Assembly: GCA_018816735.1 (NCBI GenBank)
Contig: JAHIVH010000081.1
Location: forward strand, 124,001-188,000
DNA length: 64,000 nucleotides
Direction of reading: 5' to 3'
Source: Pseudomonadota bacterium
GTDB lineage: Bacteria; Desulfobacterota; Desulfobacteria; Desulfobacterales; JAHIVH01
Shown here: in pieces, positions 1-64,000 of the stretch
Position numbering within the stretch: position 1 is the first letter of the stretch
Layout: every line of letters begins with the position of its first letter
Notes under the pieces: model-generated
Database searches by the model: none
Told to the model about the DNA's origin: nothing
What the model saw: only the letters and a program-made list of their open reading frames with translations
Position numbers and translations under genes: made by a program

Positions 1-1
1 C

Positions 2-973
2 CTGGTCGACAAGGGACATACTGTTTTTATGATTTCCTGGAAGAATCCCGGAAAAGAAGATCGTGAAACAGATATGGATGATTATCTGAACCTTGGCATT
101 ATGAAGGCAGCAGATATGATTTCGGAAGTGATGCCTGACAGAAGGTTCCATGCCACAGGCTATTGTCTGGGGGGAACGCTTCTTGCCATCGCCGCTGCTG
201 CCATGGCAAGAGACGGCGATCATCGGATAAAAACAATGACCCTCCTTGCCACACAGGTTGATTTCACTGAGGCAGGGGAACTCATGCTGTTTATTGATGA
301 TTCACAAATAACTTATCTGGAAGACATCATGAACAGCCAGGGGTATCTGGATACCCGGCAGATGGCCGGTGCGTTTCAGATACTTCGATCCAACGATCTG
401 GTCTGGTCCAGAATCGTGCATGATTACATGATCGGTGAACGCGTTGCCTTGAATGATCTGATGGCATGGAACACGGATACAACCCGAATGCCATTTAAAA
501 TGCACAGCCGGTATTTACGGGAACTTTTCCTGAATAATGACCTTTTTGAAGGAAGATTTCTGGCAGGTGGCAGGCCTGTGGCCATATCAGATATCCATGT
601 GCCTGTATTTCTTGTTTCAACTGAAAAAGACCATGTCGCACCATGGGCATCAGTGTACAAATTTCATCTGGCGTCAGATGCCGAAAGCATCACCTTTGTA
701 TTGACAAGTGGCGGGCACAATGCGGGTATCATCAGCGAGCCGGGACATCCGGGTCGGCATTATCGCATTTCAACATCAATTGAAAAAGATTGCTATAGGC
801 CCCCTGAAGCATGGTTTAAAGATACGCCGGTTAATGACGGCTCATGGTGGATATCATGGGAGCAATGGCTTTCCGGGCATTCCGGTATGAAGGAAGCGCC
901 GCCTGAAATAAAAAATTTTCTTGAGAATGAGTTCCCTTATGACGCACCCGGAAGATATGTCATGACACCTTGA
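2..973 (+). CDS. phaC: Poly(3-hydroxyalkanoate) synthase, C-terminal part (5'-truncated by window edge)
   Basis: The reading frame is open from the first bases of the window, so the N-terminal portion lies upstream. The visible ~323 residues match the alpha/beta-hydrolase core of class I/III PHA synthases, which polymerise 3-hydroxyacyl-CoA into storage polyester granules. The lipase-like box GYCLGG carries the nucleophilic Cys. The acid follows in STEKDHVAPW and the catalytic His in GGHNAGI, in family order. It ends in a Trp-rich tail (WWISWEQWL) typical of PhaC. The stop is 6 bp from the convergent mutY stop. The role fits the beta-oxidation genes at 14.7-20.5 kb, which can supply hydroxyacyl-CoA. 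Class cannot be settled without the N-terminus. Confidence 0.9.
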   Translation: MVDKGHTVFMISWKNPGKEDRETDMDDYLNLGIMKAADMISEVMPDRRFHATGYCLGGTLLAIAAAAMARDGDHRIKTMTLLATQVDFTEAGELMLFIDDSQITYLEDIMNSQGYLDTRQMAGAFQILRSNDLVWSRIVHDYMIGERVALNDLMAWNTDTTRMPFKMHSRYLRELFLNNDLFEGRFLAGGRPVAISDIHVPVFLVSTEKDHVAPWASVYKFHLASDAESITFVLTSGGHNAGIISEPGHPGRHYRISTSIEKDCYRPPEAWFKDTPVNDGSWWISWEQWLSGHSGMKEAPPEIKNFLENEFPYDAPGRYVMTP

Positions 974-979
974 GATCAT

Positions 980-2065
980 TTAGCTTGCTTTCCTGAAATA
1001 GTCGATCACTTTCGGGAAGCATTTGTGCATGGCTTTGTGAAAGGGATATTCGGGGATATCTTTTGGATGAATCCATGTCCTGTTTGCATCGGCTGTTAAT
1101 CGTGTCACAGGTGAAACCGGATGGCAGAGATAAACGGATAACTTTAATTTGAAATGCGTATACGCATGGCCTACATGAGTGAGGTGTGCTGTTACAGTCA
1201 CGGAAATGCCAGTCCGTTTTTTTACCGCACTTGCAAGACTTTCTTCAGGTGATTCAATAGTTACTGGGCCACCAGGAAGCTCCCACATGCCACCTAAAAA
1301 TCCATGCTCCTCCCTTTGAACAATCAGAAATTGATCATTTTTAACAATAAGCCCGGCTACCATTTGGCGCGTGGGAATTTTTCGAGGGGTCACACGTTTG
1401 GGATATTCGTCTGTTCTCTTGTTTTTAAAGGCCTTGCAGAATCTTGATACCGGACAGGCTCCACATAACGGACGTTTCGGTTTGCAGACAAGTGCACCCA
1501 GTTCCATCATTGCCTGATTTGAAGTGGACGGATCATTTTCATCCAGAAGCAAGGATGCCTTATCATAAAACGCAGCGTGGGCGCCGGATTGATTCACCGG
1601 CATATCCATCATAAACACGCGGGACAGAACTCTTTTGACATTTCCGTCAACAACAGCAAGCGCGTGTCCAAAAGCAATGCTCTGCACAGCCGCGTTGATA
1701 TAATCGCCAACCCCCATGAGTTTCCTGAATTCTTCAGGTGTATCCGGCACATCGAACCGATTGTCTTCAATTAATTGCCTGGCCGCCCTGTGAAGATTTC
1801 TGGCTCGGGAATAATAGCCCAATCCTTCCCAATGTTTCAGAACCGCCTGAAGGTCAGCCTGTGAAAGGGTTTTGATGTCCGGAAAATAGTCAATAAACCT
1901 GTTGAAATAGTCTATTACGGTAATGACCTGGGTTTGCTGCAACATGACTTCCGAAACCCATATATGATAGGGATTTTTTGTCTCCCGCCATGGCAGGTTT
2001 CTTTTATTGGCAATGTACCAGGTATTTAATTTGTCTTTAAACGATTTTTTTGATAACAGGTTCAT
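980..2065 (-). CDS. mutY: A/G-specific adenine DNA glycosylase MutY
   Basis: Removes adenine mispaired with 8-oxoguanine in base-excision repair. The 361 residues have the full family architecture. The HhH-GPD catalytic domain has a Glu in SEVMLQQT (about residue 39) and a GVGDY hairpin-helix-hairpin. The catalytic Asp lies in VDGNVKRV (about residue 140). A C-X6-C-X2-C-X5-C [4Fe-4S] motif occupies residues 194-210. From about residue 235 there is a Nudix-like domain that recognises 8-oxoG (GGMWELPGG). Length is normal for MutY. It is convergent with the PHA synthase gene and appears to be transcribed alone. Confidence 0.95.
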   Translation of the reverse strand: MNLLSKKSFKDKLNTWYIANKRNLPWRETKNPYHIWVSEVMLQQTQVITVIDYFNRFIDYFPDIKTLSQADLQAVLKHWEGLGYYSRARNLHRAARQLIEDNRFDVPDTPEEFRKLMGVGDYINAAVQSIAFGHALAVVDGNVKRVLSRVFMMDMPVNQSGAHAAFYDKASLLLDENDPSTSNQAMMELGALVCKPKRPLCGACPVSRFCKAFKNKRTDEYPKRVTPRKIPTRQMVAGLIVKNDQFLIVQREEHGFLGGMWELPGGPVTIESPEESLASAVKKRTGISVTVTAHLTHVGHAYTHFKLKLSVYLCHPVSPVTRLTADANRTWIHPKDIPEYPFHKAMHKCFPKVIDYFRKAS

Positions 2066-2134
2066 GGTTTCCGGTTCGTGTCAAAGGTTTTTTCATAATG
2101 GTTATAGCATGATTTCTGAAAGGATAACAGGTTT

Positions 2135-2524
2135 ATGGAAATACAATTAAAAATTAACAACCTGATGAAAGTGGGTCTTGATGTATGGAAAGGATCTTCT
2201 GTGGACAATATAGACCTTGATGCAACACCGGTTCAGATAAATTTTATCTTTGGCATCGGGTCTTCAGGGCTTTCCGGGATTGAGTATGCACTTTTCGGCA
2301 AAAAAATTGGTGAACAGGTTGCCGTACAGGTGAACCCGTCAAATTTTCATGACATGTTTTCTCATCTGGCCTGTCAGTTTCATGATATTACGGGGCATCA
2401 GAATGCTGTTTGTCTGGCAATAACGGTCACGCAAATTTCTCAGGCAGACAATCATGAAATTGTCAAAGCCATGGCAGGGGTCGACTCCTCTTGTGGGGGG
2501 GGGTGTGATTGCGGGTGCGGGTGA
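2135..2524 (+). CDS. FKBP/SlyD-like protein with Cys-rich metal-binding tail
   Basis: A 129-residue protein whose middle (about residues 32-80) resembles the FKBP core of SlyD-type peptidyl-prolyl isomerases. It has a GIGSSGLSGIEYAL stretch like the family's 'liPGlEkaL', followed by GKKIGEQ and a Val-rich strand. It ends in a short Cys/Gly tail (CGGGCDCGCG), analogous to but shorter than the metal-binding tail of SlyD. A role in folding or metal (Ni, Zn) handling is inferred. No signal peptide is visible, so it is probably cytoplasmic. It is divergent from mutY and convergent with the histidine kinase, 11 bp away. Family similarity is moderate and isomerase activity is unproven. Confidence 0.6.
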   Translation: MEIQLKINNLMKVGLDVWKGSSVDNIDLDATPVQINFIFGIGSSGLSGIEYALFGKKIGEQVAVQVNPSNFHDMFSHLACQFHDITGHQNAVCLAITVTQISQADNHEIVKAMAGVDSSCGGGCDCGCG

Positions 2525-2535
2525 TAGACCTTGGC

Positions 2536-5532
2536 TCATGAAACGGATTGGCGATTTTTCAGCACCTCCCTTATGGATTCTGCAAATATCAATTTGGTAA
2601 TGGGCTTGATCAGAAATTTACTGATTCCGTAGTCATGGGCTGTGGTTTCATTTATTTTTTCGCTGTAACCCGTGCAAAGGAGAATCGGTATGTCTGCCCT
2701 GATTTTATTAAGCTCGGCAGAAAGCCTGATCCCCGATAAACCGGGCATGGTCATATCCGTTATAACCATATCATAGTGATCAGGGGTTTTCTGGAATTGC
2801 CGGAGCGCTTTTTCAGGTTCCTGAAAACTGTCAACAGTATATCCGAGAGATGTGAGTATTTTTTCTGCCATGCGAATGATCATCTCCTCATCATCAACCA
2901 GAAGAATTCGTTCATTGCCTCTGGGAGTCGGGCTGGGAGATGCCGTGTCTTCTCTGATTTTTTTATCAATTGTCGGCAAGTATACATGGAAGATTGTGCC
3001 TTTACCTGCCTCGCTGTAAAGGGTAATGGCTCCCTGGTGGGCTTTTACAATGCCATATACAACGGAAAGTCCCATCCCGGTTCCTTTTCCGGTTTCTTTT
3101 GTGGTAAAATACGGGTCAAAAATTTTATTGGCGATGTCTTCTGAAATGCCATGTCCGGTATCAATTACAGATAAACGGACATAATTTCCGGGTTTTAAAT
3201 CTTCTGCAATTTTGACATCATCCTTGCCAAGCCATATCTGTTCCAGATTGACACTGAGCGTTCCTTCATTGTTCATGGCATGGGAAGCGTTGATGCAGAG
3301 ATTCATGAGCACCTGATTGACCTGGGTGGGGTTTGCCATAATTACCGTTGATATAAACGGGATGTCCTGATCGATATGAATCGTGGTCGGAAGAGAAGAC
3401 CGTATCAGTCTCAGAGATTCGATCACAAGCTGGGAAATGTTTACCGGTTCCTTTTCCAGAGATGACTGCCGACTGAAATTCAATATTTGTTTGACCATTT
3501 GTCTGGCCCGCAAACCGGCAATCTTGATTTCATTCAAATAGGTTTGCAGGGAATCGCTTGCCAAACCATCTTCCATAGCCAGTTCCGCATTGCCAAGTAT
3601 AATAGCCAGGATATTATTAAAATCGTGTGCGATTCCGCCTGAAAGCGTGCCTATCGCTTCCATTTTCTGGGCCTGGCGAAGTTTTGCCTCAAGCAGTTCT
3701 TTTTGAATTTCCATGCGTTTCTTGTCGGTTATGTCTCTGGCACTTAAGGTCAGGCCGACAATATCTCCGGACAGTTTTCTGGGGATGACCCTCGATTCAT
3801 AGTACACAATCTGGTTGTCCGGTCTGATGTAGGATGTTTCGTAATTGGCCGGAAGTCCGGTTTCAAAGATGCTTTCGAGCAGTGTTTTAATTTTCGCCTG
3901 CTGGTTGTTTTCAATGTAGGAGATGATATTTGTTCCGATAAGCTGATCTGTTGTCAGTCCGGGAGATGCTGAATTGGCAAACTGAATGTCTAACTTTCTG
4001 TCCAGCAGGAGAATATGGTCCGGTGAACTTTGGGAAAGCGATTTCCAGCGTTCTTCACTTTCGATGATTTTCATATTTGCGTGTATTCGATCTGTAATAT
4101 CTAAAAAAACAGCAATTCCTGCAATAACGTCACCCTCAGGATTGTTAACAGGAGCGGCATTTATAAACACATATCGATCTTCTCCATTATTTTTTCTTAA
4201 AATAAGCTCCCTGCTGCATGTCTCATTATAAAGAATCGCTCTGGCAAGAGGGACCTCATCGCGCATATACGGCGTACCGTCAAAATGAAAAATCCGCCAA
4301 CTGGCCACATATTTATCGATATCTATGTTATTTACGATTTCATCTTTTGATCTGCCAGGTATCATGAGGCCTGCCTGATTCACATATCTGATCTCTCCTG
4401 TGGGTGCATCCGCAATGACGATACCTGCCTGACTGTTGTCCATGGCTGCCTGGAGAATCGCACGGCTTTCATACAGCTCGCGCATGGCTTGTTTTTCATG
4501 GGTGACATCCCTGAAGACCAGAATAACGCCCAGGAGCGTATTCTTTTCATCCAAAATCGGAGCAGCGCTGTCATCAATGTTATACTCCTTCCCGTCTTTT
4601 GATATCAGCAAGGTGTGGTTGGCAAGGCCCTGAATATGGCCGGTGTTTATGACTTTTGAGACTGGATTTTCTGTGGGTTCCCTTGTATATTCATTGATGA
4701 TATTTAAAACGGTTCCAAGAGGTTTGCCCAAGGCATCCTTATCAATCCATCCGGTTAAATTTCCGGCAACTTCATTTATAAGGGTAATGCAGCCATTACG
4801 ATCAGTGGCAATTACGGCATCCCCGATAGCGTGCATGGTGATGGCCAGGCGGTTTCTTTCCTCGTTCAGTTCTGTCTCAATGGAAAGAAGTTTTTTTATG
4901 GTAAAAAAGGCGATCAGCAGGGCCAAAACAGTTCCTGAGACCAGAAGGAGAAGGGTTCTCCGGATAATGTTTTTTTCTACATCTTCTGTGTGTTTCATAA
5001 ATCCGGATGCTTTTCTGAAAGCATACTCTGAAAGCATGTTCATCTGTAATTCGAGCTTCTCCACATGGTCTGCACTTATTGTCTTGATGATTTTGGAAGC
5101 CTCTTTTTTTCTTCCGGACCGGATCAGCATAAGGGTATTTTCACGAATGGGCTTCCATTGTGAAAACAGCGCCCGTGTTTGTATTTCAAGGTCTTTTCCC
5201 TCTTGTCCGAGTATGTTTTCCCTGATGGTGTTCAGGCAGTCGTAGACACGTTTTTCATTGGAGTCATTTTTTTTATTAAGATCAGCAATTTCAGATGACG
5301 ATTCGCTTGTAACCAGATCCTTCATGTTTTGGTGAATTTTCATGACAGCCACACTGGCAAGGAGTGAGGTATTGGATACGACCAGCGGATGATTGTAAAT
5401 GGTGCGTGTTAACGTTGCCATTTTATTGGCATCGGAAAGAAATATAAAACCGCAGATCATAAATAGAATGATGAGAGCGAAAAAGCTTAATAACAGACGT
5501 TTTACGATTTTTGACCGGGCGAAGTTTTTCAT
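2536..5532 (-). CDS. Membrane-bound hybrid sensor histidine kinase (multi-PAS, receiver domain)
   Basis: About 998 residues. I prefer the ATG at 5532, which is preceded by GAGG at 5-nt spacing, over the TTG at 5559. An N-terminal membrane segment, a helical periplasmic domain like the four-helix-bundle sensor of chemoreceptors, and a second membrane segment ([17 protein letters not shown]) are followed by three or four PAS domains. Then come HisKA with the phospho-His in [12 protein letters not shown], a HATPase domain ([21 protein letters not shown]), and a C-terminal receiver. The receiver has the DD pair in LLVDDEE and the acceptor Asp in [10 protein letters not shown]. The HDFNN form marks the NtrB/hybrid kinase class. 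No output regulator is adjacent, so it probably signals to an unlinked partner. The ligand is unknown. Confidence 0.9.
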
Positions 5533-5714
5533 GTCTGCCTCAGCATTTTTTTCTTTCAATGATTGAGAGTCGGGCTCAACATAAACGTTGGGGATATCTA
5601 CGGCATATAATCACGGGACCCGATTTTTTTATCCGAAAATGATGGCGAAAAATTCGGTTTGATGTTGAATTAGCGTTTTATAGTATAGAAAATACAAGGT
5701 GCTGTCAATATATG

Positions 5715-6275
5715 TCATTTTTTCTTTAATATTGCCCGCCAGCCGGTCCGGGGTTGGGCAAAAGGCAGCAAAACCTTGCTGACATCCCGGGCAGCCTCAG
5801 TAATGTAGAAGGCATCCGGATCTTTTTCGCGGATCAGAGGCAACATCCATTTTAAATCGCGTCTTCGGCAAACAACATACAATTCAATAACAGGTCCCTG
5901 CATGCCTTCTCCGGTGAAAATTGTGACAGGCTGGCCTTTTTTCCTCAGGACATCTGCCAGTTCGTGTCCGCTTTTTTTGGATATAATGCGAAGAATCATT
6001 ATGCCAAATGCAAGACGGCGCTCAACAAGAATACCGACCACATTGCCGGTTGAAAAACCAAAGGCATAAAAGAGAATCAGAATAGGGGAATCGTTGATTT
6101 TGTTAACAACGGTGCTTACGATCAGTATCCATAGGACAACCTCGACAAAACCCAGAAAAAAGGCCAGAACCGTCCTTCCCTGTACCGTTATAATCGTACG
6201 CACAGTGCCTATGGATACATCGCAGATTCTTGCGAAAAAAATGATCAATCCGGTGAGGAGGGTATTTATTTCCAT
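5715..6275 (-). CDS. UPF0316 membrane protein (DUF5698/DUF2179)
   Basis: A 186-residue protein of the UPF0316 family. Three hydrophobic segments occupy the first ~90 residues, with family-typical RICDVSIGTVRTI near the start. A soluble DUF2179-type domain follows (GHELADVLRKKGQPVTIFTGEG, then ELYVVCRRRDL). The physiological role of the family is not established; the soluble domain resembles PII/ACT-like ligand-binding folds. It lies downstream of the CapA-like gene on the same strand, separated by a 97-bp gap that contains a strong hairpin. No good Shine-Dalgarno sequence precedes the ATG. Confidence 0.8.
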   Translation of the reverse strand: MEINTLLTGLIIFFARICDVSIGTVRTIITVQGRTVLAFFLGFVEVVLWILIVSTVVNKINDSPILILFYAFGFSTGNVVGILVERRLAFGIMILRIISKKSGHELADVLRKKGQPVTIFTGEGMQGPVIELYVVCRRRDLKWMLPLIREKDPDAFYITEAARDVSKVLLPFAQPRTGWRAILKKK

Positions 6276-6315
6276 GTGGAGTTTTTTATCTGTACAGCAA
6301 GACGGAATTTTAACG

Positions 6316-6347
6316 GACAGCCACCTTTTTAAATTGGGGTGGCTGTC
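6316..6347. terminator. Perfect 10-bp hairpin between CapA-like gene and UPF0316 gene
   Basis: GACAGCCACC (6316-6325) and GGTGGCTGTC (6338-6347) pair perfectly around a 12-nt loop. On the minus strand it follows the CapA-like stop, but it lacks a clear U-run. It could be an attenuator, an mRNA-stabilising stem or a weak terminator. Confidence 0.45.
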
Positions 6348-6372
6348 AGATCAAATTTAGTATGGATGCGGT

Positions 6373-7443
6373 TTATTCAAATGTTGTTTGCCAGGTACCT
6401 TCTACAATCTTTGTTCTTATTTCCTTAACATTTGATATTTTTTTGGTGTTTTTATTGATGTTGACTTCAAAAATTGATCCTTTGGTTACGCCTTCATTGT
6501 AAGTTTCAGATTGGTCAAAAACAAAGTTGCCCAGAGAATAGGCGATGTAGCCACTGACATATTTCATAATGGGTTGCGTGACATGGGGGCTGTGTCCGAT
6601 CACCAGATCTGCGCCTCTGTCAATTGCAAGATGTGCGTATCGGTCCTGGGCACTGCTTGGCAATTTTTCATAATTTTCACCAAAATGAATGGAGGTAACG
6701 ATGATATCTGCCTGTTGTTCCCGTGCAGCATAAATCCCTCTCTCAAGCCATTTGATATAAAGCCAGCACATACCTGATCGGGCTTCCTGCTGATTATAAG
6801 GCGGGTTGGGATTTTCCCATTCGGTTAACGCCCTGTAGGCTGTTGTCCCGTGATTGGTATATGCAAGGTATGCGACTTTTACTCCCTTGGATTCTATAAT
6901 TACGGGTGCATAGGCATCTTCTCCTGAAAAACCGCCGCCACAATATTTTATTCCGGCGGATTGCAATCTTGTCATACAGTCTTCAAATGCCGTGCGACCA
7001 TAATCAAATGCATGGTTATTGGCAATTGATACAATATCAATACCGGCAGCGGTTAATCCATTGATAGCTGCAGGATCAACCCTGAACCATGGTCCTAAAG
7101 GCAATTTGGACAGGTCAGGTGTCCCTGTATTTGAAATCATGCCTTCCAGATTCACAAATACGATTTCACCACTGTTTAAATAACTTGCAACAGGAGAAAA
7201 CGGGTACAAATAATTACCACCCCCGTTTTTTTCAACGGATTTAGCCACGTTTCTCGCAAGCATGACATCCCCGGCAAAAATAAGTTTCACATTATCTGCA
7301 GGAGCGTTGATTTCGCCTTCATCAACAGGAATTTCATCAACAGGGTCATTACCTTCGGAAGGGGCTGGCGTGTCACATCCGAAGGAAAAGAGTACCATTG
7401 CAAACACAAAAAGTATAATAATGATTGAATTAAATTTTTTCAT
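6373..7443 (-). CDS. CapA-like (poly-gamma-glutamate synthesis family) metallophosphatase lipoprotein
   Basis: Resembles the PGA_cap/CapA family, calcineurin-like metallophosphoesterase folds linked to poly-gamma-glutamate capsules. Family motifs are visible: LIFAGDVMLAR, VFVNLEGMIS, SIANNHAFDYG, ITSIHFGENYE-like VTSIHFGENYE, IGHSPHVTQP and SLGNFVFDQ. The start is ATG at 7443, preceded by GGAGA. It overlaps the upstream flippase-like gene by 14 nt, which implies translational coupling. The N-terminus is a lipoprotein signal (MKKFNSIIIILFVF...SFGC), so the product is probably membrane-anchored on the periplasmic side. About 356 residues. No capB/capC homologues are nearby, so polyglutamate synthesis is not supported. 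A role in envelope polymer or lipid modification with its neighbours is inferred. Confidence 0.85.
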   Translation of the reverse strand: MKKFNSIIIILFVFAMVLFSFGCDTPAPSEGNDPVDEIPVDEGEINAPADNVKLIFAGDVMLARNVAKSVEKNGGGNYLYPFSPVASYLNSGEIVFVNLEGMISNTGTPDLSKLPLGPWFRVDPAAINGLTAAGIDIVSIANNHAFDYGRTAFEDCMTRLQSAGIKYCGGGFSGEDAYAPVIIESKGVKVAYLAYTNHGTTAYRALTEWENPNPPYNQQEARSGMCWLYIKWLERGIYAAREQQADIIVTSIHFGENYEKLPSSAQDRYAHLAIDRGADLVIGHSPHVTQPIMKYVSGYIAYSLGNFVFDQSETYNEGVTKGSIFEVNINKNTKKISNVKEIRTKIVEGTWQTTFE

Positions 7444-8467
7444 TTGCATTCTCCATTTGAATACCTCTCTTGATAGAGCGTATACCTTGTGATTTTTTAA
7501 GATAAAACAATCCAATTATTCCGCGAATAATTATGACTGAAGTAGAATATGTAATGCCAAAAGCCAGAATATTGGCTTCTGAACCAAAATCCTTGAAAAA
7601 TAATATCATCGCAGCCTGGGACGTTCCAAGGCCAAAGGGCGTTACCGGCAGGCTAATAATCAGGAGAATAATCGGAACATATGCCGTAAGCAGGAGAAGC
7701 GGGATCGCCATATTGAATGCCCGGACCCCAAGATAAAAGAATAGAATAAAAGTTGAATAATACACGCACCGCCAAAAAGTGATCAGGAGATAACTGTTAA
7801 ATGGTATTTCGTGATAGACTTTTACCCAGGCAAGAGTTTTAAACTTGGAGAAATTGCCACGATCCGGCAGTTTCTTCAGTACGGCTACCCATAAAAAATT
7901 GACACTGACACAGATGATGGAAAAAATCAGGATTTTCCGGATGATGTCTGAATGGGGAGCTATCAGGCATCCGATGATAGATAGTATAAAAAGGCTGTTC
8001 TGAGTGGCTGTATTATAGATAAGCATCAGTCCGGTGCCTCTTTTGATTGATATATCTTGATCTCTTTTAAGAAAGTATAAAATGCCGCCCATGCCCAGAT
8101 TGAAATTTATAATCATCAGCAAATACGTTACGCCTCGCATGGGGAGTATATCCGTAAACTTCATATTATATTTGAAGTGATTAAAAATAGCATATAGGTT
8201 TTGCGTATCAAGAAGAAACGCGATCATGCCGAATACGATTAAACCCGGAACATAGGTATAGATATTGGCATAGGACAGAGATGTCAAAAATTGCGTTTTG
8301 TCAATATCCCAGAAAAGATAAGAAAATATCGCAAATACAGCAATCCAGGGAAGGATATTTTTTATTGCCGGCATAAGTCTGGAATGAACAAATGTCTTAT
8401 TCCCAATATGCGGCGTAAGCTTCAGTGCGATATTATCAGCTATCTTATTTGTTTCTGCATGGCTCAT
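7430..8467 (-). CDS. Flippase-like membrane protein (LPG_synthase_TM / UPF0104 type)
   Basis: A 345-residue protein with about eight hydrophobic segments and the motif SLPVTPFGLGTSQAA, typical of the transmembrane flippase domain of lysylphosphatidylglycerol synthase-like (AglD/UPF0104) proteins. There is no C-terminal aminoacyl-transferase domain, so it is the membrane part only. Such proteins move or modify lipid-linked compounds. It sits 36 bp downstream of the exported Ntn-hydrolase gene and overlaps the CapA-like lipoprotein by 14 nt, which suggests one transcript. Substrate unknown. Confidence 0.7.
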   Translation of the reverse strand: MSHAETNKIADNIALKLTPHIGNKTFVHSRLMPAIKNILPWIAVFAIFSYLFWDIDKTQFLTSLSYANIYTYVPGLIVFGMIAFLLDTQNLYAIFNHFKYNMKFTDILPMRGVTYLLMIINFNLGMGGILYFLKRDQDISIKRGTGLMLIYNTATQNSLFILSIIGCLIAPHSDIIRKILIFSIICVSVNFLWVAVLKKLPDRGNFSKFKTLAWVKVYHEIPFNSYLLITFWRCVYYSTFILFFYLGVRAFNMAIPLLLLTAYVPIILLIISLPVTPFGLGTSQAAMILFFKDFGSEANILAFGITYSTSVIIIRGIIGLFYLKKSQGIRSIKRGIQMENANEKI

Positions 8468-8503
8468 TTGGGGTTGTCTGTCTTTTTGATTATTCTTTTT
8501 CTG

Positions 8504-10048
8504 TTACGGTTCAACAAATTGCCATTGGAAAAAGCTCGTTGAAGCCTCATTATAGTTTTTATATATATATTCTACGCAATAATCAGAGAAGATTTTTAAA
8601 TTTTCTGCCGTAACATCAATATTCCCGGCTCTCATTTTATCAAGATAGGCATCGGCTTTATCAAGAACGAAATCTTCAAGGGGGGTGATCCAGGTCTGGG
8701 CTTTATAGAGCTCGAGTTTATTCATCAGCCGGGTATCCATCCCTGACATGGCAGTTCCGGTATTGCTGTCATAAATAAGATTGTCATAGGCTTCTCTTCT
8801 GTTGGAAATCCGGGTAAGCATACTTGTGGCATTCAGATTCCATAACTTGCCATCTATTCCAATGCCGTCAACCCAGGAGTAATAATGGGTTGATTCCGCA
8901 TGCGCAAAATAGGGGGCAAAAACAGCTATCGAAGGTTCTCCCAATGCACACCAGAATACGCTTAAAGCCGGATCATCACCCGCTTTTACACCATCTACGA
9001 CCATTCCAAGCCGGGTTTGATTTCGACTGATACAATATGTTGTGCTGTAATTTTCTTCGCTGCTTGTGGAATGATTGGACTGGTCTCCAATGACATCCTC
9101 AGAGACTTCTTTTAAAACTGTTCTGTAGTTCAACCTTCCTTCGCTTGCCAGCTGTGTGAGAACCTCTGTGGCTCTTTCCTTTCTTTCTTCACCATAGTTG
9201 ATAGGAATGGTAACCCCATTCCCCGATATGGTATCAGGCGTGCCCATATCGAGAATTCCACCCAGGATATATTCAACAAACAGATTGAGAAAAAGGGTCG
9301 ATCCATCTGCAAGACCGAGGGATATTCCGTAAAAGGTAAGATTGATATCTTCAAGAATAAGAGTCGAATACCGATTGTTGTTTGCCTGATTGAAAAAACC
9401 GATAAACTCGTCACCCGTTCCCGGAACCAGGACGGTATAGGCACCGTTTCTGTATTCAACAATTTCTCCGGTATTGGCATCACAGCGTGTAAACATAATT
9501 GTTGGAACAAGTGCCAGATTCATGCCGGTATAAACTTCATAAAGGCAAGCTCCGCCGTATGCGTCAATCACAACAAAGTTGCCGCTGATCACTTTATCCG
9601 GTTTCTCATCTTTCCATTTCAGGAGAATATCTTCAAATTCGTCAATTGTCCGGCATTCCTGGGTGGACTGACGGATGAGATCGGTATTTATGTTATAGGC
9701 CTCGTGAATCTGATTGAAATCTTCATATACCGAGGTGCATGAAACGGCAAACCCTGATTTATTGATTCCTCCTGATGGATTTACAGGCGTGCCATTATTG
9801 TACTCGGCAATGTCATCAAAGTTGTAGACAAGCAGGTACCCTCCGGCGTTGCTGTTGACTGCATCAAAATATTTTATCTCCTGATGCCAGTCCGCAGAGC
9901 AGTCCCTGTTTTTCCATATAACCGGCCTGCCATTCGTCGTGACTCTTCCTGAAACAACTGCAACATCGCAAGCGTCAGTATATGAATCCGTTCCAATTAT
10001 GACAGCAAATAAAACAAGGCATATTGCACATAATTTTGAATGTTTCAT
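8504..10048 (-). CDS. Exported N-terminal-nucleophile (Ntn) hydrolase-like protein
   Basis: The start is ATG at 10048, preceded by GGGGGAG. It gives about 514 residues with a signal peptide (MKHSKLCAICLVLFAVIIG...DA) followed directly by CDVAVVSGRVTTNG and VIWKNRDCSADW. A Cys exposed at the mature N-terminus, followed about 20 residues later by an N-R-D motif, is the hallmark of choloylglycine-hydrolase/C45/C69-type Ntn hydrolases, which cleave linear amide bonds. Here signal cleavage or autoprocessing would leave the Cys as nucleophile. NPSGGINKSGFAVSCTSVY also fits the family. Substrate cannot be predicted: dipeptide, acyl-homoserine-lactone-like or N-acyl amide are all possible. Confidence 0.65.
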   Translation of the reverse strand: MKHSKLCAICLVLFAVIIGTDSYTDACDVAVVSGRVTTNGRPVIWKNRDCSADWHQEIKYFDAVNSNAGGYLLVYNFDDIAEYNNGTPVNPSGGINKSGFAVSCTSVYEDFNQIHEAYNINTDLIRQSTQECRTIDEFEDILLKWKDEKPDKVISGNFVVIDAYGGACLYEVYTGMNLALVPTIMFTRCDANTGEIVEYRNGAYTVLVPGTGDEFIGFFNQANNNRYSTLILEDINLTFYGISLGLADGSTLFLNLFVEYILGGILDMGTPDTISGNGVTIPINYGEERKERATEVLTQLASEGRLNYRTVLKEVSEDVIGDQSNHSTSSEENYSTTYCISRNQTRLGMVVDGVKAGDDPALSVFWCALGEPSIAVFAPYFAHAESTHYYSWVDGIGIDGKLWNLNATSMLTRISNRREAYDNLIYDSNTGTAMSGMDTRLMNKLELYKAQTWITPLEDFVLDKADAYLDKMRAGNIDVTAENLKIFSDYCVEYIYKNYNEASTSFFQWQFVEP

Positions 10049-10165
10049 TTCTCCCCCATAAAGAGTAAAATCGTGATTATTATACATTAAAAATAACTGT
10101 ATCACCTGAGTCGGCAATACCTGAAGCCCTGAAAATTATCATAGTATATTATTTTCATTAATCTC

Positions 10166-10238
10166 ATAAACAATGTTTATTGTCAAGAGATGATTCAGTA
10201 GTCGTCAACCAGGTGAATGCGAAATAAACACTGTTTTA
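10166..10238. promoter_or_regulatory. Two related palindromes ATAAACA-N-TGTTT
   Basis: A perfect palindrome, ATAAACAATGTTTAT, at 10166-10180 and a degenerate copy, ATAAACACTGTTTTA, at 10224-10238 lie in the gap between the Ntn-hydrolase start and the aminotransferase stop. Centre spacing is 58 bp. This position suits an operator for the 10048-6373 operon. No cognate regulator is evident nearby. Confidence 0.4.
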
Positions 10239-10307
10239 AAATCTGTATTTGTTTTACGCGTCCATCAGATAAAGTCGACTATATTATATCTCCATATCAG
10301 ATAATTA

Positions 10308-11363
10308 TTAAAGGTACATTATTATTTTAGAAAAAATTTTATAATTCGTATAGAGATAATCCGCTCTCGGGTATTTCCCGACAGGATTGAAATTCCGCCA
10401 TGTTGGTATGCATATCTTTTTCAGCAAGAAATTATCTTTAATAATTGTTCCGGAATAATATGCTGGCGGCGTATCATCCTCTCCAAGGTCTTTATCATAA
10501 ACCTGAATTTTATTTTTAAATTTATTTTTAAATTTCAGGTAATCCATTTCTTTATTTCTTGTTTTCAGCAGATCAAGCTGTCCAGCTGTGATCAACGCAC
10601 TGATTTTCGATGGGATGAATTTATTATTGTCTACCCTGAACCATTGCTTTTCGTCAAACACTTTTTTATGAAAAAATGCCATATAAATCAGATATTGAAT
10701 ATAACTTGACCATACGATCCAAAACGGAAATTTGCTTTCCCAATAAGAACCATAAATCCTGCCATATTTTTCAAGTACATCTTTATAATCAAAGTTTTTT
10801 TTTGAATGATATTTCAGTTGAAGGGCTCTCATTCTATTGTATATATCTGTATGGTTCGTTCCGACAGCCCCTCCTTCGAAATTGATGATTTTTTTGGTGA
10901 AACAAAGAAGTGAAAAATCACCGTAGGTTCCCAGTTTTTTGCCTTTATAGGAATAAAGCAAAGAATGGGCAAGATCTTCTATTACGATCAAGTTGTGTTT
11001 TTTTGCAATTTCGCAGATCGTGTCAATTTTCGCTGCATTGCCATATGTGTGCACAACATAAATGGCTTTTGTATTTTTCGTGATTGCTTTTTTTATTTCT
11101 TCCGGATCAATATTCAAGCCATCTTTTTCAGCATCGCAAGGCACGTATTTGTTTCCTGCAAGCTCAATTGTCATCGGTATGATCGAGCATGTGAATGCGG
11201 GAATGATGATTTCACTTTCTTTATCCCAATTGTAAGCTTTTAAAAGCAGATAAAAGCCATTTCTCGAATGCCCGGTAATGAGGAAATGTTTCAATTGCAG
11301 GTGCTGGGCCAATTTTTTTTTTAATATGCTTATCATACCGATATTTAAGACCTGTAAATTCAC
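10308..11363 (-). CDS. DegT/DnrJ/EryC1/StrS-type PLP aminotransferase
   Basis: Resembles sugar aminotransferases that add an amino group to nucleotide sugars, or related PLP enzymes. Visible features are the N-terminal GHSRNGFYLLLKAY helix, IIIPAFTCSIIP, the PLP Asp in VIEDLAHSL, GTYGDFSLLCF, and the Schiff-base Lys in FTKKIINFEGGAVGTN. The start is uncertain. The reading frame extends into the upstream gene to 11429, but those residues are an alternate frame of that gene. I chose GTG at 11363, just after its stop; ATG at 11336 is the other option. About 351 residues. The central part (HKKVFDEKQWFRV) is less conserved. With the GNAT-like gene it forms a two-gene unit of unknown pathway. Confidence 0.75.
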   Translation of the reverse strand: MNLQVLNIGMISILKKKLAQHLQLKHFLITGHSRNGFYLLLKAYNWDKESEIIIPAFTCSIIPMTIELAGNKYVPCDAEKDGLNIDPEEIKKAITKNTKAIYVVHTYGNAAKIDTICEIAKKHNLIVIEDLAHSLLYSYKGKKLGTYGDFSLLCFTKKIINFEGGAVGTNHTDIYNRMRALQLKYHSKKNFDYKDVLEKYGRIYGSYWESKFPFWIVWSSYIQYLIYMAFFHKKVFDEKQWFRVDNNKFIPSKISALITAGQLDLLKTRNKEMDYLKFKNKFKNKIQVYDKDLGEDDTPPAYYSGTIIKDNFLLKKICIPTWRNFNPVGKYPRADYLYTNYKIFSKIIMYL

Positions 11364-11365
11364 TT

Positions 11366-12295
11366 TCAGGAGGCAGGTTCTTTCCCCATCAAAATCATAT
11401 TGATGTTCTGAATCTCTTCCTTTTCCCATTTTATCTTGTTGATCAGGCCGACTTTGGAATTACTCAGAAAAGATTTGCCAAAGAATTTTACCATAGCCAT
11501 GAATATGCCTGGGATACATGACAGTCTTGAAAAAATGGTCATGAAAACGAATGCATCACCCCGGTTGTAGAAATCAGCTTCCGGTGGAATCATTTTCTGG
11601 ATGGTGTCTGGTAGCTTGACTTCCTTGTTGTGAGGTGGCAGGGAGCCGGGAAACATTTTTTTGAAAACAAACGGATAATCCTCATTGACGAGTGTCATTT
11701 CTTTTAGTGCCAAAAGTTTTTTATAGATCATCAAGAGCGCTGCATTTGGCTTGAATGTATTGACCATGTTAAAAAAAAGAAATCTATATTTGTACATTCC
11801 CCTCATGGCAAGTGGATTTGGAGTTTCGCTCAGGAGAACATATTTGATTTTTTTCTGGGGTGCAAATTTAATATAGAGCGTTCGGGAAGATAAAGTACAA
11901 AGGGAGAAACCAAGATGCTTTCCGCGAAATTCCTTGATTACCATGGTCTCATCAAAATTAAACAGGATATATCGATCTATCACCCAGTAAGAGAGTATCT
12001 GGAAGGCCACGATTTTTTCGTCCTTTACGACGTAAATCAGAAGATCTTTTGATTTAAAGTAATCATAAAATTTTTCCTGGGCCGACCAGCATGCCTTTTC
12101 AACAGCTTCACATCCTTGTATGATTTTTTGTAGTTTATTGAGATTTGCATGCTGGATATCCACTCTGTAATAATCAAATCCGTTCCGGTCTTTTATCGTG
12201 TGAAATTCATGATGATTGATCTCGTATAATCCTTCAGTTATTTCGAGTTCTTCAGGTATCATCCGTCCGTAATAAATTTTTTCAGATTTACCCAT
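11366..12295 (-). CDS. GNAT-like acyltransferase family protein, unknown substrate
   Basis: A 309-residue soluble protein. The middle (VIKEFRGKHLGFSLC, about residues 118-132) resembles the acyl-CoA-binding motif A of GNAT N-acyltransferases (R/QxxGxG/A). It is preceded by beta-strand-like LLIYVVKDEKIVAF and FNFDETMV. The N- and C-terminal regions are not recognisable. It immediately precedes the DegT-type aminotransferase on the same strand, so the pair may make and acylate an amino group, as in amino-sugar biosynthesis; this is inference. A promoter-like TTGACA-17-TATAGA lies about 180 bp upstream. Confidence 0.45.
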   Translation of the reverse strand: MGKSEKIYYGRMIPEELEITEGLYEINHHEFHTIKDRNGFDYYRVDIQHANLNKLQKIIQGCEAVEKACWSAQEKFYDYFKSKDLLIYVVKDEKIVAFQILSYWVIDRYILFNFDETMVIKEFRGKHLGFSLCTLSSRTLYIKFAPQKKIKYVLLSETPNPLAMRGMYKYRFLFFNMVNTFKPNAALLMIYKKLLALKEMTLVNEDYPFVFKKMFPGSLPPHNKEVKLPDTIQKMIPPEADFYNRGDAFVFMTIFSRLSCIPGIFMAMVKFFGKSFLSNSKVGLINKIKWEKEEIQNINMILMGKEPAS

Positions 12296-12696
12296 TCCTT
12301 TTGTCCTTTCATGAGTGTTATATAGTTAGTCAGGGAATTGCTGAACTATATTTCGTCAATAATTTGTTATAGAAAGAAATTAGCATTTCGTCGAACACGA
12401 ATCAAGTGAATTATTAAATTGTGTTTTTTATAGTAAACACTATTTTCTTATATGATCAAAAAATTTGACACTCTATACAATTATTTTTTACAAATGTCAA
12501 ATTTTGTAAATATATATTTATCTATTTTCGTCTTTACGATTTAAGTAAAATGATATTTACTGACATAAAAATTAGGTTCCGATAGCCCGGAACTGAAAAA
12601 CCGTGGTGACAGCCTTGAAAAAAGAGTTGAGACCTAAAGGGAAAATCAGAACAAAACGTTTGAAGAAACCTATTAAAAAAAGGAGATATGACAGAT
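12296..12696. promoter_or_regulatory. 401-bp divergent intergenic region with two face-to-face promoters
   Basis: The region separates the GNAT-like gene (minus) from the nucleotidase (plus) and is AT-rich. AAAATTTGACA (12460-12470) and TGTCAAATTTT (12495-12505) form an 11-bp inverted repeat, placing TTGACA -35 boxes on both strands. On the minus strand TTGACA (12500-12495) is followed after exactly 17 nt by TATAGA (12477-12472). On the plus strand TTGACA (12465-12470) is followed after 17 nt by TTACAA. The plus-strand leader (12506-12696) includes a small stem, GTTCC/GGAAC. It does not match any riboswitch class I can recall. Confidence 0.5.
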
Positions 12697-14592
12697 ATGG
12701 CATCCAAAAACAACATGATGGGTTTATTCATAAAAATCACAGTCATCTTCATAACGCTTGCTTTTATTGTAAGCTGCGGCAACAATGATGATAATGACAA
12801 TAAAGACAATGCCGATACCGTATCTCTTGTGATACTCCAGACATCGGACGTTCATCACCACGCAGCCGGATATGGCCCTCAATCCGATTATACGCCACTT
12901 GATTCAACCGATAATGACAGCGTCATGGGAGGTTATGCGAGACTGGCCGGACTGATAAAAAAAATCAGAAGCGATGCGTCTTCTGATGATCAACCGGTTT
13001 TGTTGTTTGATTCCGGTGATTTTTTAATGGGTACGATTTATGACATGACCGCTTCTGATCCCATTGCATTCAAGTTTTTCAAATTAATGAATTATGATGC
13101 CATTACCTTGGGAAATCATGAATTCGACTGGGGAAATGACAGACTTGCTGATCTGATTGACGCGGGTATGGCCTCCGGCTTTGACGTGCCTATTGTCGCA
13201 AGCAATATCGTGACAGACCCATTGGATTCTGAGGATGATGTCATAGAAGCGATAGTTACCAACGGTACGATCGTTGAGAATAAAATCATAACTGTCGAAG
13301 ATGGCTTGAAAGTGGGGATTCTGGGGATTTTGGGAATCGGCGCACACAGTGTGGCCCCTCTTGCTGATCCGGTAACCTTCAATCACGATTATGGCTTTTT
13401 ACAGGGAAAGGTGGATGCCCTGAAATCAAGTGGTGCGGATCTGATCGTTCTCCTTTCTCATACCGGTGTTGGTTCAGCAGGTTCAGGTGAGGATTCGGAT
13501 ATCGCGGAAAATGTTACCGGGATCGATATTATTGCTTCCGGTCATGAGCATACTGCGACAACGACGGCGTTCATTAAAGGTGCCTCAAATACGATTATTT
13601 TTTCTCCGGGAGAATATGGCTCTTATCTGAGCAGACTTGATATCACCTATAATAAAAAACAGAAAAAAATAACCGATCATAAATTCGAGTTGATACCGGT
13701 TGATGATACGGTAGCAGGCGACAAAGACATGGATGATGTTGTTAAAGGCTATAAGTCCATGATAAGCACGGCATTAAACGATATCGGTATGAGTCCGGAT
13801 ACAATTGTCACAAAAACCGGTTTTGATCTTGAGATGAAATCACTTCAGGAAACCGGATTTGGCAATCTGACCGCAGATGCGATTCGTGCGGCTGCAGGTG
13901 CCCTCGATGCTATGGATAATGAACCTTATGCAGTCGGCGTCATTGCAACTGGTGTGATCCGGGATAACCTTTATCAAGGTAAAACAGGAAACATTACATT
14001 CTCCGATGTCTATAATGCGTTGCCGCTGGGAAGCTCACCCTATGGCGATACAAATCCTGGTTACCCTATGATGAGTGTGTATGTAACTGCCAAGGAGCTC
14101 AGAAATATATGCGAAGTTTCTGTAAGTGCCGCACCGCTGATGGGGGGGCATGTTTATTTGAATTTGTCCGGTATCCGGTATGATTATAACGATTCCAATG
14201 CCCTTTTTTCAAAAGTTACCGATGTATACATGTGTGACACATCTGACTTAAATACAGTTACTTCTGGTACAAAACTTGACCTGACGGATGAAACAACACT
14301 TTATCATTTGGTCGTTAATCTTTATATTTTAAGCTTGATGGATTTGGCGACTTCTTACAATCTTGAAATCGTTCCAAAAGACAAAACCGGTATGCCCATC
14401 TCATCAAATGATTATGCGAATTTCAGGATAGATATTTCCACAGATGCCGGTGTTCAGGAACTGAAAGAATGGCGGGCATTCGACTATTTTCTTGAGACCT
14501 ATTACCCGTCAACTGGCACGGGCATTCCGTCGGCTATTTATGATCATGGCGGATCTGGCCTCGGACGCGCCAGTGCGATTTCAGGGAGTTAA
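12697..14592 (+). CDS. 5'-nucleotidase/metallophosphatase-family lipoprotein
   Basis: A UshA/5'-nucleotidase-type enzyme that hydrolyses nucleotides or related phosphoesters at the cell surface or in the periplasm. I chose the ATG at 12697 because AGGAG ends 11 nt upstream; the ATG at 12688 is only 2 nt away. A lipoprotein signal (FITLAFIVSC) is followed by an Asp/Asn-rich linker. The metallophosphatase domain has LQTSDVHHH, LFDSGDFLMG, LGNHEFDWG, VLLSHTGVG and ASGHEHT, all metal-site motifs. The C-terminal 5'-nucleotidase domain contains NLTADAIRAAA and TGVIRDN. About 631 residues, full length. It appears monocistronic and is followed by a REP-like hairpin. Confidence 0.85.
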   Translation: MASKNNMMGLFIKITVIFITLAFIVSCGNNDDNDNKDNADTVSLVILQTSDVHHHAAGYGPQSDYTPLDSTDNDSVMGGYARLAGLIKKIRSDASSDDQPVLLFDSGDFLMGTIYDMTASDPIAFKFFKLMNYDAITLGNHEFDWGNDRLADLIDAGMASGFDVPIVASNIVTDPLDSEDDVIEAIVTNGTIVENKIITVEDGLKVGILGILGIGAHSVAPLADPVTFNHDYGFLQGKVDALKSSGADLIVLLSHTGVGSAGSGEDSDIAENVTGIDIIASGHEHTATTTAFIKGASNTIIFSPGEYGSYLSRLDITYNKKQKKITDHKFELIPVDDTVAGDKDMDDVVKGYKSMISTALNDIGMSPDTIVTKTGFDLEMKSLQETGFGNLTADAIRAAAGALDAMDNEPYAVGVIATGVIRDNLYQGKTGNITFSDVYNALPLGSSPYGDTNPGYPMMSVYVTAKELRNICEVSVSAAPLMGGHVYLNLSGIRYDYNDSNALFSKVTDVYMCDTSDLNTVTSGTKLDLTDETTLYHLVVNLYILSLMDLATSYNLEIVPKDKTGMPISSNDYANFRIDISTDAGVQELKEWRAFDYFLETYYPSTGTGIPSAIYDHGGSGLGRASAISGS

Positions 14593-14640
14593 CCGATTAT
14601 TCGCAAACTCGGTGGTTCACGGTGAATCATATCATTTGCT

Positions 14641-14712
14641 AATCACAGAGGGCACTGAGAACACAGAGATGGAATCTCAATCTTTTTCTCTGTGCCCTTC
14701 CTTGTGGTGAAG
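14641..14712. repeat. REP-like inverted repeat of the CACAGAGGGCAC / GTGCCC...TTGTGGTG type
   Basis: The left arm CACAGAGGGCACTGAGA (14644-14660) and the right segment TCTCTGTGCCC plus TTGTGGTG (14687-14708) are imperfectly complementary. They lie between the convergent nucleotidase and MaoC genes. The wording matches a dispersed intergenic palindrome I recall from many environmental and deltaproteobacterial genomes. It may act as a bidirectional terminator. Confidence 0.6.
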
Positions 14713-14735
14713 TCATAGCGTCAATACGTTTATTG

Positions 14736-15632
14736 TTAAAGTGTCGTGCCGGGTTCGACAAATTTTAAATCCGCGCATATGACCGGCTTTGGATTTCCGG
14801 AACAGAAAACATCGAATTTCTGGCCGGAATCATAGGGGCTTACATGAAGCTCTGCCGTGTTTGCCATGAACATGGGGCCTTTGAAAGCAGCATCAATTTT
14901 GACAGGGGCATCGTTGATCGTAACATTGAGGCGTCCCGCAGCATTGGCCAATGTCCACATGCCATGAGCGATATCTCTTTTAAATCCGAAAAGTTTGGCT
15001 GTAACCGGAAACAGGTGAATGGGATTAAAATCTCCTGTGATTTTGGCATAGCGCCTTCCGGTACCGGCAGGCACCGCCCATTGGGTCAGGTAGGATGCGC
15101 CTTCAGCAGCTGACAGCCTGGATCGCTCGGACGGCTCATCCGGTTCTCCAAATTTACCTCGTATCAAAGCGGTTGTAATGCTCTCCCAAACCAGTTCATC
15201 TTTGAGTCTGACCTCCGTACGAATATCAAACTCCAGCCCTTTTTCCACGTTGCGTTTATCACCAAGAACACAAGAAATATTTAAAATATCAGATACTTTT
15301 ATTCTTTTATGCTGTAGGATGTGATTGCTTAAATGAATGGAACCCATCATTTTGAGCGGGAATGCCGGATGGCTGACCATGCCGAGATGCACTGGTGCTG
15401 CAATAATATGCGGGTAAAGAGGAGGCAGGTATTCTGAATGGATCAGGCCACAGGATCGATTATAGTTCTTCAGATTGTCAGGATCAATGGTAATGTCCGG
15501 CCATCTGGCGAAAATTGAGGGCAATTTTTCCCCAGGTTTCAGGCCTTTTCGTCGACCGGATACAAGCTTGAGATAACAGCCAAGTGCAGATGGTTTGTCA
15601 GAGTAGTGAAGGGATATATCATAGTTTTCCAT
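14736..15632 (-). CDS. MaoC-like (R)-specific enoyl-CoA hydratase, double hotdog
   Basis: Two tandem hotdog domains in 298 residues. The C-terminal one has the MaoC catalytic motif YAKITGDFNPIHLFP, with Asp201 and His206, followed by the IAHGMWTLA helix. The family hydrates trans-2-enoyl-CoA to (R)-3-hydroxyacyl-CoA, the monomer used by PHA synthase, or acts in fatty-acid synthesis and degradation. The N-terminal half (residues ~1-150) is the degenerate hotdog usual in this class. A good GGAG precedes the ATG. It is divergent from a TetR regulator with a perfect palindrome between them, so it is probably under that regulator's control. Chain-length specificity unknown. Confidence 0.8.
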   Translation of the reverse strand: MENYDISLHYSDKPSALGCYLKLVSGRRKGLKPGEKLPSIFARWPDITIDPDNLKNYNRSCGLIHSEYLPPLYPHIIAAPVHLGMVSHPAFPLKMMGSIHLSNHILQHKRIKVSDILNISCVLGDKRNVEKGLEFDIRTEVRLKDELVWESITTALIRGKFGEPDEPSERSRLSAAEGASYLTQWAVPAGTGRRYAKITGDFNPIHLFPVTAKLFGFKRDIAHGMWTLANAAGRLNVTINDAPVKIDAAFKGPMFMANTAELHVSPYDSGQKFDVFCSGNPKPVICADLKFVEPGTTL

Positions 15633-15769
15633 AAAATCTCCATTTTCCGGGGCCGACCGGGTATTTAATATGTTGATGGGGAAAAGACTGCTTTAATTTT
15701 AAATAGTTTCTTATTGAACAGACCCCATGGAAATTCAAGGAAAATTTTATTCTCTCCCTGTCGGTATTG

Positions 15770-15786
15770 TTTACCGAACCGGTAAA
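15770..15786. promoter_or_regulatory. Operator-like palindrome TTTACCG-AAC-CGGTAAA
   Basis: A perfect 7-bp inverted repeat with a 3-nt centre lies in the 272-bp region between the divergent MaoC-like and TetR genes. Position and symmetry fit a TetR-family operator controlling both genes. Binding is inferred, not shown. Confidence 0.5.
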
Positions 15787-15904
15787 AAAAGTGTTTCAAT
15801 CCTTGATTTATTCCAAAATATTTTCTATGCATTGATCCGTAACTATTGAATAATTGATTTGATACCCGGATACTGAAAATACGATAACACGCAAAAAAAT
15901 ATTA

Positions 15905-16519
15905 ATGAAAAAAAAGAGAAAAGACGGATTAAAAAGACAATCGGATATTATGAAGCTTTCTCTCGAAATGTTCTCAGACAGGGGCTATCACGCAGTGTCA
16001 GTGGATGATATCATCTCTGCTGCAGGTATCGCCAAGGGAACATTTTATCTCCACTTCAGCGGAAAACTTGAAATCCTCGAAATGATTATCGATAAATATC
16101 TGACTATCCTTTATGAGTCCGTCAAGGTCCTTGATATTTCCATGGACAAATCGATTGAAGATATCAAAAAGATTTATTTGGATGTAACGAAGATCCTTCT
16201 CAAGGAAAAAGGCTTTGGCCAGTTTTTAAAAATCGTGTTGAGAGATATTTCAAGCATCAATCATGAGCTTTATGGAAAAATCAATACATTTTACGTTAAA
16301 CTGGTTATGATGTCTGCCGAGTTTCATATAAATGCACAGAAAAAGGGAAAAATAAAAAAGGAACTTGATCCGGTCATTGCCTCCTATTGTATATTTGGTG
16401 CTGTAAAGGATCTTGTTTTCCGTTTGGTTGTGCTTGAGGAAAAAATAGATATCATGCAATCGATTTCCACCATGTTCGATCTTTTTCTGGGTGGGATGCT
16501 CGTTGAGAAATCCACGTAA
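15905..16519 (+). CDS. TetR/AcrR-family transcriptional regulator
   Basis: A 204-residue one-component regulator. The N-terminal HTH is typical: LSLEMFSDRGYHAVSVDDIISAAGIAKGTFYLHFSGKLEIL. The C-terminal helical ligand domain (residues ~60-204) is variable and resembles YcdC/FadR-like regulators only in outline. It lies between the MaoC-like hydratase (divergent) and the beta-oxidation operon (downstream, same strand), so an acyl-CoA ligand is a reasonable guess. No strong Shine-Dalgarno precedes the ATG; the leader just upstream is A-rich. Confidence 0.88.
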   Translation: MKKKRKDGLKRQSDIMKLSLEMFSDRGYHAVSVDDIISAAGIAKGTFYLHFSGKLEILEMIIDKYLTILYESVKVLDISMDKSIEDIKKIYLDVTKILLKEKGFGQFLKIVLRDISSINHELYGKINTFYVKLVMMSAEFHINAQKKGKIKKELDPVIASYCIFGAVKDLVFRLVVLEEKIDIMQSISTMFDLFLGGMLVEKST

Positions 16520-16870
16520 AGATGCCTTGGGTTTAAACACGTTTGTTTTACAGCAAATTTTTAAATGATTCGACAAACGCCTCTTCTCTGCCACTGCAAT
16601 TCCAGTCATCATGACCGTTGGGCCGAATTTGTTTAACATATTGATATTAAATTAAATATTGTGCTATGACATAATGTTTGACACAACATCATGATTGGAG
16701 TATATTCCCTCATTTTAGGCAAATGTGAGATTTTGGCGTTTCAATTCAACTATTTGCTAACAGCCTCAATTCTAAGCAATTTTCGTTTTGCATGTGTACC
16801 GGTAGATTGGGTCTGAATTAACTTTGCGATTAATATTTTATTAATTATTATATTTAATATGGAGGTTTTT
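16520..16870 (+). promoter_or_regulatory. Leader of the beta-oxidation operon with a sigma-70 promoter
   Basis: TTGACA (16678-16683), a 17-nt spacer and TATATT (16701-16706) make a near-consensus sigma-70 promoter, giving a leader of roughly 155 nt to the start at 16871. ATGTT-TGACAC-AACAT overlaps the -35 box and could be an operator half-site pair. The remaining ~150 bp to the TetR stop contain no gene that I can recognise. Confidence 0.6.
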
Positions 16871-19291
16871 ATGACACGTAGGATTGAGAAAGTAGCCGTA
16901 ATTGGATCCGGGATCATGGGCGGCGGTATTGCTGCACTATGTGCGGGTGCAGGTTTGGAAACGCTGCTTTTGGACATTGTCCCATTCAATTTGAAGGATG
17001 AGGAAAAAAATGATCCCAAAGCAAGAAACAGAATTGTTGAAGCTGGACTTCAGGGCGCCATTAAATCCAAACCACCGCTTTTCATGGATAAGAAAAATGA
17101 CGTCAGTCTGATCACGACCGGTAACCTCGACGATGACATTGACAAGTTAAAAGATTGTGATCTGATTGTAGAAGTTGTTGTGGAAAATTTGAAAATAAAG
17201 CAGCAACTCTTTGAAAAAGTCGAAAAGGTCATGAAACCGGGAGCGATTATCGCTTCGAACACATCAGGTCTTCCTCTTAAAGAAATGGCACAGGGAAGAA
17301 GCCAGCAGTTCAAAGAAAATTTTCTGATCATGCACTTTTTCAATCCAGTCCGTTATATGAAGCTTCTCGAACTTGTAGCCGGACCGGATACCAAAAAAGA
17401 TGTCTGTGAATTCATCGCTTCATGGGGCGAAAAAGTACTGGGCAAGGGCATTGTATGGGGAAAAGATACCCCCAATTTTATCGGAAACCGTATCGGCGTA
17501 GGGCAAATCGGTGAGGCTTTCCAGCTTCTTCTCACCGAAGATATTACCATTCCTGAATTTGATGCCATATATGGGCCGGCAATGGGTATGCCAAAAACAG
17601 CAGTATTTGCATTGACCGATCTGGTCGGCCTGGACACATTGGGCCATTTGATGGACAATTCTTATAAACTGCTTGAAAACGATGAGAGAAGGGAGATTTA
17701 CCAGAAACCCGAATTCATCCAGAAGATGCTTGAAAACGGGCAGTTGGGTAATAAAACCAAGGAAAAAGGCGGTTTCTACAAATCGATCGTCGATCCTGCC
17801 ACATGGAAGAAATCCAAACTCGTTCTGGATATAAAGACAGGCGAATACGTTGAGTTTGACAGAAAAGCAGTTCCGGACGTCGTTAAGGCAGCCAAAGAAA
17901 AGAAAACCCTTGCCGAAAAACAAAAAGCAATCCTCTATGATGACTCAAGACTCTCCCAGGTTGCATGGAAGCTGGCTGCAAGAACTTTCTGTTATTCAGC
18001 CAACCGAATTCCTGAAATTGCAAATAGTATCGTTGAAATCGATAGCGCCATGAGGTGGGGGTATGCTCTTGAAGCAGGCCCGTTTGAAAGCTGGGATAAT
18101 CTGGGCGTCAGGGAATCTGTCGCCAAAATGGAAAAAGACGGAATGCCCATTCCGAATAATGTAAAGAAAATGTTAGATGGCGGCAATGAAACATTTTATC
18201 GAATTCAGAATGGCAAAAAACAGTACTTTGATTTTGTATCCGGAAGCTATAAAGATCTCGTTCTCAGTGAAAAGATGATTTTTCTTGCTGATCTCAAGGC
18301 AGACAATAAAGAAGTCATGTCAAATGAAGCGGCTTCTCTCATTGATCTTGGTGATGGCGTATTCTGCCTTGAATTCCATACCAAAATGAATGCTGTAAAC
18401 AGAGCCATGGTTGATTTTAATGCCCAGGCTGGCGAATATGTTAAAAATAACGGTGTTGGCCTTGTTATCGGCAATCAGGCGCCGGGCATGCCCGGAGCGT
18501 TCTCCGCAGGTGGCGATCTTGGATATATGAGTGAACTTGCGAAGGCGGGCAAATTCAGTGAAATTGATCAGTTTATAAAAGATGCCCAGAAAGTTGTCAT
18601 GGGTACCCGATATGCACCATACCCCGTTGTTGCTGCGCCCTATGGCATGACACTTGGTGGTGGTGCAGAAACATGCCTTGCTGCAGACATGATAGTGGCC
18701 CACTCTGACTTGTTTATGGGGCTTGTAGAAATAGGTGCCGGTCTTCTTCCTGCAGGTGGGGGGTGCACCAACCTGTGGCGAAAAATTATAGAAAGCGTTC
18801 CTAAATCTGTAAAACTTGCTGATTATGGTGCGTATTTTGTCCCCACAATTTTGACGATTGCCCAGGCAAAAGTATCTGGCTCAGCTGCGGAAGCAAGAAA
18901 TAACGGTTTCCTTGGTCCCAAGGACAGAATCGTATTTAACAAGGATTACCTGATTGGTGAAGCCAAAAAAGAAGTATTGAAAATGGTTGATGATGGGTAT
19001 GTGGCGCCCAAAAAGACCAAAATACCGGTCATGGGCAGAGAAGCTCAGGGAATGATTTATGTCGAAATGTTTAATATGTCCCAAGGCAGTTTTATACCGC
19101 CACACATGGAATTGATCGCTAAAAAGGTTGCCTATGTCATATCAGGTGGCGAAGCAAGACAGGGAATGCTGGTTTCCGAGCAATATATGCTTGATCTGGA
19201 AAGAGAGGCGTTTGTTGAGTTGTGGAAAACGGAAAATACCCAGAAAATGGCTGAGCATATTTTTAAAACAGGCAAGCCGTTGTTAATGTAA
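16871..19291 (+). CDS. Fused 3-hydroxyacyl-CoA dehydrogenase / enoyl-CoA hydratase (FadJ/FadB-like order reversed)
   Basis: Catalyses the hydration and NAD+-dependent oxidation steps of beta-oxidation. The start is ATG at 16871 after GGAGG; the reading frame opens 12 nt earlier. About 806 residues. The N-terminal Rossmann domain has VAVIGSGIMGGGIA, NTSGLPL and HFFNPVRYM, with the catalytic His. Helical dehydrogenase C-terminal domains follow (TPNFIGNRIG). The crotonase domain sits at the C-terminus (about residue 480 on), with oxyanion segments GAFSAGGDLG and GMTLGGGAE. The dehydrogenase-then-hydratase order is the reverse of E. coli FadB and usual in this long bacterial class. The thiolase gene follows by 38 bp, so they form an operon. 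Confidence 0.9.
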   Translation: MTRRIEKVAVIGSGIMGGGIAALCAGAGLETLLLDIVPFNLKDEEKNDPKARNRIVEAGLQGAIKSKPPLFMDKKNDVSLITTGNLDDDIDKLKDCDLIVEVVVENLKIKQQLFEKVEKVMKPGAIIASNTSGLPLKEMAQGRSQQFKENFLIMHFFNPVRYMKLLELVAGPDTKKDVCEFIASWGEKVLGKGIVWGKDTPNFIGNRIGVGQIGEAFQLLLTEDITIPEFDAIYGPAMGMPKTAVFALTDLVGLDTLGHLMDNSYKLLENDERREIYQKPEFIQKMLENGQLGNKTKEKGGFYKSIVDPATWKKSKLVLDIKTGEYVEFDRKAVPDVVKAAKEKKTLAEKQKAILYDDSRLSQVAWKLAARTFCYSANRIPEIANSIVEIDSAMRWGYALEAGPFESWDNLGVRESVAKMEKDGMPIPNNVKKMLDGGNETFYRIQNGKKQYFDFVSGSYKDLVLSEKMIFLADLKADNKEVMSNEAASLIDLGDGVFCLEFHTKMNAVNRAMVDFNAQAGEYVKNNGVGLVIGNQAPGMPGAFSAGGDLGYMSELAKAGKFSEIDQFIKDAQKVVMGTRYAPYPVVAAPYGMTLGGGAETCLAADMIVAHSDLFMGLVEIGAGLLPAGGGCTNLWRKIIESVPKSVKLADYGAYFVPTILTIAQAKVSGSAAEARNNGFLGPKDRIVFNKDYLIGEAKKEVLKMVDDGYVAPKKTKIPVMGREAQGMIYVEMFNMSQGSFIPPHMELIAKKVAYVISGGEARQGMLVSEQYMLDLEREAFVELWKTENTQKMAEHIFKTGKPLLM

Positions 19292-19329
19292 TACCTTCAT
19301 AAAATAAAGAAATTCAGGAGGACAACTTT

Positions 19330-20532
19330 ATGAGAGATGCATATATAGTAAGTGCTTTAAGAACACCTGGGTGCAGAAGAGGCAAAGGTGCCTTTGCACA
19401 AACCCGGCCGGAAGAACTGATATCACATATCATGAAAGCCGTCGTAGAAAAAATCAATCTTGATCCGGCAGCAATAGATGATTTCATGCTGGGATGTGCA
19501 TTCCCGGAAGCAGAACAGGGCATTAATCTTGGCCGAATTGCTGTTAAAATGGCGGGATTCCCGGATTCGGTTTCAGGGGCTGTTATCAACAGATTTTGTT
19601 CTTCAGGTCTTGAATCCATCGCACAATCCGCCATGCGCGTGATGGTGGGATGGTCTGAAGTCACGATGGCAGGTGGCTGTGAGTCCATGAGTATCGTTCC
19701 CATGGGTGGTAATTTGCCACGCCCTCATCCGGATTTTGCCAAAACCGATCCGGAGATGTATATTTCCATGGGTATCACGGCAGAGAACGTTGCCAACCGA
19801 TATAATGTGACGCGTCAGGAACAGGATGAGTTCGCATTGCATTCCCAGATGAAAGCTGCAGAAGCCCAGAGAAAAGGACTTTTTACGGAAATAGTGCCTA
19901 CCCCTGCTAAACGATATATTGAACAGCCGGATGGTTCTATCAAGGTTCAAGTGAAAATGCAGGATTTTGATGATGGCGTAAGAGAAACCACTATGGAAGG
20001 GCTTGCCAAATTGAGAACCGTGTTTGCCGCCATGGGGTCTGTCACGGCCGGGAATTCTTCACAGACAACAGATGGTGCGGCCGCAAGCGTTATCATGAGT
20101 GAAGATGCGGTGAAAAAATATGGTGTGAAACCGATTGCAAAACTGAGGCTTTACACAACCGCAGGATGTAAATCTGACGAAATGGGTGTGGGGCCAGCCT
20201 ATGCGGTTCCAAAGCTTCTTGAAAAAGCCGGTTTGAAAGCCTCTGATATCGGACTTTGGGAACTCAATGAAGCATTTGCTTCCCAATGTATATACAGCGC
20301 AAGACAAATCGGAATTGCGGACAGGAAAAACTGGGCATTTGACAGCCCGGATAGAATTATCAATATCAATGGGGGTGCCATCGCTCTTGGTCATCCTCTG
20401 GGATGCACCGGTTCAAAACTTGCGGCAACCCTTCTTGCAAACATGCAGAGACTCGGTGTCAAGTATGGTGTTGAGTCCATGTGCATCGGTGGGGGTATGG
20501 GCGCGGCTGCCTTGTTTGAGCTTTGCGAATAA
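19330..20532 (+). CDS. fadA: Acetyl-CoA C-acyltransferase (thiolase)
   Basis: Performs the thiolytic last step of beta-oxidation, or its reverse. The 400-residue length is normal. The nucleophilic Cys90 is in NRFCSSGLES. The catalytic His (about 355) is in GGAIALGHPLGCTG and the second Cys (about 385) in SMCIGGGMGAA. ELNEAFA is also conserved. AGGAGG precedes the ATG. It is co-transcribed with the fused dehydrogenase/hydratase and is followed by a strong terminator. The symbol reflects family and context; substrate chain length is unknown. Confidence 0.92.
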   Translation: MRDAYIVSALRTPGCRRGKGAFAQTRPEELISHIMKAVVEKINLDPAAIDDFMLGCAFPEAEQGINLGRIAVKMAGFPDSVSGAVINRFCSSGLESIAQSAMRVMVGWSEVTMAGGCESMSIVPMGGNLPRPHPDFAKTDPEMYISMGITAENVANRYNVTRQEQDEFALHSQMKAAEAQRKGLFTEIVPTPAKRYIEQPDGSIKVQVKMQDFDDGVRETTMEGLAKLRTVFAAMGSVTAGNSSQTTDGAAASVIMSEDAVKKYGVKPIAKLRLYTTAGCKSDEMGVGPAYAVPKLLEKAGLKASDIGLWELNEAFASQCIYSARQIGIADRKNWAFDSPDRIININGGAIALGHPLGCTGSKLAATLLANMQRLGVKYGVESMCIGGGMGAAALFELCE

Positions 20533-20560
20533 ATCATAGGTACAGTAGATATTGAAGAAT

Positions 20561-20591
20561 AAAAAAAGCTGCTCTTCGGAGCAGCTTTTTT
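20561..20591 (+). terminator. Rho-independent terminator after the thiolase gene
   Basis: AGCTGCTC (20567-20574), a TTCG tetraloop and GAGCAGCT (20579-20586), flanked by an A-run on the left and a T-run on the right. This is a textbook, possibly bidirectional terminator ending the beta-oxidation operon. Confidence 0.92.
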
Positions 20592-20633
20592 AGCTTATAA
20601 CTGAACTATCAATAAAAAGGATTCCGTATTTAA

Positions 20634-21551
20634 ATGGATATCCTGAATACCATTATCCCCATATTTGCCATTATTTCCCTTGGCTGGGTCGCTCGCCAGA
20701 GACAATTCCTTCCTGAATATTTCATCGGGGCTGCAAACAGACTGGTTTTTTATTTTGCCATTCCCGCAATGATTTTCAGGGCCATCGCTCGGTCTTCATT
20801 TCATGAAAGATTCAATGCAGATGTCCTCTTCATTGGCCTCTTTTCAATGACAGCGGCATATCTTCTGGCATGGGGACTCGGATGGCTTTTAAAACTTGAA
20901 AAAGGACGCGTCGGAACGTTTGTCCAGAGTTCGTTTCACTGCAATATCGGATATATGGCTTTTGCTGTATCTTATTATTTTCTTGGTAGTGATGGGTTCG
21001 CCCGCGCAGGCATGTTTGCCGGCTTCATCATCATACTGCAAAATTTTTTTTCAGTGATTATCCTATCTATAAACAATGATAAATTCAAAGGAAAGCGCAT
21101 CGGTCTGGTTTTAATCACTCAGATTATGTTCAATCCTGTGATTATTGCCTCAGCCACAGGCATCTTCTTCTCCCTTTATTCCATAACCCTTCCGGTAATC
21201 ATCACAAGAAGTCTCGATATATTGGGCGGTATGGGACTCCCCATGGCTCTCCTCATCATTGGTGCTTCTCTTTCTTTCCATACAATGAAAACGCATATAA
21301 CGCTTGTGGCGGTTACGAGTTTTATCAAACTTATTCTGCTTCCCGGTTTTGCATTTACCATATGCTACCTGACACATATCTCCCGGGTTGAATATCTCCC
21401 GCTTTTAATTATCCTCGCTTCACCCACGGCAACAATCACTTATGTGATGGCAGGAGAGATGAATGGAGATAAGGATTTCGCGGCTGCCGCCATTTCCATC
21501 AATACCGTCATTTCTGCGCTGACTTTTATTTTCTGGCTGAATTTGGCCTGA
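20634..21551 (+). CDS. AEC-family permease (auxin efflux carrier-like)
   Basis: A 305-residue integral membrane protein with about ten hydrophobic segments in two repeats. It begins ILNTIIPIFAIISLGWVARQ and has NRLVFYFAIPAMIFRAIA and GMGLPMALLIIGASLS, which are characteristic of bacterial AEC carriers (MdcF/YfdV type). The family transports small carboxylates such as malonate or malate. It lies between the beta-oxidation terminator and a second TetR regulator, and is probably a separate unit. Substrate not predictable. Confidence 0.85.
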   Translation: MDILNTIIPIFAIISLGWVARQRQFLPEYFIGAANRLVFYFAIPAMIFRAIARSSFHERFNADVLFIGLFSMTAAYLLAWGLGWLLKLEKGRVGTFVQSSFHCNIGYMAFAVSYYFLGSDGFARAGMFAGFIIILQNFFSVIILSINNDKFKGKRIGLVLITQIMFNPVIIASATGIFFSLYSITLPVIITRSLDILGGMGLPMALLIIGASLSFHTMKTHITLVAVTSFIKLILLPGFAFTICYLTHISRVEYLPLLIILASPTATITYVMAGEMNGDKDFAAAAISINTVISALTFIFWLNLA

Positions 21552-21630
21552 TTCGTCATCCTTTTTTGTTACAAAATTAAACCCCGTATATTTAAAAAAC
21601 CTGTTGCAAATTAACGGGACATGATTTACT

Positions 21631-21646
21631 GAATGATGTGTCATTC
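21631..21646. promoter_or_regulatory. Operator-like palindrome GAATGA-TGTG-TCATTC
   Basis: A perfect 6-bp inverted repeat ends 20 nt before the second TetR start codon. TGAATGA-type half-sites are common for TetR-family fatty-acid or efflux regulators, so autoregulation is likely. Confidence 0.5.
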
Positions 21647-21665
21647 TTGAAAGGAGAATGGATCG

Positions 21666-22274
21666 ATGAATGAAAACAAAATCAATCAAAGACGGTCTGA
21701 TATCATTGAGGCTGCCATTCAGGTGTTTTCAGAAAAAGGATATCATGCAACAAAAATATCAGACATTGCTGAACTGTTAAAAATTGGCCATGGCACATTT
21801 TACAGGTATTTCAAGAGCAAATTCGATATTTTTAATGCCATTGCAGATGATCTCATTTTACACGTTGGCCAGATGGTCACAACAGAAGCCCCCACAGAAT
21901 CAAACAGTCTGGAAGATTATCGTGCCCAGCTCAACAGGATCGGAAAGAGCCTGTTCGATATTTTTATGACAGATATACGCATTTTCAGAATTGCATTTTA
22001 TGAGCTGTTGGGGGTGGACGCCACTTTAAATGAAAAACTAGAAAACGCTATAAAGTTGTTTGACCTGTATACGGAACAGTACCTGATAAATGGCGTCAAT
22101 AAATGTTTTCTGAGGCCCGATTTGGATACGGAAGTGATCGCAAAAGCCGTTAACGGAATGATTTTTGTCAGCTGCAAGGCAGTATTGGATGCTGAAGATA
22201 AGGATGCGGCGTATCAAAGATGGATGAATTCCGTTTCCTTGCTGATGCTCGATGGTATGGCTCTGCGGGCATAG
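21666..22274 (+). CDS. TetR/AcrR-family transcriptional regulator
   Basis: A 202-residue regulator with an N-terminal HTH (AAIQVFSEKGYHATKISDIAELLKIGHGTFYRYFKSKFDIF). Its C-terminal helical domain resembles TetR_C-type ligand pockets. GGAG lies just upstream. A palindrome 20 nt before the start suggests autorepression. Neighbours are the AEC permease upstream and the TRAP operon downstream; either could be its target. Confidence 0.88.
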   Translation: MNENKINQRRSDIIEAAIQVFSEKGYHATKISDIAELLKIGHGTFYRYFKSKFDIFNAIADDLILHVGQMVTTEAPTESNSLEDYRAQLNRIGKSLFDIFMTDIRIFRIAFYELLGVDATLNEKLENAIKLFDLYTEQYLINGVNKCFLRPDLDTEVIAKAVNGMIFVSCKAVLDAEDKDAAYQRWMNSVSLLMLDGMALRA

Positions 22275-22402
22275 AAAAAGGATTGATAGTATGCCATACA
22301 TCGGAACGCTATGTCATATTACCTTAAAATTTTTTTCAAAAATATAATATCCAAAAAAAATTAGAAACCACGTTGGTAAAAAATCAAAAGGAGGATGTGA
22401 GG

Positions 22403-23446
22403 ATGAGGAGGTTAACTAAAAGGATAGTTAGTATTTCTGCGTTGCTTATATCGTTAGGGGGAATTGTCCCTGTGTCGATCCACGCGGCAGCGACAGAAGT
22501 GAAGCCGGAAATATGGAAATTCGCGACCATTGCCCCAAAGGGAATCGGGTTAGGAAATAGTATTCGTTCTATTTTGATTCCTGCCATAGAAGAGGGGAGC
22601 GAGCATACCATCCAGATTGATGTTTACTGGGGGGGCGTGATGGGAGATGAAGCTGATTATCAGCAGAAGATGCGCTTGGGCCAGATTCAGGGAACCGGGA
22701 TTTCAGGCATGGCTGCAACGATATTCTGTCCTGAAATGTCCATTTTGGAACTGCCGTTCATGTTTAAATCCTGGGAAGAAGTGGATTATATCAAAAAAGT
22801 GATGCGGGAAGATTTTGAAAAATTGCACGAAAAATATGGGTATAAATTGGCAGCCTGGAACGATCAGGGATTTGATCAGTTTTATTCGACTAAGTATGCC
22901 TTAGATACGCTTGAACAGTTTGGCAAGGCCAAATTCGGCTCATGGTATGGTAAAGTGGAAGAAAAATTTCTGGAAACCCTTGGTGCAAATCCGATACCTG
23001 TGGGTGTCGCAGAAGCCGTGCCTGCCATGCGGCAAGGTGTTGCAGATTCCATGATAGGACCAGCCTTCTATATCGTCGCCACACAAATGTATCCTGAAGT
23101 AAAATATGTCAATCCCATCAATGTCAGATACTCACCCGCCGTTATTCTGATAGGGCTCGATCGCTGGAATGCCCTGGATGACAGATACAAAAAACGATTT
23201 TTCGAACAACAGGCCGATATTGAAGCTAAAATCGCAATAAATTTAAGAAGCGATAACGATAAATGCTTAAATGCCATCATTAAATATGGTGCCAAGGAAA
23301 GCCATCTGTCACCTGAAAATGAAAAGGTTATGAAAGAGAAAGCCAAGACAACATGGGATTATTTTGCCGGAAAACTATATTCAAGAGAACTTCTTGATAA
23401 GTTGTTGGGCCATCTGGATTCATTTCGAAAGGAACGGGACAAATGA
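22403..23446 (+). CDS. dctP: TRAP transporter substrate-binding protein (DctP/TAXI-like, first operon)
   Basis: Periplasmic binding component of a tripartite ATP-independent transporter. The start is ATG at 22403, with AGGAGG at 8-nt spacing; the frame opens at a TTG 30 nt earlier. A signal peptide (MRRLTKRIVSISALLISLGG...HAA) precedes a DctP domain with WKFATIAPKG, MRLGQIQGTGISG, LELPFMFKSWEEVDYIKK and MRQGVADSMIGP. About 347 residues. It opens the operon dctP-dctQ-dctM-tatT. Ligand unknown; the family takes C4-dicarboxylates, other organic anions and amino acids. Confidence 0.9.
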   Translation: MRRLTKRIVSISALLISLGGIVPVSIHAAATEVKPEIWKFATIAPKGIGLGNSIRSILIPAIEEGSEHTIQIDVYWGGVMGDEADYQQKMRLGQIQGTGISGMAATIFCPEMSILELPFMFKSWEEVDYIKKVMREDFEKLHEKYGYKLAAWNDQGFDQFYSTKYALDTLEQFGKAKFGSWYGKVEEKFLETLGANPIPVGVAEAVPAMRQGVADSMIGPAFYIVATQMYPEVKYVNPINVRYSPAVILIGLDRWNALDDRYKKRFFEQQADIEAKIAINLRSDNDKCLNAIIKYGAKESHLSPENEKVMKEKAKTTWDYFAGKLYSRELLDKLLGHLDSFRKERDK

Positions 23447-23982
23447 ATGATTTTATAAATGGGCTGTTTGCTTTTCATCGGGTCATTATCGTCATCGAGA
23501 AAGCACTCCTTTTTCTAATTCTTTTTTCAATGATTATCATCTCCTTTGGGCAGGTGATTGCCCGAAACATCTTTGATCAGGGCTATATGTGGGTCGATAT
23601 CTTCTTAAGACATGGAGTGATTTGGATTGCCTTTCTGGGCGCGTCCCTTGCCACGGAATACAGGCAGCATATAAAAATTGATGTGTTTTCTCATATGTTG
23701 TCCACGCCATACAAAAGAAAACAGATCGAAATCGCTATTTCTGTTTTTCAGATGGTGATTTGTGCCCTGCTTGCCATCGGGTCCATCGAATATGTGATGA
23801 TGCTTAAAGAGTACCCTACATATGATTTCAAATGGTTTCCAGTATGGGGATTACGCATGATTGTGCCGTTTTCTTTTGTAGTGATGATCGTTTCCTGTTT
23901 CTCTCACATCGTGAATACCCTTGCCGGCAGATCGTCTCCCACCATTACCTATGATTCGGAAAGTATCATGAACGAAAAATAG
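23443..23982 (+). CDS. dctQ: TRAP transporter small membrane subunit (DctQ, first operon)
   Basis: A 179-residue protein with four transmembrane helices (LLFLILFSMIIISFGQVIAR, VIWIAFLGASLAT, and two later). The start overlaps the dctP stop by ATGA, indicating translational coupling. DctQ joins the binding protein to the DctM transport subunit. GASLATEYRQHIKIDV is the family's conserved loop. Confidence 0.92.
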   Translation: MNDFINGLFAFHRVIIVIEKALLFLILFSMIIISFGQVIARNIFDQGYMWVDIFLRHGVIWIAFLGASLATEYRQHIKIDVFSHMLSTPYKRKQIEIAISVFQMVICALLAIGSIEYVMMLKEYPTYDFKWFPVWGLRMIVPFSFVVMIVSCFSHIVNTLAGRSSPTITYDSESIMNEK

Positions 23983-24032
23983 TCAGGTCAGGTAAACATA
24001 TTTTTAATTAATTTTATAATATTCTGGAAAAT

Positions 24033-25343
24033 ATGATGAGTGTTGCAATTACTGCAGGATTGGTTTTTCTTTTCATTCTTTTTTTTCTGTTTGGTGCTCC
24101 CCTTTTTACCATCATAGGTGGCGGAGCGGTACTTCTTTTTTATTTGTTTGCACATCAGAGTATGGCTACACCGATTGTCGAAATGTGCCGATTGGCGAAT
24201 GCGCCCGGCATCATTGCCATACCGCTATTTATTTTTGCCGGTTTTATCTATGCGGAGAGCAAGTCTTCCACCAGAATGATCAATCTGTCAAATGCCATGC
24301 TGGGTTGGCTTCCCGGAGGACTGACCGTGGCGGCTGTGGTGGTTTCTACCGTATTTACAGCAATGACGGGTGCAAGCGGTGTCACGATCATTGCCATAGG
24401 CGGTATCCTTCTTCCGGCTCTCATAAGAGAAGGCTATTCAAGATCTTTTTCCCTTGGATTTATCATCGCAGCCGGCAGTTCAGGCGTTCTATTCGCGCCC
24501 AGCCTTCCTATCATCATTTATGGAATGATCGCCAAAACAAATATCACTGAACTTTTTCTTGCCTGCCTCATACCCGGACTGTTGATTGTGGGACTTTTGA
24601 TTTTATATGGTATCTTTTATGGGGCCAGACATCATATCCCTACAACACCATTTTCAAAAGAAGTACTTATACGTGCCACATGGGAAGCCAAATGGCTTAT
24701 TCCACTCCCTTTTTTTGTCGTAGGCGGTATTTACGGCGGTATTATCACGGTAAGTGAGGCTGCATCCGTGACTGTGTCTTATGCCCTTTTCACGGAATGT
24801 TTCATTTACCAGGAGATCCCTTTTAAAAAGTTATTTCAGCTAACGGTTCATAGTATGGTCACCGTAGGCGCTCTCCTTCTGGTGTTGGGTGCGGCTCTGG
24901 GATTGACCAATTTTCTGGTGGATCAGAAAATTCCCCAACTGATTATGACCATCATCAGTGATCATATTGGAAGTAAAACCGCATTTGTCATGGTTTTGAA
25001 TATTTTCCTTCTGATCGTGGGTTGCATGATGGATATGTTCTCAGCCATCGTGGTCGTGGTGCCTTTAATTGCACCTGTTGCAGAGACTTTCAATATGGAT
25101 CCGATTCATCTTGGGGTTCTTTTCCTGGCGAATCTGGAACTGGGATATCTCACGCCACCTGTGGGGGTGAATCTTTTTGTAGCCAGCTTAAGATTCAATG
25201 TGTCTGTGATGCAGCTCTATAGAGTCGTCATTCCGGCGCTGATTATTCTTTTTTTAGCACTTCTCATTATCAGTTACTGGCCGCAGTTGAGTCTGTTCCT
25301 GCTTGATGTGACAGGACAGCGGATGATTTTATTGGAAATATGA
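24033..25343 (+). CDS. dctM: TRAP transporter large permease subunit (DctM, first operon)
   Basis: A 436-residue integral membrane protein of the DctM/IT superfamily, forming the Na+-coupled transport channel. Visible family features are about twelve hydrophobic helices, the duplicated loops AMTGASGVTIIAIGGILLPAL and GSSGVLFAPSLPIIIYG, and LELGYLTPPVGVNLF near the end. Length is normal. It begins 50 bp after dctQ, with a weak Shine-Dalgarno. Confidence 0.95.
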   Translation: MMSVAITAGLVFLFILFFLFGAPLFTIIGGGAVLLFYLFAHQSMATPIVEMCRLANAPGIIAIPLFIFAGFIYAESKSSTRMINLSNAMLGWLPGGLTVAAVVVSTVFTAMTGASGVTIIAIGGILLPALIREGYSRSFSLGFIIAAGSSGVLFAPSLPIIIYGMIAKTNITELFLACLIPGLLIVGLLILYGIFYGARHHIPTTPFSKEVLIRATWEAKWLIPLPFFVVGGIYGGIITVSEAASVTVSYALFTECFIYQEIPFKKLFQLTVHSMVTVGALLLVLGAALGLTNFLVDQKIPQLIMTIISDHIGSKTAFVMVLNIFLLIVGCMMDMFSAIVVVVPLIAPVAETFNMDPIHLGVLFLANLELGYLTPPVGVNLFVASLRFNVSVMQLYRVVIPALIILFLALLIISYWPQLSLFLLDVTGQRMILLEI

Positions 25344-25387
25344 TTAAATAAAAAAATAGTGACTTTAATCGAGCGAGGATAGTGAAA

Positions 25388-26272
25388 ATGAAAAAACAAC
25401 TTAAATTAAATACGTTAATTCTGATAATGGCAGCCATGATCTGTTTTTCAGGGTGTGCCAGTCTGGGAAGGTCATTTCTTGGGAAGGCGACAACACCCGT
25501 GATTGATACTGCTATCAATAAAATCATGGATATGAAAAGTGCTCAGCTCGCACGGGAAGGACTCCCCACGGCCGTTCTTCTCGTGGCTACTTTGGCCGAA
25601 GTGGCCGGGGACAACAGGAATGCATTGAGCCAGGCCACATTTCTCTATGTGGCCCTTGGGCTTTGTGTGGAAGATGAAAACAAGGAGTACGCCTCTGTCC
25701 TTTATAATACTGGTTATGAATATGGTTTGCGTGCGCTTAAAACGAACAGGACATTCAGAAAAGGAATTGAAAAAGGAAAGACAGTGACAGAGATGGTAGG
25801 CGTTCTTGATAGAAAATATACAGGAACCTTAATGTGGACAGCCCTTGCCGCAGGACTAAACGCCATGCTTAATATGGATGACCCCACATCCATGATGGTT
25901 CTTGCACCCTGTATCGCTATGGTTAAAAGATCCATTGCGCTTGATGAAAACTACTACGACGGTCTCGGAAATCTTTTCATGGCAGCCTATGCGTCTGTAA
26001 TGCCCGAACTTTTGGATGCCTCCTGCGGACCTGAACAGTCAAAAATACTTTTCGACATGGTCAGAAAAAATAATAACGGACATTTTCTATTTGTAGACCT
26101 TTTTGAAGCCCGTTATCTCGTTTCTCTGCATAATGACAGAGAAAAATTCAAAGCACTTTTGGATAACGTTATTGCAACAGATTCCGGTGTGCTTAAGGGA
26201 ATGCAGATGTTAAATGAAATTGCAAAAATGAAGGCTGCCTATTCACTTTCTCATATGGAAAAATATTTTTAA
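25388..26272 (+). CDS. TRAP transporter TatT-component lipoprotein (first operon)
   Basis: Resembles the TatT (T-component, Tp0956-like) family of TRAP-associated periplasmic lipoproteins with TPR-like helices, which are thought to form ring-like partners of DctP. I chose the ATG at 25388 (GAGG 9 nt upstream) over the GTG at 25382. The lipobox is MICFSGC. Features include TLAEVAGDNRNALSQATFLYVALG, YNTGYEYGLRALKTN and YDGLGNLFMAAYAS. About 294 residues. It is the last gene of the operon, 44 bp after dctM. It is clearly diverged from the two TatT copies at 36-40 kb. Confidence 0.8.
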   Translation: MKKQLKLNTLILIMAAMICFSGCASLGRSFLGKATTPVIDTAINKIMDMKSAQLAREGLPTAVLLVATLAEVAGDNRNALSQATFLYVALGLCVEDENKEYASVLYNTGYEYGLRALKTNRTFRKGIEKGKTVTEMVGVLDRKYTGTLMWTALAAGLNAMLNMDDPTSMMVLAPCIAMVKRSIALDENYYDGLGNLFMAAYASVMPELLDASCGPEQSKILFDMVRKNNNGHFLFVDLFEARYLVSLHNDREKFKALLDNVIATDSGVLKGMQMLNEIAKMKAAYSLSHMEKYF

Positions 26273-26326
26273 CGATGGGAAAGGAGCAGTACAACGGATT
26301 GGTGTTTTTGTAGTTGATATTCAAGG

Positions 26327-27886
26327 CTACTTTTTTTTTCCATGGGGAATATTCAGTTTTCTTAATTTACCGCGAAGGGTGCTGGGGTGAATGTTTAATA
26401 TTTCCGCAGCACCGCCCGAACCCTCGATGCGGCCTTTTGTTTTTTCAAGCGTGAAACGAAGATGGTCGGTAATAACATCATCAAGAGATAGAAACTGACC
26501 GGTGTATGCAGGGCGACCTTGTGCTGTTTCAATCGATGTTTGAAAGAAAAAGTCATTGGGTGATAATATATCCCTGGGTTCCCTGATCTGACTCCGGATC
26601 AACGCACGTTCCATCATGTTTTCCAGTTCACGGACATTGCCGGGCCAATGATAGTCCTGGAGTTTTGAGACAACTCCGGTTGACAGGGAAGGGCGGTTAT
26701 GAATTTTCAGATCTCCTGATTTTCGTTCGATAAAATGATAGGCCAACGCAGGGATGTCTCCTTTACGCTGCCTTAAAGGCGGAATCATAATCGGAAAAAC
26801 ATTGAGACGGAAAAAGAGATCTTCCCGAAAAAGGCCGTCTTTGACCATTTGTTCCAGATTCCTGTGGGTTGCACTAAAAATTCTTGTATCAACCGAAATG
26901 ACTTTGTCACCTCCCAGGCGTTCAATTTCTTTATACTGGAGGACTCTAAGCAGTCTGACTTGAACGGCCATAGGCAGTTCGCCTATTTCATCCAGAAAAA
27001 TCGTGCCACCGTCAGCGCGTTCAAACAGCCCTCTTCTCTGGGTGACCGCACCTGTAAATGCGCCTTTTTCATGGCCGAACAATTCACTGTCAATCAGATT
27101 TTCGGGTATGGCCCCACAATTGACTTTAACAAAGGGGCCGTTTTTTCGGGGTGAGGAATAATGAATGGCATTTGCAATTACTTCCTTTCCCACACCGGTT
27201 TCTCCCAGCAATAATACCGGATTGTCAAGCGGTGCGATCTGGCGGACCATATCCATGACCGGTTTTAACCCAAATTCAGAACCGATAATCGTATCTCCTG
27301 TAATCTTATGGAGCTGGCGATGGAGAAACTGGTTTTCATCTGAGAGAAGGTCTTTCAGTCGAATAACTTCCTCATGGCGCAGCAAATTGGAGAGGGCAAT
27401 GGCAAACGGATCGTGAAGAAGCATGATCAGACGGGCGTGTTCCTCTGTAAAATGGACTTCTTTCGTGGCGTAAAGACTTAAACCGCCGACTTTTTCATCC
27501 TCAATCTGAAGGTCTACTCTTATTACAGATCCATCTTCACTCCAGATCCGGCGAATCATTTCAAGGGCAAAAGGCTCTTCTTCTGTCAGGTCATTGATGA
27601 TTCTGATCCCTTTTTGTGATGCCAATTCGGCTTTAATTTGCTTCCAATACGTTTCCGGAACCTTAATAATATTATCCGGTTTTTTCAGATTCTTCGGTCC
27701 GATCCAGGTGTTGATTCGAATCATGTTTAAATCCGGTTCATATATTCCAAGACAGATACCGTCAATGGGAAGATAATTTTTGATATATTCAAAGCATCGT
27801 CTGATAGCAGTTTCAAAATTGAGACTGCCGCAGATTCTCAGCGTGGCTTGGCGGAAAAATTCATTTTCATCAAAAACGATCTTCAT
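26327..27886 (-). CDS. Sigma-54-dependent transcriptional activator (GAF-AAA+-Fis)
   Basis: An enhancer-binding protein of 519 residues. An N-terminal GAF-type sensor domain (residues ~1-165) is followed by an AAA+ domain with Walker A GETGVGKE, the sigma-54-contacting GAFTGA loop in [13 protein letters not shown], and [13 protein letters not shown] as Walker B. A Fis-type HTH closes the protein ([21 protein letters not shown]). The architecture is like FhlA/NorR. It is divergent from the RND efflux operon, whose upstream region holds a -24/-12 promoter and a possible upstream activating palindrome, so that operon is the probable target. It is convergent with the first TRAP operon. The signal sensed is unknown. 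Confidence 0.92.
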
Positions 27887-27915
27887 GACCCCTCCTTAAC
27901 GCAACATATCTGTTT

Positions 27916-27937
27916 TATTTGAAAGCAATATCAAATA
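27916..27937. promoter_or_regulatory. Palindrome TATTTGA-N8-TCAAATA, possible upstream activating sequence
   Basis: A perfect 7-bp inverted repeat with an 8-nt spacer, about 90 bp upstream of the -24 element on the side of the sigma-54 activator gene. The distance suits an enhancer site for that activator. A second, smaller repeat, TTTCA-AATA-TGAAA, follows around 27963. Confidence 0.45.
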
Positions 27938-28026
27938 ACTGTTGTATTTAAAAGATAATTATTTCAAATATGAAAGTTTTTCTTGTCAAAATATATAACA
28001 ACTTGAAATTGAAGCTTTTTTTTCTT

Positions 28027-28043
28027 TGGCATGGATTTGGCTA
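28027..28043 (+). promoter_or_regulatory. Sigma-54 (-24/-12) promoter of the RND efflux operon
   Basis: TGGCATGGATTTGGCTA has GG and GC exactly 10 nt apart and matches TGGCAYR-N4-TTGCT at most positions. It lies ~110 bp before the first gene at 28154 and is divergent from the sigma-54 activator gene. Confidence 0.65.
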
Positions 28044-28153
28044 TATCAAATACAATCCTGGCCGGATAGTTTCATTTTTTTACTCCGGCTGCACACCAAA
28101 ATGGTTAAAAAGGAATTTTACAGATATTTATGATTAAACAACGGAGCAATGAT

Positions 28154-28444
28154 ATGAGATGGATTGAAATGATCAACTTACGGTCCGGCAATCAAGGTGA
28201 ACGGGCAAAAGTCATTGATTTACTAAAGAACATGATTCCGGATCATGCCAGGTATCTGGTTTATATCAAATGGTATATTCATGGCTTTATAGACACGGAT
28301 TTAAGTATTCATCTTTGCTGGGAAAATAAAGATTTTGGAAAAGAAAGTCCCATGGGGCTTCAACTGATTAGAGTATTGGAAAATTTTGGGCTTGTCAGTC
28401 ATCATATATGGGTTGAAGACGGGGTCAGGAAATTAAATCAATAG
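28154..28444 (+). CDS. Small conserved-looking hypothetical protein heading the efflux operon
   Basis: A 96-residue soluble protein. The start is ATG at 28154, with GGAG 7 nt upstream; the frame opens at 28130. I do not recognise a family with certainty. The pattern of alternating strands and helices (WIEMINLRSGN, KVIDLLKNMI, YIHGFIDTDLSIHLCWEN, GLQLIRVLENFGLVSHHIWVE) suggests a ferredoxin-like fold such as ABM/dimeric alpha-beta barrel proteins. It lies 8 bp before the membrane fusion protein gene and shares its promoter. A regulatory or accessory role in efflux is possible but unsupported. Confidence 0.5.
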   Translation: MRWIEMINLRSGNQGERAKVIDLLKNMIPDHARYLVYIKWYIHGFIDTDLSIHLCWENKDFGKESPMGLQLIRVLENFGLVSHHIWVEDGVRKLNQ

Positions 28445-28452
28445 GAGGCGAT

Positions 28453-29736
28453 ATGACAAGAAAAAAATGGATCATCGTGACATGTGCTAGTGTAATAGTT
28501 TTAATCGGGATCGGCCTGGTGCTGGGTCGTTTGAGCAAAGATGACAACAGTCAATCATTAGAAGAATCCTCTGCCATACGTCCGGTGAAATATATGCGTC
28601 TCGAGGAAACCCATCATGCAATCAAAAGAACATTTCCCGGGATCGTTCAGCCGGCCGGTGAAATGAAACTGGCATTCAGAGTTGGCGGGCCGCTGGTCGA
28701 GATGAATGTTGTCACAGGAGAGAAAGTGAAAAAAGGGGATATTATTGCAAAGATCGATCCCCGCGATTATAAAAACCGGGTCAATCGTCTTGACGCAGGC
28801 CTTGAAGAAACGCAAGCCGCTTTGAACGCCATGCAGCGAGGGGCCAGACCGGAGGATGTCGCACTTCTGGAGGCAGATTTGAGTGCCGCCCAAGCCCAGT
28901 TTGCTGAGATTCAGCAGAATTATGAACGGTATCGCGTATTGTATTCTGAAAAAGCGGCTGCCAAAGCCACATTCGACAGTGCCAAGACTGCCTTTGACAT
29001 GGCAGAGGCCCGTGTGCGTGCTGCTGAGCAGTCTCTTGAAAAGGGACGACGCGGAGCGAGGAAGGAGGATGTGGATGCCATGAAAGCCAAGATAAAAGGG
29101 CTGCTTACAGATATGAAAGCAGCCAGGGACGCTCTCAATGATACATGCCTCAAAGTGCCGCTTGATGGCGTCATAGACAAGATTTTTATTGAAAATTATG
29201 AAACTGCAGCACCGGGAATGCCGGTTGTCACCTTGCTCGATTTCTCTCATATTGAAGTAGGGACTACTGTCGATGAGGAACTGGTTATCGAGAAGGATCG
29301 GATCATCGGTTTGGAATGCAGCTTTGAGGCTTATCCTGAACGATTATACCCGGCATCTTTAAAAGAAATCGGCAGCCAGCCAATGCTCAATCATCAAAGT
29401 TATCCGTTAACCGTGAACCTGGAACTGCCCCGCGAGCTTAATATTCAATCCGGGATGTCAGCAACCGTTATCATCACGATTGCTGACAAGGATGCGGCGC
29501 CTCTTCTCTCTGTGCCTGCTGCTGCAGTCTTTATCGATTCAGAAGGATCATCCTGTGTCTGGCTAATCAATCCGCAGACGCTTAAAGTTGAAAAACAGAA
29601 AGTAAAAACAGGGCGTATCGACAATGACAGGGTTTATATCACCGAGGGTATTGCCAGCGGCCAGCAGATTGTAACTGCTGGCGCGAGATTTCTTAGAGAA
29701 AATCAGAGCGTCCGTTTATTGGAAAACAGAGATTAA
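28453..29736 (+). CDS. RND efflux periplasmic adaptor (membrane fusion protein)
   Basis: A 427-residue HlyD/AcrA-family adaptor that links the inner-membrane RND pump to the TolC-type channel. It has an N-terminal membrane anchor (IIVTCASVIVLIGIGLVLG), a split lipoyl domain (AFRVGGPLVEMNVVTGEKVKKGDIIAKIDPRDY), and a coiled-coil hairpin at residues ~110-220 with an internal duplication (RGARPEDV and RGARKEDV). Beta-barrel and membrane-proximal domains follow. AGGAGG precedes the ATG. Second gene of the sigma-54-promoted operon. Confidence 0.93.
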   Translation: MTRKKWIIVTCASVIVLIGIGLVLGRLSKDDNSQSLEESSAIRPVKYMRLEETHHAIKRTFPGIVQPAGEMKLAFRVGGPLVEMNVVTGEKVKKGDIIAKIDPRDYKNRVNRLDAGLEETQAALNAMQRGARPEDVALLEADLSAAQAQFAEIQQNYERYRVLYSEKAAAKATFDSAKTAFDMAEARVRAAEQSLEKGRRGARKEDVDAMKAKIKGLLTDMKAARDALNDTCLKVPLDGVIDKIFIENYETAAPGMPVVTLLDFSHIEVGTTVDEELVIEKDRIIGLECSFEAYPERLYPASLKEIGSQPMLNHQSYPLTVNLELPRELNIQSGMSATVIITIADKDAAPLLSVPAAAVFIDSEGSSCVWLINPQTLKVEKQKVKTGRIDNDRVYITEGIASGQQIVTAGARFLRENQSVRLLENRD

Positions 29737-29747
29737 GGGGGCATCAT

Positions 29748-32700
29748 ATGTTTTTAACCGATTGGATATTACGAAAGCGTGTTGTTGCCTATGTGGTTAC
29801 CATTCTTCTTGTTGCGGGTGGAATATGGGCCTATAAGGGATTGGGACGCCTGGAATTCCCGGACTTTACCATTAAAACGGCCGTGGTCATGGCAACGTAT
29901 CCGGGGGCTACTCCGGAAGAAGTGGAAAAAGAAGTGACCGATACACTGGAGACGGCCATTCAGCAGCTGTCCCAGCTCAAGGAAATCCGGTCCCTGTCAA
30001 AGGCCGGGTTATCGATTATCTATGTGGATATCAAAGACAACTATTTCAGCAAGGATATGCCGCAAATCTGGGATGAACTCAGAAAAAAAGTCAATGATGC
30101 CAAATCCAGTCTTCCTCCGGGTGTGGATAGGGTGGTGGTGAATGACGATTTTGGGGATGTGTACGGCATTTTTTATGCGCTTACAGGTGACGGTTTCAGT
30201 TATTCCGAAATGAAAGACTTCTCAGATGTGATCAAGCGCGAACTTCTTTTGGTGAAAGATGTGGCCAGCGTTGAACTCTGGGGCGACCAGACGGATGTGA
30301 TTTATCTGGAAATATCCCGTTCACGGATAGCTGCCATGGGTATCAGTCTGGGGGATATCATCAATACCTTGAACCAGCAGCACCAGATCGTCGATGCCGG
30401 ACAGCTTGATACTGGAGATGATTATGTAAGGATTCGTCCCACAGGCGGTCTTGTAAAACCCGAAAATATTTCAGAACTTCTGGTCCGGATGACCGGACCA
30501 GGAAATCTGATCCGTATTGGAGATGTTGCAGACATAAAAACCGGTTATCTGGATCCGCCCCGTTGGGAAATGCGGTTTAACGGCCAGCCTGCGATCGGTA
30601 TCGGTATTGCAACGGTTGAAGGCGGAAATGTGGTTGTCATGGGAAAAGCGGTTAAAGAGAAGATAGAAGAATTGATGCGTACCGCGCCTGCGGGCATGGA
30701 CCTTCATACGATTGCGTTGCAGTCAGACACGGTAACCACTGCCATAGATGATTTTCTGGTCAACCTTGTGGAAGCTGTCATTATTGTTATTGCTGTTTTA
30801 TGTGTCACCATGGGGATATCCAGCGGACTGTTAATGGGAGTCATTCTTCTGTTAACCATTTTCGGAACATTTATCATGATGCATGTCATGCATGTGACAC
30901 TGCAGTTGATTTCCCTGGGTGCGCTGATACTTGCCCTTGGCATGCTGGTGGATAATGCGATCGTCGTCACAGAAGGCATACTTGTGCGTGTTCAACAGGG
31001 AATGGGACGAAGAGATGCCGCTGCAGAAACCGTCAAACAGACGGCCTGGCCTCTTTTGGGTGCAACGTTTGTGGCGATTCTTGCATTTGCGGCCATTGGC
31101 ACCTCACAAAACACGACGGGCGAGTTCCTGAATCATCTGTTTATGGTCATGGCCATTTCATTGGGCTTAAGCTGGATTCTGGCTGTTACGTTAACCCCTT
31201 TTTTCTGTGTCCGGTTTATGAGAAAACCAAAGGGTGGAGAATCATCTGATCCGTATCATTCACCATTTTTTAAATTCTACAGGCGGTTTTTAGACTATTG
31301 CCTTCATAGACGACTTTCAACACTTGCGGTTCTCATCGGTTTACTCGCAGCAGCCATCGCGGGGTTTGGCTTTGTGGAAGAAAGTTTTTTTCCAAGTTCA
31401 AACAGACCTCAGTTTATGATCGATTACTGGCGTCCTGAAGGTACCCGGATTCAGCATACTTCAGCGGATCTGAAACAAATCGAGGACTGGCTGGTAAAAC
31501 AGGAAAAAATTGAAAATGTAACCACATTTACAGGTCAGGGGGCGTTACGGTTTATCTTGACGTATGATCCTGAAATGCCAAATTCCAGTTACGGCCAACT
31601 CCTTGTAACCGTAAATGATTTTCGTGAAATCGAGAGCCTGCTGCCGCACATTCGGGATTATCTGACGGTGAATTTCCCCGATGCTGAATTCAAACTCAAA
31701 AAATTTTCACGGGGACCGGACCGGGGAGCCAAAGTCGAGGTGAAATTCTATGGCGATGATCCGTCCGTGCTTCGCAGTTTATCAGAAAAAGCCCAGTCCA
31801 TTATGGCAGAAGATAAACTTGCCGTAAATATTCATGACAATTGGCGTCAGCGGGTTAAAATCCTTGAACCTGTAATTGACGAGGCCCTTGCCCGCCGGAC
31901 AGGTATATCCCGTCCCATGATTCAGGAGGCATTGGCAGCCAATTTCAAAGGTGCGGTGATTGGTCTTTTCAGAAAAGACAACCGGTTGATACCAATTATC
32001 ATGCGGCCTCCGGAAAAAGAAAGACAAGGCGCCGGTGATATCAGGAATACACAGATCATAAGTCCCCTCACCGGTCAGACAATGCCACTGAGCCGCCTGA
32101 TAACAGATGTTCGCACCCGATGGGAAGATCCGGTTATTCATCGAAAGAACCGCATGCGGGAGATCACAGCCATGTGTGACCCATTGGCCGGAAATGCCAG
32201 TGCCTTGAGAGAACGCGTAAAGGATAAAATAGAGGCTATTCAAATTCCTGAAGGATATACGTTTTCATGGGGTGGAGAATATAAAGAATCCCGTGATGCC
32301 CAGAAGGCCCTTTTCCGTATGATACCGATTTTCTTTCTTGCCATGGTGGTTACCATCATTTTTATGTTCAATGCCATCCGGCAGACGATCATCATTTTCC
32401 TGTGCCTGCCGTTGGCTACGATTGGCGTATCTGCAGGCTTGCTTTTATTCAATGAACCGTTTGGATTTATGTGCTTGCTGGGATTTTTAGGTCTTTCCGG
32501 GATGCTTATCAAAAATGCGGTTGTGCTGATCGACCAGATCGACCAGGAAATAAAAGAAGGAAGACCCGGTTATGCAGCGATCCTCGATTCATCGGTAAGT
32601 CGTCTGAGGCCGGTGGTCATGGCCGCGATGACCACCGTGCTGGGAATGCTGCCGTTACTCACGGATGTATTTTATGCGGGCATGAGTGTGACCATCATGA

Positions 32701-32804
32701 GCGGACTAACGTTTGCCACAGTGCTTACGTTGATTGTAGTTCCGGTTCTTTATGCCATGTTTTTTGGCATTCATCCGGATGGGCACAAAGAGATCTTATC
32801 TTAA
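29748..32804 (+). CDS. RND-family efflux transporter (AcrB-like inner-membrane pump)
   Basis: A 1018-residue proton-driven exporter of the AcrB/HAE superfamily. It has two six-helix repeats, two large periplasmic loops, an N-terminal helix (FLTDWILRKRVVAYVVTILLVAGG), the TM4 motif LALGMLVDNAIVVTEG with the proton-relay Asp, and LLGFLGLSGMLIKNAVVLIDQI in the second half. Length is normal. Adaptor upstream (11 bp) and TolC-like channel downstream (43 bp) complete the tripartite pump. Drug versus metabolite specificity cannot be read from sequence. Confidence 0.95.
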   Translation: MFLTDWILRKRVVAYVVTILLVAGGIWAYKGLGRLEFPDFTIKTAVVMATYPGATPEEVEKEVTDTLETAIQQLSQLKEIRSLSKAGLSIIYVDIKDNYFSKDMPQIWDELRKKVNDAKSSLPPGVDRVVVNDDFGDVYGIFYALTGDGFSYSEMKDFSDVIKRELLLVKDVASVELWGDQTDVIYLEISRSRIAAMGISLGDIINTLNQQHQIVDAGQLDTGDDYVRIRPTGGLVKPENISELLVRMTGPGNLIRIGDVADIKTGYLDPPRWEMRFNGQPAIGIGIATVEGGNVVVMGKAVKEKIEELMRTAPAGMDLHTIALQSDTVTTAIDDFLVNLVEAVIIVIAVLCVTMGISSGLLMGVILLLTIFGTFIMMHVMHVTLQLISLGALILALGMLVDNAIVVTEGILVRVQQGMGRRDAAAETVKQTAWPLLGATFVAILAFAAIGTSQNTTGEFLNHLFMVMAISLGLSWILAVTLTPFFCVRFMRKPKGGESSDPYHSPFFKFYRRFLDYCLHRRLSTLAVLIGLLAAAIAGFGFVEESFFPSSNRPQFMIDYWRPEGTRIQHTSADLKQIEDWLVKQEKIENVTTFTGQGALRFILTYDPEMPNSSYGQLLVTVNDFREIESLLPHIRDYLTVNFPDAEFKLKKFSRGPDRGAKVEVKFYGDDPSVLRSLSEKAQSIMAEDKLAVNIHDNWRQRVKILEPVIDEALARRTGISRPMIQEALAANFKGAVIGLFRKDNRLIPIIMRPPEKERQGAGDIRNTQIISPLTGQTMPLSRLITDVRTRWEDPVIHRKNRMREITAMCDPLAGNASALRERVKDKIEAIQIPEGYTFSWGGEYKESRDAQKALFRMIPIFFLAMVVTIIFMFNAIRQTIIIFLCLPLATIGVSAGLLLFNEPFGFMCLLGFLGLSGMLIKNAVVLIDQIDQEIKEGRPGYAAILDSSVSRLRPVVMAAMTTVLGMLPLLTDVFYAGMSVTIMSGLTFATVLTLIVVPVLYAMFFGIHPDGHKEILS

Positions 32805-32847
32805 ACCTGAAAAATTTTACCTATATTCCGGTAAAGGAGTTTGTCTT

Positions 32848-34179
32848 ATGGTACGTATTAAATTCATCCGGTTTTTTATTATGATATTTCTTTTGATACA
32901 GGTGATAACCACAGATATTTCACTTGCAGAAGAACAGGGTGTGCTGACAGTGTCAGGGGCGGTCAGTCAGGCGCTGAATACCAATCATCGTATCCATGAG
33001 CAGGAGGCATACGAAAAGGACGCGCTTGAGGACTATCGGATGGCAAGGGCAGATATGATGTTTAAAATCAATACAGCCTATGGCTATACAGATATGGAAA
33101 AACAGCCTATCATGAAGACAGGTGAAGGCAGCAGCATGCCCATTGCCCATCAAACATTTTACAGTTGGCATGCGGATATCGTTCAACCGCTTTTTACCGG
33201 ACTTGGGCTTTCCGCCAATCTTAAATTGAAAGATCTGGGCCGGGACATCAAACGGATGGAGAAGGAACAAACGGTTCTGGACGTGATTCGTGATGTAAAG
33301 AAAGCCTATTATCAACTCTTGCTCTATCGAAAACTTCTGGAAACCGCAGAAGAATCTGTGGTTTCTCTTCGTGCCCATGCAGATAATGCAGAAAAATTTC
33401 ATGTTCAGGGACTCATCCCCAATAACGATCTTTTGAAATCACAAGTCGGGCTGGCCAATTCCTTGCAAAATAAAGTAAAAACAGCAGGGGTCGTGGATAT
33501 ATCTCTGTCTCAATTGAATCTTCTTCTTGATCAGCCCATGCAAAAAAATATAATGATTGAAGATATCGAATGCGTCCCCGAATTTGCTGCCACGTATGAA
33601 GATCTGATTGAAAAAGCCTTAAAAGAACGTCCTGTCATGCGTGCCTTGAATTTGGGGCTCAAAAGCATTGGATTGTCCGCAAGACTCGCTCGCAGCAGTT
33701 ATTTTCCCAAAGTGGTTCTGGTGGGAAGATATGAACAAAGCGGTGAAGATGCGCTTGCAACAGAAAATGATTTCAGCCATGCCAGCAATGCAAGCCTGTC
33801 TGTACAGGCAGAATTGACCCTGTTTGAATGGGGGAAAACGCAGGCTCAGGTGGCAAAAGTAAAACATGCATATGACGCCATGGCATCAAAAATCAGGTTT
33901 ATCGAAAATGGTGTGCGTCTTGAAGTGCAAAACGCCTTTATGGAACTTCAGGTTGCGAAGAATAATATTGAAACAGCTCGAAAAGCACAGGGTCAGGCGC
34001 GTGAGAACTGGCGTATCACTGAGTTGCAATACGAGCAGCAGGTGGCAACATCAACAGATATACTTGATGCACAGATGTTTTTAACTCAGGCCAATACCAA
34101 TTATTTCAATGCCATATATGGTTACATGATTGCACTGGCTGAACTTGAGCGGGCATCGGGAATCAAGAATCTGAATTAA
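32848..34179 (+). CDS. TolC-like outer-membrane efflux protein
   Basis: The outer-membrane channel of the tripartite pump. The start is ATG at 32848 with AAAGGAG upstream; the frame also runs back into the pump gene, but that part is not coding. A signal peptide (VRIKFIRFFIMIFLLIQVITTDISLAEEQ) precedes two OEP repeats rich in coiled-coil heptads. Family features: SLRAHADNAEKFHVQGLIPNNDLLKSQV and LQYEQQVATSTDILDAQ. About 443 residues. Confidence 0.92.
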   Translation: MVRIKFIRFFIMIFLLIQVITTDISLAEEQGVLTVSGAVSQALNTNHRIHEQEAYEKDALEDYRMARADMMFKINTAYGYTDMEKQPIMKTGEGSSMPIAHQTFYSWHADIVQPLFTGLGLSANLKLKDLGRDIKRMEKEQTVLDVIRDVKKAYYQLLLYRKLLETAEESVVSLRAHADNAEKFHVQGLIPNNDLLKSQVGLANSLQNKVKTAGVVDISLSQLNLLLDQPMQKNIMIEDIECVPEFAATYEDLIEKALKERPVMRALNLGLKSIGLSARLARSSYFPKVVLVGRYEQSGEDALATENDFSHASNASLSVQAELTLFEWGKTQAQVAKVKHAYDAMASKIRFIENGVRLEVQNAFMELQVAKNNIETARKAQGQARENWRITELQYEQQVATSTDILDAQMFLTQANTNYFNAIYGYMIALAELERASGIKNLN

Positions 34180-34238
34180 GATGATAATGGAGAATGTGAA
34201 TTAAAGTATATTACCTGAAGGTGTGACTGGATTTTTTG

Positions 34239-34266
34239 GCGCGCGGGATTTTAGTTTCCCGCGCGC
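34239..34266. terminator. GC-rich hairpin between convergent efflux and TRAP operons
   Basis: GCGCGCGGGA (34239-34248) and TCCCGCGCGC (34257-34266) form a perfect 10-bp stem with an 8-nt loop, preceded by a T6 run and followed by a T-rich stretch. It probably terminates transcription from both sides. Confidence 0.75.
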
Positions 34267-34295
34267 GTCTCTTTATAGTGTTATAAAAATTAAGA

Positions 34296-35615
34296 CTAAT
34301 ACTGCAGAATGGATTCCATGGATGCCTGCTGCACAGGACCATATTTGTGAACCAGATACAGGCTTAAATCCGGCCAGTAGGTGATGAGCATCAGCACAAA
34401 CACTAACAGGATGAAAAAAGGCAGTACTCTTCTGTAAATACTGACGAGTGGTACCTGGAATCTGAAACTTGATATAAATAGATTCAGGCCCACAGGCGGA
34501 GTGATATATCCAATTTCAAGATTGGTAAGAAAGATAATTCCCAGATGAACGGGGTCAACCCCATATGCAACTGCAACCGGGACAATCAGGGGGACCACGA
34601 TGATGATCGCTGAAAAAATATCCATCAGGCAACCCACAATCAAAAGGAATATATTGAGAACCAGGAGAAAAATGATCTTGCTGTGAATTACTTGGCTCAT
34701 GTGTTCGACAATGAGGTCCGGAACACGCTGCTCTACCATAAAGTTGGTTACACCCAGACCCATCGTAATGATAATGAGAATGGCACCTGCAAGCAGACTG
34801 CTTTCCTTGATGACTTTCGGCAGATTTTTTAAGGGGATATCCCTGTAAATTAAAAATTCAACAATGAGCACATAGACGACTGTAATGGCAGATGCTTCGG
34901 ATGCGGAGAGAATACCGCCATAGATACCGATCAAAATAATAAAAGGCAGGGGAATTTCGTATTTGGCTTCGTTTACAGCGCCAAGCATCTGTCTGAAGGT
35001 TATTTTCTCTCTTGTCGCCCATGCTTCTCTTCCACCCGCAATCATTGAATATGCCGACAGAATGACAATAAGGATAATTCCTGGGAATACACCGGCAAGA
35101 AAAAGACTGTTGATGTCTGCCATTGAAATAACACCATACGCGATAATCGGCAGGCTTGGGGCAAAAAGAAGTCCTACACTACCGCATGTGGTAATGAGGC
35201 CCAGAGAAAAACGTTCCGGATATTTTGCCCGGATAAGGATGGGATAAAGAAGCCCGCCAATGGCTACGATCGTTATGCCAGTTGCTCCTGTAAATGCCGT
35301 AAAAAGGGCACTTGTCAGGATAGCAACAATTCCTAAATTCCCCGGCATCCATCCAAAAAACGCTTTGGCGAGATTAACCACCCTGTCCGGTGTTTTTGTA
35401 TTGGAAAGAATATATCCTGCAAAAGTAAACAGCGGAAGGGCCACCATGGCAGGTGTTGCCACGATTTTATTGAATTCGGTGACGATGGTGATAATGCCGG
35501 AAGGACTCAGAAAATGAAAACAATAGAGAGATACAAATCCAAGTACAAGATAAAGCGGTAGCCCCAGTATCATTAAACCTGCAAAACATATTCCTAAAAA
35601 ATAAGCGCTGTTCAT
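34296..35615 (-). CDS. dctM: TRAP transporter large permease subunit (DctM, second operon)
   Basis: A 439-residue DctM-type permease, clearly homologous to the copy at 24033-25343. It shares FTGATGITIVAIGGLLYPIL, GSVGLLFAPSLPIIAYG and LEIGYITPPVGLNLF. About twelve transmembrane helices. It is the last gene of the operon dctP-tatT-dctQ-dctM, 32 bp after dctQ, with AGGAG before the ATG. Confidence 0.95.
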   Translation of the reverse strand: MNSAYFLGICFAGLMILGLPLYLVLGFVSLYCFHFLSPSGIITIVTEFNKIVATPAMVALPLFTFAGYILSNTKTPDRVVNLAKAFFGWMPGNLGIVAILTSALFTAFTGATGITIVAIGGLLYPILIRAKYPERFSLGLITTCGSVGLLFAPSLPIIAYGVISMADINSLFLAGVFPGIILIVILSAYSMIAGGREAWATREKITFRQMLGAVNEAKYEIPLPFIILIGIYGGILSASEASAITVVYVLIVEFLIYRDIPLKNLPKVIKESSLLAGAILIIITMGLGVTNFMVEQRVPDLIVEHMSQVIHSKIIFLLVLNIFLLIVGCLMDIFSAIIIVVPLIVPVAVAYGVDPVHLGIIFLTNLEIGYITPPVGLNLFISSFRFQVPLVSIYRRVLPFFILLVFVLMLITYWPDLSLYLVHKYGPVQQASMESILQY

Positions 35616-35647
35616 TTATGCTGCTCCTGTTGTCATTTCCCCGGATG

Positions 35648-36196
35648 TTAGGATGGTTGATTTTCGCTCGGGTCCATTTCTATGTTCTGTCCGATAATTT
35701 TAAATATACCGTAAAACAAATAACGGATGCCGCTGATCACAAAAAAGGCGATCGGGAAGTAGAATATTACGTAGGCCGGAATGACTGTATTGGGAATCGG
35801 CATACCAAGCATCTGTTCAACTTTAATGTATTCAATACAGGCATCGACCATGAAAAAGGAAATACCCGTAGCCAGGAGATAAAGCAATCCTTCAGTAATT
35901 TGCCACACTCTTCCGCCGCCGCCCCCTCTCTGACCGATAACATGCGTAAGCAGATCAATCTTTATATTTCGGTTCTCTCTCACTGCGAGGCTGGCTCCCA
36001 GGAAACCCAACACTAGAACGGAGTATCTAAGCAGGTGCTCTGGCCATACCGCTCCGGAACCGCCGATTTCACGGCTTGCCACCTGGTAGAACCCCACAGA
36101 AAACAAAAAAGTCATCGTGATACAAAGGCCTATGACTTCGATCATGGCCACCCATCCGTCTATTTTAAGAAAACCTGTTTTTATTGCTTTTATCAT
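35648..36196 (-). CDS. dctQ: TRAP transporter small membrane subunit (DctQ, second operon)
   Basis: Four transmembrane helices in about 182 residues. I chose the ATG at 36196 (MIKAIKTGFLKIDGW, with AGGACAGG upstream), because the frame beyond it overlaps the TatT coding region. GFLGASLAVRENRNIKIDLLTH is the DctQ family loop. A short run of glycines (RGGGGGR) in the cytosolic loop after it is unusual. Confidence 0.9.
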   Translation of the reverse strand: MIKAIKTGFLKIDGWVAMIEVIGLCITMTFLFSVGFYQVASREIGGSGAVWPEHLLRYSVLVLGFLGASLAVRENRNIKIDLLTHVIGQRGGGGGRVWQITEGLLYLLATGISFFMVDACIEYIKVEQMLGMPIPNTVIPAYVIFYFPIAFFVISGIRYLFYGIFKIIGQNIEMDPSENQPS

Positions 36197-36210
36197 AATG
36201 CCTGTCCTGT

Positions 36211-37134
36211 TTATCTGACTGTCCCCATATTTTGAAAAACTTCCTCCTGGTGCGCCAGGAGCCATTTGGCACGGCCTTTTGCAAGAGTGGTGATATAAAA
36301 ACCCTGATATTCAAGTATGTCATCCGGCGCATTCAGGACGCCTTCCAGGAGTTCCCTGTACAGCTTTCTGTCCCGTATGCCCACTGCATAAATTTGCGCC
36401 CAGTAGGCATCAGCAAGAAGCAGTTTTCCTTGATTTGCCTCCTTCATCTTGGCGTAGGATTCTTTTGCTCTTTCAAAACCGCATCCCTGAACCATTTCAC
36501 TGGCCATTGCACTGAACACGGCGTCTAACATTAATGGTACACCGTAATAGTATGTGCCATCAAGTTCGCATGCGCGCTTGACCATACAGTTCACTTCCGG
36601 CGCATAGGATAATGACATGATATCCGTAATGTTCATCATCATATACAGGGCCAGGCTCATGCTCGTCCAGGTGAGCCCCTCCACATAACGTTTGGGAAGA
36701 AGCTCGACCGCTTTTTCAACCGGTGTGCCTGCTTCAACGGCCTCTCTGAATTTTTTATGCGTCATCAGAGACCGCATACCGAATCGATATCCCTGCCATG
36801 CCAGCTCACTGGCATAATCGGTTCGGGCCATTTCATTATAGCTTGCTGTGGCCACAAAAATTTGGGAAGAAGACCAGGCAAGGGTATAGTTATCAGGGGC
36901 GATTTCAGAAAAACCGCCGATAAGGGCAATCAATCCGGGCATGGCATGCATGCCCTGTCCATAGCTTGTATTGGTACCTGCCATGGTCATATGAACTGCT
37001 TCCGGGATAAACGGGGAGGCGATGTTGGCTGTCATTTTTAACATGTATTTGGTAGAACATCCCGAGGACATAACCAGGATGACTGAAAAAATGATTGCTA
37101 TCCAGGAATTCTTCATTTTACATCGTTGATTCAT
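36211..37134 (-). CDS. TRAP transporter TatT-component lipoprotein (second operon)
   Basis: A 307-residue TatT-family lipoprotein with lipobox VMSSGC. It has GLIALIGGFSEIAPDNYTLAWSSSQ, LAWQGYRFGMRSLMTHKKFREA and YVEGLTWTSMSLALYMMMN. Unlike in the first operon, the gene is inserted between dctP and dctQ. Its product is very similar to the lone TatT at 39092-40015, with many identical stretches, which indicates a local duplication. It presumably docks on the DctP of this operon. GGAG lies 11 nt before the ATG. Confidence 0.82.
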   Translation of the reverse strand: MNQRCKMKNSWIAIIFSVILVMSSGCSTKYMLKMTANIASPFIPEAVHMTMAGTNTSYGQGMHAMPGLIALIGGFSEIAPDNYTLAWSSSQIFVATASYNEMARTDYASELAWQGYRFGMRSLMTHKKFREAVEAGTPVEKAVELLPKRYVEGLTWTSMSLALYMMMNITDIMSLSYAPEVNCMVKRACELDGTYYYGVPLMLDAVFSAMASEMVQGCGFERAKESYAKMKEANQGKLLLADAYWAQIYAVGIRDRKLYRELLEGVLNAPDDILEYQGFYITTLAKGRAKWLLAHQEEVFQNMGTVR

Positions 37135-37175
37135 TTATGCCATATCTCCAATATAAATAGTTTTTACTTCGCTGA

Positions 37176-38480
37176 TCACGGGACCCAAACATAATTTTCA
37201 AATTCTTCAGGGTGAGCTGCGCGATATTCAGCTTTTGCTTTCAGAATGTCATCCAAAATCTCTCTGGAGTATACCTTGCCTACAAGCTGATCCCAGACAG
37301 GACGGGTGGCCTGTTTCCATTGTTCTCTTTCTTCTTTAGTGGGAATATAAAGACTCATTCCCTTTTTCTGAAGATCGGCAATCAGTTTTTTATTGCCTGC
37401 CCGCAGTTCCGTGGCCAGTTGGGGTGCAATCTCGTCTTTTAAAAGGTCATTAAATATAAGCATGGCTTTGTCTACGTACTTCATGACATATTTTCTATCC
37501 CCTTTTGGCACATTCATAAGGGTTGCATTGACGATGTTCTTTTTGATGTAGACCAGACCGCCAGGCGGGTAGAACATGTTAATACCGGAGCACCCCCCGC
37601 CTTTACCGATAAAGCTCATCAGTTGTGCGCCAATCATATACATGGTGGGTGCTGAGGCTGTCTGGATAACGCCGGTAGCAAGGCTGCTTGGGATTTCCAT
37701 AACGGTGATGACGACCGGATTGACATCAAAGTTTTTAAGTGTCGCCACTTCAACATCTTCCATCCAGCTTGCATATTTGGTGCCTTTCAGATCTTCAGGC
37801 GTTCTTACAATCGTATTTGTGGAAAACATCTGGAGGAAACCGACTTCAAAGCTGGTTGGTATCAGGACAAATCCCTTTTCTGAAAATTTTTCCACAAAGT
37901 ATGGCCAGGTTTTTTTCAGGACATAATCTGCCTCGCCATAGGTATCAAATAGAAAAGGCAGTTCATACACCCCCATTTCCTTTGATACATATTTCATACC
38001 CCAGCTGGTCATGCCAGCAGATTCAAGAGCACCTGTAGCCATTTTTCGGACATAATCCGGGTCGTTCCCGAGGGACAGTCCGATATAGGCATCCATATCC
38101 ATGATATTGCCAGCTCTTTGTTTGAAAATTTTCGGTACTTCCCGGATGTATTTGGCCCATGTGGTTCCCATGGGCGCCATGCAGGCAAACTTGATTCGAC
38201 CGGGATTTTCCAGTAGTTTGATCAGTGCATCTGCTTCTTCCTGGGTGGAACCGATCCCCAGTTCTTTTGCCCAGCGTTTCTGTGCGATGGCCAGCGCGCG
38301 TTGTTCAGGTGTAAGTTGCAGTTTGTCTAGTGTTTCAACGAATCCCGGAGGATTGTCTTCTTCTGCAAGAACGGATGAGGGTGCGATTATTAAAAAAATT
38401 CCCAACATGAGCAGGGGCATCAGGCAAAAAAGCAGGCCTTTATTGACAGGCATTGGGGCGGGGTACCGTAATTGTCTCAT
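37176..38480 (-). CDS. dctP: TRAP transporter substrate-binding protein (DctP-like, second operon) with N-terminal insertion
   Basis: The start is ATG at 38480, where AGGAG is 6 nt upstream; an ATG two codons earlier abuts it. About 434 residues. The signal peptide ends near SSVLAEED. About 60 extra residues (TPEQRALAIAQKRWAKELGI and a helical linker) precede the usual DctP domain, which begins around RIKFACMAPMGTTWAKYI. Family elements: YELPFLFDTYGEADYVLKK, FEVGFLQMFST and SLATGVIQTASAP. It is first in the dctP-tatT-dctQ-dctM operon. Ligand unknown. Confidence 0.85.
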   Translation of the reverse strand: MRQLRYPAPMPVNKGLLFCLMPLLMLGIFLIIAPSSVLAEEDNPPGFVETLDKLQLTPEQRALAIAQKRWAKELGIGSTQEEADALIKLLENPGRIKFACMAPMGTTWAKYIREVPKIFKQRAGNIMDMDAYIGLSLGNDPDYVRKMATGALESAGMTSWGMKYVSKEMGVYELPFLFDTYGEADYVLKKTWPYFVEKFSEKGFVLIPTSFEVGFLQMFSTNTIVRTPEDLKGTKYASWMEDVEVATLKNFDVNPVVITVMEIPSSLATGVIQTASAPTMYMIGAQLMSFIGKGGGCSGINMFYPPGGLVYIKKNIVNATLMNVPKGDRKYVMKYVDKAMLIFNDLLKDEIAPQLATELRAGNKKLIADLQKKGMSLYIPTKEEREQWKQATRPVWDQLVGKVYSREILDDILKAKAEYRAAHPEEFENYVWVP

Positions 38481-39091
38481 AATCATCTCCTAAGGTTGAA
38501 TATTGGTTCCAATTACTACTACATTTATTTAACTTTGCTCCTAAGGGAAATGCCATGGTGGTCTTTTCCCTTTATGTAAAAGATGGATTGCATCCTAATT
38601 TCAAGTAAATGGTTAAAGCCCGTGTTTTTTTTTATAAACCGAGTACCGATTATGAACATAAAAATCCGCCTCTATGACAGATATCTTTATCAAAATCCAG
38701 AAATGCCATATCTGATAGGCGGCAGAAGCAATAGAATCCTGCAATTCACTATTACGCCTGAAACAGATTCATTCTTCAGACTATAAATAAACCTTGGTTA
38801 TAAACCCTCGTAAATTGGCATCTCGTTCAGATTTTTAAAAAAGAACTTTATTTTTTACAGTTGGAAAACAGGGGAAACGGTACTCAATAACAACCTCTCT
38901 GTCAAGGGTGAAATTCGGCCCAATTGTAAAAAAATTAAACATAAAGACATTATTGATTTATCAAATTGACAGAGAGAACGTGTTAATTCTCTGAAATCAA
39001 TAGATGATTGAGACAGCTTTTTTCCGAAGTGAATGTTTTGCCTGAAATTGTAACGTGTCATAAACATTTTGGAACGGAAAAAATTATAATA
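38481..39091. other. 611-bp intergenic region with an 11-bp inverted repeat
   Basis: Upstream region of the second TRAP operon, extending to the stop of the lone TatT gene. CTCTCTGTCAA (38895-38905) and TTGACAGAGAG (38966-38976) are perfectly complementary, 60 bp apart. A related CCGTCTGTCAAG stretch occurs near 40269. A 67-codon frame at 38583-38786 has no coding character that I can recognise. I see no convincing promoter. Confidence 0.4.
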
Positions 39092-40015
39092 TTACTTTAT
39101 GGTTCCCATATTTTCAAAAATACTGACTTCATGTTCAAGAAGATATTTTGCCCGGCCTTTTGCCAGAGTTGTTATGTAATATCCGTGGCCTTCCAGAATA
39201 TCATCTGGCGCATCCAAAATGCCTTGCAGCAGATCCTCGTAAAGCTTTCTGTCCCGAATGGCAACAGCATAGATCTGGGCATAAAAGGCATCTCCTATAA
39301 GAAGTTTTCCCCCACTGACCGCCTTCATTTTTGCATAGGATGCCTGAGCCCTTTCAAATCCGCATCCCTGAACCATCTGACTGGCCATGGCACTGAAAAC
39401 CGCATCGAGCATCCAGGGCAGGCCATGAAAGTAGGCCCCATCAAGTTCGCATGCCCGTTTGATCATGCTGTTTGCTTCAGGTGCATAGGTAATGGTCATG
39501 ACATCATCGATGTTCATCATCATCCATAATGCCAGGCTCATACCTGTCCAGGTGAGTCCCTCGACATATTTTTTGGGAAGCATATTAACGGCTTTTTCAA
39601 CGGGCATTCCCGATTCGATCGCTTTACGGAATTTTTTATGAGTCATCAGTGAGCGCATGCCAAACCTGTAACCCTGCCATGCCAGTTCATTGGCATATTC
39701 GGGACGATACATTTCATTATATCCTGCCGTAGCCACGAAAACCTGAGAAGTAGACCAGGCAAGTGTATAATTGTTAGGGGATACTTCTGAGAACCCCGCA
39801 GCAAGCGCGATAAGACCAGGGGGGGCATATATTCCCTGGTTATAGGATACATCAATACCCCGCATCATGTCATCGACTGCCACAGGAATAAAAGGCGCAA
39901 CAACATTGGCTGTCCCCCGTAACATAAGCTTTGTGGAACAACCTGATGAAAATAGGGTGAGCAGGGAAAAGATAAATGCAATAACAAAATGGGGGGCTCT
40001 TTGTTGATGATCCAT
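39092..40015 (-). CDS. Lone TatT-component lipoprotein, paralogue of the second-operon TatT
   Basis: A 307-residue TatT-family lipoprotein (lipobox TLFSSGC), collinear over its length with the protein at 36211-37134. Shared segments include LAWQGYRFGMRSLMTHKKFR, MVQGCGFERA, YAKMK and YITTLAKGRAK. No dctP/Q/M is attached. AGGAGG precedes the ATG. It probably arose by tandem duplication and may serve the adjacent transporter or an unlinked DctP. Confidence 0.8.
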   Translation of the reverse strand: MDHQQRAPHFVIAFIFSLLTLFSSGCSTKLMLRGTANVVAPFIPVAVDDMMRGIDVSYNQGIYAPPGLIALAAGFSEVSPNNYTLAWSTSQVFVATAGYNEMYRPEYANELAWQGYRFGMRSLMTHKKFRKAIESGMPVEKAVNMLPKKYVEGLTWTGMSLALWMMMNIDDVMTITYAPEANSMIKRACELDGAYFHGLPWMLDAVFSAMASQMVQGCGFERAQASYAKMKAVSGGKLLIGDAFYAQIYAVAIRDRKLYEDLLQGILDAPDDILEGHGYYITTLAKGRAKYLLEHEVSIFENMGTIK

Positions 40016-40306
40016 GCGATCCTCCTTTGTGTTGGAAGCAGGGTTTTTTAAAAAAACATGGTTTATGTTCTAAACGTAAAAGTATCACCCTATTTGTGTT
40101 AAACTTCATCCATTCATATAAAAATAACGATTAAAAAAACTCAGGCCGTTAAAAAAAAGCACAAACAAGAGGAGGCATTTTTCTGTGCCTGCAATACTTT
40201 AATTGCAATGTAATTAAATTATTTAACGGGTGGAAAATATCTGACTATTCCGTATCCAATATCAAACCGTCTGTCAAGTTGAAATTGAAAGGAAAGTCAC
40301 AATCGG

Positions 40307-41560
40307 TTATTCGTAAAACCGCCATTTGAAGTTGGTGATCAGGCGGGCGCCTTTTTTGTTTGTGATATAGGAAGTGGCCCATTTAAGAAGGATAAACAGC
40401 CTGTTATTAAATCCAATGATGTAGTAAATATGCACAACCAGCCAGATACACCACGCCAAAAGCCCGCTCAATCTTATTTTCCCGATTTCTGCAATGGCTT
40501 TTTTTTTCCCGATGGTTGCCATTTGGCCTTTATTTTCATAGTGAAAATTTTCTCGGTGAAGACCATTTATTTCCCTTAAAATATTTTTTGCAATACATAT
40601 CCCCTGTTGAAGGGCCACAGGAGATATTCCTGGAAGGGGTTTCCCCTCCTGGTGCGAAAAATTGGCCTGATCTCCTGCAACAAAAACATTGGGATAGCGG
40701 TTGATGCTGAGGTCAGGTTGGGCGATAACGCGCCCCATGGCGTCGAGTTCAATTCCCAGCGTTTTGCTCAATCCCTCACTTTTGATGCCTGCCGCCCACA
40801 AAACCGTACCTGCTGTGATACGTTCTTCTCCGATATCAATACCGTTTTCATCGATTCGGGTTACTTTCCGTGAGGTCCATACCTGCACTCCCAGACTTTC
40901 CAGATCTCTCGTTGCCCTGTCAGACAGACTTTTACTAAAGGCAGGCAGAATCCTCAACCCTGCCTCAATCAGAATAATCCGGGTCAAGGCAGGATTAATG
41001 TTTCTGAAATCTTTTTTCAACGTGAATCGGCTCATTTCACCTATGGCGCCGGCCAGTTCTACGCCTGTGGGGCCACCGCCCACAATGACAAATGTCAGGT
41101 ATTTTAATTGGCCATTGGGATCGTGAATACGTTCTGCCTGTTCAAATGCATAGAGAATGCGCCTTCTGATTTCAATGGCCTGCTCTATGGTCTTAAGGCC
41201 CGGTGCAAATGCCTCCCAGGATTCATTTCCGAAATAGGCATGTTTTGAGCCGCAGCATAGAATCAGGTAATCATATTCAACAGGCCCAAAGTCTGTCATG
41301 ACAGTCTGATTTTTAAAATCAACCTGTATCACTTCTCCCTGAAGCACTTCGATATTACGGAAAGCTGAAAGAATACTTCTTAACGGCACAGCAATTTCAG
41401 CAGGACTTAATCCGGCAGTGGCCACCTGATATAAAAGCGGCTGGAACAGATGATGATTATTACGGTCGATCAGGGTGACGTGTATGTCTGCCTCTCCTCC
41501 CAAAGTTTTGGCTGCATTTAAACCTGCAAAACCACCGCCTACGATAACAACCCGTTTCAT
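40307..41560 (-). CDS. NDH-2-like NAD(P)H:quinone oxidoreductase (FAD-dependent)
   Basis: A 417-residue type II NADH dehydrogenase-like flavoprotein. The FAD-binding GGGFAGLNAAKTL is at the N-terminus. The NAD-binding FVIVGGGPTGVELAGAIGEM is in the middle. VFVAGDQANF is the second FAD contact, and a C-terminal amphipathic/hydrophobic stretch (LSGLLAWCIWLVVHIYYIIGF) would attach it to the membrane. It would oxidise NADH and reduce quinone without proton pumping. GGAGGA lies before the ATG. It appears monocistronic, with the dehydratase activator upstream on the same strand. Confidence 0.9.
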   Translation of the reverse strand: MKRVVIVGGGFAGLNAAKTLGGEADIHVTLIDRNNHHLFQPLLYQVATAGLSPAEIAVPLRSILSAFRNIEVLQGEVIQVDFKNQTVMTDFGPVEYDYLILCCGSKHAYFGNESWEAFAPGLKTIEQAIEIRRRILYAFEQAERIHDPNGQLKYLTFVIVGGGPTGVELAGAIGEMSRFTLKKDFRNINPALTRIILIEAGLRILPAFSKSLSDRATRDLESLGVQVWTSRKVTRIDENGIDIGEERITAGTVLWAAGIKSEGLSKTLGIELDAMGRVIAQPDLSINRYPNVFVAGDQANFSHQEGKPLPGISPVALQQGICIAKNILREINGLHRENFHYENKGQMATIGKKKAIAEIGKIRLSGLLAWCIWLVVHIYYIIGFNNRLFILLKWATSYITNKKGARLITNFKWRFYE

Positions 41561-41647
41561 TTTTTCCTCCCCATTATCGACCGGTCTTGATGACCAGCCG
41601 GAACATTATCGTTTCAATAAATTGCCATGAGACAGGTTTCATTTTTA

Positions 41648-42430
41648 TCACGAGCGCTCTCTTGCAATCAGGGCCGCACCTAATGCACCGACTGTATCCG
41701 GTATTTCAGGAATATGGATCTTCGAATCCATCATATCGCTTAATGCCCTTATTACACCTCCGTTTCTGGCAACACCGCCTGACATGGCGATTTTGAATCC
41801 GTTTAAATCCTGAGAAACCCGTTTCACCAGGGATTTGGTTCTCGTGGCAATGGAACGGTTGAGTCCTCTTACAATTTCATTCACGGGCATACCATTCGCA
41901 ATCAAAGACACAACCTCACTTTCGGCAAAAACCGTACACATGCTGCTGAGTGTGATATTTTTTACAGCGCCGTGATCGAGCTCGCCAAGTTCGGTAATAT
42001 CCACTTGGAGCGCTCTTGCCATTGCCTCCAGAAAACGACCGGTTCCGGCTGCACATTTGTCATTCATTGCAAAATCACTGACTTTACCCTCTTTCCCGAG
42101 CAAAATGGCTTTGCTGTCCTGGCCGCCAATATCTACGAGAAGTCTCACATCAGGGAAAAGTGCATGAATTCCCCTGGCATGACAAGTGATTTCCGTGACA
42201 GAGGCAAGTCTTGTGTCCACACGTTCCCGGCCATACCCGGTAGATATTGTCCCTTTGAGGTCAGCCCGGGAAATTCCGGCATTCTTTACAACTTCCGCTG
42301 TGGCCCGTTCGATGGCCACATGATTTTGTGCGCCTGTGGGAAATACGGCTGTTGAAAGAACGGTTCCTGCGTCATCCACAATGACGGCGTCACAGGAGAG
42401 ACTGCCGATATCAATCCCCAAATAATACAT
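41648..42430 (-). CDS. 2-hydroxyacyl-CoA dehydratase activator (BadF/BadG/HgdC family ATPase)
   Basis: A 260-residue ASKHA-fold ATPase that uses ATP hydrolysis to inject a low-potential electron into HgdB/BcrB-type enzymes. Motifs: LGIDIGSLSCDAVIVD (phosphate 1), STGYGRERV, VDIGGQDSKAIL (phosphate 2). The two Cys that bridge a [4Fe-4S] cluster across the dimer are in NDKCAAGTGRFLE (C126) and SSMCTVFAES (C165). AAGGAG precedes the ATG. The partner gene just upstream is broken, so this activator may be without its local client or serve another dehydratase or double-cubane protein. Confidence 0.92.
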   Translation of the reverse strand: MYYLGIDIGSLSCDAVIVDDAGTVLSTAVFPTGAQNHVAIERATAEVVKNAGISRADLKGTISTGYGRERVDTRLASVTEITCHARGIHALFPDVRLLVDIGGQDSKAILLGKEGKVSDFAMNDKCAAGTGRFLEAMARALQVDITELGELDHGAVKNITLSSMCTVFAESEVVSLIANGMPVNEIVRGLNRSIATRTKSLVKRVSQDLNGFKIAMSGGVARNGGVIRALSDMMDSKIHIPEIPDTVGALGAALIARERS

Positions 42431-42469
42431 ATTATCTCCTTTTATTTCACGTGGCTTCTTACGATGCCA

Positions 42470-43167
42470 TCATTTTTTGCCGTTCAGCATTTCGATAAAG
42501 GCTTCAATTCTTGTCCGCTGCTGTTCAATTGCGCGGAGCGATAAGTCTCCTTCGATCAACAGAAAGGGCATGCCGGATTTTCTCATCACATCTCGTACGA
42601 CGGGCAGTCTTGAGATATACGGATCGCAAAATTTCAGGGTATGCCCGATAATCCCTTTCACCTGCATGCCCTTTGCTCTTGAAAGAATGCCTTCCGCCAT
42701 TTTAAGGGGATTGTCCGGATCCAGCATCCGGGAACAAGGCGTTTTGGAAAGAAGCCCCTCGGCCATCTGCAGAAAGACATCATCTCCTTCGCCGCTTTCA
42801 GAAATGCTGAAAAGCCTTGATCCTGTGCAAAAAAAGAAATGGACAACGGGCTGATATTTACGGGTAAATCAAGAAGAATAGATTGGTTATTTGGATAAAC
42901 AACCTGCCAGGCATCAGAAAGACGGCGCATGGCATCACAGCAATTGACAAAGATCATACCATCTATATGGTCAAGATCGTTTGCCAGTGCCCGATCCAGA
43001 ATTTTTTTGACATGAGGGCACAGATTGTCATGCATCAGATGACCTGCCTGATCCGGAAAATCGCCTTCAGGCAGAACCCTTACCGGCACAAAACCAGCTG
43101 CATCGATAAGCGCCAGCGGCGTATAGGCACAGGCATATCCGATGCGTTTACCTGTTGAATTTGACAT
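42470..43167 (-). pseudogene. 2-hydroxyacyl-CoA dehydratase / benzoyl-CoA reductase subunit (HgdB-like), internally deleted and frameshifted
   Basis: The N-terminal part (43167 to about 42830) reads IGYACAYTPLALIDAAGF, HDNLCPHVKKILDRAL, FVNCCDAMRRLSDAW and LLDLPVNISPLSISFFA, all HgdB-family. The C-terminal part (about 42835 to 42470), in another frame, reads CTGSRLFSISESG, LLSKTPCSRMLDP, HTLKFCDPY and RTRIEAFIEML, also HgdB-family. The junction is in a TTTTTTTGCA stretch near 42826-42835. The family is about 350-420 residues; only ~245 remain, so roughly 150 central codons are gone and the two ends are out of frame. Cluster-ligand Cys in both ends survive. An assembly error is the alternative explanation. 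Confidence 0.8.
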
Positions 43168-43434
43168 CACTTTTTCCTTTCATCTGTATTGGATAAAACT
43201 TGTCTCAAGAGCTCCATCATGTATAACAGATCTTTTTCTGGAATTATATTGTCAAGTATAAAATGTATGTGAACCAAATAAACGGATCATTCGTGATGAG
43301 CCTTTCAAATTTTATGATTATGCGCCATTTTGACAGTCTTCCTGAAAAGGTCCTTGATCTCGTTTTAAAGCTATGCGCAGATAATGGTGAACCTGACTGA
43401 CGTTCCGGCCAGGATAATTTTTTTTAGGATGAAC

Positions 43435-44628
43435 ATGAATAAAAAGCCCACAGTAAAATTGTCCATAACATCACGGTTTTTCGTTGCTGCTGACAATATA
43501 ACCAAATCCTATAACAATCAGCTGATTATGGAAGGTATCGGCAAGATTGATATTCCAAAATGGCAGAATGCCGTAAAAAAAGCCTCAGATGCAAATGTGG
43601 GGAGCCGCTATATATGCAAAAAATTTTCAGGCGGAAGGCGATTGATAGACTCCGGAATAACACCTGAAGTAAGAGAAGTCGATGGAAGATACTGGGGTGG
43701 CATGGGACCGGATAATGCCCCTTTTTTACTGGATTTGCTCCCTCCCTATGATGGGCCGACATGTGAAGTCTTAATTATCAATGGAGCACCATTACGGATC
43801 GCATTCAGAACAAATCATACCGTGATGGATGGCCGGGGTACGTTGACCTGGGTGGACGATATATTCAGGGCGCTTCGGAACGAACCCGTTATCGGCTCAG
43901 ATCCGACAGTTTCGGATTATCATTTTTTAAATATGGTTTCGTCAACACCAAAACCGGCATCAACGACCTATATCGCACCCACAGGCAAAGCTGATGGTGA
44001 TGATAATGGCGATTTTATATGGCAAAGAAAAACGATTCAAGGAACATTTAAAAAGATTTTACCTCAAACGATGTTGCTCATTGCAAAAGAAGCCTGGACG
44101 TATTCGGAAGGAAATGTCGGTATCAGAGTTCCAGTCGATTTAAGACCACGTCAGAAAGGAACGAAAACCACAAATAATTTATCAAATGTTTTTGTCATAA
44201 ATGTCATGAAAGGAACAACAGTCAGGAGTCTGTCTGACTTAATCAGCAAAAGGCTTGCAGAAAAAAAAGATGGTGCATTTACCCTGGAAGATAAAATTAC
44301 CAGATATATGCCTTTAAAAATGTATGAGACGTTCATTACAAGGGCAATATCCAGGGGCATGAAAACAGGCCTTCACCGAAGCTCAGCCTGCGTTTCAAAT
44401 CTGGGACGACTCCCCCTTGATAAATATACCGGTGGCGGGTTCACCCCGGAAACCGTTTTTTTTATTCCGCCGAGCCTGAATCTGTTTCCTTTATTTATTG
44501 CGTTGACAGGCAGCGGTCAAAAGGTTGAAATCGTGGCTACCCTGCCCAAAGTTCTTGCCACAAAAGGCCGAATTGAAAGCATGATGGAAAATATTGCAGA
44601 GGGAATTCAGTCAGTGAGCGTCGTCTGA
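43435..44628 (+). CDS. Condensation-domain-like acyltransferase (CAT/PapA-type fold)
   Basis: A stand-alone protein of about 397 residues. I chose the ATG at 43435, with AGG 6 nt upstream. FRTNHTVMDGRGTLTW is the HxxxDG catalytic motif of chloramphenicol acetyltransferase/NRPS condensation folds. VGIRVPVDLRPR...NNLSNVFVINV corresponds to the second conserved block (the 'R-P-V-D-x-R' and 'GN' region). Such single-domain proteins include alcohol and peptide acyltransferases and PapA-like enzymes. No carrier protein or NRPS module is nearby, so acyl-CoA is the more likely donor. Divergent from the HgdB remnant. Confidence 0.65.
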   Translation: MNKKPTVKLSITSRFFVAADNITKSYNNQLIMEGIGKIDIPKWQNAVKKASDANVGSRYICKKFSGGRRLIDSGITPEVREVDGRYWGGMGPDNAPFLLDLLPPYDGPTCEVLIINGAPLRIAFRTNHTVMDGRGTLTWVDDIFRALRNEPVIGSDPTVSDYHFLNMVSSTPKPASTTYIAPTGKADGDDNGDFIWQRKTIQGTFKKILPQTMLLIAKEAWTYSEGNVGIRVPVDLRPRQKGTKTTNNLSNVFVINVMKGTTVRSLSDLISKRLAEKKDGAFTLEDKITRYMPLKMYETFITRAISRGMKTGLHRSSACVSNLGRLPLDKYTGGGFTPETVFFIPPSLNLFPLFIALTGSGQKVEIVATLPKVLATKGRIESMMENIAEGIQSVSVV

Positions 44629-44751
44629 CGTTTTAAAAGGGCTGGCAGCCTGATCCGTCTGTAAGGAGAACGATCAGACGACAGTTTCAGTCCCTTTCCC
44701 CTATTTGCCCCCATTTATTTTGACGGCTCTCACATGAAAAGAGAGGCAAAA

Positions 44752-47439
44752 TCATATCATGTCAGGCGCCTGACCTGTTCCCGCAAGAACAGATTTCCAG
44801 AAAATACCGTTATGGGGCACACGCTTCCTTCCGAGAACCGTCAGCTTCAGCGGTACCATCACGTACTCGGTAAGCCACTGGCTGACCATGAAATCGGTGT
44901 AGCCTGCCATGGCATTATCCACTGCCAGAATACCCAATCTCTGCCCGAAGATGACATCTGAAACGCTTGGTGCAATGGCACGGATCAAATGCCGGGGCTC
45001 ATTTACGAACACCCTGTATTTGTGCCAGTACCTGTCAGGATCATCCAAATTTTGTATATCTTGTTTCAGCACGCGTGAAACAATCTTCAACCCGCCTGAG
45101 CGAAGTTCATCCGGTGTCTGTCCCTGGACCCTGCGATTTTTTTGTATTGACGGCCCGGTTGCGATAATATCGTCTGAAAACACGACCTCCAGCAGCAAGC
45201 GGTTGAATTTCTCGATGAGTCTCTGGCGCAGCCGCTGTAAAAGCGTCAAATTATCATCTCTTGTGGGTATATCTGTCCACGAATGAGTCTCCAGGTGACT
45301 CTTTTTTTCAAGAAGATTCACTATTTCTCTTGCTTCGCAGGAAATGGGCACTGTCATCAGCTTCTGGACAAGAGACTTGATATCTTCTCCCATATAACAC
45401 GTGGCGCCTTTTGTTCCCGTCATTTCCTTCACATGCTGCAGGATATCCTCGACTTCTCTCAATTCCGTCGTAAAAGCTATATCCCTGAAATATTTTCTTC
45501 CGAAAAATTCTTCTTGCTTCAACATCTGGTTGATTGCGGACAAGACCAATAATCTGGAGCTGCTGCTGCCGAGATCTGATGCGTGCCCCAATATCGCTTT
45601 AACCTCAATTGGCATAAAGTCCAGGATCCGTTTGCCCGGTGAACCTTCGGGCGAGTTATAAATGGCATCAGCCAGACCCTGCCAGTTGCGAATGTCCTCC
45701 CTGCAAAGGAGTGAGGAACCCATGAACCGCCGGATGGCTTCTTTTTCTTCTTCCTCCAGGCCGAGGTCAGGGTAGGAAGGATTATCGATGTAATGTTCGA
45801 CATCCTGGGGAATGGCTGTTTCTCCCAAAAGTACCAAACCATAGGGACTTTGACCGTTATTTTGTATATCCCGATCCCTGTATTTCATCTTCATTTTCTC
45901 TGTGATGTAGGCCGACAGTTTTCTCATGGTAAAATTGACCTCTGGAATCAAGGCTGCCATGCAGGCGCCACTTGCCAATGCCGCATGGCTGACGACAAAC
46001 CCCGAATCAGAACCAAAGAGCTGGACAATGCAAAGGCGCGGATTTGATTTGGCTTCGGTATTCAACTGGACAATAAAGTCCTTGGCCTTTTCAACTGCGG
46101 ACAAAAAGCCAAATGACTGCCATACCCATAACACATCATTGTCCATTGTTTTTGGAATGGCAACAACCGATACTTGTTTGTGTATTTTTCGATTCGGATC
46201 ATCGGACCGGAACATCTCCTGAGCGCGAGTCCAGATGGCGTGTGCCGCCCGCATGCTTCCATCGCCTCCTATGACGTATAGGATGTCTATTTGGTCATGT
46301 TCCAGATGCCGGACGACTTCGGTGAGCAGCCCCTCCCGTTTTCCCCGGTTCTTGACTTCAAGAAGTTCGTCGTAACGGGATGTATTGATCATGCTGCCGC
46401 CCAGTGTCGACTGATCCATCAGCATGGATTCTCTAAGTTCGAATTTGCGTCTTGTGCGTATGCCCTCAAATCCGTCACGGTACATATAGATGTTTAAATT
46501 GGACGGAATCCCCCTGTCATATAATGAATGCCGCTGGACGATTCCGGCGATGACCGCATTGATGCCGGGTGCAATTCCACCGGAAACCACAATGCCGACG
46601 GTCAAGTTGTTCCGGTTGTCAGCATACAAAAGGTTTTCACGCGGGCCAGCTTCCGGGAATGTCAACTTCCTTGCTGCAAGACAACAGCCACCAGTACCCA
46701 ATCCGTCATGATTGCGGCCCATGACATCCACGATAATGCAGTTTGCATACTGCCGGTAATCTCCTATTTCAGATACTGGAATCGGATTCGGGCAGTTTGG
46801 TGTGCCCATTTTTTTAATCTTCGGCCACTTGATCGGGCAGCCATCTGCAAGATATTTAGGGGATAGCAAGCGCCCATTGCCTTTTATAAATTCTTTGATG
46901 ATTTTTTTTTCATAACCAAATGGATACCCTATCGGTAATCCGTCTGCAGGTATCCATCTCTGCCTGTCACTGGTGCTTTGACTTAAAATATGCTTCAGGA
47001 TTTCCCGGGCACACCGCTGGGCTTCGCTTTCAAATGCGTCCTCCTGGTTATCTGTAAGATCATCCCTGCCAAGGTCATAAAGGCTTTGATTTACCCTTAT
47101 ACCGGAATTAAACTGAAAAAATTCGTTTGGCAGTGCACATGCATTTTTGAAGAAAACGGAAAGCGCATCATTTCCAATAGTTTTTTCGTGTTCTCTCAGA
47201 AAGGCTTTTGCCTCAGTTATCTGGGCCTGTCCGATTTCCCGTCCTACAAACAGAACAAACTTGTCGCACTTCATCACCGCACGTCCGACAGAATTCCGCC
47301 ATTGGTCGTCATTGGAATCCCCGGTGTAGCAATAGGGCTCCATATCGTCTTGCTTTCGAAGATAATAGCTGACACGGAATACAAACTGCTCCTGACCTTG
47401 ATTTTGCGGGTCATAGTGGAAAGAGAGAAATATTTTCAT
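44752..47439 (-). CDS. TIR-like domain fused to clade-X 6-phosphofructokinase
   Basis: An 895-residue fusion. Residues ~1-95 look like a TIR domain: KIFLSFHYD (first strand/box 1), GDSNDDQWRNSVGRAV, CDKFVLFVG, and ITEAKAF, with Glu76 at the place of the TIR NADase Glu. Residues ~255-640 are phosphofructokinase: FPEAGPRE, VSGGIAPGINAV (285-296), YVIGGDGS (391-395), IPKTMDND (429-435), FGFLSAVEKA and ALIPE. The Gly of GGDGS suggests ATP rather than PPi, and the Lys of PKTMDND is typical of clade X. The usual MGR-x-x-G segment reads FGSDSG, lacking its Arg. A ~250-residue C-terminal extension is unassigned. Preceded by AAGGTGAT. Probably co-transcribed with the upstream GT5 gene, 81 bp away. Confidence 0.75.
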   Translation of the reverse strand: MKIFLSFHYDPQNQGQEQFVFRVSYYLRKQDDMEPYCYTGDSNDDQWRNSVGRAVMKCDKFVLFVGREIGQAQITEAKAFLREHEKTIGNDALSVFFKNACALPNEFFQFNSGIRVNQSLYDLGRDDLTDNQEDAFESEAQRCAREILKHILSQSTSDRQRWIPADGLPIGYPFGYEKKIIKEFIKGNGRLLSPKYLADGCPIKWPKIKKMGTPNCPNPIPVSEIGDYRQYANCIIVDVMGRNHDGLGTGGCCLAARKLTFPEAGPRENLLYADNRNNLTVGIVVSGGIAPGINAVIAGIVQRHSLYDRGIPSNLNIYMYRDGFEGIRTRRKFELRESMLMDQSTLGGSMINTSRYDELLEVKNRGKREGLLTEVVRHLEHDQIDILYVIGGDGSMRAAHAIWTRAQEMFRSDDPNRKIHKQVSVVAIPKTMDNDVLWVWQSFGFLSAVEKAKDFIVQLNTEAKSNPRLCIVQLFGSDSGFVVSHAALASGACMAALIPEVNFTMRKLSAYITEKMKMKYRDRDIQNNGQSPYGLVLLGETAIPQDVEHYIDNPSYPDLGLEEEEKEAIRRFMGSSLLCREDIRNWQGLADAIYNSPEGSPGKRILDFMPIEVKAILGHASDLGSSSSRLLVLSAINQMLKQEEFFGRKYFRDIAFTTELREVEDILQHVKEMTGTKGATCYMGEDIKSLVQKLMTVPISCEAREIVNLLEKKSHLETHSWTDIPTRDDNLTLLQRLRQRLIEKFNRLLLEVVFSDDIIATGPSIQKNRRVQGQTPDELRSGGLKIVSRVLKQDIQNLDDPDRYWHKYRVFVNEPRHLIRAIAPSVSDVIFGQRLGILAVDNAMAGYTDFMVSQWLTEYVMVPLKLTVLGRKRVPHNGIFWKSVLAGTGQAPDMI

Positions 47440-47520
47440 TTGATCACCTTAGTCTTCGTGATTGATTGAGGCTTCCACACCCGGCTGTGCCAGTCATTGT
47501 TCATGACCGTGCTGGCCCGG

Positions 47521-49011
47521 CTAAAATGTATTGAGCAGGGGCCGGTCAAGCATATTTTTATACAAATCAATATACTTTCCGGCAACGCCATCCTTACGGA
47601 ACGTCTTCTGGCTTTCCTGCATTATCCGGCTGATATTTTGGGCTTTTTTCTCAACCGGTAATCGATAAAAATGCATTGCTTGTTCAATTGCACTGCGTAA
47701 ACCCTGGGCATGATGCACCTGGAAAAGAAACCCGTTACCGTCGTTATGATCGACCCGAAGGGGTTTTAGTGTATCATGCAACCCTCCCGTATCATGAGCG
47801 ACTGGCAGTGAACCATATATCAAGCCGGTCATGGCGGTGAATCCGCAAGGATCAAACAATGATGGCACAAGCAAAAAATCAGACGCAGCATACGCAAGTC
47901 TCGACAGGTCTTCGGCAAACGCTCTTACTGCAACCCGCCGTGAAAGACTGTGCATCCGGACAATATCCTCAAAATGCCTTTTATATATCCCGTTAGCGAT
48001 GACGACAATCTGCAGATTGTCTTTCCAGAATCTGTCAATTATCTCATAGAGTATATCTGTCAGCAAGTGACACCCTTTCTGCTGAGCATCCAGTCGTGAC
48101 GGCCAGAAAAACAACGGCGCTGAATCCATTTGGTCAAGACCGCAATACGATTGCAGTTTTTTCTTGTTTGCCCGTTTACCAGGTAACGGGTCCCTGGCAT
48201 CATATTTATGCTCAACCGATTGCGGACCACATTCAGGATTCAAGGGGATGTGGATTCCTGCAGTGCACTCAGCATGCTTCTTGTTCGTAATCTCGGAAAC
48301 AATATGGCCCGGAATAAAATTGTTCCGACCTGTCACGATTTCCTGAAGGAATGTTTTACTGCCTGTATGGATAAAATGAGCGCCAAAAATGGCACTTGCA
48401 AGTAACTCTACAGCATTGTTGATTGTGGCATCACCATAATTTTTGGGCATCCTTTTAAAATAGAGATGCTGCCAGAAATCCTTTACTGTCAAGCCACTTT
48501 TTTCTATATCGGAGAGTGTTGCTTCATACGTATGCATGTTATGCAATGTCAGCAGGCAGGGTATTTTTTTCTTCCGCGTCGCAGCCGGAATTAATCCTGT
48601 AAGCCAATCACTGCAATGAATCAAATCCGGTTTGACCTTGGGTATAATTTCCCCAAGGACCTCCCGCTGCAAAGCGAATGATATAAATGCGTTATCATTC
48701 AGGTTCCCGGTTTGGCTGTCCCTTTGATAGACGAAATGTTGATCATTCACTAAATGGATTCGCTCATCCGGTATTCCACCCTTCCTGTAGACACGCAGAT
48801 CTTCGTCGATCAGGCTATCTGTTTCGCCATGGATTATACGGCGATAATTGGGCGTAACAACATGCACGTTCACTCCCTCCTCAGAGAGGGCTGCCGCCAG
48901 GTGAGCCAGTTGATCAGGCACTCTGTTGGCTTTTGCGTTCAGGTAACTATCCGAGTCGCCCATACTTGCATGGTAATAAGATATTCCTGAAGTTACGATT
49001 AATATTTTCAT
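47521..49011 (-). CDS. Glycogen/starch synthase-like GT5 glycosyltransferase, divergent active site
   Basis: A GT-B fold enzyme of 496 residues, the length of GlgA. Conserved parts: SRLDAQQKGCHLL (nucleotide-sugar binding in the C-terminal domain), LHNMHTYEA, and PSLFDPCGFTAM...YGSLPVAHDTGGLHDT. Changes from GlgA are notable. The N-terminal KTGGL loop that contacts ADP-glucose is absent (NAKANRVPDQ instead). The HDW motif reads CSDW, and the FEPCG Glu is Asp. It likely still transfers a sugar, but donor or acceptor may differ. First gene of a two-gene unit with the TIR-PFK fusion. Confidence 0.78.
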   Translation of the reverse strand: MKILIVTSGISYYHASMGDSDSYLNAKANRVPDQLAHLAAALSEEGVNVHVVTPNYRRIIHGETDSLIDEDLRVYRKGGIPDERIHLVNDQHFVYQRDSQTGNLNDNAFISFALQREVLGEIIPKVKPDLIHCSDWLTGLIPAATRKKKIPCLLTLHNMHTYEATLSDIEKSGLTVKDFWQHLYFKRMPKNYGDATINNAVELLASAIFGAHFIHTGSKTFLQEIVTGRNNFIPGHIVSEITNKKHAECTAGIHIPLNPECGPQSVEHKYDARDPLPGKRANKKKLQSYCGLDQMDSAPLFFWPSRLDAQQKGCHLLTDILYEIIDRFWKDNLQIVVIANGIYKRHFEDIVRMHSLSRRVAVRAFAEDLSRLAYAASDFLLVPSLFDPCGFTAMTGLIYGSLPVAHDTGGLHDTLKPLRVDHNDGNGFLFQVHHAQGLRSAIEQAMHFYRLPVEKKAQNISRIMQESQKTFRKDGVAGKYIDLYKNMLDRPLLNTF

Positions 49012-49240
49012 TTAAATCACCCTGGTATGTTAAGGGTCACATGACGAAGAACAACCCTGAATGATATTTCAGACCTTCACTTGAACAAAGAAACAACCTG
49101 CCGAATCAATCAAGCATTTAAAAACTGTGGGTATCCAATTTTATCACACTCAGGTGGTGGAATTGAAATTTTTTTGAACTGTAAAGCTATGTTTTGAGGA
49201 TGGCAATACTTTTTTTAACTTCAGGGCCTGATGACACCCA

Positions 49241-49649
49241 TCATACCAGTTTGATTTCAAAATATTTTATTAATTCCATGGCTGACACGGTTGAAAATGA
49301 TGCGCCTTTAATTTTATTGCTGCACGGATCGATTTTCCCGAGGCATTTTTAAAGTTTGCTTGCCGTAAATCGTTGGATACAAATTGAAATTATTGATTGT
49401 ACTGAAATTACACCCCACAATTTTACAGTCATCAAATGTTACATCATCAAAAGCTGCATTTGTCATGTCAGGCAATATAATGGCGCAGGACGAAAAAACA
49501 CAGTGCTCCATAATTATGTTTTTAAAAACAACCGTTTCAAAATGGCAGTTTTCAAAGCGACAGTCAGTAAACAATTTCCCGGAATGATCCATCCCAACAA
49601 TTTCCAGGTTTGAGAAAACCTCATGGTTGTATTCTTTTTTTTCAAACAT
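49241..49649 (-). pseudogene. Pentapeptide-repeat protein, internally deleted and frameshifted
   Basis: The intact frame (49649-49314, 111 codons) has the repeat pattern FTDCRFENCHFETVVFKN and VTFDDCKIVGCNFS, then ends abruptly. The family's conserved tail is present in other frames: DLRQANFKNASGK (about 49373-49335) and IDPCSNKIKGASFS through YFEIKLV, stop at 49243-49241. Relatives of this kind run ~200 residues; roughly 60-80 central residues are missing, and two frame changes separate the pieces. Such right-handed beta-helix proteins include DNA-gyrase protectors, but most have unknown roles. An alternative is a short functional 111-residue product. Confidence 0.6.
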
Positions 49650-49845
49650 GTTTATCCGCTTTTCGGTTTAAAGAGTTCATGTGTTAAATAGTACGGAATT
49701 TTTATATTTTGATATTTCCTTAATAATCATATATTGAATAAATCTTCGACTATATTTTTACTGATTTTTTGACAGAGTTCGGGTTGCCATCCCAACCGAA
49801 TGCCATTTATTCTTTATTCGAATAAACAGAACGTACAGGGAACCA

Positions 49846-50937
49846 ATGAAACTCCTGTTTCTCGAATCATTTTTTGGCGGCTCCCATGGCGAGTTTGCCC
49901 AAGGTCTTGTTGACCATTCGAATCACGATATAGATTTGATCACGATGCCGGATCGAAACTGGCAGTGGCGTATGCGGGGGGCGTCACTCTATTTCTCACA
50001 TGCGATTCATAATCTGGCTGAATATGACGGCCTGATTGTAACGGATTTAATGAATCTTTCTGATTTTAAATCCCTTTCTGCCGGAATGCATTGCCCACCG
50101 GTTCTTGTGTATTTTCATGAAAACCAGATCACCTATCCGGACGTTCCGGACAGGAACCATCATGTTCATTTTGGCATCATCAATATAACGACTGCTCTTT
50201 TGGCGGATAAAATTCTATTTAATTCCAAAACACATCTTGATCGTTTTCTGAACGGCATTCGTCAATTTGTAAGCCAGGTTCCGGATTTTCAACCCGATTG
50301 GGCATATGACAGGGTAGTGGAAAAATCCGATGTTCTGTATCCGGGGGTGGGATTTCCTGAAAAAGTGGATCTCTATGAAAAAGATGATACAATGACACCG
50401 CTCATTATCTGGAATCATCGATGGGGGTATGATAAAAATGCCAGGGCATTCTTTGCCGCCATAGATAAGGCTTTGGAAAATGGGCTTGATTTTCGTCTGG
50501 CTATCCTGGGAGATAATCATTCGATATACCAGGATGAATTCACCCAGGCCAAAAAACGGTATGGCAGCCGGGTTGTGCAATTCGGCTATGTGGCAGACAA
50601 ACACGAATACATTGAGTGGTTGAAAAAAGGAGACATTGTCATCAGCACGGCCTTACAAGAAAATTTCGGCATGGCTGTTGTCGAGGCCATACGATATGGC
50701 TGCCTGCCGCTTTTACCCAAAAGACTTTCCTATCCTGAAATCCTGCCCCGGAAATTTCATGGGGATTTTATGTATGGAAACAGATTCGATATGGACCGGA
50801 AACTGGCAGATCTTCTGATGAATCAACGGACCTATGCTGAAAAGCGTCAGGAACTCTCGGATTCAATGGGACGATTTGCCTGGAAGAATATGATTGTCTA
50901 TTACGATAGGGAATTTGAAAATTTGTTTGGTAACTGA
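49846..50937 (+). CDS. tRNA-queuosine alpha-mannosyltransferase-like glycosyltransferase (DUF3524/GTDC1 family)
   Basis: A 363-residue GT-B enzyme. The N-terminal DUF3524 signature is clear: LFLESFFGGSHGEFAQGL, WQWRMRGASLYF and PVLVYFHENQITYP. The C-terminal GT4-like half has IIWNHRWGYDKN, FGYVADKHEYIEWLKKGDIVIS and ALQENFGMAVVEAIRYGCLPLLP. Vertebrate GTDC1/QTMAN mannosylates queuosine-tRNA(Asp), and bacterial homologues are thought to do the same or a related tRNA modification. It precedes the MerB-like gene by 19 bp, so the two may be co-transcribed, but a functional link is not obvious. Confidence 0.85.
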   Translation: MKLLFLESFFGGSHGEFAQGLVDHSNHDIDLITMPDRNWQWRMRGASLYFSHAIHNLAEYDGLIVTDLMNLSDFKSLSAGMHCPPVLVYFHENQITYPDVPDRNHHVHFGIINITTALLADKILFNSKTHLDRFLNGIRQFVSQVPDFQPDWAYDRVVEKSDVLYPGVGFPEKVDLYEKDDTMTPLIIWNHRWGYDKNARAFFAAIDKALENGLDFRLAILGDNHSIYQDEFTQAKKRYGSRVVQFGYVADKHEYIEWLKKGDIVISTALQENFGMAVVEAIRYGCLPLLPKRLSYPEILPRKFHGDFMYGNRFDMDRKLADLLMNQRTYAEKRQELSDSMGRFAWKNMIVYYDREFENLFGN

Positions 50938-50956
50938 CAGGAGAGGAGAAAAAATC

Positions 50957-51709
50957 ATGATCAAATCCAAGCTGTTGAATCAGACGTTTCACATCATCAT
51001 CGAAAAAATGATCGCCACCGGTCAGGCGCCGCACTACACGGAGATCGCTTCCGTCTTGGATGTGCCGCCGGAAGAGGGGAGAAAACACCTGCATAAGCTT
51101 TTTTCGACCCTTGGGTTTCCCGGCTGGCTTTATCCCCGGACCGATACCATTGTTTCGCTTGCTCCGTTTAACAATCTGCCGACTCAATACCGGCTGACGG
51201 TCGATGGCGAACAAAAGTGGTTTGGGCAGTGAGCATTTGAATCGCTGGCAGTCTGCTGGCTGTTTCCGGGGAAAACGGTTAAAATTGATTCCGTATGCCT
51301 GGATTGTGGTGAGCCTGTGTGCGTTGAGGTGAAAGATGGCAAAATTGTTTCAGAAGACCCCAAGGGGTTGATCGGGCATGTTTCCGTTCCGTTTGGCAGA
51401 TGGATTTTTAATATTCCCTATTCCTGAAGTACAATGAACTTCTTCCGGTCGGAAGAGCACCTGGACAAATGGAACGGGCTGAAAAAGAATGGAAAAGAAG
51501 GCATTATTGAACTCGAAACATTGATGAAGCTGTTTTCAGGTCCCTATTTCCAAAAAAGAAGGGAGCCGGATTATTTCTCTCATATGGGTGAATATCTTGC
51601 CGACATGATCGCATCCCTGGATCAGGTGAAAAATGCAGGCAATTTCTGGCGCATGAGATCATTTGAAAAATTGGGGCTTACGTTGGGGCAGAAGCTGGGA
51701 ATCATGTAA
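50957..51709 (+). CDS. MerB-like organometal lyase homologue with two predicted selenocysteines (UGA at codons 92 and 157)
   Basis: One frame runs from the ATG at 50957 (GGAGAGGAG upstream) to the TAA at 51709, 250 residues. Only TGA at 51230-51232 and 51425-51427 interrupts it. The N-terminal ~75 residues are the MerB-type winged helix. In MerB the catalytic residues are Cys96-A-L-Asp99 and Cys159 before HVHFF. Here codon 92 is UGA in Q-U-A-F-E-S-L, with Glu95 matching Asp99. Codon 157 is UGA in PYS-U-STMNFFRSEEHL. CLDCGE matches the intervening Cys-containing strand. Each UGA is followed by a SECIS-like hairpin. MerB cleaves carbon-mercury bonds, but this homologue may act on other organometals. 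Gene-calling tools would split it in two. Confidence 0.85.
51244..51260 (+). promoter_or_regulatory. Bacterial SECIS-like hairpin after first UGA
   Basis: GCTGGCA (51244-51250) and TGCTGGC (51254-51260) pair through seven positions, including two G-U pairs, around a GTC loop. The loop begins 18 nt after the UGA. As I recall, E. coli fdhF has a similar GCA-GGUC-UGC hairpin tip at nearly the same distance. Confidence 0.65.
51440..51457 (+). promoter_or_regulatory. Bacterial SECIS-like hairpin after second UGA
   Basis: TCTTCC (51441-51446) and GGAAGA (51451-51456) form a perfect 6-bp stem around a GGTC loop, extended by a T-G pair. The loop starts 19 nt after the UGA at 51425-51427 and resembles the fdhF GGUC loop. 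Confidence 0.7.
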
Positions 51710-51715
51710 AGGGGA

Positions 51716-52378
51716 TTAATAAACGGAATTCCTTTTAATCCAATCAATTAACGAATTAAATAAAGGGAATAACAGGGGCTGGTCAAAGCCATGAACCACA
51801 AACGCCCGGTGTTCAACATGATAGACAATTTTCATGGTTGACGGATCGATGATTTTCAAGTTTGCAACACTGTTGGTGCCGTCCAGGTGAGGGGCGGTCA
51901 GCTTGAAATCAAGCGCGGCAACCAGATAGTTGCCAAACAGTTTCTGAACCTGGTAAAGGCCGATAAGATCGGAAATATTCGAAACTTTATAGGCGATTCC
52001 CGTTTTGATGAGGAGCCGTTTGAATTCAGACTGATCTGCGACCTGATCAAAGAAATTGATGCTTTCAACCATATTTTTTGCAAAAGTGTCTATGTCCTGT
52101 GCCTTGTCATTCATGAAATGCTGATTGTTCGGCTGGATGTAGAGAAGCCTTTTATAGTCGTTGATGGGTATTTTTTCATCGATGACAATGGTTCCTTTAT
52201 TGGATTCTGACTTGTCCATGAAATATCCGGTAATCCGGTCCGGTTTTGATGCCTTGAGTGTGGTGCTGCCACATCCCCAGAACGTCATTACAATAAAAAA
52301 CAAACTCGCACAAATGGCAGAATATCGATTAATCAGCTTGATTTTTTTCTTAAAAAGGTACAAATTTGGTGATTTCAT
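51716..52378 (-). CDS. Hypothetical lipoprotein
   Basis: A 220-residue protein that I do not recognise. The N-terminus has a basic stretch and hydrophobic core ending in a lipobox-like TFWGC, so it is probably an outer- or inner-membrane lipoprotein. The middle (YKRLLYIQPNNQHFMNDKAQDIDTFAKN... and LFGNYLVAALDFKLTAPHL) resembles GNA1162/LpoB-like secretion-associated lipoproteins in general style, with a nucleotide-free alpha/beta fold, but this is weak. GAGGA precedes the ATG. Convergent with the MerB-like gene (6 bp gap) and divergent from the ZorA-like gene. Confidence 0.6.
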   Translation of the reverse strand: MKSPNLYLFKKKIKLINRYSAICASLFFIVMTFWGCGSTTLKASKPDRITGYFMDKSESNKGTIVIDEKIPINDYKRLLYIQPNNQHFMNDKAQDIDTFAKNMVESINFFDQVADQSEFKRLLIKTGIAYKVSNISDLIGLYQVQKLFGNYLVAALDFKLTAPHLDGTNSVANLKIIDPSTMKIVYHVEHRAFVVHGFDQPLLFPLFNSLIDWIKRNSVY

Positions 52379-52718
52379 ATATTTCCTCGGATGGAATAAT
52401 TATCAGATACATTGAAAAAAAAATCATACTATGAGAAATTAACTGAACATAACAATCGTCAGATATTGTTTAATTATTAATAAATATCTGAAACGTCAAT
52501 TAAAATATATCTGTGGCCCTGTACGGAATACAAGAACGTACCTTTTATATATTCTGTAATTTTTAACTATCATCTCAATAAAGTTTAAAAAAGATTAAAT
52601 AAATTCTCAAAATATGCGATTTTATTATGACAATGAAGATGATAATACCCAATTAACCCTGCATGTGGATCACAAACAGGCTTTATAAACTTTTCTTTTC
52701 GATATCCGGGAATGTGAC
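52379..52718. other. 340-bp AT-rich divergent region upstream of the ZorA-like gene
   Basis: Contains a perfect 8-bp hairpin, CAGATATT (52460-52467) with AATATCTG (52483-52490), and a smaller GTACG...CGTAC repeat (52521-52541) followed by a T-rich run. No clear sigma-70 or sigma-54 promoter and no gene were seen. Confidence 0.4.
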
Positions 52719-55004
52719 ATGATCGAAACTCTGTTAGAAATCTGGCAACAATACGGCGCCAACGGCATATGCACCGCCACAATCAATTTTATTATTTTTC
52801 AGATGATTTTGTTCATTGCCGCATTTATACTCTGCCTTCTGCCACTCCTTGGCCGCTGGGGACAACTGGTTATGGCCAATATCTACTTGTATAAAGTTAA
52901 ACGGGTAAAGGCGGATTCTGAGACAATTCGTGATAAGGTTCAGTCCCGGCTGTTTCATAAAGCGGCGTGGGCAAGAAGGCTATTTCTGGAATATGCAGGC
53001 ACCTGGCAGGATCTTCGGACGGATAATGAAGAAAAAGCATCCATGCCGGTTAAACTGAAAGAATTTTTGACCCCGGATACGGTTATTGAGGCTGTCGGGT
53101 TTCAGCGCGTGGCTGATGCACTTCCCGGAATTTTTGTGGCCATGGGGATTTTTGGCACATTTTACGGCCTTGTTTTGGGGTTGAAAGGGCTTGATATTGA
53201 GCATATCGAACAACTGCAGCATGGGATTGGCCAGCTTATTAACGGGCTTTCCTTTGCCTTTCTGACATCCCTTGCCGGAATTTTTCTTTCGGTTGTTTTT
53301 TCCCTGATCCACCGGTTTGAGATTAACCGTATTGAAAAAAATGTCCTGGTGCTTGATGCCCAGATAGAACCTTTATTTCCATGCCATACCAGTGAATGGT
53401 TTGCAAATAGCTACCGGACTTCCCAGGATAAAATTTCACGTCAGTTGACCCATTTGCCAGAGGAAATCGCATCGAGAATGAGCTATAAGCTGGGGGTCGC
53501 CTTTGGCGAGTCCGTAAAAACCAATATCGTTCCTATATTCCATGATATCAATCAAATGCTCAAGGAAAATGGCGCCGAGCTTAAACAGCATCAGGAACGG
53601 ATGTTCAACGGGTTTGATTCCAATCTGGAAAAAACAGAGAAAATTATCACCGATCATTTCAGGAGTACTCAGGAAAAGCAGTCCGAGGTGATAGAAAAAA
53701 TTCTTGCCAAATATGTGGATAATCTGAATTTGACGTTCAGGGATCAGTTAAACGGCTTGCGGGATGTTATCTCTGAGACAACAAACCTTCAGGTGGATAC
53801 GCGGGAGAAAATAGCAGAGTTTAATGAAAAACTTCAGAAACAGTTTGAGAGCCAGAGTGAGCTGATAGAAAAAACGTCAAAAGCCGGCGAAATACTGGGC
53901 GCAACCATCGAATCCTTTGAAACGATAGCAACACAGTTTAAGAATTCGACCACGTTTATCACAAAAGCGGCGGGCATGATGGAAAGTTCTGCAGAAAAAG
54001 CCATGAAAGGTCATGAGATCCTTTCTGCTGCCATTGAAACCCAGATGAATGCCATCCGCTCAACGCGGGAAGAACTTGAAAAATCATGGACCGGTATCAC
54101 AAAGAACATTGAGAAGTCCGTCAGCGGCATTCGAACATCCGTACAAGAGATGGGCGGCGGATTCAGTGATGTCTTTACTAAAGTCCTGGCTGAGTTTGAG
54201 ACAAAAGTCAATGATGTCATTAACCGGTTCACAGGTATTCTTGGACAGTTTACCGGTCATATTGCCGATATGCCGCTTCTGTTAACCAAAATTGAAACCG
54301 TGCTGAATATGATCGTTGATGCCATGGTAAATCAGAAGGATATGCTGGTTGACCTCAAGGAAAAAGCCAGTCAGATGCTTGTATCTGATATCAGGGAGGC
54401 ATTGGATATTTCAGAAAAACTTTCCATCATATCTGAACGGATCAACAGTTCATCCGTCAAGCATAAGGACTGGTTTGATAATATGCTTTCCCGGATGAAC
54501 CAGAGTGAAGAGTCATTTGAGGTCCGGAACAGGAATGTTGTTGATGAGTTTTCCAAATTGACAGACAATATCGTTTCCAAAATTCAAAACAGTATGGGAA
54601 TGTTCGAAAAGGACGGGCCCGTCATAACATCCATTCATGAGTTCAGCGAAAATATTTCAGGTCTCAGTGAAAAAATCAAAGGAAGGGATATGGATATTGT
54701 TGAGCCGATCATCTCACTGGACGGCAACATCAGCAATCTGAAAAAAATTCTTGAGGAAATTGAGAAAAACGGCAATGGCATGGGAAATGAAAACATCCTG
54801 AACAAGATTGCTGCCATTGATCATCAACTGAATTATATCTCAACCGATTTGAGCGAGAGTGTTTTGAAAATATTAAATCAGATTTTTCATTCATCTGATA
54901 AAATGGTAAAATATGTTGATGAAATTCAAAAACTTGGCAAAACGTCAACCCTGTCAGGAAAAGAAACCCGTAAAGGGCTTCTGAAAAGGATGATGAACAG
55001 ATGA
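52719..55004 (+). CDS. MotA/TolQ/ExbB-type proton-channel protein, ZorA-like
   Basis: A 761-residue protein. Membrane helices lie near residues 21-43, 134-156 and 172-198. The ALPGIFVAMGIFGTFYGLVLGLKGL and INGLSFAFLTSLAGIFLSVVFSLI segments are the MotA/ExbB-type core, with the GTF-x-GL pattern I associate with ZorA. Residues ~200-761 form a very long, mostly helical tail with coiled-coil heptads, also a ZorA trait (the long intracellular tail of the Zorya anti-phage motor). It overlaps the ZorB-like gene by ATGA. No ZorC/D/E gene follows. A weak Shine-Dalgarno precedes the ATG. Cell-envelope motor functions other than defence remain possible. Confidence 0.75.
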   Translation: MIETLLEIWQQYGANGICTATINFIIFQMILFIAAFILCLLPLLGRWGQLVMANIYLYKVKRVKADSETIRDKVQSRLFHKAAWARRLFLEYAGTWQDLRTDNEEKASMPVKLKEFLTPDTVIEAVGFQRVADALPGIFVAMGIFGTFYGLVLGLKGLDIEHIEQLQHGIGQLINGLSFAFLTSLAGIFLSVVFSLIHRFEINRIEKNVLVLDAQIEPLFPCHTSEWFANSYRTSQDKISRQLTHLPEEIASRMSYKLGVAFGESVKTNIVPIFHDINQMLKENGAELKQHQERMFNGFDSNLEKTEKIITDHFRSTQEKQSEVIEKILAKYVDNLNLTFRDQLNGLRDVISETTNLQVDTREKIAEFNEKLQKQFESQSELIEKTSKAGEILGATIESFETIATQFKNSTTFITKAAGMMESSAEKAMKGHEILSAAIETQMNAIRSTREELEKSWTGITKNIEKSVSGIRTSVQEMGGGFSDVFTKVLAEFETKVNDVINRFTGILGQFTGHIADMPLLLTKIETVLNMIVDAMVNQKDMLVDLKEKASQMLVSDIREALDISEKLSIISERINSSSVKHKDWFDNMLSRMNQSEESFEVRNRNVVDEFSKLTDNIVSKIQNSMGMFEKDGPVITSIHEFSENISGLSEKIKGRDMDIVEPIISLDGNISNLKKILEEIEKNGNGMGNENILNKIAAIDHQLNYISTDLSESVLKILNQIFHSSDKMVKYVDEIQKLGKTSTLSGKETRKGLLKRMMNR

Positions 55005-55711
55005 TTTCAGCCGGTAAAATCAGGCCACATTCATCATGGTCCACAAAAGATAAACCTGTGGCAGAGAATTTTTGGGTATCATTCAGTGATTTGATGGCAG
55101 GGCTTCTCATGATATTTGCGTTGACCATGTCTATCACGCTTCTTGATATCGGGAAAAGGCTGATTGAGCCAGCCAAGGTTGTCCGGGACTGGGAAAAGGT
55201 CATTCATGATATCTGTCACGACAGCCAACTCAGGAATATCGAGAATGTTGAGGTCGATTGTAATACAGGTGCTCTTGTGATAAGTGATCAGCATTTGCGT
55301 TTCGGGTTTGCTGAGACAGAACTGGGAGAAGAAGCCGAACAGCTCTTGCGTCAGGCCGTGCCCAAGTACTTCGAGATTATCAACAGATATCCGGATTTTG
55401 TCAAACGAATAGATATTATTGAGATTTCAGGCCACACCGACAAGGTCGATACGTTAAAGATGAACCCTCAGATATCAAGAGAGCGGGCGGGAAAGGTCTA
55501 CAGCTTTCTTCTGGATGAACCTGCCATGAATACATATCGAGAGCTTTTCAAGAAAAAGGCCATCACTGCCGGTTATACAGACATTCTTTTTCCGGAAGAC
55601 TGCACAGATGAAAAGTGCGACAAGGCAAGACGCGTGGAAATTAAAATCAAGCTTCAGGAAAAGGATGTTCTGAGAGATTTTTTAAGAATTTTGAAACAGG
55701 TGATTCGATAG
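55001..55711 (+). CDS. MotB/OmpA-type motor partner, ZorB-like
   Basis: A 236-residue protein with one N-terminal membrane helix carrying the ion-path Asp (FWVSFSDLMAGLLMIFAL, Asp30). A C-terminal OmpA-like peptidoglycan-binding domain has IEISGHTDKVD, SRERAGKVYSFL and KARRVEIKIK. A Cys pair (CTDEKC) interrupts the last loop. With the ZorA-like protein it would form an A5B2-type ion-driven rotary complex anchored to the cell wall. The start is translationally coupled to the upstream gene by a 4-nt overlap. Confidence 0.8.
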   Translation: MISAGKIRPHSSWSTKDKPVAENFWVSFSDLMAGLLMIFALTMSITLLDIGKRLIEPAKVVRDWEKVIHDICHDSQLRNIENVEVDCNTGALVISDQHLRFGFAETELGEEAEQLLRQAVPKYFEIINRYPDFVKRIDIIEISGHTDKVDTLKMNPQISRERAGKVYSFLLDEPAMNTYRELFKKKAITAGYTDILFPEDCTDEKCDKARRVEIKIKLQEKDVLRDFLRILKQVIR

Positions 55712-55757
55712 ATAGTCTATTTATATTCACTATAAAGGTTAATAATGGAGATATTCT

Positions 55758-56549
55758 ATGAAACAGAAGATATTATGTTATGAATGCCTGATCATCGCCA
55801 TCTCAGTCATGATGGCCTGCCATACGGTTCACGCCAAATGCGTGCAGGGAAATTGTTCAAACGGTTATGGCACAATAGTTTATGAAAACAGCGACTCCTA
55901 TACCGGCGAATTTAAAAAGGGTGTTCCCCACGGCAGGGGCAAGTATGTTTTTGACAATCAGGAAGTCTATGATGGTGAGTGGCGGGATGGCAAAAAATAT
56001 GGCATGGGCGCGTATACATTCAGTGATGGATCTTCCTATACCGGCGAATGGATAGACGGGGTTAAAAGCGGCAAGGGCAAGTATATTTATTCGGATGGCA
56101 GTATCTATGAAGGTGCATGGCTTCTGGACAAGCAAAATGGGAAGGGGACCTATACCAGAGGTGAGGGCGGCCAGTATGTGGGCGAATGGTCGAACGGGAC
56201 CCAGAACGGTACAGGCACATATACCTATTCGGATGGGTCTGTTTACACCGGTGAATGGAAGAATAATAAAATGAGTGGCCGGGGAACCATGAAGTATAGT
56301 GATGGCGGATCATATGAAGGTGAATGGCGGGATAGCAAACGTGATGGCCAGGGCGTATATCTGTATGCGGATGGTTCCGAATACAGAGGCGAATGGAAAA
56401 ACGGTCTGAAACATGGCCGCGGTGCCTACAAATATCCCAATGACAATATTTTTACAGGCACCTGGGAGAATGACCAGATTACAGGTACGGGCACAGTGAC
56501 AAGGGCGGATGGCACCATACTTGAAACGGTTACGGAAAATAATCCCTGA
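55758..56549 (+). CDS. Exported MORN-repeat protein (nine repeats)
   Basis: A 263-residue protein with an N-terminal signal-like segment (CLIIAISVMMACHTVHA) and nine MORN repeats of the form Y-x-GEW-x-x-G-x-x-x-G-x-G-x-Y-x-Y, covering almost the whole mature protein. MORN repeats bind lipids or act as scaffolds; enzymatic activity is not expected. GGAG precedes the ATG. It lies 46 bp after the ZorB-like gene on the same strand, in the place where Zorya systems carry effector genes. It may be an extra-cytoplasmic partner of the motor or simply the last gene of the unit. Confidence 0.85.
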   Translation: MKQKILCYECLIIAISVMMACHTVHAKCVQGNCSNGYGTIVYENSDSYTGEFKKGVPHGRGKYVFDNQEVYDGEWRDGKKYGMGAYTFSDGSSYTGEWIDGVKSGKGKYIYSDGSIYEGAWLLDKQNGKGTYTRGEGGQYVGEWSNGTQNGTGTYTYSDGSVYTGEWKNNKMSGRGTMKYSDGGSYEGEWRDSKRDGQGVYLYADGSEYRGEWKNGLKHGRGAYKYPNDNIFTGTWENDQITGTGTVTRADGTILETVTENNP

Positions 56550-56679
56550 ATACATGAACAAAGACAGTTTTTTATCTTGCATTTATAAAACGGTAGAATT
56601 AAAAAACGGTTCTTATACGCAACATACGCTCAACTTATTTGGCGGTATACTCACTATTGATTGAGAAAGGACGAAAACA

Positions 56680-57795
56680 ATGGCAAAAGTCGGATTCATT
56701 GGTTGGCGGGGGATGGTCGGATCCGTTCTTATGGAAAGAATGCGAGCTGAAAATGATTTTAAAGGTTTTGATGCCATATTTGCATCAACATCTCAGATCG
56801 GTCAGAATGGCCCGGATGTGGGTTTGCCGGTTCGACCGCTTGAAAATGCATATGACATGGAAAAATTGTTAGACATGGACATTATCGTTACCTGCCAGGG
56901 AAGTGATTATACCAAAAAAATGTATCCCCAGTTAAGGGGAAACGGATGGATTGGCTACTGGATCGACGCTGCATCAGCGCTTCGTATGGAAGATGATGCC
57001 ACCATCGTATTGGACCCTGTTAATCTTGATGTCATTAAACAGTCTCTTGAAACCGGTATTAAAAATTATATCGGGGGAAACTGCACCGTGAGCCTGATGC
57101 TGATGGCGATGGCCGGACTTTTTAAAAAGGGACTCATCGAATGGGTGACGTCTATGACCTATCAGGCGGCTTCTGGCGCAGGCGCTAAAAATATGCGGGA
57201 GCTGGTATCACAGATGGATGTTATTGCAAAATCGTGTGACAGGCTTCTCGATCATCCTGAATCGGCTATCGAGGAAATCGATCGAAATGTCATCACCAGG
57301 ATGCGGCATGATGCATTTCCCACAGCTCAATTCGGGGCCGCTCTTGCAGGCAGCCTGATACCCTGGATCGATTCGCCCATGCCGTCAGGCCAGACCCGAG
57401 AGGAGTGGAAAGGATATGCGGAAACAAACAAGATTTTGAAAACCAAAATCCCCATACCGATTGACGGAATTTGTGTAAGAATTGGCGCCATGAGATGCCA
57501 TTCTCAGGCATTGACCATCAAACTTAAAAAGAATGTCCCGCTTGAAGAAATAAAATCATACATTGCAGGTGCCAATGACTGGGTAAGGGTGATTGATGAC
57601 AATAAAGCGGATACCCTGAAATACCTGACACCAGCAGCAGTAACAGGTACGCTAGATGTACCTGTGGGCCGGATACGAAAACTGAATATGGGACCGGAGT
57701 ACCTGACCTGTTTTACCGTGGGCGACCAGCTTTTATGGGGGGCTGCCGAACCTGTCAGACGCATTTTGAAGATTGTTCTCGATCATATCGGTTAA
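56680..57795 (+). CDS. asd: Aspartate-semialdehyde dehydrogenase
   Basis: Reduces aspartyl-4-phosphate to aspartate semialdehyde in lysine, threonine, methionine and diaminopimelate synthesis. The 371 residues belong to the gamma-proteobacterial-type subfamily. VGFIGWRGMVGSVLMERM is the NADP loop, GGNCTVSLMLMA holds the catalytic Cys (about 135), and RIGAMRCHSQALTIKL contains the later catalytic Arg and His. Length is normal. AAAGGA lies upstream of the ATG, and a strong terminator follows. Confidence 0.95.
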   Translation: MAKVGFIGWRGMVGSVLMERMRAENDFKGFDAIFASTSQIGQNGPDVGLPVRPLENAYDMEKLLDMDIIVTCQGSDYTKKMYPQLRGNGWIGYWIDAASALRMEDDATIVLDPVNLDVIKQSLETGIKNYIGGNCTVSLMLMAMAGLFKKGLIEWVTSMTYQAASGAGAKNMRELVSQMDVIAKSCDRLLDHPESAIEEIDRNVITRMRHDAFPTAQFGAALAGSLIPWIDSPMPSGQTREEWKGYAETNKILKTKIPIPIDGICVRIGAMRCHSQALTIKLKKNVPLEEIKSYIAGANDWVRVIDDNKADTLKYLTPAAVTGTLDVPVGRIRKLNMGPEYLTCFTVGDQLLWGAAEPVRRILKIVLDHIG

Positions 57796-57827
57796 ATTGT
57801 TTGTCGCTATTTCTAAGAATCACCATG

Positions 57828-57863
57828 AAACCCGGATTGTGGCAATACAGTCCGGGTTTTTTT
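57828..57863 (+). terminator. Rho-independent terminator after asd
   Basis: AAACCCGGA (57828-57836) and TCCGGGTTT (57851-57859) form a perfect 9-bp stem with a 14-nt loop, followed by a T-run. Confidence 0.9.
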
Positions 57864-58059
57864 ATTGGTGGCCAGGGCATTCAGAATATTTTATAAAATG
57901 GATATTAATAATTTCCAAACAGAAAAAAGTATGATAATAAGTCCTGTTGCCTTTTCGAATGGCCAAATATAACCGCTGGTTAACGGGGAAAACAACATAA
58001 ATGGTTTGTTTTTTTAAGGTTATTCAGACGGTCGTAAAGTTTAGAAGGAGATATATATC

Positions 58060-59190
58060 ATGTGTCGTTTATTTGCGGTAACCAGCGAAACACCGTTATC
58101 GCCAATGGTTGCTCTGGAAGCTCTCGATGTCATGCGTGAAGGGCATGACGGTTCAGGTGTGGGGTTGTTTTTGCGTGATCTTGGCGGTCCTTTTGAGGGA
58201 ATCAAGGATTCCCCCATCCTTTCCGGAATTTTTACGGAAGACGGATTGAAACGTCTGGACAATTACATGATGGACTTGGGCTTCATGACCAAATACAAGC
58301 TGTCCATCCGGGTGCCAAAAGACCCGCCGGAAGGTACACCCTCAAGGGATGTCTACCTGATCAGAGCCTATGAATACCCCCAGGAATGGGATGACCTGAC
58401 CTTTGAGGAGCGAGGTCAGAGATTGATGCTGATCCGGCTTGAACTGCGGCAAATGGGTGCAGAAAAGGATGATATGATTGTGTTTTCATTCTGGCCGGAT
58501 GTGATCATGATCAAGGAAATCGGCGATCCCATGACCGTTGGAAAGTATCTCAAACTTGACAAACCGGAGCTTCAGGCCAGAATTATCATGGCCCAGGGAA
58601 GGCAGAACACCAATTATGCCATCAACCTGTATGCATGCCACCCGTTTTTTGTGGAAGGGTATTCCACAATGACCAATGGGGAGAACACGGCATTCATCCC
58701 GATCAAGGAATTCCTGATGTCCCGCGGGTTTCCGGGCTATACCGGTTTTCAGTCTGATTCGGAAGTCTTTACGCATATCCTTCATTATACAATTAAAAAA
58801 CTCGGATTGGATCTGGATGCCTACAAACATGTGATCACCCCCCTTCAGGAGGAGGATATTAACAGACACCCGAATTCGGCGTTTTTAAAACAGTTGAAAC
58901 AATCCTGCCGACGGCTGATCATAGACGGGCCCAATTGCGTCATGGGATGCATTCCGGATCATACGCTTTTCATGGCCCAGGACAGAAAAAAACTTCGTCC
59001 CGGAGTTGTTGGCGGCCGTCCGGGGATTTATGCGTTTTCTTCCGAAATATGCGGCCTGGATGCAGTTATACCGGATCGGGACAAGTCAAAAGATTTTCAA
59101 CCAATGCATCTGGACACGGTTATAGTTGGTCCTGATCGTAAGGAGGTTAAAATATGTCAACAGACAGAGAAATTGGCCCATCTTCGTTGA
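58060..59190 (+). CDS. Glutamate synthase, class II glutamine amidotransferase subunit
   Basis: A 376-residue Ntn-type glutaminase domain as a separate protein. The nucleophilic Cys2 is exposed by removal of Met (MCRLFAVTSETPLSP). REGHDGSGVGLF, NGENTAF and FQSDSEVFTHIL correspond to glutamine-binding parts of GltB-type amidotransferases. It releases ammonia for the synthase subunit. AAGGAG precedes the ATG. The 3' end overlaps the next gene by 37 nt. Split glutaminase, FMN and GXGXG subunits are typical of archaea and sulfate reducers. Confidence 0.88.
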   Translation: MCRLFAVTSETPLSPMVALEALDVMREGHDGSGVGLFLRDLGGPFEGIKDSPILSGIFTEDGLKRLDNYMMDLGFMTKYKLSIRVPKDPPEGTPSRDVYLIRAYEYPQEWDDLTFEERGQRLMLIRLELRQMGAEKDDMIVFSFWPDVIMIKEIGDPMTVGKYLKLDKPELQARIIMAQGRQNTNYAINLYACHPFFVEGYSTMTNGENTAFIPIKEFLMSRGFPGYTGFQSDSEVFTHILHYTIKKLGLDLDAYKHVITPLQEEDINRHPNSAFLKQLKQSCRRLIIDGPNCVMGCIPDHTLFMAQDRKKLRPGVVGGRPGIYAFSSEICGLDAVIPDRDKSKDFQPMHLDTVIVGPDRKEVKICQQTEKLAHLR

Positions 59191-60788
59191 GCACAAAAGA
59201 TCTGCCCTGGCAGATCTTGTGGAGCAAGGAGAAATGCATGCTGTGCGGCAAATGCACGGCCATTTGTCCGGTGAGCGCCATCAGGCTGGGTGTGTTCAGA
59301 AAAAGGGTGATGAATATCAATATCGACGTGAATCAGGCATCTTCGAGTTCACACAACATATTCCACGGTATCAGACAAAAGACAGAACCGGAAAATGCCT
59401 GTGTGGGGTGTGGCATGTGCACCATGGTCTGTCCAAACGACGCCATCATTCCCATGAAAACGGATGAGCCCAGCAAACTCGATTATCACATCAACCAGGG
59501 GGGACAACCCCGAAAACGAGGCGGGCGAAGAAATGTGGTCGGCGGTGTTTTAGACAGAATCAAGTTCATCCGTATTTCCATGCTGACTGATCCTGCACTC
59601 GATGCGGGCCGTCATGAATTTGAGCTGAGAACGCTCCTGGGGAGAGTGCTTCCGCCGGAAGACAGTTTAAAGCATTTACGCGAAAACGGCTGGATTCCGC
59701 CTGTCAGGGAAATATATCCTCTGATCATAGGCGGTATGTCTTTTGGCGCCTTGTCTCCTACCATGTGGGAAGGACTTCAGATGGGGGTTGCCTACCTGAA
59801 CGAGGAATTGAACATGCCGGTCCGCATGTGCACCGGTGAAGGCGGCTGCCCGCCCCGGTTGCTGCGAAGCAGATTCCTTCAATATGTGATTTTGCAGATT
59901 GCTTCAGGATATTTTGGATGGGATGAAATTATTCACGCCATACCTGAAATGAAAGTCGACCCTTGCGCCATTGAAATCAAATATGGTCAGGGTGCAAAGC
60001 CCGGAGACGGCGGTCTTCTCATGTGGTATAAGGTGAATAAACTGATCGCAGCTATCAGAGGGGTGCCCACAGGGGTGAGCCTTCCCAGCCCGCCAACCCA
60101 TCAGACCCAATATTCCATCGAGGAGTCTGTGGCAAAAATGATTCAGTCCATGTATATGGCCTGGGGATTCAGAGTGCCGGTATATCCCAAAATTTCAGCA
60201 TCCTCCACGTCTCTTGCGGTATTGAACAATTTGACTCGAAATCCCTATGCTGCAGGGCTTGCCATCGATGGGGAGGATGGGGGAACAGGCGCCGCCTTTA
60301 ACGTATCCATGAATACCATGGGGCACCCCATCGCAAGCAATTTAAGGGAATGCTACCTGAATCTGGTGGCCCTTGGCAAACAAAATGAGATCCCCTTGTT
60401 CGCCGGTGGTGGTGTGGGAAAAGCCGGCAACCTTGCTGCCAATGCCGCTGCGTTGATTCTGATGGGAGCAAGTGGCGTGCAAACCGGTAAATACATCATG
60501 CAGGCAGCCGCAGGATGCCTGGGATCGGAAGCCGATCGATGCAATATCTGCAACGTCGGGCTGTGCCCCAAAGGCATAACCTCTCAGGATCCCCGTCTTT
60601 ACAGACGACTCAACCCGGAAGATGTGGCCCAGCGTATTGTGGATGTTTTCTTGAGTTTTGACACGGAACTGAAAAAGATTGTCGCTCCTCTGGGCAGATC
60701 AACATCTCTGCCCATAGGCATGGCTGATGCTTTGGGCATAGATGATTATTATGTGGCGGATAAACTCAAGATCAAATATGTCGTTTAG
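59154..60788 (+). CDS. Glutamate synthase FMN/Fe-S subunit (archaeal-type)
   Basis: A 544-residue central synthase subunit. Two [4Fe-4S] ferredoxin motifs at the N-terminus (C28/31/34/38 and C83/86/89/93) are followed by the FMN-binding TIM-barrel glutamate synthase domain. That domain has GGMSFGALSPTMWEGL, RMCTGEGGCPP, EIKYGQGAKPGDGG, DGEDGGTGAAFNVS and ADRCNICNVGLCPKGITSQDP, the last carrying Cys of the 3Fe-4S site. It makes glutamate from 2-oxoglutarate and ammonia. AAGGAGG precedes the ATG inside the upstream gene, so the two are translationally coupled. Confidence 0.93.
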   Translation: MSTDREIGPSSLSTKDLPWQILWSKEKCMLCGKCTAICPVSAIRLGVFRKRVMNINIDVNQASSSSHNIFHGIRQKTEPENACVGCGMCTMVCPNDAIIPMKTDEPSKLDYHINQGGQPRKRGGRRNVVGGVLDRIKFIRISMLTDPALDAGRHEFELRTLLGRVLPPEDSLKHLRENGWIPPVREIYPLIIGGMSFGALSPTMWEGLQMGVAYLNEELNMPVRMCTGEGGCPPRLLRSRFLQYVILQIASGYFGWDEIIHAIPEMKVDPCAIEIKYGQGAKPGDGGLLMWYKVNKLIAAIRGVPTGVSLPSPPTHQTQYSIEESVAKMIQSMYMAWGFRVPVYPKISASSTSLAVLNNLTRNPYAAGLAIDGEDGGTGAAFNVSMNTMGHPIASNLRECYLNLVALGKQNEIPLFAGGGVGKAGNLAANAAALILMGASGVQTGKYIMQAAAGCLGSEADRCNICNVGLCPKGITSQDPRLYRRLNPEDVAQRIVDVFLSFDTELKKIVAPLGRSTSLPIGMADALGIDDYYVADKLKIKYVV

Positions 60789-60842
60789 GCCGCGATTGAT
60801 CAGTAAAAAAAATAAGAATGTTTCGTCGCTTTGGAGACATAT

Positions 60843-63173
60843 ATGGATAGCAAAAACGTTTTTAAAATATCAGGAAAAGAAGACGGCGTTCGTCTGGAAT
60901 CCAGAATCCTTGAGGAAAAAATTCAACAGGCAGTAGCATCCGGAGAACGTTATCTGGAAATCTATGCATTCGGACAGCATGGTATCGGTGGCAGGCTCTG
61001 GAAGGCAGGTAATGAATCCGTTCATATTAAAATTACGGGACATTCCGGTCAGCGCGTCGGCTCGTTGGGATTCCCCAACACGAAAATAGAAATCATGGGG
61101 CCTGCGTCGGATGATGTGGGATGGCTCAATGCCGGCGCCGAGATTGTCATTCACGGCCATGCCGGAAACGGCCTTGCCAATGCCATGGCCCAGGGAAAAA
61201 TTTATGTGAAAGGCAACATCGGCGCCCGTGGCATGACCATGACCAAAAGCAACCCCCGGTTTGAACCGCCCCAAATTTTTGTTATGGGGTCTGTTGGGGA
61301 TTACTTTGGTGAATTCATGGCCGGCGGCATTGCCGTTGTTTGCGGTGTCAATCCACAGACTCCGGAAAACGTCCTTGGCTACAGACCGCTTGTGGGCATG
61401 GTCGGCGGAAAAGTTTTTTTTAGAGGCCCATGTAACGCCTACAGCAAGGCTGATGCCAAGCTGACGCCAATTACTGAAGAAGACTGGACATGGCTTACAG
61501 AAAATCTAAAAGCCTACCTTGAGAAAATTAATAGGCCGGAATTGGTGAATACCATCTTGGTCAAAGAAGACTGGCAACTTATTTCCGCCAAGTCTCCCCA
61601 TGAAAAAGGGAATACGGAAAAAAGATCCATGGCATCTTTCAGAGCGACTGTCTGGAACAAGGAACTGGGAAAAGGCGGCCTGATAGGGGATTTGACATCC
61701 ATGGACAACAGCCAGGTTCCGTTAATTACCACCGGTACATTGAGACGATACGTGCCGGTTTGGGAAAACGAAAAATATATAGCACCCTGTGTGGGGAATT
61801 GTCCTACCGGCATTCCTGTGAACAAGAGATGGGCCCTGGTGAGAGAAGGCCGGATCGAGGAAGCCATCGATTTGTCTTTGCAATATACGCCATTTGCAGC
61901 CACTGTGTGCGGTTATCTGTGTCCCAATCTCTGCATGGAGGGGTGTACCCGGAAAAATGCATTGATGACGCCTATCGATGTTACGGTTCTGGGAAAGGCG
62001 AGCATCGATGCCAAGATGCCTTCTTTGCCTGAAAAAAGCGGCAAAAAAGTGGCGGTGATTGGCGGTGGGCCTGCAGGTATTTCTGTGGCCTGGCAATTGC
62101 GGCAGAATGGTCATGAAACAGTGATCTACGACAGGGCCAAGACCCTAGGCGGGAAGATCGCATCCGTCATCCCTGAAAGCCGGATACCGAAAAAAGTACT
62201 CGATTCCGAACTTGAAAGAGTGAAATCCGTCATCCCTCATGTTTCCCTTGAAAAGAAACTGACACTCAAGGATACAGAAAAGCTGATCAAGGAACACGAC
62301 TATATTGTTGTGGCTGCAGGTGCACAAAAACCCAGAGTACTACCGGTTCCCGGAAATGAGTTGATGATCAAGTCCCTTGATTTTCTCTCCCGCGCCAAGA
62401 AGAATGACATCGATCCGGGCAAGAGAATCGTGATTATCGGTGCCGGAAACGTGGGGTGTGATGTGGCCACTGAGGCCTCACGACTGGGGGCTCAAGATAT
62501 CCTTCTCATCGATGTCCAGGAACCCGCTTCTTTTGGCAAGGAACGGGAAGATGCGGAAGCGGTTGGCGCCAGATTCAGATGGCCGTTATTTACAAAGGAG
62601 ATCACAAAGGAAGGCGTGGTTCTGACTTCCGGAGAAGTTCTTCCGGCAGACACGGTTGTCATCTCCATAGGCGATGTGCCGGATACGGACTTTCTGCCTG
62701 AAACTGTGGAACTGGACAGGGGATATGTAAAGGTAAACAACTTTTTTCAGACCACCCATAAAAAGATTTTTGCCATTGGTGACATCGTAAAACCAGGTCT
62801 TTTAACCGACGCCATCGGTGCGGGTAGAAAGGCTGCCCAGGCCATTACAGATCTGTTTAACGGCAAACCACCGGAACTGGAGACGTTTACAATCATCAAT
62901 AAAGGAAGGATCAGCCTGGAATATTTCGATTCCAGAACCACCGGATTTGAAGGCACAAAACATTGCGGTTCCCAATGCTCGTCCTGCGGATCGTGCAGAG
63001 ACTGCGGCATCTGTGTGGCAATCTGCCCGCAGGCAGCCATCAAGCGAAAACAGAATGAAACCGACAAATTCGAATACATGGTCGATCCGGATCGGTGCAT
63101 TGGTTGCGGATTCTGCGAAGGCGCATGCCCATGCGGTATCTGGAGTCTTGTGCCGAATGTGAATCTGGAATAA
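60843..63173 (+). CDS. Fusion: glutamate synthase GXGXG domain + GltD-like FAD oxidoreductase + ferredoxin domain
   Basis: About 776 residues. The start is ATG at 60843, GGAG 6 nt upstream. Residues ~1-240 are the GXGXG beta-helix (C-terminal domain of GltB): GIGGRLWKAG, GHAGNGLANAMAQGKIYVKG, FMAGGIAVV. Next comes a GltD/NfnB-type N-terminal Fe-S domain (CVGNCPTGIP, CGYLCPNLCMEGCTR). FAD (VAVIGGGPAGISVA) and NAD(P) (VIIGAGNVGCDVATEA) Rossmann domains follow. The C-terminus has two [4Fe-4S] motifs (CGSCRDCGICVAICP and CIGCGFCEGACPCG). It completes the three-gene synthase and supplies NAD(P)H or ferredoxin electrons. A bidirectional terminator follows. Confidence 0.92.
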   Translation: MDSKNVFKISGKEDGVRLESRILEEKIQQAVASGERYLEIYAFGQHGIGGRLWKAGNESVHIKITGHSGQRVGSLGFPNTKIEIMGPASDDVGWLNAGAEIVIHGHAGNGLANAMAQGKIYVKGNIGARGMTMTKSNPRFEPPQIFVMGSVGDYFGEFMAGGIAVVCGVNPQTPENVLGYRPLVGMVGGKVFFRGPCNAYSKADAKLTPITEEDWTWLTENLKAYLEKINRPELVNTILVKEDWQLISAKSPHEKGNTEKRSMASFRATVWNKELGKGGLIGDLTSMDNSQVPLITTGTLRRYVPVWENEKYIAPCVGNCPTGIPVNKRWALVREGRIEEAIDLSLQYTPFAATVCGYLCPNLCMEGCTRKNALMTPIDVTVLGKASIDAKMPSLPEKSGKKVAVIGGGPAGISVAWQLRQNGHETVIYDRAKTLGGKIASVIPESRIPKKVLDSELERVKSVIPHVSLEKKLTLKDTEKLIKEHDYIVVAAGAQKPRVLPVPGNELMIKSLDFLSRAKKNDIDPGKRIVIIGAGNVGCDVATEASRLGAQDILLIDVQEPASFGKEREDAEAVGARFRWPLFTKEITKEGVVLTSGEVLPADTVVISIGDVPDTDFLPETVELDRGYVKVNNFFQTTHKKIFAIGDIVKPGLLTDAIGAGRKAAQAITDLFNGKPPELETFTIINKGRISLEYFDSRTTGFEGTKHCGSQCSSCGSCRDCGICVAICPQAAIKRKQNETDKFEYMVDPDRCIGCGFCEGACPCGIWSLVPNVNLE

Positions 63174-63193
63174 CCAGCCGGGAATTTTTTTTT

Positions 63194-63236
63194 AACAAGG
63201 GGAGGAGATAACAGGACAGTTATTCCTCCCCTTGTT
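63194..63236. terminator. Strong bidirectional terminator
   Basis: AACAAGGGGAGGA (63194-63206) and TCCTCCCCTTGTT (63224-63236) form a perfect 13-bp stem, with inner ATAAC/GTTAT pairing. A T-run on the left and an ATTTTA tract on the right serve both convergent genes. Confidence 0.93.
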
Positions 63237-63239
63237 ATT

Positions 63240-64000
63240 TTATGAAAACCTGGGCGGAGGAACAAATACTGACCTTTGCCCGGTTCTTTCAAGCACTGCT
63301 GCACCGGCAGGGCAATGATAAGCACATACACCACACCCGATACATCTCTTTTCGTCGATGTGTGCGCATGCCTGATCAATTGCAATGGCTTCCATGGGGC
63401 ATTTCTCCGCACATACTTCGCAGGCTGTGCATATCTCCCCGTCAATTTTTGCCAGATAAGCCGTGTATGTCACCGTGGGCGCACTGCCACGGTAATAGAG
63501 CTGAAAGGTTTCACAGCAGCATTTGCAGCAATTGCAGATGGCCATTTCATCCTTGTCGATTTTTGACATCCTCATAGGGCATGATAGCTTCAAATTTTTG
63601 ATCGATTTCTTTTTCCACCGGGATCACACGGGTCAGGGCGGGTACGGACTGAAAAACCGGCAAAAGGGCGTCATAGTTTTTTTGAACCATATCTGCGAGT
63701 TCGTTGAACAATTGGTGGAACAGGTGTGCCAGCTTTTTCTGCTTGGGACCGGTTTCGCCACGCATCAGGGTGAATTCGAACATGCCCGGTATGAGGGGGA
63801 GCAGGCGATATACGACTGTACCATCGCCCCGGCTTGGCATACCGGTAATGATACCGTTGTCCATCAGTCCGCTCAACATGTCTTCAAGGGCGTCATCTTT
63901 CAGGTCGGATTGAGACCGGATTTCGTCCAGATTTAATGGCTTGTCGAAGATATTGATAAAACGGGCCTGGTCTTTTGTCATGATCGTTTCCAGAAGTTCC
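63240..64000 (-). pseudogene. Fe-S-binding protein with winged-helix-like N-terminus, internally deleted and frameshifted; runs off the window edge
   Basis: Two frames belong to one family. The upstream one is open from the window edge to a stop at 63547 and has ATG at 63981: DQARFINIFDKPLNLDEI, YRLLPLIPGMFEFTLMRGETG, TRVIPVEKEID, MPYEDV. The downstream one (63593-63240) reads KIDKDEMAICNCCKCCCETFQLYYRG, then two ferredoxin motifs (CTACEVCAEKCP, CIGCGVCAYHCP). Relatives, as I recall them, have ~95-100 residues between MPYEDV and the CNCCKCCC segment, including another Cys motif; these are missing, and the pieces are out of frame at about 63550-63565. The role of the intact family is unknown, possibly electron transfer or redox sensing. 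Confidence 0.7.

Follow-up and report, generated by a model that had tools for sequence, protein, structure and literature searches.

Can a relative of the mercury-detoxifying enzyme MerB carry selenocysteine (Sec) at both of its metal-gripping cysteine positions? This question is raised by a gene in a bacterium of the Desulfobacterota (GenBank assembly GCA_018816735.1, contig JAHIVH010000081.1). The window, that is, the whole stretch of DNA analysed, comprises 64,000 nucleotides (positions 124,001 to 188,000 of the contig). The initial annotation, made from the sequence alone, had noted a MerB-like frame interrupted only by two TGA codons at the catalytic cysteine positions and had read it as a probable di-selenocysteine enzyme. 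The observation was confirmed, and the interpretation is supported by the analyses described below. The features of the locus are collected in Table 1.

Table 1. Features of the predicted double-selenocysteine MerB-like locus, in window coordinates.
Position	Strand	Feature	Basis
49846..50937	+	upstream gene, ending in TGA 19 nt before the start codon	in no neighbour cluster of three or more loci
50940..50948	+	ribosome-binding-like stretch ggagaggag, 8 nt upstream of the ATG	sequence; GGAGG-type stretches precede most homologues' start codons
50957..51709	+	double-selenocysteine MerB-like gene (predicted), ATG at 50957, 250 codons plus TAA at 51707-51709	open frame; Pfam; predicted structure
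51230..51232	+	UGA codon 92, predicted Sec at the MerB Cys96 position	conservation of TGA; alignment to MerB
51239..51241	+	Glu95, at the position of MerB Asp99	invariant in 49 aligned members; the two MerB aligned have Asp here
51244..51260	+	SECIS-like hairpin 1, GCUGGC-AGUCU-GCUGGC, apical loop 17 nt after the UGA	constrained scan; covariation; codon choice
51296..51307	+	Cys114-x-x-Cys117; Cys114 in the MerB Cys117 column, second Cys absent from the two MerB aligned	both invariant in 49 members; alignment
51425..51427	+	UGA codon 157, predicted Sec at the MerB Cys159 position	conservation of TGA
51440..51457	+	SECIS-like hairpin 2, UUCUUCC-GGUC-GGAAGAG, apical loop 19 nt after the UGA	constrained scan; covariation; codon choice
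51533..51706	+	C-terminal, mostly helical extension (residues 193-250) beyond the Pfam MerB match	Pfam; alignment; predicted structure

The relationship to MerB was examined first. Pfam MerB (PF03243) matches residues 73-192 at 4.3e-22, and five of the six PDB sequence hits are MerB or MerB2 (E 1.5e-6 to 1.7e-5), the sixth being an unrelated hit at 0.32. When aligned with the MerB proteins of two plasmids, both TGA codons fall on the two catalytic cysteines (signature positions as given in PMC8261052). One detail differs from MerB, as Glu95 is found in place of Asp99. One of the two plasmid proteins lacks the third Cys, in the Cys117 column. The structure predicted by AlphaFold2 on 49 members has a pLDDT of 91.9 and a pTM of 0.87. 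In a Foldseek search of the PDB with this prediction, ranks 1-11 are all MerB or MerB2 (E 8e-11 to 4e-7), while the other rows shown (ranks 12-50) have E of 1 or more.

Two stop codons in a frame may also point to a pseudogene or a sequencing error. GTDB genome contigs were scanned, and 57 loci with a relative were returned, making 58 with the window's own genome. One of the six search patterns held the UGA-92 position read as Cys, whereas the other five did not touch either UGA. Codon 92 is TGA in 56 of 58 loci and TGC in two (loci L040 and L049), and codon 157 is TGA in all 56 loci with data; two loci, L053 and L055, have none there. Both UGAs are present in 54 of the 56 loci with data at both sites. 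By their titles, the loci lie mostly in Desulfobacterota (deltaproteobacteria), with Dehalococcoidia/SAR202, one Poribacteria and one betaproteobacterial record. In 395 genomes of the same phylum, there are 27 long matches with two TGA in 23 genomes, the window's own included (a 26-residue piece in one genome was left out), and the 23 of them that were fetched have TGA at both columns. Some of these are the same genomes as in the first scan. Three genomes (G083, G140 and G077) hold two or three copies of the double-UGA gene on different contigs.

Purifying selection was also observed in all segments of the gene. In the unsaturated cells of 13 pairs, dN/dS is 0 to 0.41, with one value of 0.61, before, between and after the UGAs, although for the window's own three pairs only 2 of 9 cells were unsaturated (0.07 and 0.17). 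Two homologues look broken, as L055 stops early and L056 shifts frame between its halves; beyond the stops themselves, nothing else was found in favour of decay. Thus, the pseudogene or sequencing error reading is rejected by conservation. A changed genetic code, with TGA read as Trp or another residue, is likewise rejected, and nothing was found in its favour. The frame already uses TGG for its tryptophans, the upstream gene ends in TGA, homologues from several phyla (as titled) share the two positions, and Cys replaces the first TGA in L040 and L049.

A bacterial selenocysteine codon is expected to be followed by a SECIS hairpin. The bacterial model (PMC13188914) requires a loop of 3-9 nt, a stem of 4-16 bp, a G in the first two loop positions and a distance of 16-37 nt from the UGA; its energy limit was not applied here. 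A constrained scan found a fitting hairpin of at least 5 pairs at site 1 in 55 of 56 TGA loci, with the loop 17-21 nt after the UGA (L012 has a broken pair and fails), and at site 2 in 54 of 54 loci long enough, with the loop at 18-19 nt. Site 1 has the stem GCUGGC/GCUGGC with a GGUCU-type loop (AGUCU in the window), and site 2 has UCUUCC/GGAAGA with a GGUC loop. Of the 40 listed TGA codons of the window with at least 40 open codons before and 60 after, only these two have a SECIS-like hairpin of 7 pairs, the next best having 5. Rfam at gathering thresholds found nothing in the window.

On 56 and 55 aligned sequences, 99.4% and 98.0% of cells pair at sites 1 and 2, with two-sided changes in 6 cells (one pair, one swap shared by six loci) and 11 cells (four pairs), respectively. 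None of 500 shuffles reaches the paired percentage, the two-sided cells or the covariation score at either site. However, at site 1 the number of pairs changed on both sides and the number of pair types are no more than chance (298 and 259 of 500 shuffles reach them), and the shuffles ignore relatedness. In loci L042 and L045, the closing pair of site 2 flips from C-G to G-C while the protein changes Arg to Ala or Val. Furthermore, codon entropy drops far below expectation at codons +4 to +8 after the first UGA and +5 to +9 after the second, and is near expectation at most flanking codons. In L040 and L049, which have Cys92, the conserved site-1 hairpin is gone while site 2 keeps its UGA and hairpin, a natural control that possibly reflects one event.

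Single-sequence folding energies, on the other hand, gave no support. The window's own two 48-nt stretches do not fold unusually well compared with shuffles (z -0.80 and -0.33), and their minimum-energy folds differ from the consensus hairpins, though in a 60-nt stretch site 2 does show the consensus hairpin (locus L058). The per-sequence minimum-energy fold often differed from the consensus hairpin, and an earlier site-2 motif pattern missed 18 loci, of which the constrained scan covered those with enough sequence.

The machinery for selenocysteine insertion is present in the genome (6.5 Mb, 94.5% complete). It has selA, two selB, two tRNA-Sec (selC), both with anticodon TCA, and one selD over their cut-offs. 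The second selB is divergent (256 bits, with SelB-wing_3 just at the Pfam cut-off and no wing_2 match at E 0.01) and lies about 510 nt from the second tRNA-Sec, besides a standard selB and a standard tRNA-Sec elsewhere (C31:144350-146832, C101 and C11, C denoting contigs of this genome). This is possibly a second Sec-insertion set. The selD (C83:8675-9598) is interrupted by one in-frame TGA and is probably itself a selenoprotein. The co-occurrence of selA with the gene proved uninformative, as 355 of 395 genomes have it, all 23 carriers among them (checked by eye).

Is such a protein already known? The initial annotation had guessed that selenoprotein homologues of MerB may be known, and this is half right. 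SaoL (NF040728), a MerB-like organometallic lyase of the SAO system, is catalogued with one Sec in a CU motif (PMC13188914), whereas no row of that 119-family catalogue as read names a MerB homologue with two Sec. SaoL is the best NCBIfam match of the window protein (47.8 bits, E 1.5e-12), but the window protein does not reach the cut-off of 140 bits of this 159-position model. Against the two NCBIfam MerB models, the window protein scores 43.8 and 37.9 bits, below the cut-offs of 193 and 200. The 49 members match NCBIfam only through the SaoL and MerB models, with a best E of 3.2e-13 for SaoL, from which it is inferred that none reaches 140 bits. A more distant, separate MerB-like family has Cys at the first catalytic column, and the second is Cys in three loci (L108, L109 and L111) and TGA in one (L110); all four score far below the SaoL cut-off. 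The Cys-to-Sec change may therefore have happened more than once.

In the literature, PMC9312934 lists one MerB-like selenoprotein, and PMC7435645 lists an 'organic mercuric lyase MerB2' among predicted selenoproteins, a table entry without sequence, Sec count or position, so that whether it is this family cannot be told. A term search of the main texts of PMC5029168 and PMC2398784 found no MerB. No double-Sec MerB appeared in the titles and abstract openings of the literature searched, although prior mention cannot be excluded. What differs from canonical MerB is the predicted Sec in place of both catalytic Cys, Glu for Asp99, an extra Cys making a CxxC, about 58 residues beyond the Pfam match, and the lack of any mer operon found.

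The neighbourhood was examined for clues to function. Clustering of 507 neighbour ORFs from 57 loci and the window gave at most 4 loci per cluster, though ORFs were called with TGA as stop, so selenoprotein neighbours would be cut, and many loci have short flanks. Pfam on 88 of 107 adjacent ORFs (of the 19 left out, 12 were under 400 nt and 7 longer) gave no mer family among the 25 commonest of 122 families. No conserved operon was found within these limits, which leave open whether the gene lies in an operon with other selenoprotein genes; SaoL belongs to an operon with six. The genome has no MerA over the curated cut-off (best 404 against 454 bits).

It does, however, have the mercury-methylation gene hgcA, at 415 bits against a cut-off of 275. 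In the phylum sample, hgcA (E up to 1e-60) is in 19 of 23 carriers and 98 of 372 others (Fisher P = 8.5e-8). At the curated cut-off, it is in 17 of 23 and 97 of 372, as two of the carriers' matches (in G057 and G077) are fragments below it. Four genomes with fragments or weak pieces only (G374, G387, G019 and G150) were counted as non-carriers, and two of them (G387 and G019) have hgcA. Within taxonomic families the link weakens but stays, with 18 observed against 12.1 expected (permutation P = 0.00065). This test used 87 genomes of 11 families, from which some genomes may be missing, and the window's own genome, alone in its family, was left out. Size-matched within family, hgcA is in 14 of 18 against 6.3 expected, and genome size also predicts hgcA in that regression. 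The link was further tested against lifestyle: cdhC is also commoner in carriers (20 of 23, P = 0.02), but within cdhC-positive genomes hgcA is still in 17 of 20 carriers against 63 of 232.

Among 50 genomes behind loci of the first scan, which overlap the phylum sample in part, 32 have hgcA (31 over the cut-off). The Chloroflexota loci L046 and L048, the betaproteobacterial L049, and L040, L050 and L051 are among the 18 without a match. So hgcA is a frequent partner, not an obligate one. The two genes are not linked, as in the 19 carriers with both, hgcA lies on another contig in 18 and about 3.5 Mb away in one (G282).

Taken together, the best explanation, with a probability of roughly 0.7 for the whole of it, including the function given next, is a MerB-fold protein with selenocysteine at positions 92 and 157, each inserted at UGA by SelA/SelB/tRNA-Sec/SelD under its own hairpin just downstream. 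MerB cleaves the Hg-C bond with proton help, using Cys96, Cys159 and Asp99 (PMC4525700). By analogy, the two selenolates would grip the metal of an organometal, most likely methylmercury or another organomercurial, while Glu95 would stand in for Asp99 and help protonate the carbon, releasing methane or an alkane. The Cys114-x-x-Cys117 pair may help take the freed metal off the site. From the sequence evidence, the double-Sec protein is close to certain, though without direct data on Se incorporation. An organometal lyase or binder of the MerB type is likely but inferred, in the absence of enzyme data, and organomercury as the main substrate is about an even chance.

Two other readings share the double-Sec protein but not the substrate. 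It may work on other organometals or metalloids (tin, lead, arsenic, antimony), or only bind and sequester soft metals. The lack of a conserved mer context in the neighbours examined, Glu95 in place of Asp99, the 18 of 50 carriers without an hgcA match, and the description of MerB-like variants with other metal preferences (PMC8261052) favour this reading. The association with hgcA points instead to mercury, though this is correlation only, and the alternative is considered rather doubtful. A diselenide/CxxC redox protein on a MerB scaffold, with no metal substrate, is unlikely. The conserved CxxC beside two Sec fits it, and most uncharacterised selenoproteins are thought likely to serve redox functions (PMC13188914); nevertheless, the Sec positions are exactly the MerB metal ligands, and the predicted fold matches MerB only.

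Both metal ligands of a known metalloenzyme thus appear to have become selenium, conserved across Desulfobacterota, Chloroflexota and a few other lineages as their records are titled. This offers a natural test of what selenium adds to mercury chemistry. It is tentatively possible that anaerobes which make methylmercury (hgcA carriers) use such a diselenol organomercury lyase to break it down or keep it in check, a hidden demethylase overlooked because gene callers stop at the first UGA. A 2021 survey reports that none of the genomes encoding only MerB encode HgcAB (PMC8261052), and it is inferred that a UGA-interrupted MerB could be missed by a search of annotated proteins. If the protein cleaves methylmercury, it would help explain demethylation by anaerobes that methylate mercury.
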